Below are positions 1-36,859 of a stretch of 36,859 bases of DNA, one piece after another. Location: positions 1-36,859 of the forward strand of contig JAJYTS010000004.1 in assembly GCA_021792935.1 (NCBI GenBank), read 5' to 3'. Source of the stretch: Bacillota bacterium (GTDB taxonomy: Bacteria; Bacillota; Sulfobacillia; Sulfobacillales; Sulfobacillaceae). The position numbers and the translations under genes are program-made. Each line of letters opens with the position of its first letter. Within the stretch, counting starts at the first letter, position 1. The notes under the pieces were generated by a model, which was not told where the DNA came from, made no database searches, and saw only the letters and a list, made by a program, of their open reading frames with translations.

Positions 1-2
1 GG

Positions 3-107
3 CTCGCGGAGGTGGTGGAGGTTGTCGACGACGGGGTTGAGGCGGTATACGACCTGACGGAACCCGTTACCCACGCCTTTTCCGCCAACGGGTTGGTGGT
101 TCACAAT
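3..107 (+). other. C-terminal splicing end of an intein inside nrdJ
   Basis: The translated segment ends AVYDLTEPVTHAFSANGLVVHN directly before Cys. This matches intein blocks F and G: VYDL...H.F.ANGLVVHN with the penultimate His, terminal Asn, and a +1 Cys nucleophile at 108-110. The +1 residue is also the catalytic Cys of the reductase, a well-known kind of intein insertion site in a conserved active-site loop. The N-terminal splicing blocks and any homing endonuclease lie left of the window, so its size and mobility cannot be judged. The terminal His-Asn and +1 Cys are intact, so splicing competence is plausible. Confidence 0.93.
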
Positions 108-1556
108 TGCGCCGAGCAGCCCCTGCCGGCGTGGGGTGTTTGCACTCTTGGCCACGTGAATCTGGCGGTATTCTATGATGAAAAGCGCCACGATGTGGAT
201 TGGGATGCTCTGCGCGTCACTGTGCGCATGGGCACCCGCTTCTTGGACGACATTGTCGATGCCACGCCGTACTTCTTTGACGAGAATTACGAGAATCAAC
301 AGCGAGAGCGGCGCATTGGGCTCGGAACTCTGGGGTTGGGAGAACTCCTGATCCGTTTGCGCCTGCGCTATGGCAGCCGCGAGTCGCTGGCGTTCATTGA
401 CAAGCTGTATCAGTTTATCGCCACGGAAGCTTACTTGTATGACGTGGAGCTTGCCAAGGAGAAAGGCGCGTTTCCAGCCTTTGACCAAGAAAAATATCTT
501 CAGAGCGGCTTCATGAGTCGGATGCCGGAGCAGGTACGGGATCAGATTCGTCAATATGGAACCCGCAATGTGACCATCTTAACCCAAGCGCCTACCGGCA
601 CCATCGGCAGCATGGTGGGCACCAGCACTGGCATAGAGCCGTTTTACGCCCTCACCTACTATCGCCAGTCTCGCTTGGGGTTTGACGAACAATACGTGCA
701 GGTGGCCCAGGAATGGCGAGATGCCCATGCAGACGAAGCGCTGCCGGGATACTTTGTGGGTGCCATGGATTTGACACCGGAAGAGCATGTGCAGGTGCAG
801 GCCGCCATTCAGCGGTGGACAGACTCCAGTATTTCCAAGACGGCGAATGCCCCCAGCACCTATACGCTGGAGGATACCGCCAAGCTTTATGAACTGGCTT
901 ATGATTTAGGCTGCAAAGGGGTCACCATCTATCGCGATCAAAGTCGCCAAGAGCAAGTGCTGCACCTGTCGGATAGTGACAAGGCCACGGAGCAAGCCAC
1001 CATACCGACGACCCCCGTCGATACGGGTGTGGACGTTGAAGTGTATCCTTTGCCAGCTCAGGTTAACGGCCGCACCTACCGCAAGGAAACTCCGGCTGGA
1101 ACGGCCCGGGTGGTCATTAATGAAGTGGACGGAAGCCCCTTTGAGGTGTTTATGCTGTTAGGACGCGCCGGATCGGAAGTGCAGTCCTTCATGGAGGCTT
1201 TAGGCCGCATCATTAGTCTGTATCTGCGCTCCAACGGCAACCTGAACGCCCGTCGTCGTTTGGAATTGGCGGCCGAACAGTTGCAGGGCATTGGCGGTGC
1301 CAATCAGATGGGATTTGGCGCGGGTCGGGTGTTGAGCGTGGTGGACGGCATCGGTAAACTCCTCGCCAGTTATCTCCATCAGGGCAAGGGAAATGCCACG
1401 GCCAGCGTGGCGGAGCCTCAAGTGGTGGCGACCACGAAACAAAAGCGGCGAGACGGGACACTTACCTATGACCTATGTCCGGAATGCGACGCCCCCAGCC
1501 TCATCTATGAAGAGGGCTGCCAGCACTGCACGGGATGCGGGTACTCGAAGTGTTGA
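3..1556 (+). CDS. nrdJ: Vitamin B12-dependent (class II) ribonucleotide reductase, C-terminal half, interrupted by an intein (5' partial)
   Basis: The enzyme reduces ribonucleotides to deoxyribonucleotides with adenosylcobalamin. The frame is open from the left edge, so the gene starts outside the window. The first ~35 codons are intein, and the reductase resumes at the Cys codon 108-110 with CAEQPLPAWGVCTLGHVNL, matching the family's NPCGEQP...CNLGSINL catalytic loop (catalytic Cys plus Glu two residues on). Further family motifs are APTGTIGSMVGTSTGIEP (about 590-640) and GCKGVTIYRDQSRQEQVL (about 910-965). A TSCPD-like domain with RTYRKETPAGTARVVI follows at about 1070-1400. The C-terminus CPECDAPSL...CQHCTGCGYSKC is the cysteine-rich tail that binds zinc or re-reduces the active site. 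The stop is TGA at 1554-1556. Class II is preferred because of this tail and TSCPD region; there is no sign of a separate small subunit here. Confidence in the family is high. Confidence 0.95.
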   Translation, partial: LAEVVEVVDDGVEAVYDLTEPVTHAFSANGLVVHNCAEQPLPAWGVCTLGHVNLAVFYDEKRHDVDWDALRVTVRMGTRFLDDIVDATPYFFDENYENQQRERRIGLGTLGLGELLIRLRLRYGSRESLAFIDKLYQFIATEAYLYDVELAKEKGAFPAFDQEKYLQSGFMSRMPEQVRDQIRQYGTRNVTILTQAPTGTIGSMVGTSTGIEPFYALTYYRQSRLGFDEQYVQVAQEWRDAHADEALPGYFVGAMDLTPEEHVQVQAAIQRWTDSSISKTANAPSTYTLEDTAKLYELAYDLGCKGVTIYRDQSRQEQVLHLSDSDKATEQATIPTTPVDTGVDVEVYPLPAQVNGRTYRKETPAGTARVVINEVDGSPFEVFMLLGRAGSEVQSFMEALGRIISLYLRSNGNLNARRRLELAAEQLQGIGGANQMGFGAGRVLSVVDGIGKLLASYLHQGKGNATASVAEPQVVATTKQKRRDGTLTYDLCPECDAPSLIYEEGCQHCTGCGYSKC

Positions 1557-1606
1557 TTGGGGTTGTCCTGAATATAGTCGGGAAATAGCAGAAATGCAGT
1601 CAGACA

Positions 1607-1648
1607 TTGCGGTGGGGATTTGTGTCCGTACACATTTCTCTGCCGCAA
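1607..1648. repeat. Imperfect inverted repeat downstream of nrdJ
   Basis: TTGCGG (1607-1612) pairs with CCGCAA (1643-1648), and inside it TGTGT (1621-1625) pairs with ACACA (1630-1634) around a CCGT loop, separated by symmetric internal loops. It lies 50 bp after the nrdJ stop. There is no T-run after it, so a terminator role is possible but weakly supported. Confidence 0.35.
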
Positions 1649-1679
1649 CTGTTCGAGGTCTTGAATGACTGATCCTGGG

Positions 1680-1709
1680 TTGAAGACCGTCGGAAAACAT
1701 TGCTATATT
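1680..1709 (+). promoter_or_regulatory. Sigma-A-type promoter candidate
   Basis: TTGAAG (1680-1685), an 18-bp spacer, then TATATT (1704-1709). A transcript would start near 1716, ahead of the AGGGA and TTG start of the short reading frame at 1751. Confidence 0.4.
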
Positions 1710-1750
1710 TGTCGTAAGCTGTGTGAATATCAATGATACGAGGGAACACT

Positions 1751-2004
1751 TTGACCACGATTACATGGGAATGGATTGCCCTTCCCGGGGATAATAAATT
1801 TAAAGGTATATGTCGGGATGGCGTTCCCTTGCACCGTCCTAATCAGTGGTTATGGGCGAAGCTGCAGGAAGGTAGCCCCAATACGGCGTTGAATTAGAAG
1901 CATTTGCCAACCATTCTGTCGCGATTAACCCTGTTGTCACCACTAGTGCTGTGGACGAAGTGATACGCGATGGGCCAGCATTCTTGTTCGCCCCCGAGAG
2001 CTGA
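1751..2004 (+). pseudogene. Frameshifted remnant of a small gene, possibly the front of a recombinase
   Basis: A 48-codon frame starts at TTG 1751, eight bases after AGGGA, and reads TITWEWIALPGDNKFKGICR...RPNQWLWAKLQEGSPNTALN before TAG at 1895-1897. From about 1885 the +1-shifted frame continues in a coding-like way (GVELEAFANHSVAINPVV... to TGA at 2002-2004). The simplest reading is one gene broken by a frameshift near 1882. The SPNTA end vaguely resembles the opening of the SAM-like core-binding domain of tyrosine recombinases; that is a guess. It could also be an intact 48-residue peptide gene, since it has a promoter candidate. The protein is not recognised. Confidence 0.35.
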
Positions 2005-2044
2005 TCGTTCGTTATGCAAACGAATCCTTAGGTCCCCGGAGGTA

Positions 2045-2074
2045 TAACAAAACCCCCGCATTTTGTCGCGGAGG
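2045..2074 (-). terminator. Rho-independent terminator of the 2091-2600 gene
   Basis: On the minus strand CCTCCGC and GCGGGGG form a 7-bp stem (with one G-T pair) around an 8-base loop, followed by TTTTGTT. It lies 17 bp past the stop of the secreted-protein gene. Confidence 0.8.
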
Positions 2075-2090
2075 TCGTGTGTTTTACGGG

Positions 2091-2600
2091 TTAGTGTGCC
2101 AATCTCCTCCGCAAAAGCAACGCTGCCCCGATGCCGAGAACGGGGATGGCGGCGGTGAACGGGACTTCCGGGAGCTGGCCGTAAGGTAGCGGCTGCAACG
2201 GCACACTGTTGCCGACGGTTTGCGTGCCGATGGATTCTTGCGTCCCCTCAAGCACACGAAGCGCCGTGGCATCCGGGTTTACGGCGACCGCAACGCCCGC
2301 ATTGGCCACGTTGAATAAAATCGTTCCGACCTGCCCGTCGTACCACGGGTTGGGTGGCGATTGCGTGATGCGATATTCTTGTGCGACCTTCCACGTTCCC
2401 CCTACTTCGTCTTCAAATGTGACGTAGACCGTCTCGGTGGACGAGATTCCAGAGACCTTGACATTGACATAGCCGCCGCTGACGGGGCTGACATATTCGA
2501 TGGTCGGGTTAAATGTGGTGGCCGCAAACGCCGAGCCGCCCGCCAAGAGTAAACTAGCCGCTACCGCGCTCGACAGGCCGATCGTGACAAGTCCTTTCAT
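2091..2600 (-). CDS. Secreted protein with signal peptide and C-terminal membrane anchor, function unknown
   Basis: A 169-residue protein. The ATG at 2600-2598 is chosen because AAAGGAGG lies 7 bases upstream; the frame continues further upstream only through transposase debris. Residues 1-27 are a Sec signal peptide ending SAFA before ATT. The middle (about 30-135) is a beta-rich extracellular domain with VSPVSGGYVNVKVSGI and YVTFEDEVGG, of the Ig/fibronectin-like kind by appearance only. The end reads QLPEVPFTAAIPVLGIGAAL followed by LLRRRLAH: a short LP-containing motif, a hydrophobic segment, then a basic tail. That is the layout of a cell-wall sorting or tail-anchor signal, though LPEVP is not a standard LPxTG. 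A terminator follows. The gene appears monocistronic. Confidence 0.75.
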   Translation of the reverse strand: MKGLVTIGLSSAVAASLLLAGGSAFAATTFNPTIEYVSPVSGGYVNVKVSGISSTETVYVTFEDEVGGTWKVAQEYRITQSPPNPWYDGQVGTILFNVANAGVAVAVNPDATALRVLEGTQESIGTQTVGNSVPLQPLPYGQLPEVPFTAAIPVLGIGAALLLRRRLAH

Positions 2601-2761
2601 GCCGATCCTCCTTTGAATTTCCTGCGCGCAGGAAGGCCCAGTAACCTGAAAAATGTTCTTTAGCCCAAGTGTACGTCCGAGCCACCATGCGGTCAGTCTC
2701 GTTTCGCATCTCACCGTGGGCTCAAGATCGGATGCCGCGCCCAACCCGCGGCGTCCAGTAT

Positions 2762-3050
2762 CGTTGGAACCGGGCCCGACTCTTATATTGGTTCTTTTCC
2801 AGCGATACTCCTGAAGTCCGGCCAGAAAGGCCTTGGGATGGGATCCCGCCCGCGTCTTTTGGTAGTCATACAACACCACCGCGGGTCCCTCGCGGCCGAT
2901 TCGATACAGCCCCAGATAGGATTTCGCCTCCGGAGTCAGGCCGTCTTGCTGGAGGACTTGCACGGTCGTGCCATCCGCTTGCAAAATTATGCCGCCGTAG
3001 CTCCTGGATTCCTCACGGCCCACGGCGAGGATTGTGTCAGCGCTATCCAA
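2762..3050 (-). mobile_element. IS66-family transposase relic
   Basis: The minus-strand reading ILQADGTTVQVLQQDG...SYLGLYRIGREGPAVVLYDY then QKTRAGSHPKAFLAGLQEY matches the catalytic core of IS66 transposases (HADETPVQVL...YMWLYR...VVLYDYQPTRAGSHP..FL.GF.GYL). After LQEYRWKRTN the conserved DGYAGY...GCWAHARRKF stretch is missing and the reading becomes unrelated, so a frameshift or deletion destroyed the gene. No N-terminal half, partner orf or terminal repeats are visible. The frame runs on without a stop into the secreted-protein gene, so naive gene calling would fuse the two. Confidence 0.8.
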
Positions 3051-3259
3051 AGAAAAAAAGCATTATACGCGACTTGAGAGAGGTGGCTCATCACATGGGG
3101 GTGTTGGGCAGCCACGGCGCACGATGACAGGGCGCCAGCACGCCTGCTATCCATAGTGGGCATCGACGGAAGAACGACCTCAACTACACGAGATATAACA
3201 TGAGTCGTATCCAAGCCCTTCTTATCGACGGGTTGGGACCGCCCACCTAGGCGGGGCGA

Positions 3260-3302
3260 TTGACATTAATCCCCACTAAGACTAGACTAAACTAAGTCTA
3301 GT
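3260..3302 (+). promoter_or_regulatory. Promoter and autoregulatory operator of the toxin-antitoxin operon
   Basis: TTGACA (3260-3265), a 17-bp spacer, then TAGACT (3283-3288). A perfect 8-bp inverted repeat, ACTAGACT (3281-3288) and AGTCTAGT (3295-3302) with a 6-bp spacer, covers the -10 box and the expected start site. This is the arrangement expected for repression by a Phd-type antitoxin, which in known systems represses its own operon. Confidence 0.75.
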
Positions 3303-3319
3303 AATTCGAGGTGACTTGG

Positions 3320-3562
3320 GTGAAGTCCGTTAACATTCATGAGGCAAAAACCCACCTGTCGCGGCTTCTTGATGAAGTGAGTCGAGGCGAGGAAGTAACG
3401 ATTGCCAAGGCGGGCAAGCCCATTGCGCGGCTAGTTCCGGTATCGACCTCGCGGCCAACCCGTACACCGGGATTTTTACGTGGAAAGATCCGTTTTTCCG
3501 ATGATTTCGATGCGCCGTTGCCCGACGACGTGCAAAGGAGCTTTGAAGGGGCCGACGAGTGA
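3320..3562 (+). CDS. Phd/YefM-type antitoxin
   Basis: An 80-residue protein beginning VKSVNIHEAKTHLSRLLDEV followed by SRGEEVTIAKAGKPIARLVP, the standard N-terminal DNA-binding fold of the Phd/YefM (prevent-host-death) family. The C-terminal part (GKIRFSDDFDAPLPDDV) should be the toxin-neutralising region. The GTG at 3320 is preferred over the upstream in-frame GTG at 3311 because GAGGTG lies a proper distance before it and homologues start MKxVNIHEAK. The stop TGA overlaps the toxin's ATG (TGATG). It likely binds the inverted repeat at 3281-3302 and, with the toxin, represses the operon. Confidence 0.9.
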   Translation: MKSVNIHEAKTHLSRLLDEVSRGEEVTIAKAGKPIARLVPVSTSRPTRTPGFLRGKIRFSDDFDAPLPDDVQRSFEGADE

Positions 3563-3939
3563 TGCTGTTGCTCGATACGCATATCTACTTATGGTATCTG
3601 ATCGATTCGCCACGTATTACACGAGAGATTTCCGAGCAGATTTCGGAAGCCGACGTGGTTCTTGTGAGTGCGGCCTCCATTTGGGAAGCTGCCATCAAAA
3701 TCGGTCTAGGGAAACTAGATGCTAAGATTTCCGACCTCGTTAAGGGAATCGAGGCCAGCGGATTTTCGGAGCTGCCCGTGAGCGCCGCGGACGCGAGCCT
3801 GGTAGCGAGCCTACCGCCCATTCATACTGATCCGTTTGACCGGCTACTCGTTGCTCAAGCTCTGGCTGGCCCGTTTCGCCTACTCACCGCTGACGCGACC
3901 GTGGCCAGATACTCGGACGTGGTCCAGCTGGTGACGTAA
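3562..3939 (+). CDS. PIN-domain ribonuclease toxin (VapC-like)
   Basis: A 125-residue PIN-domain protein, the usual size for the family. It starts MLLLDTHIYLWYL (first catalytic Asp), then SAASIWEAAIK (Glu), then HTDPFDRLLVAQA (Asp) and LLTADATV (fourth acidic residue). All four metal-binding acids are therefore present, and activity as an Mg-dependent endoribonuclease acting on tRNA or other RNA is expected from the family. The start overlaps the antitoxin stop by one base, so the pair is translationally coupled. The pairing of Phd with PIN is common. It was probably acquired in the same accessory strip as the IS66 relic. Confidence 0.9.
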   Translation: MLLLDTHIYLWYLIDSPRITREISEQISEADVVLVSAASIWEAAIKIGLGKLDAKISDLVKGIEASGFSELPVSAADASLVASLPPIHTDPFDRLLVAQALAGPFRLLTADATVARYSDVVQLVT

Positions 3940-4103
3940 TATTAAGTTCACAGTTGGCGGGGTTGGTGGCGGGGCCGTGAAGCGTTACTTTCGAATGCGA
4001 CCACAAACTCCTCGGTGGCTGTATCGTATTGAGATAAACCGTTTGTGTTGGTGCACAAATTTCTTGCTACTCGACTTAAGACCAGCGGGGATGGCACCAA
4101 GAA

Positions 4104-4728
4104 TTGCCGCGTCGTTTGCATCAGCGACAGGGGACGGCCCTTCCATGGCAGGGGATTGCCGCGGGAGTCCTGGTCTTGGCCTCAGGCGTTGGTGTAGGAA
4201 CCTCAATGTGGCAGGCGGCTCAAAGCCCAGATGAACGTGCGACAATGGCTGCGCCCGTTCCGCTATTTTTGGCCGCCCAAGCGAGCCCTGTGATCGTCGA
4301 TGCCAGCAAGGCACTGGGATCGCATCCCGGGATTCCTCTTGAAGCCCCGCAAGCCTTGCCGACACAAAGCCCACGACGACCTTAGCGGCTCCCTGGCGGC
4401 GGCCAGTCTGCGCTGGACCGCGAGCGCATGGCGCCTGGTCGTCAATGCCCCCTCGATTCGGATGGCGCGCCAAGAATCCCGACAACTCGCCGACCGTCTT
4501 GAATCCCTGTCCTTACCCCGACCGACTACGGGTGGCTATCTCATGGTGAACAGCACGTCCAGTGTGACTGCCCAAGGAAAGCCGCGCATCGCGACGGAGG
4601 TGGTGATTACCTGGAATCGTGGCCTGACGGTTTATCAAGTCACCACCTATTCCGATGTGCGGCAACGGATGGCCACGGCCTTAGCCATCGCGCATTCCAT
4701 GCATCTCTACGAGTCGGCCCGATCCTAG
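4104..4728 (+). pseudogene. Frameshifted gene for an N-terminally membrane-anchored protein
   Basis: From TTG 4104 the frame encodes a basic start, one membrane segment (GIAAGVLVLASGVGVGTSMW) and a Pro/Ala-rich linker, ending at TAG 4383-4385. The next frame then continues with folded-domain character: LRWTASAWRLVVNAPSIRM, QLADRLESLSLP, TGGYLMVNSTSSVT and RIATEVVITWNRGLTVYQVT, to TAG 4726-4728. A single frameshift near 4380 would join both into a ~208-residue protein with a membrane anchor and an extracellular domain. I do not recognise the family. The downstream half may still be translated. A lipoprotein gene follows 67 bp later and may share the transcript. Confidence 0.5.
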
Positions 4729-4795
4729 GAGTTCTCGGGTGTGTGACTTATCACAGTTCCCCGGCGTTATACCAGAGGAAGGAGACGGATATACC

Positions 4796-5524
4796 GTGAT
4801 CATACAACGTACTTTAATATCATCGGCAATGATTGTCGGAATGCTCCTCTTATCGGGCTGCGGCGTCGCGACCCACGTGGCAACGCCTTCACCCAGCTCG
4901 GGAGTCCCCACATCCCCATCGAACAGGTCTGGCCCGCCGTCAACGAGGGCGAGTGCCTCCAATAATCTCGCGGCTGGTGCCAGCCAGTCGCCTCCCCCGA
5001 GCTCATCGGCCACCCCCACATCGTCGCCACCGGCACCCGCCCCGTCCTCCTCACCGTCGCCAACTAGTCTCACGCCGGTGTTTACCGGAAAACACATGCA
5101 GCGGTATGTTGGGAGCCCAATACCGTCGGCGCTATCCCCTGGATTTGTCGCCAATCATTTGACGTTCTCACCGCGTACTTACCCATCGGTCGAAGGCTTT
5201 TCCGGAATACTGCGTGGGCACCCCTTTATCTTGGACATTTATCATGAAGCGGCCGTCGGACTGTTTGTCGGTCTTCGCTACAATGGCCAGCCCGTATATT
5301 TTGCGGCCGGTCCGGCTCCGGTCTTTGACGTCTTGAATTTTACGGGCACCGACGTGGTGTTTGGGACGCCCTCTGCCGGCGCGTATATGGCCCTGAACCT
5401 TATCACCGGGCATCCGATCGTCAACCTGCAGCAAGTTGTGCCCTTAAAAGGATACACCGGCCTGATGGCGCCGGATCACATTCTCGGAGTGCCGAACACG
5501 AATTGGCCGGTCACCGTGCCTTAG
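4796..5524 (+). CDS. Putative lipoprotein with Ser/Pro/Thr-rich linker
   Basis: A 242-residue protein. GTG 4796 is chosen because GGAAGGAGA lies upstream and it places the signal peptide properly: IIQRTLISSAMIVGMLLLSGC, with lipobox LLSGC. The lipidated Cys is followed by about 75 residues dominated by Ser, Pro, Thr and Ala, a flexible surface linker. The C-terminal ~145 residues look globular (FVANHLTFSPRTY, GHPFILDIYHEAAVGLFVGL, PAPVFDVLNFTGTDVVFG). No family is recognised. The linker is low-complexity, and the third-position C bias there is strong. It likely faces the outside of the membrane. The neighbour upstream is also membrane-anchored, so a shared envelope role is possible. Confidence 0.75.
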   Translation: MIIQRTLISSAMIVGMLLLSGCGVATHVATPSPSSGVPTSPSNRSGPPSTRASASNNLAAGASQSPPPSSSATPTSSPPAPAPSSSPSPTSLTPVFTGKHMQRYVGSPIPSALSPGFVANHLTFSPRTYPSVEGFSGILRGHPFILDIYHEAAVGLFVGLRYNGQPVYFAAGPAPVFDVLNFTGTDVVFGTPSAGAYMALNLITGHPIVNLQQVVPLKGYTGLMAPDHILGVPNTNWPVTVP

Positions 5525-6121
5525 GACGGGGCTTGTCGGCACTGGGTCGGACGGCCCAAATGAATGTCTCCCCACGCAGCCTCTCATGATTTTTGCCGGA
5601 TGGATGCTCGGGATGCCGGTATTCCGTATAAGAAACGGCCATTTTCACCTATCGTCTTTCCCTCCCCCTACGGAATGGGTAAAAGCTTCCGAAACTCGCC
5701 ACGCCGTCGGCGATTTGTGGCCGCGATAGGGACGCTTGGCGGATTATTGGATTGACATTTCGGCGAAAACTTTTTACGTTGTAACTAAAGGGGGGGCGCC
5801 GATTATGGACCATCTCATGGCGTTGCTTCGTGCCGGTAGGCAGAGCCACCGTGTATGGCCACGCGGTGATCATGGCTGCACTCCTCTATCCACAATCCCA
5901 GGTTACCGTTGGAAATCCCGACCGAGTCGCGGGGATCCCACCCTGCACGCGTAACATCCCGTCTGTCGTCGAAATCATTAGGGAATAGCACCGACCTCGC
6001 TGCCGCGATTGCGGGAGTGGTACTGGTCGTGGGTGCATGCAGCACCCGGGATTAGTGCCGGGCATCGGACCTACGCGCCGACCATTCGGTGCCCGCGCCT
6101 TATGCGTGGAGGGAGATACTC
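5525..6121. other. Intergenic stretch, mostly decayed
   Basis: No intact gene is seen. The region holds a TTGACA (5752-5757) with only a poor -10 (TACGTT, 17 bp on) and the coding relic described at 5736-6054. The last bases carry the GGAGGGAG binding site of the FMN reductase gene. Confidence 0.5.
5736..6054 (+). pseudogene. Possible coding relic with two frameshifts
   Basis: Three successive frames look coding. LADYWIDISAKTFYVVTKGG through PIMDHLMALLRAG is read from 5736. Then VPVGRATVYGHAVIMAALLY and VTVGNPDRVAGIPPC, up to VVEIIRE, follow in the next frame to TAG near 5987. Then STDLAAAIAGVVLVVGACST in another frame runs to TAG at about 6052. The product is not recognised. Support is only the protein-like composition, so it may be chance. 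Confidence 0.25.
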
Positions 6122-6709
6122 ATGCTAGAATTCTTGGTCATTGTGGGATCGACCCGGCGAGGACGCCGGGGCCGCGTCATTGCGGATTGGTTTATGGATC
6201 ACGCCTGTCGTCTCGGGCGGGCACACTGGACGTTGGTAGACTTAGCGGAACTCCGCTTGCCGTGCCTTGATTTTGAGTATGTATCCAGCTCTGATGAACC
6301 CCATCCCGTTGAGGCTGTCAACCAGTGGAAAGCGCTGGTCGGCGACAGTGATGGATTTGTGTGGGTCACCCCCGAGTACAATCACGGTTATCCGGCCCCG
6401 CTTAAGAACGCCCTGGACCATGTCTATGATGAGTGGCACCGCAAGCCAGTAGCCATTGTCTCGTACGGCGGAGCGGCAGGTGGGGCCCGAGCGGCGGAAC
6501 AGCTCCGGCTAGTGGCCTGTGAACTGCACATGGCGCCCATTCAAGCAGCCCTTGTCATTCCTTCGATTCAACAGCGGCTGGCCGACGATCCAGTAGCGGG
6601 CCTGCGTGATAGTCAGGAACACGTCGCCAGTCTTGTCAACGAGTTGGTCTGGTGGGCGGTGACGCTCAAACAAGGGCGTCGGCGTTCCTTGGAAGGGCCG
6701 GCAACATGA
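6122..6709 (+). CDS. NADPH-dependent FMN reductase family protein
   Basis: A 195-residue flavodoxin-fold reductase that would pass electrons from NAD(P)H to FMN or to quinone/azo/metal substrates. The start MLEFLVIVGSTRRGRRG contains the FMN phosphate-binding loop GSTRxGRxG, and TPEYNHGYPAPLKNALDHVY is the second family signature. VSYGGAAGGARAAEQLR matches the third conserved stretch. ATG 6122 is chosen over the upstream in-frame start because GGAGGGAG lies eight bases before it and the fold starts immediately. The stop overlaps the start of the MFS gene (ATGATGA), so the two are translationally coupled. Confidence 0.9.
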   Translation: MLEFLVIVGSTRRGRRGRVIADWFMDHACRLGRAHWTLVDLAELRLPCLDFEYVSSSDEPHPVEAVNQWKALVGDSDGFVWVTPEYNHGYPAPLKNALDHVYDEWHRKPVAIVSYGGAAGGARAAEQLRLVACELHMAPIQAALVIPSIQQRLADDPVAGLRDSQEHVASLVNELVWWAVTLKQGRRRSLEGPAT

Positions 6710-7983
6710 TGACATCGGGAGATGGAAGATGGGGCGGGCCATCTCCGCTAAAGCGCGTCCGAGTCTTTGTGCAGGAGACGTTCGTCTCCTTGGCGTCTCC
6801 GACCTATCGCTGTTATTTCGTATCTCAGCTTTTATCCAATACCGGCACCTGGATGCAAATGGTGGCGGAGAACTGGTTGATTATCCGCCTGCATGGTTCC
6901 GGCCTCGCTCTGGGCATTAGCACCTCTGTGCAGTTTGCGCCAATGTTGGTCGTCGGAGCGTATGGCGGAGTGCTCGTGGACCGATGGAACAAGCGCCGGC
7001 TGTTGGTAGCCACTCAATCGTTGTATGCAATACTAGCCCTATTGATGGCGGTTGTTGTCGCGTCTGGCCACGCCGCGATTTGGATGGTGTGGCTCGCGGG
7101 TCTGGTGCTCGGCATGGTCAACGTGGTAGATTGGCCTGGACGACAGGCATTTACCGTAGAAATGGTCGGCGCCACTCGCATCGCCAATGCCACTGCCCTC
7201 AACAATATGGTGACCGTAAGCGCACGCGCGGTCGGCCCCGCGATAAGCGGCTTGCTCATCGCGACGGCCGGAATTGGCACATGTTTTGTCGTCAACGCGA
7301 TTTCGTACGGAGCGGTGGTGATCGCCCTGCTCGGTATGACCCCGGCGCGTTTGGCCAAGGAGCCAATGGCCTTACGGGCGCCCGGCCAGACTCTGCGCGC
7401 GATCCAGGCTGCCTGGAGTCAGCCCGCGCTGCGAGCTGCCCTGCTGATGGTGGCAATTGTGGGTGGATTCGCGACAAACTTTCAGTTACTCATCACGCTG
7501 CTGGCGGTTCAATCGCTGCATGCCGGCGCCGCGGCCTACGGGCGTCTGATGGCATATCTTGGCATCGGGATGATGGCGGGGTCCCTTCGCGTCGCGAACC
7601 GCCCCCCGGCGACCGTGCTCAAGGTCGGAGCCTATGCCCTGTTGCTGGGGGGTGCCTACGCCATATTAATTCCAGATCCCCGCGATATCATGGCGTGGGG
7701 CGTAGCATTGCTTGGTGTGGCGGCAGGACTCTTTCTCGCGGGCGCGGCTGCCTGCGTTCAGATGCTGAGTACGCCGGGAATGCGGGGCCGGGTGATGGGG
7801 CTCTTTACGGTGGCCATGATGGGCACGACGTTGGTAGGGGGACCCGTGGTAGGCTGGATATCCCAGCGGACCACACCGCAGGGCGGACTAGCCCTCAGTG
7901 CGGTCGCCTGTGGCGCTGCGGCCATACTGGCCCTGCGTGAATTTCGTTTACTACGTGGAAGGGGGTACGCGGGGCCGGACTAA
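6706..7983 (+). CDS. MFS exporter, EntS-like (MFS_3) family
   Basis: A 425-residue protein with about 12 membrane segments. PTYRCYFVSQLLSNTGTWMQ then VAENWLIIRL is the typical start of MFS_3 efflux proteins. GGVLVDRWNKRRLLV is the loop 2-3 motif A, and NVVDWPGRQAFTVEMVG with NATALNNMVTVSARAVGPAI are further family signatures. GMRGRVMGLFTVAMMGTTLV lies in the C-terminal half. It is expected to export small molecules by proton antiport. ATG 6706 is chosen: GGAAGGG lies nine bases before it, and it overlaps the FMN reductase stop by 4 bp. The pairing suggests export or detoxification of a redox-active compound (inference). Confidence 0.9.
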   Translation: MMTSGDGRWGGPSPLKRVRVFVQETFVSLASPTYRCYFVSQLLSNTGTWMQMVAENWLIIRLHGSGLALGISTSVQFAPMLVVGAYGGVLVDRWNKRRLLVATQSLYAILALLMAVVVASGHAAIWMVWLAGLVLGMVNVVDWPGRQAFTVEMVGATRIANATALNNMVTVSARAVGPAISGLLIATAGIGTCFVVNAISYGAVVIALLGMTPARLAKEPMALRAPGQTLRAIQAAWSQPALRAALLMVAIVGGFATNFQLLITLLAVQSLHAGAAAYGRLMAYLGIGMMAGSLRVANRPPATVLKVGAYALLLGGAYAILIPDPRDIMAWGVALLGVAAGLFLAGAAACVQMLSTPGMRGRVMGLFTVAMMGTTLVGGPVVGWISQRTTPQGGLALSAVACGAAAILALREFRLLRGRGYAGPD

Positions 7984-8053
7984 CGATGTTTGACATTACG
8001 GGGAGTGGTCGTGGAAATTCGATTCTTCGGTAGTTGTGATAGGGAAAATAATT

Positions 8054-8087
8054 CAGCCAGCTCCAGCCGTTAATTGGAGTCTGGCTG
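8054..8087. repeat. Stable hairpin downstream of the MFS gene
   Basis: CAGCCAGCTCCA (8054-8065) pairs with TGGAG-T-CTGGCTG (8075-8087), 12 bp with a single bulged T and a 9-base loop, 70 bp past the MFS stop. No T-run follows directly. Probable transcript-end structure, not a standard terminator. Confidence 0.45.
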
Positions 8088-8311
8088 GGTCATATAGGTT
8101 TTGCTACTCCGTTCTAAGCGCGTCCACTGGCATAAGCGGGGCAGCACGGATGGCGCAAGGTGTAATTCCGCTCATTTTGCGATATCTGGGAGGGGTTCCA
8201 GGGAATCTTGACGAAGTGACCCCCGCTTGCTGTTGGTTGAAAACGGGTTGACCGTGTACTTCGTGTGAGAGTGCAGTATGCTTCTGAGCTGAAGAGGACC
8301 ACCGGTAGGTG

Positions 8312-8369
8312 CCCACCTAAGTCATGGTGGCATCATGGCTTAGTGGGCGGTTCGTTTGACTGACCGCCC
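8312..8369. repeat. Tandem inverted repeats before the end of the ABC exporter gene
   Basis: CCCACCTAAGTCATG (8312-8326) pairs imperfectly with CATGGCTTAGTGGG (8334-8347). This overlaps a second stem, GGGCGGT (8345-8351) with ACCGCCC (8363-8369), around an 11-base loop. The two stems share 8345-8347, so they are mutually exclusive at the edge. The element lies between the convergent MFS and ABC exporter genes and may end transcripts from either side, although only a weak TTTT (8375-8378) follows on the plus strand. The rest of 7984-8392 holds no gene I can support. Confidence 0.45.
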
Positions 8370-8392
8370 GCCAGTTTTCCAAATGGGCTAAA

Positions 8393-10393
8393 TTACTCTC
8401 CCCGCAAGGCTTCTACCGGTTTTAAACGAGCCGCGTGGTTGGCCGGAATCGCGCCGGCCACAGCTGCCACTCCACCGCCGAAGACTAATCCCACTAACAC
8501 AAGCCACAAAGGGACAAGAAAGAGGCCGGGCTGATGGAAAATCTGGCTTCCCAACTGCCCCAGTCCCCAGCCTACCGCGACCCCAAGGATGCCGCCGATC
8601 AGGCCAACAATAATGGCTTCGGCCAAAAAGAGGATGAAGATGTCACGGCGTCGAGCTCCCAGTGCGCGCCAAATGCCGATTTCCCGCCTTCGCTCCAAGA
8701 CCGCCATACTCATCACCACGGCGATCATGAGGCCCGCTACCGCTAAAGCAATTCCTCCCACGATGCCCAGACCGGTCTCGAAGATTCCAAATTCATGGTT
8801 AATCTGATGGATGACTGAGCCGGTGGTAGTCACGCCGTAGCCGCGATGGCGAATCCGCGAAGCCACCGAGGACACCTGGTTAATTCCCGTTGCCACCACC
8901 ATGGCACTGGCGTATTGAATGGGCTGGTGAGGACCCGCGAGTGAGGAGAGCCATTGGGATGCCAGGTGGGAATTGACGTAACCGCTGGCCCCAAGGCTGG
9001 TGGACACCACCCCGCGCACCACGACCGATATTGCTCCTTTGGCGGAGGCCGATGAGGAAATACCCGTCACGCCAAGAACTTCCCCGAGCTTAATCCGCAG
9101 GTGGCGGCCCACAGCTAGGGCTAGCCCGTGTGGCCCATGCAAACCAAATAAGGATAGCGCTGTTTTTCGGGGAAGCAGAATTCCCGCGCTTTGGCGTGTG
9201 GGCATATGGCCGGCGAGCAAGTGGGGGTGGGGCAGGTTCGCGATGCCAGAAGGCGGCAAGCTAGTTGCCACCATTGTTGTGTAACGACTGCCGGACTGAG
9301 CGGTAAGCAAAAACTCGCTCGACCCATAGGCGGCGCGGACATGCGGCAACTGGCTAAATGACTGAAGAGTGGCATTGGTAATCGGGTGCTGAGGCCCGGT
9401 GGTTAGGGCGGAACCAAGGCCTAAAGATGACGTTCGAGCGGAGGGGCTCACTGTCATCATCGTCAATGACGCGTTGGCGGAGAGAGCATTGACCACTTTG
9501 GACTGCAGGCCGGCGCCGATGGAAATGAGCAGCACCATGCTGGCGACTCCGACCATCACACCCAAGCTAGTCAAAATGCCGCGGGTGCGGCGCCGGCTCA
9601 AGGACTTCAGCGACTCTGCCACCAGCGTGGACATCCGAGGACCTCGAACCGGAGAGCTTTTGTGGGGGTCCGATTTTTGGGTTGGCTCGGAAATGGGACG
9701 AGAGTCCTCCACAATGCGTCCGTCGCGGATGCGCAGTACCCGATCGGCCAAGACGGCATATTCCGGGTTATGCGATACCACAATGACGGTACGGCCGTCC
9801 TCGTGCGCCAGGGCTTGCAGCTGGCGCATGATTTGCATTCCGCTTTCACTATCTAAATTGCCGGTTGGTTCATCCGCCAAAATAACTGGCGCGTCATGCG
9901 CCAGTGCCCGCGCGATAGCGACGCGCTGAATTTGCCCCCCGGATAGTTGGGCGGGGGTATGTCGGGCTCGTGGGCCCAGACCTAGCCCGTCCAACAGCTC
10001 TCGGGCACGACGGCTTTGTGCCCTGCGGCTTTGCCCGTCCAATAACAATGGTAGTGCCACGTTGTCCTCCGCCGTTGAACCGGGCAGAAGGTAGAAATTT
10101 TGAAAGACAAATCCAATGGTGCGCCGACGCCATTGAGCGAGGCGAGCCGCGCTGAGTGCCGTGACATCCATGTCTTCCGCCAATATCTGGCCTTGAGTGG
10201 GGCGATCCATTCCTCCCAGCAACTGCAGCAGGGTTGATTTGCCGCCTCCCGAAGGGCCTAAAACCAAGGTCATCTGCCCCGGGGCAAAGGTGGCCGAGCA
10301 CTCGCGCAGGGCTTCAATAGCCTCCTGACCGCGTTGATAGGTTTTGGATACGCCGCGCAGTTCAAGAAAGATGCCTCGTGGAGATTCGGTCAT
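8393..10393 (-). CDS. MacB-type ABC exporter, fused ATPase and permease
   Basis: A 666-residue protein, about the length of MacB. Residues 1-235 are the ABC ATPase: Walker A GPSGGGKS (46-53), Q-loop Gln98 in FVFQNFYLLPG, signature LSGGQ (150-154), Walker B VILADEPTGNLD (170-181) and His208 in VVSHN. From about 253 comes the permease: first membrane helix in ILTSLGVMVGVASMVLLISI, a ~200-residue extracellular domain rich in Ser and Gly, then three helices with the FtsX-type ERRREIGIWRALGARRRDIF. ATG 10393 follows GGGGGAG; the frame extends upstream without motifs. MacB-like transporters move peptides, antibiotics or lipids by mechanotransmission. No MacA partner is seen. It is 8 bp behind a small membrane-protein gene in the same operon. 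Confidence 0.92.
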   Translation of the reverse strand: MTESPRGIFLELRGVSKTYQRGQEAIEALRECSATFAPGQMTLVLGPSGGGKSTLLQLLGGMDRPTQGQILAEDMDVTALSAARLAQWRRRTIGFVFQNFYLLPGSTAEDNVALPLLLDGQSRRAQSRRARELLDGLGLGPRARHTPAQLSGGQIQRVAIARALAHDAPVILADEPTGNLDSESGMQIMRQLQALAHEDGRTVIVVSHNPEYAVLADRVLRIRDGRIVEDSRPISEPTQKSDPHKSSPVRGPRMSTLVAESLKSLSRRRTRGILTSLGVMVGVASMVLLISIGAGLQSKVVNALSANASLTMMTVSPSARTSSLGLGSALTTGPQHPITNATLQSFSQLPHVRAAYGSSEFLLTAQSGSRYTTMVATSLPPSGIANLPHPHLLAGHMPTRQSAGILLPRKTALSLFGLHGPHGLALAVGRHLRIKLGEVLGVTGISSSASAKGAISVVVRGVVSTSLGASGYVNSHLASQWLSSLAGPHQPIQYASAMVVATGINQVSSVASRIRHRGYGVTTTGSVIHQINHEFGIFETGLGIVGGIALAVAGLMIAVVMSMAVLERRREIGIWRALGARRRDIFILFLAEAIIVGLIGGILGVAVGWGLGQLGSQIFHQPGLFLVPLWLVLVGLVFGGGVAAVAGAIPANHAARLKPVEALRGE

Positions 10394-10401
10394 GGCTCCC
10401 C

Positions 10402-10875
10402 CTACACGTCGGCGGGAGCCGATGGGTTTTTGGTGGTGAGTCCCCCGATGGCACCGACGATAAGGCCCATGATAACCCCTACGCCGGCACTGGCGGCCCA
10501 GGATGCGATGTGGGCGGCTGGCGAATTGGCGGCTTTGAGCAGCGTGCCAATGGCAAGGGTGGGATTGACGTGCCGAGCGTGCAGACTTGCGAGCAATTGC
10601 GCCCGCGTCAGATGAATTAATAGCGATGGCCATCCAGAAACGATACCGTAGATAAGGCCCGCGATGGCGCCTACGCCGACCGGCCGCGCGCCCTGCTGCT
10701 TGGCGGCGCGACCTGCGAATAATAGAATCCCCAGCACGATCACATCTAATATAATGGACACGACGATGGGCATGCCCACGCGGTGGCCGCCGATAAGAAA
10801 CTTGATGAGGGCAGCGATGACACCCCAGACTAAGGTGATGAGATAGATGCGGTTGACTTTTGTCACGATTTTCAT
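10402..10875 (-). CDS. Small four-helix membrane protein upstream of the ABC exporter
   Basis: A 157-residue protein with four hydrophobic segments (IYLITLVWGVIAALIKFLIG, VVSIILDVIVLGILLFAG, VGAIAGLIYGIVSGWPSLLI, ASAGVGVIMGLIVGAIGGL) and almost no soluble part except a loop HLTRAQLLASLHARHVNP. No family is recognised. Glycine-rich helices suggest an oligomer or accessory subunit. AGAGG abuts the ATG at 10875, so GTG 10866, nine bases further in, may be the true start. Only 8 bp separate it from the MacB-like gene, so the products probably act together. Transcription would begin at the minus-strand promoter at 10992-11020. Confidence 0.7.
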   Translation of the reverse strand: MKIVTKVNRIYLITLVWGVIAALIKFLIGGHRVGMPIVVSIILDVIVLGILLFAGRAAKQQGARPVGVGAIAGLIYGIVSGWPSLLIHLTRAQLLASLHARHVNPTLAIGTLLKAANSPAAHIASWAASAGVGVIMGLIVGAIGGLTTKNPSAPADV

Positions 10876-10938
10876 CCTCTCGTGGTGGTAATTATCGTTA
10901 AACCCGATAATTCCTGGAAAGTACTGTGAACTGTTAAT

Positions 10939-10958
10939 TGATATCACCATGATATCAC
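10939..10958. repeat. Direct repeat of a TGATATCA palindrome
   Basis: TGATATCAC occurs at 10939-10947 and again at 10950-10958, 11 bp apart, one DNA turn. Each copy contains the perfect 8-bp palindrome TGATATCA. It lies in the leader of the ABC exporter operon, between promoter and start codon, so it may be a second operator. Confidence 0.4.
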
Positions 10959-10991
10959 ATCGTAGGAAAGACAATATAATTTCTATTTGTA

Positions 10992-11020
10992 CTAATACAA
11001 TTAAATTGATGGGTCGTCAA
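10992..11020 (-). promoter_or_regulatory. Minus-strand promoter of the ABC exporter operon
   Basis: On the minus strand TTGACG (11020-11015), a 17-bp spacer, then TATTAG (10997-10992) inside the left 22-bp arm. It faces the small membrane-protein gene starting at 10875. Confidence 0.65.
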
Positions 11021-11067
11021 CCGTCTGTGGCACTATGAGGATGGTGGTATATGGTTAAAAAGGGTTA

Positions 11068-11096
11068 TTGACATTCTCACTCTAAGATTGTATTAG
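11068..11096 (+). promoter_or_regulatory. Plus-strand promoter, mirror of the ABC operon promoter
   Basis: TTGACA (11068-11073), a 17-bp spacer, then TATTAG (11091-11096) inside the right 22-bp arm. It has the same -10 and spacer length as the minus-strand promoter. The first gene downstream is the hydrolase at 11408, giving a leader of about 300 bases, long enough to hide a small RNA or peptide gene. Confidence 0.6.
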
Positions 11097-11212
11097 TACA
11101 AATAGAAAATGGATGTAAAGCAGCCTGACTAACCGCAGCAAATGAGTTTTGTGGCGAAAGATCGCAGGCAAATAGCAGGAGGCCGAGGCCTTCTCCTCGT
11201 ATCACATTGTTC

Positions 11213-11341
11213 TTATGAAGCGGGGCGGGCGGCGGTTGAGGGCCGCTGACTATAGGCGGCGGGAATAGTCAATGCGTGCTTGTCATCAACGTAAATGAGT
11301 CCCGCGATATTTCCTCGATCTGGCTTACCAACTCGCGACAT
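11213..11341 (-). CDS. Possible 42-residue open frame in the long leader
   Basis: ATG 11341 to TAA 11213 encodes MSRVGKPDRGNIAGLIYVDD then KHALTIPAAYSQRP and a short tail. The composition looks protein-like, but the ribosome binding site is poor and no family is recognised. It may be the tail of a lost gene. It runs opposite to the plus-strand promoter transcript. The remainder of 11109-11407 shows only a short GC-rich stem near 11176-11198. Confidence 0.2.
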   Translation of the reverse strand: MSRVGKPDRGNIAGLIYVDDKHALTIPAAYSQRPSTAARPAS

Positions 11342-11407
11342 GACAGAGCGGGCCTAAGTGAAAAATTTCAAGGGGTTTTTACCGCAGTGGAAAGGTGAGA
11401 AAAAGTA

Positions 11408-12403
11408 ATGAGTGAAAATGGCTACGGCGAGAGCTATGACCTGCAGTGGGAAATCGGAACGACCATGGTTTACGCGACATTCGCCAAACCTCGGGGCGTC
11501 GGGCCTTTTCCCGTCGTCGTCATGGCGGCGGGAAGCGGGCCCACCGATCGGGATTGGACGTCGCCCTTGTTGCCCGGCAGTAATGGCAGTGCTCGCCTGC
11601 TTGCGGATGCGCTGGCGCAAGCCGGGATTGCTTCGCTGCGCTATGACAAGCGGGCGTCAGGAGCGCATGCGATGGAAAATATGAAAGCGCTTGTAGGACG
11701 CCTTAGTATGCAGTCGCATGTGGACGAGTTCACCGGGGCCGTGGATACGCTGGTCGCTCGTCCGGACATTGACTCTGGCCGCATCTTCGGACTGGGCAAT
11801 AGCGAAGGGACTCTTCACGTGCTCAATTACCACCTGAGCAACCCTTCGGCGCCGCTTGCCGGGCTTGTACTGACCGGTGTCCCCGGTCGGGCGGTAGGTC
11901 CGGTGGCACGCTCCCAATTGGCGGCGCAGGCGGCCTTGATACCTAATGGAGAGGCCCTCTTGGCGCTATACGACCAAGCCATCGAACGGTTCTTGAGAGG
12001 CGAACCGGCGGCACCGGCATCTGAACTACCTGATGGGGTGAAGGATCTGTTCCGGTCTTTAGAGGCGCCCGCTAATCAACCCTTTTCCCGGGAACTATGG
12101 ATAGCTGACGGAGCCAGTCTTCTTGCTAACGTGGATAGTCCGGTATTAGTCATCATTGGTAAAAAAGATATTCAGGTGGATTGGCGGTTGGATGGCGAAC
12201 TGTTGCAGAAGGCGGCGCAGGGTAAGAGTGGCGTGACATTTTTCTACCCCGACGATGCCAATCATATCTTAAAGTATGAGGCTAAGAATCGTGAGGAATT
12301 GACGGCATCTGAAGTGGTGCCGCTATACAACGAGGATGGCCGCGTTCTTGATTCTTCTACCGTGGATGCCATTGTCACCTGGCTGCATGACCATGGGGCC
12401 TAG
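11408..12403 (+). CDS. Alpha/beta hydrolase (serine esterase/acyl-transfer type)
   Basis: A 331-residue alpha/beta hydrolase. FPVVVMAAGSGPTDRDW (35-50) holds the oxyanion loop; GLGNSEGT (128-135) is the nucleophile elbow with Ser132. The acid is probably the Asp in VLVIIGKKDIQVDWR (near 258), and DDANHILK carries the catalytic His. The residues between 160 and 235 form a helical cap. The overall look is that of the dipeptidyl aminopeptidase/acylaminoacyl peptidase-like hydrolases; the substrate is unknown. There is no signal peptide, so it is cytoplasmic. ATG 11408 follows GGAAAGGTGAG. It is the first gene downstream of the mirrored promoter at 11068-11096, which suggests shared control with the ABC exporter. 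Confidence 0.85.
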   Translation: MSENGYGESYDLQWEIGTTMVYATFAKPRGVGPFPVVVMAAGSGPTDRDWTSPLLPGSNGSARLLADALAQAGIASLRYDKRASGAHAMENMKALVGRLSMQSHVDEFTGAVDTLVARPDIDSGRIFGLGNSEGTLHVLNYHLSNPSAPLAGLVLTGVPGRAVGPVARSQLAAQAALIPNGEALLALYDQAIERFLRGEPAAPASELPDGVKDLFRSLEAPANQPFSRELWIADGASLLANVDSPVLVIIGKKDIQVDWRLDGELLQKAAQGKSGVTFFYPDDANHILKYEAKNREELTASEVVPLYNEDGRVLDSSTVDAIVTWLHDHGA

Positions 12404-12439
12404 TCGCGGTCGTTGAGGACATGCGCGAAGTTATCGGGG

Positions 12440-12470
12440 GTGCCCAAGGACGTGGAACGTCGTTGGGCAC
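12440..12470 (+). terminator. Strong hairpin after the hydrolase gene
   Basis: GTGCCCAA-g-GACG (12440-12452) pairs with CGTC-g-TTGGGCAC (12458-12470) around a 5-base loop: 12 paired bases with one G-G mismatch, 37 bp past the hydrolase stop. The following TTCGGCTTGCGGTTTT is only weakly T-rich, so termination efficiency is uncertain. Confidence 0.6.
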
Positions 12471-12635
12471 TTCGGCTTGCGGTTTTCGCAACGTGAAGGA
12501 TTAGTGCGAATTGAAGAATTGGCGGCGCAGGTGGAGCAGATCCAAAAATTAGTGGGAGAATGAAGGACAGGAAAAGGAGACGTCGGTGCGCTCAATGAAA
12601 ACGATGCACCCGCAAGTTTCCCGTAGGAGGACCAT

Positions 12636-13064
12636 ATGAAGATAAAATCAGTACTGACCGGATTAATCGGGTTTGTCGTTGGGATAGGGGGATATTATCT
12701 TCTTGGGCGCAGTCCTGCTCAAGCCCGTCATATTGTGCAAGCAACGACGCCCACCAATGTCGGCCTGATGTTTATGCAGGCAGTGGCCGCTAATGATGTA
12801 TACGCGGCCAAGAGTTTGATGGTCCCCGGAGTTGGACACGATCTTACCCCCATGGCATTACAGCATCTTCGCGCCTGGTTGCCACAAAAAGACGGAACCG
12901 GCATTGCTACCTATGAGGTTCTGACTTTTTCTGATCATAAAGAGTTGAAGTTGGAGATTGTCCCATCGCTCACGGGTAGGCCTCAGCTTTGGCAAGTAGA
13001 GAAAATTATTGGCCAAAATGTGGAGGTGGAACCTAAAGGTGTTATGTCGCTCGCAAAGCCCTAA
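12636..13064 (+). CDS. Small membrane-anchored or exported protein, function unknown
   Basis: A 142-residue protein. KIKSVLTGLIGFVVGIGGYY is an uncleaved signal/anchor segment at the N-terminus. The rest (residues ~40-142) has the feel of an NTF2/lumazine-binding-like extracellular domain: VGLMFMQAVAANDVYAAKSL, LRAWLPQKDGTGIATYEVLT, FSDHKELKLEIVPSLTGRPQ, LWQVEKI. That fold guess rests on pattern only. AGGAGG six bases before ATG 12636 fixes the start. It stands alone between a hairpin and a convergent neighbour. Confidence 0.7.
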   Translation: MKIKSVLTGLIGFVVGIGGYYLLGRSPAQARHIVQATTPTNVGLMFMQAVAANDVYAAKSLMVPGVGHDLTPMALQHLRAWLPQKDGTGIATYEVLTFSDHKELKLEIVPSLTGRPQLWQVEKIIGQNVEVEPKGVMSLAKP

Positions 13065-13102
13065 AGAGTTCGTAAATAGCGCGCTTGGCTGCCGTTGGAG
13101 TT

Positions 13103-13128
13103 GGGCAGAGTGCATGCGGGCGCTGCCC
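13103..13128. terminator. Weak hairpin between convergent genes
   Basis: GGGCAG (13103-13108) and CTGCCC (13123-13128) form a 6-bp stem around a 14-base loop between the 12636 gene and the minus-strand DUF1643 gene. There is no clear T-run on either strand. Confidence 0.3.
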
Positions 13129-13148
13129 GGATGAAGCACTGTCGGGGG

Positions 13149-13655
13149 CTACGCGGGTTGATAGGACTGGGGCATAAGGGAACTGGGACAATAGAGGGGA
13201 TGACGGGGTGACCCATTTTGGGTGGTTCCCAGGATTGATAGGGGAAAGCGGGATAGCAGCGTTCGCACCGCCGGGCCGCGAATTATGCTGGAAGGGTGAG
13301 CGCCCCAAGCGGCCACTCGGAGCGCTGAGATGGCTGCCGCCCAAACCAGATACGCGTTGTTTTCCGAACCAACAGGGTCGTTAATGGTGGGTAAGGTGTC
13401 CGGTTTGGTTGACCGCCAAGCAAAAATGTTCGTGACAATGAGCGAACCAAATCCCCATTTTTGGGCATAGCGGAGGCAGCGGGTTACGGTGGGATCGAGG
13501 TGTTCCGCATCCGCTGTGCTGGGATTTAACATGATAAAGTTGAGGGGCGGGCGGCTAGAATTCCAGCATCGGGACAGCCAGTAGCGGTAGCGGCCGGTTT
13601 CATCAAAAACCGCCAGACCCGTCCATGCCTCATTGAAGAATGTTTGTCGTCGCAC
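13149..13655 (-). CDS. DUF1643 domain-containing protein
   Basis: A 168-residue protein if started at GTG 13655. RYRYWLSRCW, FIMLNPSTADAEHLDPTVTR and KWGFGSLIVTNIFAWRSTKP then DPVGSENNAYL are the hallmark DUF1643 sequences, and the closing ILGTTQNGSPRHPLY is also typical, so the gene is complete. GGAGGG lies 8 bases before GTG 13655 and 5 bases before TTG 13658; the frame extends to TTG 13682 without support. The function is unknown in the family, which is often found on phages and islands. The C-terminal conserved segment looks somewhat degenerate (poor match after WGAHPSSI). It is divergent from the secreted esterase gene. Confidence 0.85.
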   Translation of the reverse strand: MRRQTFFNEAWTGLAVFDETGRYRYWLSRCWNSSRPPLNFIMLNPSTADAEHLDPTVTRCLRYAQKWGFGSLIVTNIFAWRSTKPDTLPTINDPVGSENNAYLVWAAAISALRVAAWGAHPSSIIRGPAVRTLLSRFPLSILGTTQNGSPRHPLYCPSSLMPQSYQPA

Positions 13656-13791
13656 CAATGCATCCCTCCACCGTGTTTGCAAACTTGCCCCCGTAACTGA
13701 AGAGCCTGTTGTTTATCGCTTTCCCTCAAAGATTGGGCGATGGACTCACTTGGCGAATTTTTTTCATCTTCTCAGATTTTGTGCGCTCTTC

Positions 13792-13845
13792 GAAGAATTT
13801 TTGCCAGCGGACTAAGAAATGCTTATTCCGTCGGCAAAAAACTTC
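13792..13845 (+). repeat. Long imperfect hairpin in the leader of the esterase gene
   Basis: GAAGAATTTTTGCCAGCGGA (13792-13811) faces TCCGTCGGCAAAAAACTTC (13827-13845). The stem pairs GAAG/CTTC, TTTTTGCC/GGCAAAAA and CGGA/TCCG with small internal loops. It ends 14 bp before ATG 13860, just ahead of GTGAGGA. T-runs and A-runs sit inside the stem, so it is not a classical terminator. It may act as an attenuator, RNA stabiliser or operator. Confidence 0.55.
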
Positions 13846-13859
13846 TGATGTGAGGACTC

Positions 13860-14852
13860 ATGCGGAATATGAAGAGCCTGCGACAGGCTGCGATTTTGGG
13901 ACTTATCCTCCTTTTGGCACCGGCTTTCTGGGGCGGGCGTCCTTTGGCGACGGCATCGCGTGATTGTCGCCGGGGGCAGTGGAATCCTCAATTAATGGGG
14001 ATGCGCCAACAAATCATTTACGAACAGAGAAAAACGCGGGTGCTGACCCTGTATCTTTTGCGGCCACGGCACCCCGCCCAAGAGCTCAATCCTGTTGTGC
14101 TCTATCTCCATGGTGGAGGACTCCGCTCTGGCACGGGAATTATCTCGTCCGCCCCAACTCCTCATAATCGGTTGTTGGTGGCCCTTGAGCGTCATCTCAT
14201 GCGTGAACACATTGATTTTGTTTCCATCAATTACCGTCTGGCACCCTTGCACCCCTGGCCTGACCCGCTTCACGACGTGGAACATGCGATTGGATACCTT
14301 GACCGGCATGGAGCCGCACTGCATATGAACACGAATGACATGGCGGTCATAGGGGATAGTGCCGGTGGCGAGCTCTCAAGCTTTGTGGGGCTCACCATGT
14401 CCGTTCCGGGGACCCGCCGCCCCGCGGTGCGGGGAGTGGTCGACCTCTTTGGTCCCACGGACCGAGAAAAGTTCGCGTCGGCTTGGCGCGCGCGCCATGG
14501 GCTGATACCCAATCCCGTCTATGGGGTCTATACTCCCGGACGGGTGCGTAAGGAGAGCGCCATCTCTCATGTGCACGCGGGCGCGCCTCCTTTTCTCATC
14601 GTGCAAGGGTCGCGCGACCGTGTGGTGCCGCCCTGGCAGTCGTGGCTATTAAAGAAGAAACTACAAAAGTGCGGTGTTTCCGCCAAAGAGATTTTAGTGG
14701 GCCATGCGGGGCACGAACTAGTGGCTCAGGGGGGGCCCATTCATCCCGGTATTCCGCGGTTAGTGGGAATCATTAACCAGTTTCTTAGGCAACGATTATT
14801 AACCGCAACAAACCGAGGTGGCTTGAAAAACGCGAGTCGGGTGCATGGATAA
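13860..14852 (+). CDS. Exported alpha/beta hydrolase, lipase/esterase (HGGG family)
   Basis: A 330-residue protein with an N-terminal signal sequence (LRQAAILGLILLLAPAFWGG, residues 7-26). LYLHGGGLRSG (82-91) is the oxyanion-hole HGGG motif, NYRLAPLHPWPDPLHDVEHA (124-143) is typical of the family, and VIGDSAGGELS (163-173) carries Ser167. The Asp in LIVQGSRDRVVPPWQS and the His in GHAGHEL complete the triad. It resembles BD-FAE/hormone-sensitive-lipase-type carboxylesterases acting on short acyl or feruloyl/acetyl esters outside the cell. GTGAGGA precedes ATG 13860; ATG 13869 is an alternative. The leader contains the hairpin at 13792-13845. A bidirectional terminator follows. Confidence 0.88.
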   Translation: MRNMKSLRQAAILGLILLLAPAFWGGRPLATASRDCRRGQWNPQLMGMRQQIIYEQRKTRVLTLYLLRPRHPAQELNPVVLYLHGGGLRSGTGIISSAPTPHNRLLVALERHLMREHIDFVSINYRLAPLHPWPDPLHDVEHAIGYLDRHGAALHMNTNDMAVIGDSAGGELSSFVGLTMSVPGTRRPAVRGVVDLFGPTDREKFASAWRARHGLIPNPVYGVYTPGRVRKESAISHVHAGAPPFLIVQGSRDRVVPPWQSWLLKKKLQKCGVSAKEILVGHAGHELVAQGGPIHPGIPRLVGIINQFLRQRLLTATNRGGLKNASRVHG

Positions 14853-14859
14853 AGAAAAA

Positions 14860-14887
14860 GCCCTCCCGAAAGGTCAGGGAGGGCTTT
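14860..14887. terminator. Bidirectional rho-independent terminator
   Basis: GCCCTCCC (14860-14867) and GGGAGGGC (14877-14884) form a perfect 8-bp stem around a 9-base loop, with TTT on the plus side and TTTTTCTTT on the minus side. It serves the convergent esterase and aconitase genes. Confidence 0.92.
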
Positions 14888-14899
14888 AACAAGCGTGGG

Positions 14900-17608
<2,709 letters not shown>

Positions 17609-17651
17609 GCTGGTCACCTCGCTTAAGTGTCGCATCATTTTTCCATCCCCT

Positions 17652-17657
17652 ATTGTA
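17652..17657 (-). promoter_or_regulatory. Probable -10 box of acnA
   Basis: Minus-strand TACAAT at 17657-17652. No convincing -35 is seen 16-18 bp upstream. A start near 17645 leaves a leader of about 37 bases to TTG 17608. Confidence 0.45.
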
Positions 17658-17753
17658 CCTCTCAGGCAGGACGAATGCGATGAATCTAAGCAGGTTGGGA
17701 CGCTTTGCCGTCCCCTTTCCCTTTTCTTGACCTCCCGCCGAGAAGGTCGAGAA

Positions 17754-17762
17754 TGATATAAT
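17754..17762 (+). promoter_or_regulatory. Extended -10 promoter of the prfC operon
   Basis: TGATATAAT, a perfect TATAAT (17757-17762) with the TG of an extended -10 element, 44 bp before ATG 17806. No matching -35 is visible, as is common for extended -10 promoters. Confidence 0.6.
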
Positions 17763-17805
17763 TCTTGGGAGTTGGTTGAAGCACGCGATAAGTTGGGGAG
17801 AGAGA

Positions 17806-19380
17806 ATGGCACAGGCACTTTTAGAGGAAATTCAAAGACGGCGCACCTTCGCGATTATTTCGCATCCAGATGCGGGAAAGACCACTTTGACGGAAAAATT
17901 GCTGCTGTTTGGCGGCGCGATCCGCGAGGCCGGGGCCGTCAAGGCGCGCCGCGCACAGCAACATGCTCGCTCCGACTGGATGGAGATCGAGCGGCAGAGG
18001 GGCATCTCGGTAACCTCCACCGTTTTGCAGTATGACTACCAGGGCTATCGGGTCAATTTGCTGGATACGCCGGGACACCAGGACTTCAGCGAAGACACCT
18101 ATCGCACGTTGCTGGCTGCCGACAGTGTGGTCATGGTGCTGGATGGTGCCAAAGGCGTGGAGGATCAGACGGTTAAACTCTATCAGGTGGCTAGGCGGCG
18201 CCAGATCCCCGTCTTTACCTTTGTCAACAAGCTGGACCGGGAGACCCGTGATCCCTGGGAGATTCTCGAGGAGATTGAGCGGATTTTAGGGATCTCCACC
18301 TTTGCCATGAATTGGCCGGTTGGCATGGGCTTAGGGTTTCAGGGTCTTTATGATAGGCGGGCCGGTGTTTTTGAAGCGTTTAAGCGTCAAAGCCGGGAAT
18401 TTGCCCGAGTTCCCCTGGATGCGGCAGGCCTCGACCTTCACGAAAGCGCCCGGCTTGCTCAAGATTTAGAGTTGCTGGACGGGGCGGGGGAGCCTTTCAA
18501 TGAAGAAAAAGTGGCGTCTGGACAGCTAACCCCGGTTTATTTCGGGAGCGCTATGGCCAACTTTGGCGTGGCCACCTTTTTTGACGGGTTTTTGTCGATG
18601 GCTCCGGCGCCTCGCCCTCGCGTCTCAACGGAGGGTCCGGTAGACCCCGAGTCGGATTACTTTTCTGCCTTCGTGTTTAAAATCCAGGCCAATATGAATC
18701 CCGCGCACCGTGACCGTGTGGCATTCTTGCGTGTTTGCTCCGGGCGCTTTTCCCGAAATATGACGGTGACGCATTGTGAAAGCGGCCGCAGCATCCGGCT
18801 GGCCCAACCTCAGCAATTTTTAGCGCAGGATCGCTCGATAGTGGAAGAAGCCTACCCCGGCGATGTTCTCGGCATTCACGACTCCGGCTTGTTGGTGATT
18901 GGGGATGCCTTAAGTGAGAAAAGCGGCGTACGTTTTGTGGGATTTCCCCGCTTTTCGCCCGAGCATTTCGCCGAACTGGAACTCAAACATACCTTAAAGC
19001 ATAAACAGTATCAGCGCGGTTTGGACGAGCTGGTGCAAGAAGGAGTTTTGCAGCGCTTTCACGCCGACGATTTAGGCCCCCACATTTATTTGGGAGTCGT
19101 GGGGCCTCTGCAGTTTGAGGTTTTAAGCTATCGGCTGCTGCACGAATACGGAGTCGACGTTTCGGTGCGCATGCTTCCCTACACGTTGGCGCGCTGGGTG
19201 TTGGAAGGTCCGGAGCGGTTTGAGTTCGGACGGTTTGACCGTGTACGGCTAGTGGCGGACGATGCGGGACGGCGGGTGCTTTTGCTGGAGGACACGCGCA
19301 CGTTAGACCGATTGCGAGAAAAGTATCCGGAGTTAACGGTGGCGGAAAGCTCACCCGTTCGCGATCTGGGGGATGATTAG
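17806..19380 (+). CDS. prfC: Peptide chain release factor 3 (RF3 GTPase)
   Basis: A 524-residue translational GTPase that recycles RF1/RF2 from the ribosome after termination. G1 is SHPDAGKTT (19-27), G2 RGISVT (65-70), G3 DTPGH (87-91), G4 NKLD (141-144) and G5 near FGSAMAN. The C-terminal region has [20 protein letters not shown] and [19 protein letters not shown], both RF3 hallmarks that separate it from EF-G. ATG 17806 is chosen because GGGGAGAG precedes it. It is the first gene of a co-directional run of five with gaps of 27-45 bp. Confidence 0.95.
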
Positions 19381-19410
19381 CCAAAACGCGTCGCGAAAGG
19401 ATGTGGGTTG

Positions 19411-20364
19411 ATGCAATATCGTCGGTTGGGCGGCGCCGGCATTGAAGTGTCCGCCATTGGCCTGGGAAGCTGGCTAACCTACGGGACCGTGACTGAGGAG
19501 CGAGTCGCGGAAGCTTGCGTTCATCGGGCCTGGGACGCGGGAATTAATCACTTTGACTGTGCCAACATGTACGGTAGCGAACCGCATGAGGCTGAACGCT
19601 TTTTATCCCGGGTTTTAAAAGGGTTTGCCCGTGATGAATATGTGCTGACTACCAAGGCATTTTGGCCAGTGGGCGACAAGCCCAATCAGCGCGGACTATC
19701 CCGCAAACACTTATTTCATCAAGTGGACGTCAGTTTAAAGGCCTTGAACACGGATTATGTCGATATTTTTTATTGCCACCGGGCCGATCCGAATGTGGAA
19801 ATCGAGGAAACCCTACGCGCTATCGATGATCTAGTGTGTCAGGGCAAGATTCTCTATGGCGGCATCAGCCAGTGGCAGCCCGCGCAAATTGGAGAGGCGC
19901 TCCTCACGCAAGAACGGTTTCATCTTCATCCCTTGCGTGCCAGTCAGCCTCGCTACAATTTACTGGACCGCACCATGGAGTCGGGGGTTTTGCCCCTGTG
20001 CGAGGCGGCGGGAATGGGACTGGTGGTTTTTTCGCCTCTGGCCCAAGGTCTTTTAACGGGTAAGTATCATAGAGGTGAGGCGGCTCCAATGGGATCCCGC
20101 GCCAGTGAGAGGCGGGTCAACACCAGCATCAAGCGGTTTTTGACGGAGAGCAATATTGAGCGGGTGGAATCGCTGGCGGCTTTGGCGCGCGATTTAGGAA
20201 TCAGTTTGGCCCAGCTGGCTCTGGCCTGGGTATTGCGCCAACCCGCCATTTCCAGTGCCCTCATTGGCGCGTCTCACCCTGACCAAATTACGGAAAATGT
20301 CGCGGCCCTCGATGTAGTGCTGGATGAAGAGATCCTCACGCGCATCGAAGCAATTGTGGCATAG
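19411..20364 (+). CDS. Aldo/keto reductase
   Basis: A 317-residue NADPH-dependent oxidoreductase of the AKR superfamily, close in style to YhdN and the K+-channel beta-subunit branch. MQYRRLGGAGIEVSAIGLGS is the typical start. The catalytic tetrad is Asp49 and Tyr54 (HFDCANMYG), Lys82 (TTKAF) and His123 (YCHRADP). The cofactor part has FSPLAQGLLTGKY and ALIGASHPDQITEN. The substrate cannot be told; such enzymes detoxify carbonyls such as methylglyoxal. ATG 19411 is used; the AAAGGATG site lies upstream. Likely co-transcribed with prfC. Confidence 0.93.
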   Translation: MQYRRLGGAGIEVSAIGLGSWLTYGTVTEERVAEACVHRAWDAGINHFDCANMYGSEPHEAERFLSRVLKGFARDEYVLTTKAFWPVGDKPNQRGLSRKHLFHQVDVSLKALNTDYVDIFYCHRADPNVEIEETLRAIDDLVCQGKILYGGISQWQPAQIGEALLTQERFHLHPLRASQPRYNLLDRTMESGVLPLCEAAGMGLVVFSPLAQGLLTGKYHRGEAAPMGSRASERRVNTSIKRFLTESNIERVESLAALARDLGISLAQLALAWVLRQPAISSALIGASHPDQITENVAALDVVLDEEILTRIEAIVA

Positions 20365-20409
20365 TGCCTGGACTTCTCGCTTATCCATAACTATGGGGGC
20401 GAGGACGGC

Positions 20410-21195
20410 ATGAATTGGCGGGCCTGGATCCGATGGCCGGGAATATCGTCATCGGATCCTTCATTTTTGCGGTACGTAGATTGCGTGCCCACTTGGCGCC
20501 TCATGGCGGCCACGGTCGGGGGCGGTGTTTTGGTGTTGCTGGTGGGCCGGGCGGCCCACTCTCCGACCATCGGATATGGCTACGGCGGTCTCTTCTTTGT
20601 GTTCGGTTCGTGGCCACTGATGCGGGTGGTGGGCCGTGCGTCGGTATGGACCGACGCCACCGTCTGGCAAACGATTTTGCTGGTCATCGCCAGTGTGGCT
20701 ATGGGCCATTTAGGCAGCCGGATTTTGGGGTTTAACCCGCAGGCAGGCCGCATCCACTCGCTTGGTTGGGCGCAGGGAAAACGCCTGTTGTGGGGGTTTC
20801 CCCTGCTGCTTCCCGTGGAAAACCTCATTTTATTGGGCGGCTTAGTGGCGCTGTGGCAGGCGATAAAGCCGCGTACAGCATTAGACCGCGTGCTGGTGGC
20901 CATTGCCGCCGCCTTTGTGTTTGGATTTTGGCATGTGCCGGTTTGGGGATTTTGGACGATGCCGGTCATTGGGATGACCGTGCTTCCCTGGTCGCTCTAT
21001 CTCTTGGCCACCGGCGATATGTTGGTTCCGGTGTTGGCGCACATTGCCATGGATGCTCTGGCGGTGATAGGAGCCCTGGCTCCAAAAGAGTCGCTCTGGC
21101 GGCATTTGGGAGATCCTATTCTGCTGCTGGCTCTCTTTGTTGGTGGGCTGATGTTGTCTCTATATCGGGAGTGGTTTAACGGATCACGGAGGTGA
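20410..21195 (+). CDS. CPBP-like intramembrane protease homologue
   Basis: A 261-residue protein with about 7-8 membrane segments. LLPVENLILLGGLVALWQ resembles the EExxxR motif of CPBP (Abi) proteases but has EN instead of EE and lacks the Arg. FGFWHVPVWG supplies the FxxxH motif, and VLAHIAMDALAVIG the third motif (HxxxD instead of HxxxN). The metal-binding Glu and both His are therefore present in a changed setting. It may be a divergent active protease or a lipid-modifying relative; an unrelated lycopene-cyclase-like membrane fold is the alternative. GGCGAGG precedes the ATG. It lies 45 bp behind the aldo/keto reductase. Confidence 0.6.
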   Translation: MNWRAWIRWPGISSSDPSFLRYVDCVPTWRLMAATVGGGVLVLLVGRAAHSPTIGYGYGGLFFVFGSWPLMRVVGRASVWTDATVWQTILLVIASVAMGHLGSRILGFNPQAGRIHSLGWAQGKRLLWGFPLLLPVENLILLGGLVALWQAIKPRTALDRVLVAIAAAFVFGFWHVPVWGFWTMPVIGMTVLPWSLYLLATGDMLVPVLAHIAMDALAVIGALAPKESLWRHLGDPILLLALFVGGLMLSLYREWFNGSRR

Positions 21196-21239
21196 TTAGG
21201 CCGCGACTTCAGTTATGATGGAGCCAGGGGGGATGTGGA

Positions 21240-23132
21240 ATGGACGCGGTTTGGCCGGTTTCCGTCAAAGGGGTGCTGGTCCGTCATGATCAGGTGCTAT
21301 TGCTTTTAAACGAGCGAAATCAATGGGAGCTGCCGGGAGGCCATGTCGTTGCCGGGGAAAGTCCGCCAGAGGCCTTGATGCGCGAATTTCAGGAGGAAAC
21401 GGGTTGGTTGGTTCGTCCCCAAGGGTCTCTAGGGGCGGATTTTTTTACACCGGTGGCGGGGGGACCTTCGGTGCTGCTCGTGTTCTATATGGTGGAAGCC
21501 CGCCAGCGGAATGGGGAGGTCATCATTTCTTCCGAACATACCGATCTTAGCTGGGCGCCCCTCAATGCACTGCCGGAAAACCTTCCGTCCGTCTACCAAA
21601 AAGCGATTGCTCGCGCGCAAAGCCATCTGTGGGGAGAGGTGCTGCATCACTTGGGCGCGCGCTTGGGGGCGGACCAGGGAAGGCGCATGAGTCGTCTCCA
21701 CACGGAACTTGGCGTGGCACCGAAACTGGGAGTTCCGCAGGTGGGGACGGTGAGTTTGCATGCCGGCCCTGCCGCAAAAAGCGGCATTCGCCAGTTGCAC
21801 GAGGAATTTTTAAGCGGGCGCCGGAGTCCGGTCGAGTGGGTGGAGGAGCGAATCGCGCGGGCCAGGGCCTGGCAGGCGCGCACCCCAATCTTCATTCAGA
21901 TTCGGGCCGCGGAGGCTTTAGCGGCGGCGCGGGAGTCGGAACAGCGGTATCGGAGCGGACGTCCTTTGTCTGTGATGGATGGCGTGCTGGTGGGAATTAA
22001 AGACTTGATTGATGTGAGCGGGCAGGGCACCAGCGCCGGGTCGGCGGTGCGGTCATCTGACCCCGCAGCAACGGATGCCGATCTGGTGGTTAGGCTGCGT
22101 CAATCGGGGATTAATATGGAACTCGGCAAATTAAATCTGCATGAGTTCGCCTATGGTCCGACCGGGGATAGTTCATACTTTGGGGCGACCGCCAACCCTC
22201 ACAATCTGAGCCGGATGGCGGGAGGATCCAGCAGCGGATCGGGTGCCGTGGTGGCAAGTGGGGTGGCGCCGGTGGCTTTGGGAACCGATACCGGGGGCTC
22301 GGTGCGAATTCCATCGGCGTTCACCGGCATCTCGGGATTGAAACCCACCTATGGGCGGATATCGCTCGAGGGGATTGTGCCACTTTCCTGGTCCTTGGAT
22401 CATGTGGGGCCCATGGCACGAACCGTGGCCGACGCGCGGGAGTTGTGGCGGGCCATGGGCGGGGAGATAGCCGCTTGCGGCGCCCCTAGCGCTCCTAGAG
22501 TATTTTGGCCTGATGACGTTCAAACCCACTGTTACGATGCCGGGTTGCAAGAATACGTGGAAGCGGCTATTGCCACTTTGCTGGCGGGAATTGGGGCAAA
22601 GGTGGAGCGCGGTCCTCTTTTCAATTTAGAGCCGGTCCGCCTGGCTCAGTCCATCATTATCGGTTCTGAGGCATTAGCGTATCATTGGGAGACTCTCGAT
22701 GAGGCACCGGAGCGATACCAGCCGGATGTGTCAGAGCGACTGGGGAAGGGGGGTGCCCACTTGGCGGCGGAGTATATTGCCGCCATGCGATACCGGCAAG
22801 CGGAAGCGGCGCGCTGGGATGCCTGGCTCGCCCGCTTTGATACCATCATTCTGCCCACGGTGCCGATAGTGGCCCCGTCGTTATACACCAAGACTATTCG
22901 CTCCCCGGCCGGTGTTGAGGAAGATGTGCGCGGGGTGGTGACCCGCTTAACCGCTCCTTTTAATTTTTTGGGTCTGCCGGCTCTCTCCATCCCCTGGGGT
23001 CTCTATCAAGGACTCCCGGTCGGATTGCAATTAGTGGGACGGCGGGGTTTTGACGACCTCATCCTGGCCATTGGCGAAGAGATTCAAGCGCGGTTTCCTG
23101 AGTCGGTGCCTCCTATAGTGGCGCTCGCATAA
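21240..23132 (+). CDS. Nudix hydrolase fused to an amidase-signature enzyme
   Basis: A 630-residue two-domain protein. Residues 1-135 are a Nudix hydrolase with a perfect Nudix box (G34-x5-E40-x7-R48-E49-F-Q-E52-E53-T-G55-W56). Residues 136-180 link it to a GatA-like amidase (about 180-625). Amidase signatures are VGIKDLIDVSGQGT (catalytic Lys254), MAGGSSSGSGAVVASG (cis-Ser near 331) and ALGTDTGGSVRIPSAF (nucleophile Ser354), so the Ser-cisSer-Lys triad is complete. The end FNFLGLPALSIPWGLYQGLP is also standard. Both halves look intact and share one GGGGGATG site at ATG 21240. The Nudix part should hydrolyse a nucleoside-diphosphate-linked compound and the amidase an amide. It is flanked by membrane proteins in a co-directional run. 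The substrate is unknown. Confidence 0.92.
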   Translation: MDAVWPVSVKGVLVRHDQVLLLLNERNQWELPGGHVVAGESPPEALMREFQEETGWLVRPQGSLGADFFTPVAGGPSVLLVFYMVEARQRNGEVIISSEHTDLSWAPLNALPENLPSVYQKAIARAQSHLWGEVLHHLGARLGADQGRRMSRLHTELGVAPKLGVPQVGTVSLHAGPAAKSGIRQLHEEFLSGRRSPVEWVEERIARARAWQARTPIFIQIRAAEALAAARESEQRYRSGRPLSVMDGVLVGIKDLIDVSGQGTSAGSAVRSSDPAATDADLVVRLRQSGINMELGKLNLHEFAYGPTGDSSYFGATANPHNLSRMAGGSSSGSGAVVASGVAPVALGTDTGGSVRIPSAFTGISGLKPTYGRISLEGIVPLSWSLDHVGPMARTVADARELWRAMGGEIAACGAPSAPRVFWPDDVQTHCYDAGLQEYVEAAIATLLAGIGAKVERGPLFNLEPVRLAQSIIIGSEALAYHWETLDEAPERYQPDVSERLGKGGAHLAAEYIAAMRYRQAEAARWDAWLARFDTIILPTVPIVAPSLYTKTIRSPAGVEEDVRGVVTRLTAPFNFLGLPALSIPWGLYQGLPVGLQLVGRRGFDDLILAIGEEIQARFPESVPPIVALA

Positions 23133-23160
23133 TTTCAAGCGGGGGACCGAAGCTAGAATC

Positions 23161-24288
23161 ATGATGCGATGGTCAAAATGGCCCTGGGAAGTCTTGGAAA
23201 CCTGGGGTCTGAGCTTTCAAGTGGTAAAGACCGCGCTGGCGGCAGGACTGTCATGGGGCATCGCGGAATGGGTCATAGGAACCCCCAAACCATATTTTGC
23301 CCCTTTGGCCGCTATTTTGTCTGTTCAAGCGACCATTGCCGAATCGTTGTCGCGGGGAGTGCAGCGCATCCTGGGTGTGGTGGGCGGCATTGTGCTGGCC
23401 ATGTTGTTGGCGCACTGGGTGGGGCTGAATTCCTGGTCGCTGGCTGTTTTAGTGTTTGTAGGAATGGGGCTGGCTACCCGGGTCCATTTGGGCCCGCAAG
23501 GCATCCCGCAGGTGGCGATTAGCGGACTGCTGGTAATGGCTCTGGGCTCCGCCGTTCCGGGCTATGCCTGGTATCGGCTGTTGGAAACCGTTTTGGGAGC
23601 TTTGGTGGCGCTCGCGGTGTCATTAGCGATTTGGCCGCCCGATTTAACCCCGCAAGCCATGAAAAGCCTGTCGCTACTGGCGCTAGGCTTGAGTGATCTG
23701 TTGCAAAAAATGCAAGTCGATCTCGCTTCCCAGCCCCTGGTCCATGAGGCTCATGATCACTTGCGCCGGGCGCGGGGTGTGGCCGCGGCTCTGGAGAAGG
23801 CGCGAAGCGCTATGAATCGGGCGGAATTAAGCGTGCGCTGGAACCCCTGGCATCAAGGCGCGCGCATTCGTCTCAAGCGGCTGAAGCAGGCGGTCAACGT
23901 GCTCGAGCATGTGCTCATACAAATCCGAGGGATTAGCCGCACTCTTTTCGTCAGCGAAGGAGAGAAAGGCGGTCCGCCGGCGGATGTTGTTCCCGCAGCC
24001 CTGGCCCAGGGGATCGGAGATGTGCTGGCGCTGATGGGAAGCGGTCTGCGGCTCTACGCGGCACTAATTGATCAAGGCGATGAAGCCGCTGCCTTACGCT
24101 TGGAGAATGCCTTGCGCCAAGCTGTGTATATGCGCGGGCAGATTTGGCGGGACGCGATGAGTTCTCTCAGCGAGAGGGCCTCCGCGTTTATCGGGGTGGC
24201 GTCGGTGCTGGTAGATCTAGAAAAAATGAGCCAGGATCTGAGTGTCAGTTCCCGGCTTTTGGTTCCTTTAGTGCGGGTAAGGCGCTAG
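23161..24288 (+). CDS. FUSC/aromatic acid exporter family membrane protein
   Basis: A 375-residue protein. Residues 15-165 carry about six membrane segments, with KTALAAGLSWGIAEWVIG then YFAPLAAILSVQATIAESLS and GVQRILGVVGGIVLAMLLAH as in the ArAE/FUSC family (DUF939 type). Residues 170-375 are a cytoplasmic helical domain likely to form coiled coils (DHLRRARGVAAALEKARSAM). Relatives are proposed exporters of aromatic acids. Following the Nudix::amidase by 28 bp, it may export that enzyme's product (inference). ATG 23161 or 23164 could be the start; no strong site is seen. The stop TAG is shared as CTAG with the convergent pyrophosphatase gene. Confidence 0.8.
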   Translation: MMRWSKWPWEVLETWGLSFQVVKTALAAGLSWGIAEWVIGTPKPYFAPLAAILSVQATIAESLSRGVQRILGVVGGIVLAMLLAHWVGLNSWSLAVLVFVGMGLATRVHLGPQGIPQVAISGLLVMALGSAVPGYAWYRLLETVLGALVALAVSLAIWPPDLTPQAMKSLSLLALGLSDLLQKMQVDLASQPLVHEAHDHLRRARGVAAALEKARSAMNRAELSVRWNPWHQGARIRLKRLKQAVNVLEHVLIQIRGISRTLFVSEGEKGGPPADVVPAALAQGIGDVLALMGSGLRLYAALIDQGDEAAALRLENALRQAVYMRGQIWRDAMSSLSERASAFIGVASVLVDLEKMSQDLSVSSRLLVPLVRVRR

Positions 24289-24767
24289 TGGTTGTCTTGA
24301 TAGCGGCGGCGCGATTCCTCCAGCACTTTTAAGGCCTCGGCTTCGCCCTTCCATCCGCCAATGGTGACTTCTTTATTCTCTAATTGCTTATAGGTTTGGA
24401 AGAAATGGGGGATTTCCCGCAAAACATGAGGGTTGACCGCTTCCAGCGATGTCACATGGGCGAATCGGGGGTCGTCGGCGGCCACTCCCAAAAGCTTGGT
24501 GTCCACGCCCTTGTCGTCTGTCATCTCCAGCATGCCTAAAAGCCGGGTGCTGATGACGCATCCGGGAAACGTGGGAAAACTGGTCAATACCAACACATCA
24601 ATGGGATCGTCGTCTTCTCCCAACGTTTGTTCCACAAATCCGTATTCGGCAGGATAGTGCATGGGGGAGAACAGCACCCGGTCCAGGCGTACCCGGCCAG
24701 TCTCGTGATCCACTTCATATTTGTTTTGGCTGCCTTGCGGTATTTCTATCACAACATCGACCTTCAA
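24285..24767 (-). CDS. ppa: Inorganic pyrophosphatase (family I)
   Basis: A 160-residue soluble enzyme hydrolysing pyrophosphate to phosphate, pulling biosynthetic reactions forward. VVIEIPQGSQNKYEVD (5-20) and the signature DDDPIDVLVL (52-61) with the metal-binding Asp residues are clear, as are FSPMHYPAEYGFVEQTLGED and the lysine-rich C-terminus. Length fits bacterial family I. The start is TTG 24767, with GAGGAGG nine bases upstream; no ATG competes. The last 4 bp (CTAG) overlap the FUSC-like gene's stop on the other strand. Confidence 0.95.
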   Translation of the reverse strand: MKVDVVIEIPQGSQNKYEVDHETGRVRLDRVLFSPMHYPAEYGFVEQTLGEDDDPIDVLVLTSFPTFPGCVISTRLLGMLEMTDDKGVDTKLLGVAADDPRFAHVTSLEAVNPHVLREIPHFFQTYKQLENKEVTIGGWKGEAEALKVLEESRRRYQDNH

Positions 24768-24885
24768 GTCCGTGCCTCCTCGTTGACGTTACCTCTTAGT
24801 GCGATTACCTGCCCTACATTGTGGAGGAATTGGAAAGGAAAATCAATGAGGATAAGGATTGGCTGGCGCCGGCTCGTGCTCTGGG

Positions 24886-24891
24886 TATAAT
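24886..24891 (+). promoter_or_regulatory. Perfect -10 box before the MFS gene
   Basis: TATAAT at 24886-24891, 60 bp before ATG 24952. No -35 with 16-18 bp spacing is convincing. Confidence 0.4.
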
Positions 24892-24951
24892 GGTAAAGGT
24901 TTAATGGTGGTCCCCGATAGCGCGGTGCGTTTGGGGTGGGAAGGATAGCGA

Positions 24952-26175
24952 ATGGCTGATAACAGAACAACTGAATCGCTCAGTTCCGCGACACGCTGGC
25001 TCGTGCTCACGTTCGCGGGTTCCACCGCCGCTGGCACGATTGCGTCGGTGTTTGTCAATTTGTTTGTTTTTGTGGTGTCGGGACAACTGTCCTCGTTAGC
25101 CCTTTTTAATGGCGCCTATTTCTTTTCGTTAACTTTTGTCTTTTATTTCACCGGCTATCTCTTCCGCAAATCCTCCCCGTTGGTCCCGTATCGCTGGGGA
25201 CTGGTGCTGACCGCCAGTTTTTACGGGGTGCTGCTCATGCTCTTCCATCACGCCAGCCAGTACATTTTGGTGCTGGGACTCCTGCAAGGAGTTTCGCAAG
25301 GCTTCTTCTGGTTTGGGGCCAATTTGATGACTTTTGACACCGTGGCTCCGGCTCAGCGCATCCGCTTTTACGGGGTTAACTCTGCCGTGGGCAGTGTGTT
25401 GGGTGTGGCCGGTCCACTGTTGGGAGGCGCTCTTGTCGAGTTGATGCCGGGGCTCAGGGGCTATCTCTTAGTCTTTTCCTTGGCCATGGGGCTGTATGCC
25501 GCCACCTTTGCCATTTCTTTCTCGGTTCCCGAGGGGCCTCCCCTGGGCAATGAGCCGTTATCCTTTAGTTTGGTACTGCACCGGGTGATTCCTTTTTGGA
25601 AAGAGGCGCTCAAGACTCTTATGGTGCGGGGCACCCGTGAGGCTATGAGCGGATTGGCGGGGGTGTATTTAATCTATATTGCCACCAGCAATGCCTGGGT
25701 GGTGGGAGTCTATTCCAGTGTGAGCGCGTTTACGCGGATGCTGGGGTCATTAGTGGTAAGCCGCCGGGTGCTGCCCGCCTCCCGGCCTCGCGCCATGTGG
25801 TGGGGAGTGGCGGGAATGACGGCCGGGGCCTGTTTTCTTTTTCTGCTGCGGTTAAGTTGGGGATGGATTTTTGTCTATACGGTATTCGCCTCTTTCAGCA
25901 TGCCCTGGTTCACCGTTCCCAACGAAGCCATCCCCTTGGATGTGATGGACCGCGACCCGGATGTCTCCCGCCACCGGGTGGCCTTCATGCTAAGCCGGGA
26001 GATGGGTCTTAATACGGGACGGCTTGCCAGCATGGTGCTGCTTATGACCCTTTATTTGTGGCGGCAAAGTCCATTTATGCTGGTGGGCATGGTGGTTCTG
26101 ACTTCGTTGGCGCAAAGTTGGGTGGCCTGGATGGGCTCACAAATCTGGCGGCAGATTCGTCCGCATGCCGCTTAA
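24952..26175 (+). CDS. MFS transporter, YqgE-like
   Basis: A 407-residue protein with about 12 membrane segments (WLVLTFAGSTAAGTIASVFV, YFFSLTFVFYFTGYLFRKSS, YILVLGLLQGVSQGFFWFGA, and so on). FYGVNSAVGSVLGVAGPLLG is the MFS motif in helix 5. The style matches B. subtilis YqgE-type MFS proteins from Firmicutes, whose substrate is unknown. GGGAAGGA lies eight bases before ATG 24952. Apparently its own transcription unit, divergent from ppa. Confidence 0.85.
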   Translation: MADNRTTESLSSATRWLVLTFAGSTAAGTIASVFVNLFVFVVSGQLSSLALFNGAYFFSLTFVFYFTGYLFRKSSPLVPYRWGLVLTASFYGVLLMLFHHASQYILVLGLLQGVSQGFFWFGANLMTFDTVAPAQRIRFYGVNSAVGSVLGVAGPLLGGALVELMPGLRGYLLVFSLAMGLYAATFAISFSVPEGPPLGNEPLSFSLVLHRVIPFWKEALKTLMVRGTREAMSGLAGVYLIYIATSNAWVVGVYSSVSAFTRMLGSLVVSRRVLPASRPRAMWWGVAGMTAGACFLFLLRLSWGWIFVYTVFASFSMPWFTVPNEAIPLDVMDRDPDVSRHRVAFMLSREMGLNTGRLASMVLLMTLYLWRQSPFMLVGMVVLTSLAQSWVAWMGSQIWRQIRPHAA

Positions 26176-26259
26176 GCGCGCAAGCTGGATTTAATCCTTT
26201 CTTGGGCGGCAATTATATCGGTGTGAGGCCAACCCTGCGATATCATAGCGAAAGGGGGA

Positions 26260-27480
26260 ATGATGTCATTGCAAAAGCGCTGGGCAAATGTGTCGCTGGT
26301 GGTGTTATTGGCGCTTTTGTCGACGGCTTTGTTGTTTCGCGGGAGAGTATGGTCGCCTTATTTGTTGGGGCTGGCCCTGGCTGGTCTCGCGGGCGGCATT
26401 GCCGACTGGTACGCCGTTACCGCCTTATTCCGCCATCCCCTGGGGATGGCTTGGCTTCCCCACACTTCCATCATTTCCGCCAACCGCGACCGCATTATTG
26501 ACGCGATTGCCACCTTGGTGGAAGCAGAGTTGTTGTCCACCAATTTCCTCAATGCCAACATTCAAAAGCTTTCTTTCAGCGAATTAGCCCTCTCCACCTT
26601 GCAAAAGCCGCTGTCACCGGAACTCACCCAATTTTTATCCCATAACGCCGCGGCCTGGATTGCGCAGTTGGACAATGACCCCATTGCCCAAAGTTTGCGG
26701 GCTTTAATAGAAGGTCGGGCCGATGCGCTTAATATCTCGGATTGGGGCGTTCATCTTATTGAATGGTTAATTCGCTCCGGCAATGATAAGGCGTTATTCT
26801 TGTTTCTTTCCGAGCATGCCGAGACCGCCTTGGAGCAGGTGGAGTTGACGGACGATCTGGAACGTCGGCTTAAAGTCATGATTGACGAGTATACCAAGAC
26901 GGGCACGCAGAAGTTTTTCTTGGGGGTGTTGGAGTCTTTAGGCACTGTCGACTATCACGAATTAACCCTTTCCATCAAGACCGGCCTTAAGCGCTGGCTG
27001 CATTCCGATAGCGCTTTTGAACAGTTTGACATGGCCTTGGTGCGCATTATGCGGTCGCTGCGCCAGGACGCGCTGGTGCGTGCCCGCGTGGAAGAGGCCA
27101 AAATGGGGTTGTTGGCACAAATCCCTTGGGATGACGTGGTGGGCTGGCTTAAGGGTCAGGTGGAAGGATCGCTTAAATCCGGCCAGGTGTCTCAAACGCT
27201 GCAATCGGGCCTCCTTTCTCTAGGACGCTGGCTGGAATCTGAGCCCACGGTGCAGGCGCAGCTGGAATCGCTCGCCAAAGGGCTGTTGATGCGGACCGTG
27301 ACTCAGCATCATTCATTGATTGGGCGGTTGGTGCGGGATAATTTAAGCGCCATGGACGAGCGCGAATGGATTGACAAGCTGGAGTTCTATGTGGGACGCG
27401 ACTTGCAGTGGATTCGCATTAATGGAGCCATCGTAGGAGCATTGGTGGGTCTCCTGATTACTATTGTTACTCATCTTTAA
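26260..27480 (+). CDS. DUF445 family membrane-associated protein
   Basis: A 406-residue protein. The N-terminus has one or two membrane segments (VSLVVLLALLSTALLF, YLLGLALAGLAGGIADWYAV) followed by the DUF445 hallmark ADWYAVTALFRHPLGMAWLP with HTSIISANRDRIIDAIATLV. A long helical middle (about 75-375) follows, and one C-terminal helix (GAIVGALVGLLITIVTHL) ends it. This two-ended anchoring is standard for the family; the function is unknown, with proposed envelope roles. The AAAGGGGG site is close to ATG 26260, so ATG 26263 may be used. The last 14 bp overlap the convergent YihY gene. Confidence 0.9.
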   Translation: MMSLQKRWANVSLVVLLALLSTALLFRGRVWSPYLLGLALAGLAGGIADWYAVTALFRHPLGMAWLPHTSIISANRDRIIDAIATLVEAELLSTNFLNANIQKLSFSELALSTLQKPLSPELTQFLSHNAAAWIAQLDNDPIAQSLRALIEGRADALNISDWGVHLIEWLIRSGNDKALFLFLSEHAETALEQVELTDDLERRLKVMIDEYTKTGTQKFFLGVLESLGTVDYHELTLSIKTGLKRWLHSDSAFEQFDMALVRIMRSLRQDALVRARVEEAKMGLLAQIPWDDVVGWLKGQVEGSLKSGQVSQTLQSGLLSLGRWLESEPTVQAQLESLAKGLLMRTVTQHHSLIGRLVRDNLSAMDEREWIDKLEFYVGRDLQWIRINGAIVGALVGLLITIVTHL

Positions 27481-28279
27481 ACCACAGGGCATTCACTTCC
27501 CCGCCCACAAGCAACGCAAAAGACAAGACATAAAGATAGAGCAGCAGCAGAATTACGGCGCCCATTCCCCCGTAGAATTTGTTGTACTGGTCAAAATGGG
27601 CGGCGTACACGGTAAAGCCTAAGGAAATGAGAACCCACAATATCATGACCAGACCCGCCCCTGGGCTTATCCAGCGAAAGCGGCTCTTCTGACTGGGAAG
27701 CCAGTGGTAAATAAGGGTCAGCGCGACCCAGATGAGGGCGAAGAATAATATCCAGCGGATGGTGGCTATGAGGAATGGGTTGGGCGCATGCCGCAGCAAG
27801 CTGATGCTGAACCATGTGACAATCTCCTGGCCTAAGGTTCCCAGGGCCAGCGAAATGACCAAAAGAATCCCCAATAAGAGTCCCAGTCCACCCGCACGCG
27901 GAAGGGATTGCCAGGATTTTCTGGAGGGATGGTTCCTGCCCTGGGCGCGGTCAAACGCGTGGCCCAGCTGGTGCAAGGCGCCCGCCATGGTCCACACGAA
28001 GCCGAGAGCGCCCAGGAAAAGTAGGGTGGGGCTGTGGATTCGTTGAGCCTCATTGAGTATTGAAACAACCAGGCTTTTAAGGGTGGGGGCGATAAATACG
28101 GTGAAGGGCCCCGTCAGATAGGTTTTGGGGGCGGGAAGATGTAAAAGTCCCAGCAAAGCGGTCAAAAACAGCATCAGGGGCAACAAGGCAAAAAGGAAAC
28201 TGTAGGCTAAAGCAGCCGCATAAGTGGCAGAGTTGGCCTCATTGACCCGGTGTATGATTTTCTTTATGGGGCTGACCAT
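27467..28279 (-). CDS. YihY/BrkB family inner-membrane protein
   Basis: A 270-residue protein with about six membrane segments. ATYAAALAYSFLFALLPLML is the diagnostic first segment. LLFLGALGFVWTMAGALHQL, FRWISPGAGLVMILWVLISL and FYGGMGAVILLLLYLYVLSF complete the pattern of the YihY/virulence factor BrkB (formerly 'RNase BN') family. Its role is uncertain; some members affect envelope or fatty-acid transport. GAGGCGGTGA precedes ATG 28279. The 3' end overlaps the DUF445 gene by 14 bp. Confidence 0.92.
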   Translation of the reverse strand: MVSPIKKIIHRVNEANSATYAAALAYSFLFALLPLMLFLTALLGLLHLPAPKTYLTGPFTVFIAPTLKSLVVSILNEAQRIHSPTLLFLGALGFVWTMAGALHQLGHAFDRAQGRNHPSRKSWQSLPRAGGLGLLLGILLVISLALGTLGQEIVTWFSISLLRHAPNPFLIATIRWILFFALIWVALTLIYHWLPSQKSRFRWISPGAGLVMILWVLISLGFTVYAAHFDQYNKFYGGMGAVILLLLYLYVLSFALLVGGEVNALWFKDE

Positions 28280-28516
28280 GAATCACCGCCTCTCTCTCTA
28301 TTTTTTGTCATTCAAAAAAATAATTGCGTACTGGCGCGGTACGACTTGTCGGGAATTCAATCCGCGCATGACCACCTGATGTTGGGACGGGCGGTGGCCT
28401 GCGTGCCTTCTCCCCTGGGGGACCTGGAATGTCGCTGGGCTGTCGTATTGCCGCCTTCGCTTTTGTGGGGCTATGAAGCCGTTTAGGATGCCGATATTCT
28501 GAGTCAAATTCGCTCC

Positions 28517-28545
28517 TTTACAGAGGGCCTCGGCTAAGCTACCAT
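28517..28545 (+). promoter_or_regulatory. Promoter of the A-type Fe-S carrier gene
   Basis: TTTACA (28517-28522), a 17-bp spacer, then TACCAT (28540-28545), 24 bp before ATG 28570. The preceding stretch 28280-28516 holds only an open frame without a ribosome site and is otherwise featureless to me. Confidence 0.5.
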
Positions 28546-28569
28546 GCAAAAGTAAGGGGGAATTAGCTT

Positions 28570-28890
28570 ATGGCGGTCAACGTAGTGATTACACCCGAGG
28601 CTGAAAAGGCTTTTTCTGAGCTTTCGCTGGATAAGCGCGCCGATTATGTGCGAATTTCCGCCGCCCAGGCTTGCGGATGCGGTCGGGTTGGATATCAAAT
28701 GCAGTGGGAATCGGACCGGTCCGATAATGATGAGGTGGTGGACGCCGAAGGACTGACTTTGTTGGTCGATGTGGAAAGCTTGGCGCTGTTGGATGGCAGC
28801 ACGATAGACTACAAAAAAGAGGACATGTCCGAAGGTTTCTTCATCTCGAATCCCAATTCGTCCATGGGCTGTGGCTGCGGAGGCCACTAG
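28570..28890 (+). CDS. HesB/IscA-type iron-sulfur carrier-like protein
   Basis: A 106-residue protein of the A-type carrier fold that hands Fe-S clusters to target proteins. VVITPEAEKAFSEL and YVRISAAQACGCGRVGYQMQ (first Cys region) then LLVDVESLALLDGSTIDYKK match the family, and the end NPNSSMGCGCGGH supplies the C-terminal CxC. The first region reads ACGCG where standard carriers have GGCSG, so it has an extra Cys. AGGGGG lies before ATG 28570. Its stop shares CTAG with the convergent PIG-V-like gene. Confidence 0.88.
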   Translation: MAVNVVITPEAEKAFSELSLDKRADYVRISAAQACGCGRVGYQMQWESDRSDNDEVVDAEGLTLLVDVESLALLDGSTIDYKKEDMSEGFFISNPNSSMGCGCGGH

Positions 28891-30107
28891 GCCACCCAGT
28901 GCGCCGTGGCAAAGAGTGCGGTGAGCAATATCCCGATGGGGATTGCCGCCAGGAAGTATGCGGCTCGGGTCCAACGGACTCGGGCCATTATATTTCCCAG
29001 CCCGATAAAGAGGGGAAAGGCTTCGAGAACCAGCCGCGGCATGGACATGAGAGGAACTCCGCCGGAGGGATAGGACAGTGAGACCAAAAGCGACCCGGCA
29101 CCGTAAACCCAAAGGTAAAAGGGAATGCGGCGAAAGCTGATTACCGCCAGCCAGATGGCGAAAAGCGCAAAGAGAAAATTAAAGAGATTGCTGGGCGTCA
29201 ATGAGGGAAGCCCTGTGGCAAAAAGTTTGTGACCAGGAAAGTAAAGCGGGACCGCTTTCACGGCGCTAACGGCGGCTTGATACAGGGTGACGAAAAGAAT
29301 CTGGAAATGCCGCCCCCAATTGCTCTGCGCATGGGCAAAGACCAGCGGGTCTCCAAACCGGGGAAGCAAAAACGCCATATACCCTAAGAGTCCCAGCGGC
29401 ATCCATGAAAGGTGAAAAAGCTTTCTAATCCGCCATCGCTCTGCCGGCCCGATAATGCAAACAAAGGGCAAGACCAGAAGAAACCCGTAGGTGGTGGTGA
29501 GGGTGGCCAGCGCTCCCAAAGGCCCGGCAATCCAGTAGCGGTGCTTGCGCAAGTAATAGAGAGAGGCGGCGGCCAAGGCGAAAAAGAGTGATTCCGCGTA
29601 CACGGCGTTAAGATAAAAGGCGGCAGGGAAGAATGCCAAGGCTAACAAGGTGTACCATGCGGTTTCGGACCCCAGTTCCATCGCCACTAAGCGGCCCAGG
29701 AAGTAGAGGCCGACCAGCAAGGCTAACAATGAGACAATCATGCCACCGACGATTTGCCCCCCAAAAAGCTTTATCGCCAAGGGGTATAGCGGGAAGAAGG
29801 CCGTGGCCTGTGGGCGGCCTTGGTAACCAAAGGTCGCGATGGAAAGATACCAGAGCCCGTCCCAATGCACCCATAAACCGGTCGCTACTTGATAGAGCAG
29901 ACCGCCTCCCGGGGGTAGAGTGCCTTGCGGAGCTTCTACCCAGGCCTGGGGCAAATAGATATAGGCGAGACCCGCCACTTCCAAGAAAAAAAGGCGGGAG
30001 AGGATGAAAATGATCCCCACGCTTTTGACAACAAAGGAGTTTTTCTGAGAAAGACCGCTGGCCATGCTGGTTCCCTGGCCGGCACCGAGAAGCCAATTTT
30101 TACCCAT
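28887..30107 (-). CDS. PIG-V-like mannosyltransferase, polytopic membrane protein
   Basis: A 406-residue protein with about 10-12 membrane segments. The first external loop has LWVHWDGLWYLSIATFGYQG, matching the WDxxWYxxIA... motif of PIG-V (GPI mannosyltransferase 2-like) proteins, and AFFPLYPLAIKLFGG is the next hallmark (FFPLYP). YTLLALAFFPAAFYLNAVYA then ESLFFALAAASLYYLRKHRY are further standard stretches. In bacteria such proteins are assumed to transfer sugar from polyprenyl-phosphate donors on the outer face of the membrane. It overlaps the upstream LCP-like gene by 8 bp, so both are coupled. The last 4 bp are shared with the Fe-S carrier gene. Confidence 0.85.
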   Translation of the reverse strand: MGKNWLLGAGQGTSMASGLSQKNSFVVKSVGIIFILSRLFFLEVAGLAYIYLPQAWVEAPQGTLPPGGGLLYQVATGLWVHWDGLWYLSIATFGYQGRPQATAFFPLYPLAIKLFGGQIVGGMIVSLLALLVGLYFLGRLVAMELGSETAWYTLLALAFFPAAFYLNAVYAESLFFALAAASLYYLRKHRYWIAGPLGALATLTTTYGFLLVLPFVCIIGPAERWRIRKLFHLSWMPLGLLGYMAFLLPRFGDPLVFAHAQSNWGRHFQILFVTLYQAAVSAVKAVPLYFPGHKLFATGLPSLTPSNLFNFLFALFAIWLAVISFRRIPFYLWVYGAGSLLVSLSYPSGGVPLMSMPRLVLEAFPLFIGLGNIMARVRWTRAAYFLAAIPIGILLTALFATAHWVA

Positions 30108-30822
30108 GCGACTCCCTTCGAGGTGTATGGAGGTGAAGCGTTCCTTCCCGTAGTTGATTGCCCCGGAGATAGGTTGCCAGCAAGAACAACTGGTAGTATC
30201 TCAAATTCGTGACGGAGGTTTCCGGAATACTGAGCAATGGGCCTGCCGCCAAGGGACTAATGAGGGGAAAACGCTCAATCATTTCCTGAACCAACTCCAT
30301 TTCCCGATGGGGGTGTATGCGATTCCCAGGATACCCCATGGTTTGAAGCATCGTCAAAGGGGTTTGGTGAGTGGGCCAGTGCGGAGAATGGTAATACAAG
30401 GCGTCTAGGACTTTTATCAGGCTCGTGTCGCTAATTAAGAAATAGCTATTGATAGGCATATGAGCCGCGCGTGACACCAAGGCGACGGCTTTTAGAGGTT
30501 TGGCGTCCGATGTGGCGAGAAAAAGCGGCTGGCGGGTCTGATGAGTTGATACCGAAAGGCGTCCGGGAATGGGTATAAACCGGAGAACCTGAGTATTGGG
30601 GCGAATTTCCGCCACAAAGCCAACAAAGCCAGGGTCTAAGGGTGTACCCTTCACCGCCACCAGCACATTCATGGGCCGCCCGTTGTTTAGCGGGTCCACG
30701 GTGGCGGTGATGGCCGGATGGGTGTTGACGGAATACCAGATAAACAAGGCGACGCCAAAAAACACCAGGAACAGCGCCGTAAGTTGGGCGCGGGTAAAGC
30801 CCAACATTTTGCGAGGGCTCAC
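30100..30822 (-). CDS. Divergent LytR/CpsA/Psr-like membrane-anchored protein
   Basis: A ~240-residue protein with one N-terminal anchor (LTALFLVFFGVALFIWYSV) and an extracellular domain. NVLVAVKGTPL, AEIRPNTQVLRFIPIPGRLS and LKAVALVSRAAHMPINSYFL then ISDTSLIKVLDAL follow the order of LCP domains (NILL.G.D, V..NP.T..V.LLSIPRD, KLAV..VE.LLGIPIDYYV.VDF..F..LVDA). The conserved Arg/Asp residues for the pyrophosphate lipid are not seen where expected, so it may be a non-catalytic variant. AAAGGAGG lies 13 bases before GTG 30822; a small GGCG/CGCC stem in between may shorten the spacing. ATG 30852 has no site. It heads an operon with the PIG-V-like gene. Confidence 0.6.
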   Translation of the reverse strand: MSPRKMLGFTRAQLTALFLVFFGVALFIWYSVNTHPAITATVDPLNNGRPMNVLVAVKGTPLDPGFVGFVAEIRPNTQVLRFIPIPGRLSVSTHQTRQPLFLATSDAKPLKAVALVSRAAHMPINSYFLISDTSLIKVLDALYYHSPHWPTHQTPLTMLQTMGYPGNRIHPHREMELVQEMIERFPLISPLAAGPLLSIPETSVTNLRYYQLFLLATYLRGNQLREGTLHLHTPRRESHG

Positions 30823-30910
30823 AGGGCGCTTGACGCCTCCTTTCAGACCCATGACGAATAATTTGGTCAAAATGGGGTCCCATGTCAAAGAAAGGGCGTG
30901 TCTCCGGCGC

Positions 30911-30939
30911 TTGGGACATGCCTCTACCCAGTGTATCAT
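30911..30939 (+). promoter_or_regulatory. Promoter of the SRAP gene
   Basis: TTGGGA (30911-30916), a 17-bp spacer, then TATCAT (30934-30939), 20 bp before ATG 30959. GGGAGG follows at 30945-30950. Confidence 0.55.
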
Positions 30940-30958
30940 GGAAAAGGGAGGATTGCTG

Positions 30959-31582
30959 ATGTGTGGGCGTTTTTCCCAACATTGGGAAATTGCGGATTGG
31001 GACCAAGCGTGGCCCAGCGATTGGCGTGTTCCGGACTATCAAGGCCGCTATAACGTGGCCCCGGGCAGCAAAATATTGGTTATCGTCAAGGGAGAAAACG
31101 GGTGGGTGGGTGGACTAGCAACCTGGGGGATCCCCACTCCTAGAGCTTTTCTCATTAATGCCCGTTCAGAAACCGTGGGAACCCGTCCTACTTTTCGTCG
31201 GCTATTGGGGGCTGGACGGTGTGTGATTCCGATGAATGGCTATTACGAGTGGCATGAACAGACGCGCCAGCCGTTTTATATTCGAAATCCTGACACCCCT
31301 TTATGGGCTTTGGGGCTGTATCAGCGGGGAGATTCCGGGGCTCTGGCGGTGGTGCTGACCCGTCCCGCCGCGGCGCCATTGGGCGTCATTCATCCGCGTA
31401 TGCCAGTTGTGGCGGACCGAAACTTAGCGGAAGAGTGGCTTTACCCCGGTACGGAGCATATTGCCAACCTGTTAAACCTTCTTCGTGAAAAAGAGTGGTC
31501 ACTCGTTGCCCATCCGGTGTCAAACCGGGTGAACAAGGCGGCCAATCAGGGGCCGGATCTCATTCGCCCCGTCGACGTTTAA
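30959..31582 (+). CDS. SOS response-associated peptidase (SRAP, YedK/HMCES-like)
   Basis: A 207-residue protein that covalently caps abasic sites in single-stranded DNA through its N-terminal Cys after Met removal. Key residues are visible: Cys2 in MCGRFSQ, Asn32 in RYNVAPGS, NARSET (67-72), YYEWH (95-99) with Glu97, and His145 in IHPRMP. All known active residues are present. GGGAGG fixes ATG 30959. I see no clear LexA box. Its stop shares TTAA with the convergent cyclophilin gene. Confidence 0.95.
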   Translation: MCGRFSQHWEIADWDQAWPSDWRVPDYQGRYNVAPGSKILVIVKGENGWVGGLATWGIPTPRAFLINARSETVGTRPTFRRLLGAGRCVIPMNGYYEWHEQTRQPFYIRNPDTPLWALGLYQRGDSGALAVVLTRPAAAPLGVIHPRMPVVADRNLAEEWLYPGTEHIANLLNLLREKEWSLVAHPVSNRVNKAANQGPDLIRPVDV

Positions 31583-32262
31583 CCGTGGGCGGCCGCCTCA
31601 ATGGTAATGGCGGTAATGCGATAGGGATGGCGGGGATAGCTGGACTCGTTAGTCAGCGGATTTATGCCGACCTGGCCAGAGGCAATCCGTTGCACCGTGG
31701 ACCAACCCGAAGTCACCCGCCCTAATTCCGTATAAATTGGATTTTCATTGAGTCGGGCGCTCTGGGGTCCGGTGCAGATAAAAAACTGGCTGCCATTCGT
31801 ATTGGGATTGTTGCCGCTGACGGCCATGGCCACAATCCCGGTTTGATAGGGAAAGGGAACGGGAATTTCTCCCTTCCAGGTATATCCGGGGCCTCCGCTA
31901 CCATTATTGAGGGGATCACCCGTTTGGATCACAAATGAGCGCAAGACCCGAAAGAATTGGTCGCCATCAAAAAAATGCTGGTTGGCTAAGAAGATAAAAT
32001 TATTCACCGCGACGGGGTCTTGGCTAGTAAATAGCCCAATGCTGAAATCGCCCGCCGTGGTGCGCACCAAGGCGGTGTAAGTGTCTTGAGGATTAATGCT
32101 CATGGCAGGAGCGGTTCTCCAACGCATGGGCGTTGAAGTGAGTTTTTTGCCGAGATGTTGGCCATTATGGGTTGATGCGGTCACTGGCGCCTGGGAATCA
32201 CCACAACCCGCTGCCACAAGCAATCCCAGCAGAGTAGGCGCCAATACTTTTGCAACCTTCAG
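31579..32262 (-). CDS. Cyclophilin-type peptidyl-prolyl isomerase, lipoprotein
   Basis: A ~227-residue exported protein. The signal peptide ends in LLGLLVAAGC, a lipobox. After a ~45-residue linker comes the cyclophilin domain (about 60-220): TTAGDFSIGLFTSQDPVAVN then NFIFLANQHFFDGDQFFRVL, FVIQTGDPLNNGSGGPGY, and NTNGSQFFICTGP. It should catalyse proline isomerisation of exported proteins at the membrane surface. Start: AGGAGGG lies 6 bases before CTG 32262, which gives a proper signal peptide, whereas upstream GTG 32292 has no site and would place the AGGAGGG inside the gene. CTG initiation is rare, so this needs proof. The stop shares TTAA with SRAP. Confidence 0.9.
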   Translation of the reverse strand: MKVAKVLAPTLLGLLVAAGCGDSQAPVTASTHNGQHLGKKLTSTPMRWRTAPAMSINPQDTYTALVRTTAGDFSIGLFTSQDPVAVNNFIFLANQHFFDGDQFFRVLRSFVIQTGDPLNNGSGGPGYTWKGEIPVPFPYQTGIVAMAVSGNNPNTNGSQFFICTGPQSARLNENPIYTELGRVTSGWSTVQRIASGQVGINPLTNESSYPRHPYRITAITIEAAAHG

Positions 32263-32435
32263 GGAAATCCCTCCTAGGGGATGATGTCGCACAGTTTTTG
32301 CGGTCCTATTTTACTGGATTTGTCGGACAAGATCGAGTCGCGGCGACTGGAATAAAAAGGAACCATTGCCAGGATCCATGATTGGGCAAGAGTTTCCGCG
32401 TTATAATTAAGCAAAAGTTTATGGGAGGAACCGGC

Positions 32436-33431
32436 ATGAAAGCGGTCGTGCTAGAAAGTTTCGGGGGCCCAGAAGTTTTACGGGTTAGGGAGGTGCCGGA
32501 GCCACAAGCCGGTCCTGACGAGGTGCGGATTCGGGTTGCCGCAACGGCGTTAAACCGAGCCGATCTTATGGAGCGGGAAGGCCGCTATCCGCCCCCGGGC
32601 AAGCCCCCTCGATTTCAGATTCCCGGACTGGAAGTGAGTGGCGTTGTCGATCAAGTTGGGGAGCGAGTGACGGCGTTTCAAATTGGCGACCGGGTCATGG
32701 CACTGCTCGCGGGAGGCGGCTACGCGCAAGCGGTGGTGAGCCATGAGCGTCTCACCATGCCGGTTCCCGATTGTATCACGCTTGAGCGGGCAGCTGCGCT
32801 CCCCGAGGTTTTTCTGACGGCATTTGACGCGTTGCACGAACAGGGCGGGGCGCACCCGGGCTGGCGCATTCTTGTTCACGCGGGAGCGTCGGGAGTGGGT
32901 TCGGCGGCCATCCAATTGGCGCGCCAGCAGGGAATGTCGGTAATGGCGACAGTGGGTTCCCATCTAAAACTAGAAGCCGCGCGGGCTTTTGGGGCGGATC
33001 GGGTGGTGAACTATCGTCAGGAGAAATTTATCAACGCCGTCGAGGAATGGACGGGTGGTGTTGGAGTGGATGTGGTTATCGACTTCATTGGCCAAGACTA
33101 CTTGTCTGACAATCTGAAGGCGCTGGCCCCTGGCGGCACTCTAGTGGTGGTAGGCACCCTTAGCGGAGCACAAGCCTCCTTAAATTTAGGCATGGTATTG
33201 GCGAAACGGCTGAGAATACAGGGAACGGCTTTGCGATCGCGTCCGCTGGACTTAAAAATGGCTCTGGTGCGGCGCTTTCTTCGAGAAGGCTGGGGGCTTT
33301 TAGCTTCGGGGTCCGTCAAGCCGGTTATTGATCGCGTCTATCCTTTGCAGCATGTGGCCGAGGCACACGCCTACATGGCGTCTAATCAAAATATCGGGAA
33401 GATCGTGATCACTGTGGGAGAGCTCGACTAA
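32436..33431 (+). CDS. Quinone oxidoreductase, zinc-free MDR family
   Basis: A 331-residue NADPH-dependent oxidoreductase of the zeta-crystallin/PIG3 type. MKAVVLESFGGPEVL is the usual start, followed by ALNRADLMEREGRYPPPG, typical of this branch. The cofactor site is VHAGASGVGSAAIQLARQQG, and GADRVVNYRQEKF follows. The zinc-binding cysteines of alcohol dehydrogenases are absent. ATG 32436 is chosen, with GGGAGG nine bases before; a TATAAT at 32402-32407 may be its -10. The 3' end overlaps the DHH gene by 23 bp. Confidence 0.93.
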   Translation: MKAVVLESFGGPEVLRVREVPEPQAGPDEVRIRVAATALNRADLMEREGRYPPPGKPPRFQIPGLEVSGVVDQVGERVTAFQIGDRVMALLAGGGYAQAVVSHERLTMPVPDCITLERAAALPEVFLTAFDALHEQGGAHPGWRILVHAGASGVGSAAIQLARQQGMSVMATVGSHLKLEAARAFGADRVVNYRQEKFINAVEEWTGGVGVDVVIDFIGQDYLSDNLKALAPGGTLVVVGTLSGAQASLNLGMVLAKRLRIQGTALRSRPLDLKMALVRRFLREGWGLLASGSVKPVIDRVYPLQHVAEAHAYMASNQNIGKIVITVGELD

Positions 33432-34287
33432 GCCCGTTGAGATGCTCCGTGATTTGGGTGAGGAGAGCGGGGATGTCGTCATCCTGGCCCGGACGCAGTC
33501 GGCCGCCGGCCGCGCGGGCATGGCCGCCCCCCTGGAAAAGTTCTTCCATGAGTCGCGCGGCGTCCACCCGGGCGTCACTGCGGGCGGAGAGCCGCCCTTC
33601 CGGTTTGACCACCAGCACCAATGCCGCCCCTTGCTCGATCAGCGTGTGGCAAATAATATTGATGGGTCCCTCATCCTGCAGACGCACGCCGTAAAGGGGG
33701 AAGGGGAGATTGGCGTGGTGGCGAATCGCGGTGTTGAGGTGGGCTTGAACAAATCGCGACTCGTCGATGATGAGTTGGGCGAGCAGTGCCGCCTCCTCTG
33801 GTCGATAGGGGTTATACCCCCAGGTGAAACGCTGGCGGTACCAGTCATAGCCTAAATGGTGAAAGAGCCGGTTAAGGTTCTGGCCCCATTCATGGCGGGG
33901 CTTCCATAAATCGTAGCGCTCCACTCCCAAGCATAATCTTTCCCAGGCGGGGGCGCTGTCAATCCATCTTTGCGATACCGCGTAATCATACATCAGATGG
34001 GCGCCGGAACGGGCCTGGTCAATCAGGACACGAGGTTCTCCCCGCAATTTTAGAGCTGACTGATGATGGTCGAGAACGAAGTTAATGCGTTGTTGATAGC
34101 GTGGCCAGTCCTCCGGTTTTAAGGAGATGTCCGCTAGGTAAATGGGGTTCTCGTCCGTGACTTGCTCTAATCCCCCCACGACCCGGTCTGGTTCCACAAA
34201 TACGGGGGTTAAACCCGCCGCTTCTCCGACTAACGCCGCGGTAGCTCCATCCAGGCAATTGCCGTGCGTAATCAGCCAGCCTTTCAT
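33409..34287 (-). CDS. DHH-family phosphoesterase
   Basis: A 292-residue protein. THGNCLDGATAALVGEA replaces the usual H.D.DG first motif, YLADISLKPEDW supplies a further Asp, VLDHHQSAL is the DHH motif, and GGGHARAAGGRL in the C-terminal DHHA1 domain is the substrate-binding loop. Such enzymes (NrnA-like, or cyclic dinucleotide phosphodiesterases) cleave short RNA/DNA or pAp. The Asn in HGN, where many have Asp, matches a subgroup often annotated only as phosphohydrolase. ATG 34287 is preferred because AGGTGA lies in front of it. A small exported-protein gene precedes it by 37 bp. Confidence 0.85.
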   Translation of the reverse strand: MKGWLITHGNCLDGATAALVGEAAGLTPVFVEPDRVVGGLEQVTDENPIYLADISLKPEDWPRYQQRINFVLDHHQSALKLRGEPRVLIDQARSGAHLMYDYAVSQRWIDSAPAWERLCLGVERYDLWKPRHEWGQNLNRLFHHLGYDWYRQRFTWGYNPYRPEEAALLAQLIIDESRFVQAHLNTAIRHHANLPFPLYGVRLQDEGPINIICHTLIEQGAALVLVVKPEGRLSARSDARVDAARLMEELFQGGGHARAAGGRLRPGQDDDIPALLTQITEHLNGLSRALPQ

Positions 34288-34324
34288 TGTCATCACCTAA
34301 ACCTTTAGATTTTATGTCCGCTGG

Positions 34325-34600
34325 CTAACGCATGACTTCAATGCGTTGGGCGCGAATGGTACGGCCTGTCCGAATACCATAGACGCGGACTTTAAGACCG
34401 GCATATAGCGGATTTGAATGCAATATTGATGTCGAGGCATCAGTGACAACAGTTATCAGAGAACGGCCGGAATAGTTGTCCACGGCTAAAAAGCGGCGCA
34501 CTGGCGGCATCTGGGTGGAGCGTGTAAATCCCGTGCCGGCGACAATGGTTACCCCTAAAACCAAAGCCACCGCGAATTGCCGCGACCGTCCCCGCTTCAT
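34325..34600 (-). CDS. Small exported protein with a possible OB-like domain
   Basis: A 91-residue protein. MKRGRSRQFAVALVLGVTIV is a signal peptide or anchor, followed by PPVRRFLAVDNYSGRSLITV and VRVYGIRTGRTIRAQRIEVM, a small beta-rich domain reminiscent of OB folds. AAAGGGCGG lies before ATG 34600, whereas the longer upstream reading has no support. The function is unknown. It probably shares a transcript with the DHH phosphoesterase. Confidence 0.65.
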   Translation of the reverse strand: MKRGRSRQFAVALVLGVTIVAGTGFTRSTQMPPVRRFLAVDNYSGRSLITVVTDASTSILHSNPLYAGLKVRVYGIRTGRTIRAQRIEVMR

Positions 34601-34687
34601 GCCAATACCGCCCTTTGTTATTTGTCCTCGGTTGAATGTTCCTAGTGGATATTCGCTATTGGCGCGGGTATTCCTGCCCCGTTTTTT

Positions 34688-34717
34688 TTGCCAGGGGATA
34701 GATTGCACGGTTAGAAT
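34688..34717 (+). promoter_or_regulatory. Promoter of the exporter-cysteine synthase operon
   Basis: TTGCCA (34688-34693), an 18-bp spacer, then TAGAAT (34712-34717), 42 bp before ATG 34760. Confidence 0.5.
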
Positions 34718-34759
34718 GGATTTGATGCGTTTTCGTGTGGCGCTAGGAAAGAGGCTTTT

Positions 34760-35656
34760 ATGCGGCGGGCAGCCCTGGTCTATGGATTGCTGACAATGGT
34801 TTTTTGGTCTTCGGCCTTTGTGGGGATTCGCGTCGGACTGAGGGCTTTTTCTCCCTTCCACCTGGTATTGCTCCGGTTTTTGACGGCAAGTGTCGTGTTG
34901 CTGGCCGGGGTGCTAATTCGGGGGGGAAGGCTGATTCCGCCCCGACGCGTTTGGCTGAGGGTGGCAATGTCTGGAGTCGCGGGGTTTACTCTGTATCATA
35001 CCGCTTTGACACTGGGCGAGCGGACAGTCAACGCCAATACCGCCAGCTTCATCGTGGCGGCCGCGCCCTTGTTCTCGGCGGTGTTGGGGCGAATTTTTCT
35101 CAAGGAGCGATTGGCGTCCCTGGCATGGTTAGGCATGCTGATAAGCTTTGCCGGAGTCGGAGTATTGTCGGGAGTAGGCGGCGGGATCCATTGGAACGCC
35201 TTGTTAATCATTTTGTCAGCCTTATCCACGGCTGCTTATTTCGTCCTCGAAAAGCCTTTGCTCATGGAGTTTCCCGCATTGGACGTCACGGCCTGGGTGA
35301 CTTGGGCGGGAACCATCTCCATGCTCTTGTACGGAAAAGGTTTCGTAGACTCTCTGATCCATGCCCCAGCTTATCCATTGCTCATGGTAATTTATATTGG
35401 GATATTCCCGGCGGCCGTTGCCTATGTCACTTGGAGTTTGGCCTTGCGCAACGCGCCGGTGGGGGAAATCGCCCCCTTGCTTTATCTCAATCCCATATTA
35501 GCCAGTATTTTGGCATGGCTAATGCTGGGGGAGCGCCCGGGGTGGAGTTTGATGGCCGGGGGAATCATGATTTTGGCGGGTGTTTGGATTATTCAAGTGA
35601 AAAGCAAGATGACTCAAGGCACGGAAATTCGGGAGGCGCGAAGTGAATACCAATAA
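34760..35656 (+). CDS. EamA/DMT-superfamily exporter
   Basis: A 298-residue protein with ten membrane helices in two EamA repeats. LLTMVFWSSAFVGIRVGLRA opens repeat 1, and ALTLGERTVNANTASFIVAA leads into PLFSAVLGRIFLKERL, the typical EamA end of repeat 1. LLYLNPILASILAWLMLGER ends repeat 2. E. coli EamA exports cysteine and O-acetylserine. Here the gene overlaps a cysteine synthase gene by 14 bp, which makes cysteine-pathway export likely (inference). ATG 34760 has a modest AGGAAAGAGG-like site upstream. Confidence 0.9.
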   Translation: MRRAALVYGLLTMVFWSSAFVGIRVGLRAFSPFHLVLLRFLTASVVLLAGVLIRGGRLIPPRRVWLRVAMSGVAGFTLYHTALTLGERTVNANTASFIVAAAPLFSAVLGRIFLKERLASLAWLGMLISFAGVGVLSGVGGGIHWNALLIILSALSTAAYFVLEKPLLMEFPALDVTAWVTWAGTISMLLYGKGFVDSLIHAPAYPLLMVIYIGIFPAAVAYVTWSLALRNAPVGEIAPLLYLNPILASILAWLMLGERPGWSLMAGGIMILAGVWIIQVKSKMTQGTEIREARSEYQ

Positions 35657-36575
35657 GATTTGTGACACTGTCTTGGAGGCCATTGGGGGAACGCCGCTCA
35701 TCCGCTTGCATCGGGTAGGGGGACCGGAACGATCCCGGGTGTTGGTGAAGCTGGAAGCGGTCAATCCGGGCGGGTCAATCAAAGACCGGATTGGCTTGGC
35801 CTTGATTGAGGCGGCTGAGCGTGAAGGCCGATTAAAGCCGGGGGGAACCATCGTTGAGGCCACAGCTGGCAACACCGGGATTGGGTTGGCGCAGGCAGCC
35901 GCGGTATTAGGCTATCGCAGCGTGTTTGTGGTGCCGGAAAAGATGAGCCCGGACAAAATTCGTTTACTTGAGGCTTATGGGGCGGAGGTTCGGGTGGTTG
36001 CGGATGTGCCGCGGGATGACCCTGACAATTATCAAAATCAGGCGCGCCGATTGGCCGAGGGTCTTGCCAATGCCGCCTATATGGGACAGTTCGAACAAGC
36101 GGCCAATCCTGATGCGCATTACCGCTCGACGGGACCGGAAATCTGGGATGCCGCGGGAGGTGAGGTGGCGGCCTTCGTCGCGGGGGTCGGAACCGGGGGC
36201 ACCATCTCTGGCGTAGGACGGTTTCTCAAAGAGAAAAACCCGCAAATTCAGGTTATTGGAGCAGACCCTGTCGGTTCAATTTTTACGGGTCCGGTGGCAC
36301 CTTTTCGTCTGGAGGGGATGGGGGAAGACTACTATCCAGACACCCTGGATACTCATATTGTTGATCGCTGGGAAGCGGTGAGCGATGACGATGCCTTTGC
36401 CTTCGCGCGGCGGCTGGCGCGCGAGGAGGGATTGCTGGTGGGAGGATCGTCCGGCGCGATTGTGACCGTGGCTTTGCGCTACGCGAAAGTCATGGAGGGT
36501 GGGGGCTACGTGGTGGCGCTTTTACCCGACAGCGGGCGCAATTACTTGTCCACCCTGTTCAGCGAGGATTGTTAA
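35643..36575 (+). CDS. PLP-dependent cysteine synthase / cystathionine beta-synthase family enzyme
   Basis: A 310-residue fold type II PLP enzyme. NPGGSIKDRIGLALIE carries the PLP Lys, VEATAGNTGIGLAQAA is the substrate loop, and AGVGTGGTISGVGRF binds the PLP phosphate. VIGADPVGSIFTGP and LEGMGEDYYPDTLD resemble the CBS branch (VEGIGEDF.P) more than the CysK branch. It lacks the CBS regulatory repeats, so it is a catalytic core only. It makes cysteine from O-acetylserine and sulfide, or cystathionine from homocysteine; an MccA-like role is possible. GTG 35643 follows GGGAGG and lies inside the exporter gene's end. Confidence 0.92.
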   Translation: MNTNKICDTVLEAIGGTPLIRLHRVGGPERSRVLVKLEAVNPGGSIKDRIGLALIEAAEREGRLKPGGTIVEATAGNTGIGLAQAAAVLGYRSVFVVPEKMSPDKIRLLEAYGAEVRVVADVPRDDPDNYQNQARRLAEGLANAAYMGQFEQAANPDAHYRSTGPEIWDAAGGEVAAFVAGVGTGGTISGVGRFLKEKNPQIQVIGADPVGSIFTGPVAPFRLEGMGEDYYPDTLDTHIVDRWEAVSDDDAFAFARRLAREEGLLVGGSSGAIVTVALRYAKVMEGGGYVVALLPDSGRNYLSTLFSEDC

Positions 36576-36638
36576 CCGGCAGTTTTCCCATTTCGGGACG
36601 GGTGGTACACTGGGGGCGGTACATAGGGGGTTATGGCA

Positions 36639-36859
36639 ATGAATGGAGAAATTGATAATAGCGGCCATCGTCTGGTTGAACGCTGGCTGGTGCGCGGAGT
36701 GGGCAGCCTCTCCCTCTTGGGGGGCGTCGCATTTTGGTTGGCGGGGTTAAAGACGATCGCCGTATATCTCTGGGCCGCGGGACTCGCGTTTTGGCTCGCT
36801 AGTCTCGGATGGCGCCAGCGCTATGAGACTATTGTGGAGGCGGTTCCGGAGGGGTATAA
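36639..36859 (+). CDS. Small two-helix membrane protein (3' partial)
   Basis: The frame from ATG 36639 (ATG 36633 also in frame) is open to the window's end. AGGGGG suits 36639 better. It encodes a short polar start (MNGEIDNSGHRLVERWL), two hydrophobic segments (VGSLSLLGGVAFWLAGL and IAVYLWAAGLAFWLASLGW) and a polar stretch YETIVEAVPEGY. The frame is not closed within the window. No family is recognised. Confidence 0.6.
   Translation, partial: MNGEIDNSGHRLVERWLVRGVGSLSLLGGVAFWLAGLKTIAVYLWAAGLAFWLASLGWRQRYETIVEAVPEGY

Follow-up and report, generated by a model that had tools for sequence, protein, structure and literature searches.

The intergenic region between a membrane-protein/MacB-like exporter operon and an alpha/beta hydrolase gene is probably a divergon, in which a candidate YtrA-type operator lies over each of two -10 elements and both transcription units are controlled in trans. 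This reading was reached from the sequence and from comparison with other genomes, and it concerns a short segment of the window, by which we mean the whole 36.9-kb stretch of DNA that was analysed; the features are collected in Table 1. Two sigma-A-type promoters would face away from each other, each with its -10 inside one 22-bp operator with the core TTGTAYTARTACAA. The proposed repressor is a YtrA-type dimer whose gene lies elsewhere. Bound to both arms, it would cover the DNA from the -10 to about +10, blocking RNA polymerase at both -10s and so shutting off the left membrane-protein/MacB-like exporter operon and the right alpha/beta hydrolase. An inducing signal would free both transcription units at once; in Bacillus subtilis the inducing signal is inhibition of cell-wall synthesis. 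The make-up of the sequence, its mirrored geometry and the link between the dyad and YtrA-type genes in relatives were observed; we infer the binding, the repression, the transcription starts, the signal and a place for the regulator gene in the unassembled part of the genome.

Table 1. Coordinates of the predicted features in the window
Feature	Position	Strand	Remarks
Left arm, candidate YtrA-type operator on the leftward -10	10980..11001	-	reads ATTGTATTAGTACAAATAGAAA on the - strand
Right arm, identical candidate YtrA-type operator on the rightward -10	11087..11108	+	ATTGTATTAGTACAAATAGAAA read outward
Core dyad of the left operator, 14 bp	10987..11000	.	TTGTACTAATACAA on +
Core dyad of the right operator, 14 bp	11088..11101	.	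TTGTATTAGTACAA on +
-35 of the leftward promoter, TTGACG (5/6)	11015..11020	-	sequence match
-10 of the leftward promoter, TATTAG (4/6)	10992..10997	-	17 bp from the -35
-35 of the rightward promoter, TTGACA (6/6)	11068..11073	+	sequence match
-10 of the rightward promoter, TATTAG (4/6)	11091..11096	+	17 bp from the -35
Leftward gene 1, 154-aa membrane protein	10402..10866	-	GTG start proposed, ribosome site GAGAGGATG; no Pfam family
Leftward gene 2, 666-aa MacB-like ABC exporter	8393..10393	-	ABC_tran + MacB_PCD + FtsX
Rightward gene, 331-aa alpha/beta hydrolase	11408..12403	+	orthologue (59%) closes the YtrA operon of same-genus G002

The preliminary description of this DNA had claimed exact reverse-complement 22-bp arms at 10980-11108, with a TTGTA/TACAA dyad inside each and a TATTAG separated by 17 bp from an outward-facing TTGAC(A/G), and all of this was confirmed by the coordinates. 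The arms are 100% complementary over 22 nt with a spacer of 85 nt, and form the sole perfect inverted repeat among the 12 reported for the window; the inner dyad is present in both as the 14-bp TTGTAYTARTACAA. Outside the arms the flanks are unlike apart from the -35s, with 10/30 identical positions on the inner side and 5/30 on the outer. As an A/T-rich palindrome that has the conserved GT...AC pairs, TTGTAYTARTACAA has the properties of a YtrA-type operator according to the consensus drawn from the YtrA survey (PMC4494728, cited here for its statements on that subfamily).

A simple promoter scan of the window listed neither promoter, because TATTAG matches the -10 at 4/6 positions and ends in G, while the scan demands a final T. 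TATTAG is a weak -10, and the promoters therefore rest on their geometry and on comparison with relatives. The geometry was assessed by holding the arms fixed and shuffling the 85-bp spacer with dinucleotides preserved: a match to TTGACA of at least 5/6 positions at 16-18 bp from TATTAG arose on both sides in 8 of 20,000 shuffles, and in 46 of 5,000 when the -10 could be any hexamer of the arm that matched at 4/6 or more positions.

Invertons are built as a promoter flanked by inverted repeats, and the arms could be taken for the borders of an invertible switch in which a recombinase flips the 85 bp and so swaps the strong TTGACA and the weaker TTGACG -35 between the two operons. The genome does have four resolvase-type matches, but none of the four is on this contig, a flip would leave both promoters intact, and the arms are already explained as operators; we consider such a switch the least credible of the explanations weighed here.

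The preliminary description also suggested a genome search for further arms, and the arms proving to be ends of a repeated mobile element would have told against regulation. The search was run in the own assembly (2.02 Mb, about 60% complete) allowing up to three mismatches, and found the two copies in the window and no others in that part of the genome, so that the objection was not borne out. The arms are therefore not a dispersed mobile element there, and such an element is unlikely in general, about 40% of the genome being unseen. The related proposal, that the 129-bp segment is a small non-autonomous MITE-like element with 22-bp terminal inverted repeats, would account for the perfect repeats, for a GC content of 33% in the segment against 56% for the window, for its absence from relatives and for a possible AAT duplication that appears after trimming one base off each end. 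It is nevertheless very improbable. Several genomic copies are expected of a MITE, and the about 60% complete genome holds one; neither the arms nor any DNA resembling the intergenic region was found in 40 relatives, the arms had no match in plasmids, phages or viral contigs, and in a collection of 84,980 species genomes the only arm pair was the window copy. The repeats moreover coincide with -10 boxes 17 bp from -35s on both sides, and single arms elsewhere serve as candidate operators.

The divergon reading draws its assignment to a regulator family from those single sites. Perfect copies of TTGTAYTARTACAA were found in three of 154 genomes of the class: the own genome (two sites), G002 of the same genus (one) and G018 of the same family (one). 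The dyad is not over-represented in the class, as a reversed control pattern was found in 7/154 genomes; its locations are what is informative. In G002 and G018, 15-17 bp separate the end of the dyad from the start codon of a YtrA-type GntR gene, which encodes 121-124 aa comprising a GntR domain and a short C-terminal part. The genes that follow the regulator in both are an ABC ATPase, a permease and YbjQ. The last gene of the G002 operon is the orthologue (59% identical) of the window hydrolase, and that of the G018 operon is another alpha/beta hydrolase, 29% identical to the one in G002.

When close orthologues of the regulator were compared, the dyad was present upstream of 4/4 (G002, G018, G024 and G047), twice perfectly and twice with one mismatch, the latter being TTGTACTAGAACAA at the same place in G024 and G047. 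The regulators of this group are 60-63% identical to that of G002 (63% for G024 and G047). The G024 and G047 operons have YbjQ and no hydrolase was found in them, the G047 contig ending soon after YbjQ. These orthologous operons of the family, together with an ABC-YtrA operon of a Clostridia MAG, support the earlier guess of a YtrA-like GntR regulator, as the dyad lies directly upstream of the YtrA-type genes. Small dyads are common to several families and this genome has no cis-linked regulator, and the mirrored promoters and operators could accordingly be real while a regulator of another family (MarR, TetR, PadR etc.) uses the TTGTA-TACAA dyad. This is unlikely, as the perfect dyads in the other 153 class genomes are all at YtrA-type genes (2/2) and hydrolase orthology ties the window to a YtrA operon.

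Two other genomes of the same genus carry fragments next to the hydrolase orthologue: only part of the permease lies ahead of it in G005 (L071, G005:C22), and only part of YbjQ in G006 (L072, G006:C63). The YtrA operon in these two looks as if it is decaying around the hydrolase. Hydrolase orthologues in the other genomes looked at are without these operon genes.

The position of the operator relative to the promoter was compared in eight promoters. In both window promoters and in G002 the operator starts 14 bp after the -35 in the geometry TTGAC(A/G/T)-17-TATTAG (TTGACT in G002), and its place and orientation in G002 are the same as in the two window promoters. The promoters of G018, G024 and G047 read TTGACA-17-TA(T/A/C)ATT and place the operator at 21 bp; those of two Clostridia read TTGACA-17-TATATT/TATAAT and place it at 22 bp. 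In all eight the operator either overlaps the -10 or comes straight after it, as expected of a repressor.

The Clostridia sites were recovered with the 18-mer TTGTATTAGTACAAATAG, which has five exact matches in the 84,980 species genomes, where we estimate about seven by chance from length alone. Two of the five mark promoters in Clostridia MAGs (L062 and L064), each ahead of an ABC operon. In L064 the site is followed by a gene for a 117-aa YtrA-type GntR protein, and the L062 stretch ends inside the permease. We left the other three out of the supporting evidence: two lie in coding-looking sequence of Bacteroidota and one precedes a Comamonas gene. At L062 and L064 the site runs TTGTATTAGTACAAATAGTACAA, that is TTGTATTA-N7-TAGTACAA, a long YtrA-type form. 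The window arm agrees with TTGTATTAGTACAAATAGTACAA through ATAG and then reads AAA; on our reading, the 22 bp therefore correspond to one whole operator. The window arms hold the 14-bp form, and the further half-site TAGTACAA of the two Clostridia is degenerate in the window, so that judged by its letters the arm looks like a long YtrA-type site whose third half-site is degenerate.

YtrA-type loci of the class were then surveyed for the 14-bp form with at most one mismatch or the 23-bp form with at most two, within 170 bp upstream. An operator of this type was present at 19 of 43 loci, and 0 of 203 control stretches taken from these loci had one; the motif was not seen at the remaining 24/43. 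A second YtrA-type group (L088-L099, L116, L119 and L120) has long upstream operators of the form GTGTACTA-N7-TAGTACAC, and there are thus two operator lengths (14 and 23 bp) within one class. The dyads were also sought by literal text search in published papers; the matches listed look like chance by title (primers, probes and other sequence), and include no GntR operator.

As the preliminary description had it, no regulator gene is adjacent: none of the 36 window ORFs scanned has a DNA-binding family. The usual YtrA arrangement, with the regulator in the same operon or beside the site, is not found here, and is not needed for a second target. Neither a regulator nor a permease of the G002 type was found in the own assembly (about 60% complete), and the cognate regulator may be encoded in the missing 40% of the genome. 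The assembly does have two YtrA-type genes on other contigs (C35 and C103), which are 37% identical to that of G002, and both were considered as the regulator of the arms. Ahead of the C35 operon a palindrome, GTGCATTATATTACTAGTGCAC, stands a short way past a TTGACG (L082:4976-5000, G000:C35); it differs from the arm in having GTGCA half-sites and resembles a YtrA-like operator with changed half-sites. No site of this type was found in the vicinity of C103. As the C35 site is different and C103 has none nearby, neither is the obvious partner and both were rejected.

The two sides of the proposed divergon do not carry equal weight. Judged from sequence features, the right side is the stronger case, with a consensus -35 and a hydrolase tied to the G002 YtrA operon. 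The MacB-like ABC operon belongs to the left side by position, and what speaks for that side is its mirrored geometry alone, because the orthologues of the operon are without the site: the dyad was not found with up to two mismatches at any of 29 relatives' loci (L007-L035). Homologues of the 154-aa membrane protein are present in 26/34 family genomes, the own included. The intergenic regions upstream of the orthologues of both operons showed no similarity beyond one 20-base match at chance level. A second dyad (window 10938-10956), of the form TGATATCA-CCA-TGATATCA, lies past the predicted start in the leftward leader and may be a further regulator site.

The rightward leader would be long, at about 300 nt, which counts against the divergon reading. 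An RNA element was considered and rejected, since an Rfam search of the window gave no match and the fold of the rightward leader is no better than those of its shuffles (z -0.37). Elsewhere in the window, an open frame at 2091-3050 matches IS66 transposase weakly and over a short length (59 aa) and is probably a remnant.

A history can be proposed that starts from an autoregulated ytrA-ABC-permease-ybjQ-hydrolase operon. The regulator and transporter genes would have disappeared from this lineage and the operator and hydrolase been kept, and an inverted copy of the operator and promoter would have recruited the neighbouring MacB-like exporter, giving a trans-controlled YtrA divergon. This is put forward tentatively, as possible rather than probable. 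Remnants of the lost operon were sought between the right arm and the hydrolase and gave chance-level matches only, so the operon loss is something we infer.

The proposed trans-controlled divergon may be set beside the YtrA regulators already described, which are described as local, with mostly one operon, one site and the regulator in cis. In the survey of Suvorova et al. (2015), as far as its statements on this subfamily go, most YtrA regulons comprise a single ABC operon served by a single site, a divergent arrangement is very uncommon and sites are almost never found between divergent operons (PMC4494728), so the window divergon would be unusual. Like the surveyed operators, the candidate ones in the window have GT/AC half-sites in an A/T-rich setting at a promoter, and the targets predicted here, as in the survey, include membrane proteins and an ABC transporter (PMC4494728, from the same statements). 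The relatives of this genome have the regulator gene directly after this operator. Unlike the surveyed cases, two sites lie in a divergon here with no regulator gene beside them, and the core dyad is a compact 14 bp whereas the surveyed YtrA site has 23-24 bp (PMC4494728, again as given for YtrA). Divergons with double sites are described in that survey for the FadR and HutC regulators of the GntR family, which share with the window two operators between divergent operons; those are other subfamilies with sites of other length (PMC4494728, from its remarks on these two). A mirrored pair of sites with no regulator gene would show a local switch extended to a second operon.

A 14-bp core is also known from the YtrA of Sulfolobus acidocaldarius, where a semi-palindromic core over the transcription start is accompanied by additional half-sites and the regulator acts as a repressor both of its own operon and of another locus for membrane proteins (PMC6746942, in its account of these sites). 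The likeness drawn here is one of core length and layout, and that system differs in being archaeal and in having sites that are not described as a divergon in the portion of that paper cited here (PMC6746942). In B. subtilis, YtrA has two target operons: the ABC operon ytrGABCDEF, which includes the small membrane protein YtrG, and ywoBCD, which includes a hydrolase (PMC12772383, as outlined there). In the window, too, an ABC operon with a small membrane protein would be joined to a hydrolase, the hydrolases being likened by description, and B. subtilis differs in having two separate loci and the regulator in cis (PMC12772383, same outline). The divergon reading predicts that the exporter and the hydrolase act together, much as the YtrA of B. 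subtilis pairs an ABC operon with a hydrolase operon.

Follow-up and report, generated by a model that had tools for sequence, protein, structure and literature searches.

A Nudix-amidase fusion protein of probable single origin in one lineage of the Sulfobacillaceae

A single open reading frame in a Sulfobacillaceae genome encodes a Nudix hydrolase domain followed by an amidase-signature domain, each with its catalytic motifs complete. Taken together, the conservation, gene context and phylogeny suggest that the protein is probably a lineage-specific fusion of single origin with two independent hydrolase sites: an amidase, which would be the core enzyme; and a Nudix domain, which would be accessory to it. 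Where an enzyme has no assigned substrate, a gene fusion offers a strong clue to its function; here, an orphan Nudix hydrolase is tied to an orphan amidase, narrowing the substrate screen for both. The intermediates are present within one conserved cluster (the amidase by itself, two overlapping genes, and the fusion), making this a clear example of how a coupled gene pair becomes one protein.

Architecture and authenticity of the fused protein

The window, i.e. the entire 36,859-nucleotide stretch of DNA analyzed (contig JAJYTS010000004.1), carries the fused gene on the forward strand at positions 21240-23132. The reading frame begins with ATG, encodes 630 residues without an internal stop, and is preceded by a Shine-Dalgarno-like AGGGGGG (21226..21232) located 7 nt 5' of the start codon. 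Residues 11-123 (21270..21608) match the Pfam NUDIX family (PF00293; E 8.5e-15; 55.4 bits against a cut-off of 21.1) and are followed by a C-terminal tail of the Nudix half (residues 126-165; 21615..21734), a variable junction linker (residues 166-180; 21735..21779) and the amidase-signature domain (residues 181-630; 21780..23129). Within the latter, residues 199-609 match Pfam Amidase (PF01425; E 6.3e-87; 292.9 bits against a cut-off of 27). The initial annotation had described two domains in one frame with complete catalytic motifs, and the intact Nudix box and Lys/Ser/Ser triad of the 630-residue frame bear this out. An AlphaFold2 model of the window protein, calculated from the single sequence, has a mean pLDDT of 37, too low to be informative. 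Consensus scans for promoters and terminators gave matches near the chance level.

The fusion protein is genuine and inherited. Three independently assembled genomes from this genus (G001, G003 and G007) encode full-length, in-frame homologues with no stops, at 53-54% identity across residues 2-629. These homologues exclude both a frameshift and a misassembly at residues 150-180, the region where, according to the initial annotation, a stop or frameshift on resequencing would have counted against the fusion. The genome of the window is a fragmented assembly, 60% complete, which is the kind of material in which two genes might be joined by a sequencing or assembly artefact. The in-frame fusion is nonetheless found in the three other assemblies, and it is very unlikely that four assemblies at such divergence would carry an identical error. 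An artefact was accordingly rejected, and its probability can be treated as negligible.

Catalytic motifs of the two halves

The Nudix box of the window protein (residues 34-56; 21339..21407), GHVVAGESPPEALMREFQEETGWL, fits the consensus GX5EX7REUXEEXGU. In an alignment of 10 sequences, G34, E40, R48, E49 and E52 are invariant, as is an SxEHxxxxW motif past the box (residues 97-105; 21528..21554), and E53 is retained in nine. The exception is the fused protein of G003, in which the box reads REWREKTG; here, the replacement of E53 by lysine changes a metal-binding glutamate and takes the sequence outside the Nudix box consensus. A complete box is also a feature of the MutT-like Nudix hydrolases (PF00293), which include the nearest solved structures, 3id9 and 3fk9, both of which lack an assigned substrate. 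The window protein differs from these hydrolases in its fusion to an amidase and in its additional C-terminal tail.

None of the substrate-specific NCBIfam models was reached by the Nudix half. The NAD(+) diphosphatase equivalog scored 15.2 against a cut-off of 158 (E 0.011), and the MutT (8-oxo-dGTP) equivalog scored 36.4 against 148. The earlier suggestion of NAD-type or CoA-type substrates therefore gains no specific support, as the match to NAD diphosphatase is so distant and the nearest structures are MutT-like proteins without assignment. A scan of the genome's contigs returned only two weak Nudix-type matches.

The amidase half contains the Lys-cisSer-Ser triad: the catalytic K254 (21999..22001); the cis-serine S330 (22227..22229); and the nucleophile S354 (22299..22301), which lies in the sequence GTDTGGS. 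All three are invariant in 13 aligned sequences, and their assignment follows the established residue spacing of the amidase-signature family. The complete triad, the GGSS(G/S)GS motif and the full-length domain match are as expected of that family (PF01425), and the N-terminal Nudix domain distinguishes the window protein from its other members. The nearest solved sequences are 2dc0, deposited as a 'probable amidase', followed by 6c62, a biuret hydrolase.

Assignment to a subfamily is not supported by the profile scores, which reach the cut-off of none of the NCBIfam amidase subfamilies shown. Among these, the AtzE models scored 281-285 against cut-offs of 426-461, the indoleacetamide hydrolase model scored 266.5 against 532, and the gatA equivalog scored 235.1 bits against 481.1, or about half. 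There was also no gatB or gatC among the scanned neighbours of the fusion. The description of this half as 'GatA-like' thus holds at the level of the family; identity with GatA itself was rejected on the equivalog score and the gene context.

A conserved gene cluster

The fused gene occupies a defined place in a conserved cluster. Upstream, on the same strand, are prfC, encoding release factor 3 (17776..19380), an aldo/keto reductase (19408..20364) and an Rce1/CPBP-like membrane protein (20410..21195), the last of these ending 44 nt before the fusion. Downstream, separated by 28 nt, is an aromatic-acid-exporter/FUSC-type membrane protein (23161..24288), which is followed by a convergent inorganic pyrophosphatase on the reverse strand (24285..24767). 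The gaps from prfC through the exporter-type gene, taken from the ORF coordinates, measure 27-45 nt and are consistent with a single transcript. Across the family, the order is kept with small changes: acnA / prfC - aldo/keto reductase - CPBP - [Nudix] amidase - ArAE/FUSC exporter type - pyrophosphatase - MFS - DUF445 - BrkB.

The exporter-type gene adjoins the amidase in nearly all of the family genomes read. In other genera, these two genes occur together without this Nudix, which indicates that the amidase is the old core of the arrangement and the Nudix its later partner. A close Nudix (E<=1e-12) adjoins the amidase in only two settings among 34 family genomes: the genus of the window (8/8); and Sulfobacillus acidophilus NAL-T (G011). 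One further Nudix match, in G016, is located elsewhere in the genome and has stops within the matched stretch. Within the family, then, this Nudix clade lies directly upstream of, or is fused to, this amidase, which supports the functional link that had been proposed. Separate genes in unrelated surroundings would have argued against such a link; the opposite was found, i.e. separate genes in the same context.

The slot taken by the Nudix has a different occupant in other genera, where a divergent MaoC/FAS1-dehydratase-like pair on the other strand lies between CPBP and the amidase (L031 10116-10978, L032 and L049-L052). A simple replacement of this MaoC-type pair by the Nudix is not claimed, as relatives of the pair occur elsewhere in the genus of the window.

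Origin of the fusion

Within the genus of the window, the Nudix and amidase of G004, G002 and G006 are encoded by neighbouring genes that overlap at ATGA, in the order seen in the fusion. Outside this genus, S. acidophilus NAL-T has the same two families, order and neighbours, again as separate, overlapping genes, so that two polypeptides there correspond to one in the window. In each of these four split amidases, a GGAGG-type ribosome-binding site lies in the 3' end of the Nudix gene, just before the amidase ATG. In contrast, the fused gene of G001 has no in-frame start codon within 45 codons 5' of the amidase, so that translation there probably yields the fused protein alone. In the window, an in-frame GTG (V171; 21750..21752) with AGGTG upstream is a possible, unproven internal start, from which a shorter second product might arise. 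In a further genome, G005, the Nudix gene adjoins the amidase and is frameshifted around residues 61-70, reflecting either a biological change or an assembly error, with both flanking parts recognizable. This frameshifted gene is at locus L029, upstream of position 10406.

The two segments that join the domains have distinct histories. The tail (residues 126-165) occurs in the fused forms and in the genus's split Nudix genes alike, and thus predates the fusion; no such tail was seen in the stand-alone Nudix from G494. The linker (residues 166-180) is not conserved, with 4% identity to its relatives, and varies in length as well. G494 carries the nearest Nudix from outside the family, in two copies (L076 and L077). 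By Pfam, the neighbour of the copy at L076 is a MOSC/YiiM-type gene, and a similar gene takes the same place at L077, a possible Nudix-MOSC pairing. Relatives of the Nudix on one Streptomyces and one Priestia plasmid had no adjoining amidase-signature gene.

In the amidase tree, the four fused sequences form one clade (SH-aLRT/UFBoot 99/98). A context-gene tree, built on six neighbouring genes with uneven coverage, contains a branch that parts the four fused genomes from all others (100/92). In a tree of the Nudix domain alone, fused and split forms are not resolved from one another. As the fused copies form one clade, a single fusion event is most likely. The split arrangement is likely ancestral, given that it is found both in S. 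acidophilus NAL-T, outside the genus, and within the genus, and one fusion suffices to explain the distribution. The most likely starting point of this fusion is a pair of translationally coupled genes, with the rest of the cluster left as it was. The fusion would then have come about once within the genus, through loss of the ATGA stop/start overlap between the Nudix and amidase genes.

Since that event, the amidase halves of the four fused species have diverged to 56-59% identity. Both genes of the split pair are under purifying selection, with dN/dS values of 0.13 for the Nudix and about 0.10 for the amidase; these come from the split copies of G002 and G006, the sequences of the fused clade being too divergent for dN/dS.

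Functional implications

If both are active, the two sites would probably be independent. The amidase, as the ancient core, would convert a small amide to an acid and ammonia by the Lys-cisSer-Ser mechanism. The acid product may be removed by the neighbouring exporter-type protein, a role suggested by gene order and family name. The Nudix domain, as a later accessory, would cleave a pyrophosphate-linked compound; candidates would be the metabolite acted on by the amidase, in a nucleotide-linked form, or some toxic nucleotide to which the cell is exposed in the same circumstances. Fusion would fix the two halves at a 1:1 ratio and in one location. The Nudix appears to have been gained later, to have been useful enough for fusion, and to have been kept in most but not all species. 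Judging from the altered sequences in G003 and G005, Nudix catalysis may not be needed in every species.

The initial annotation had proposed a closer coupling, in which the two domains perform consecutive steps on one nucleotide-linked amide. Such coupling would involve cleavage of a nucleoside-diphosphate-linked or CoA-type amide by the Nudix domain and deamination of the product by the amidase, with channelling between the two. The completeness of both motifs in the window is in keeping with this, as is the fact that this Nudix clade is strictly paired with the amidase and later fused to it. However, other genera keep the amidase alone, and no nucleotide-amide pathway genes were recognized in the conserved context. 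The Nudix site is damaged in one fused relative (E53K in G003) and one split relative (the frameshift in G005), evidence against an obligatory pair of steps on a single substrate. Coupling of this kind is unlikely. It is improbable that the protein is a new bifunctional enzyme, with Nudix and amidase acting on one nucleotide-linked amide and the neighbouring transporter exporting the acid; if true, acidophilic Sulfobacillus-type bacteria would possess a route for salvage or detoxification that has not been described before.

At the other extreme, two co-expressed housekeeping hydrolases may have been joined without functional coupling. A small indel can fuse a pair of genes that overlap at ATGA, and the linker varies freely in both sequence and length. 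Yet the fusion persists in four species despite the divergence of their amidase halves, and within the family this Nudix clade is confined to its place with the amidase, making a neutral joining conceivable but doubtful. Another possibility would be that catalysis is being lost from the Nudix half, which would come to act as a sensor or stabilizing domain by binding a nucleotide or the amidase itself. In G003, E53 is replaced with the remaining box residues kept, and the tail behaves as a docking element would, being present in split and fused forms and absent from the stand-alone relative. Non-enzymatic Nudix domains, moreover, usually occur within multidomain proteins (PMC5389931). Against this proposal, the box glutamates are complete in the window, G001 and G007, and the box region has a mean identity of 0.63 as compared to 0.49 for the whole Nudix domain; loss of catalysis is a rather remote prospect. 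The reading that best accommodates these observations is probably that of two independent sites, with the amidase as the core.

Relation to known Nudix fusions

The domain combination is new, and both families are known. No published Nudix-amidase enzyme was found in the literature searched, in agreement with the initial annotation, which knew of no described enzyme of this architecture; a survey of the Nudix clan makes no mention of amidases. A search of 398 genomes from the phylum at E<=1e-60 yielded no other Nudix-amidase fusion, other phyla being thinly sampled. Plasmids yielded none either; the single long match looked at there, from Azospirillum, carries an annotation as two amidases. 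Fusions of Nudix domains to other metabolic enzymes are already known. In NadM-Nudix proteins (PRK05379 models), a Nudix domain is joined to an adenylyltransferase. In the Tnr3/Nudix thiamin fusions, the partner is a thiamin enzyme (PMC4921024). These proteins and the window protein all combine a Nudix domain with a metabolic enzyme; the partner here is an amidase.

Other features of the window

Three further features lie near the start of the window. The first ORF (12-1556) opens with an apparent intein C-terminal end (...GLVVHN/C) that leads into a ribonucleotide reductase (Ribonuc_red_lgC, TSCPD); the contig starts at this ORF, so that an intein, if present, would be truncated. On the minus strand, the ORF at 2091-3050 has only a partial match to an IS66-type transposase and is probably a remnant. 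At 3311-3939, a Phd/YefM antitoxin gene is followed by an overlapping PIN-domain gene, together forming a type II toxin-antitoxin pair.
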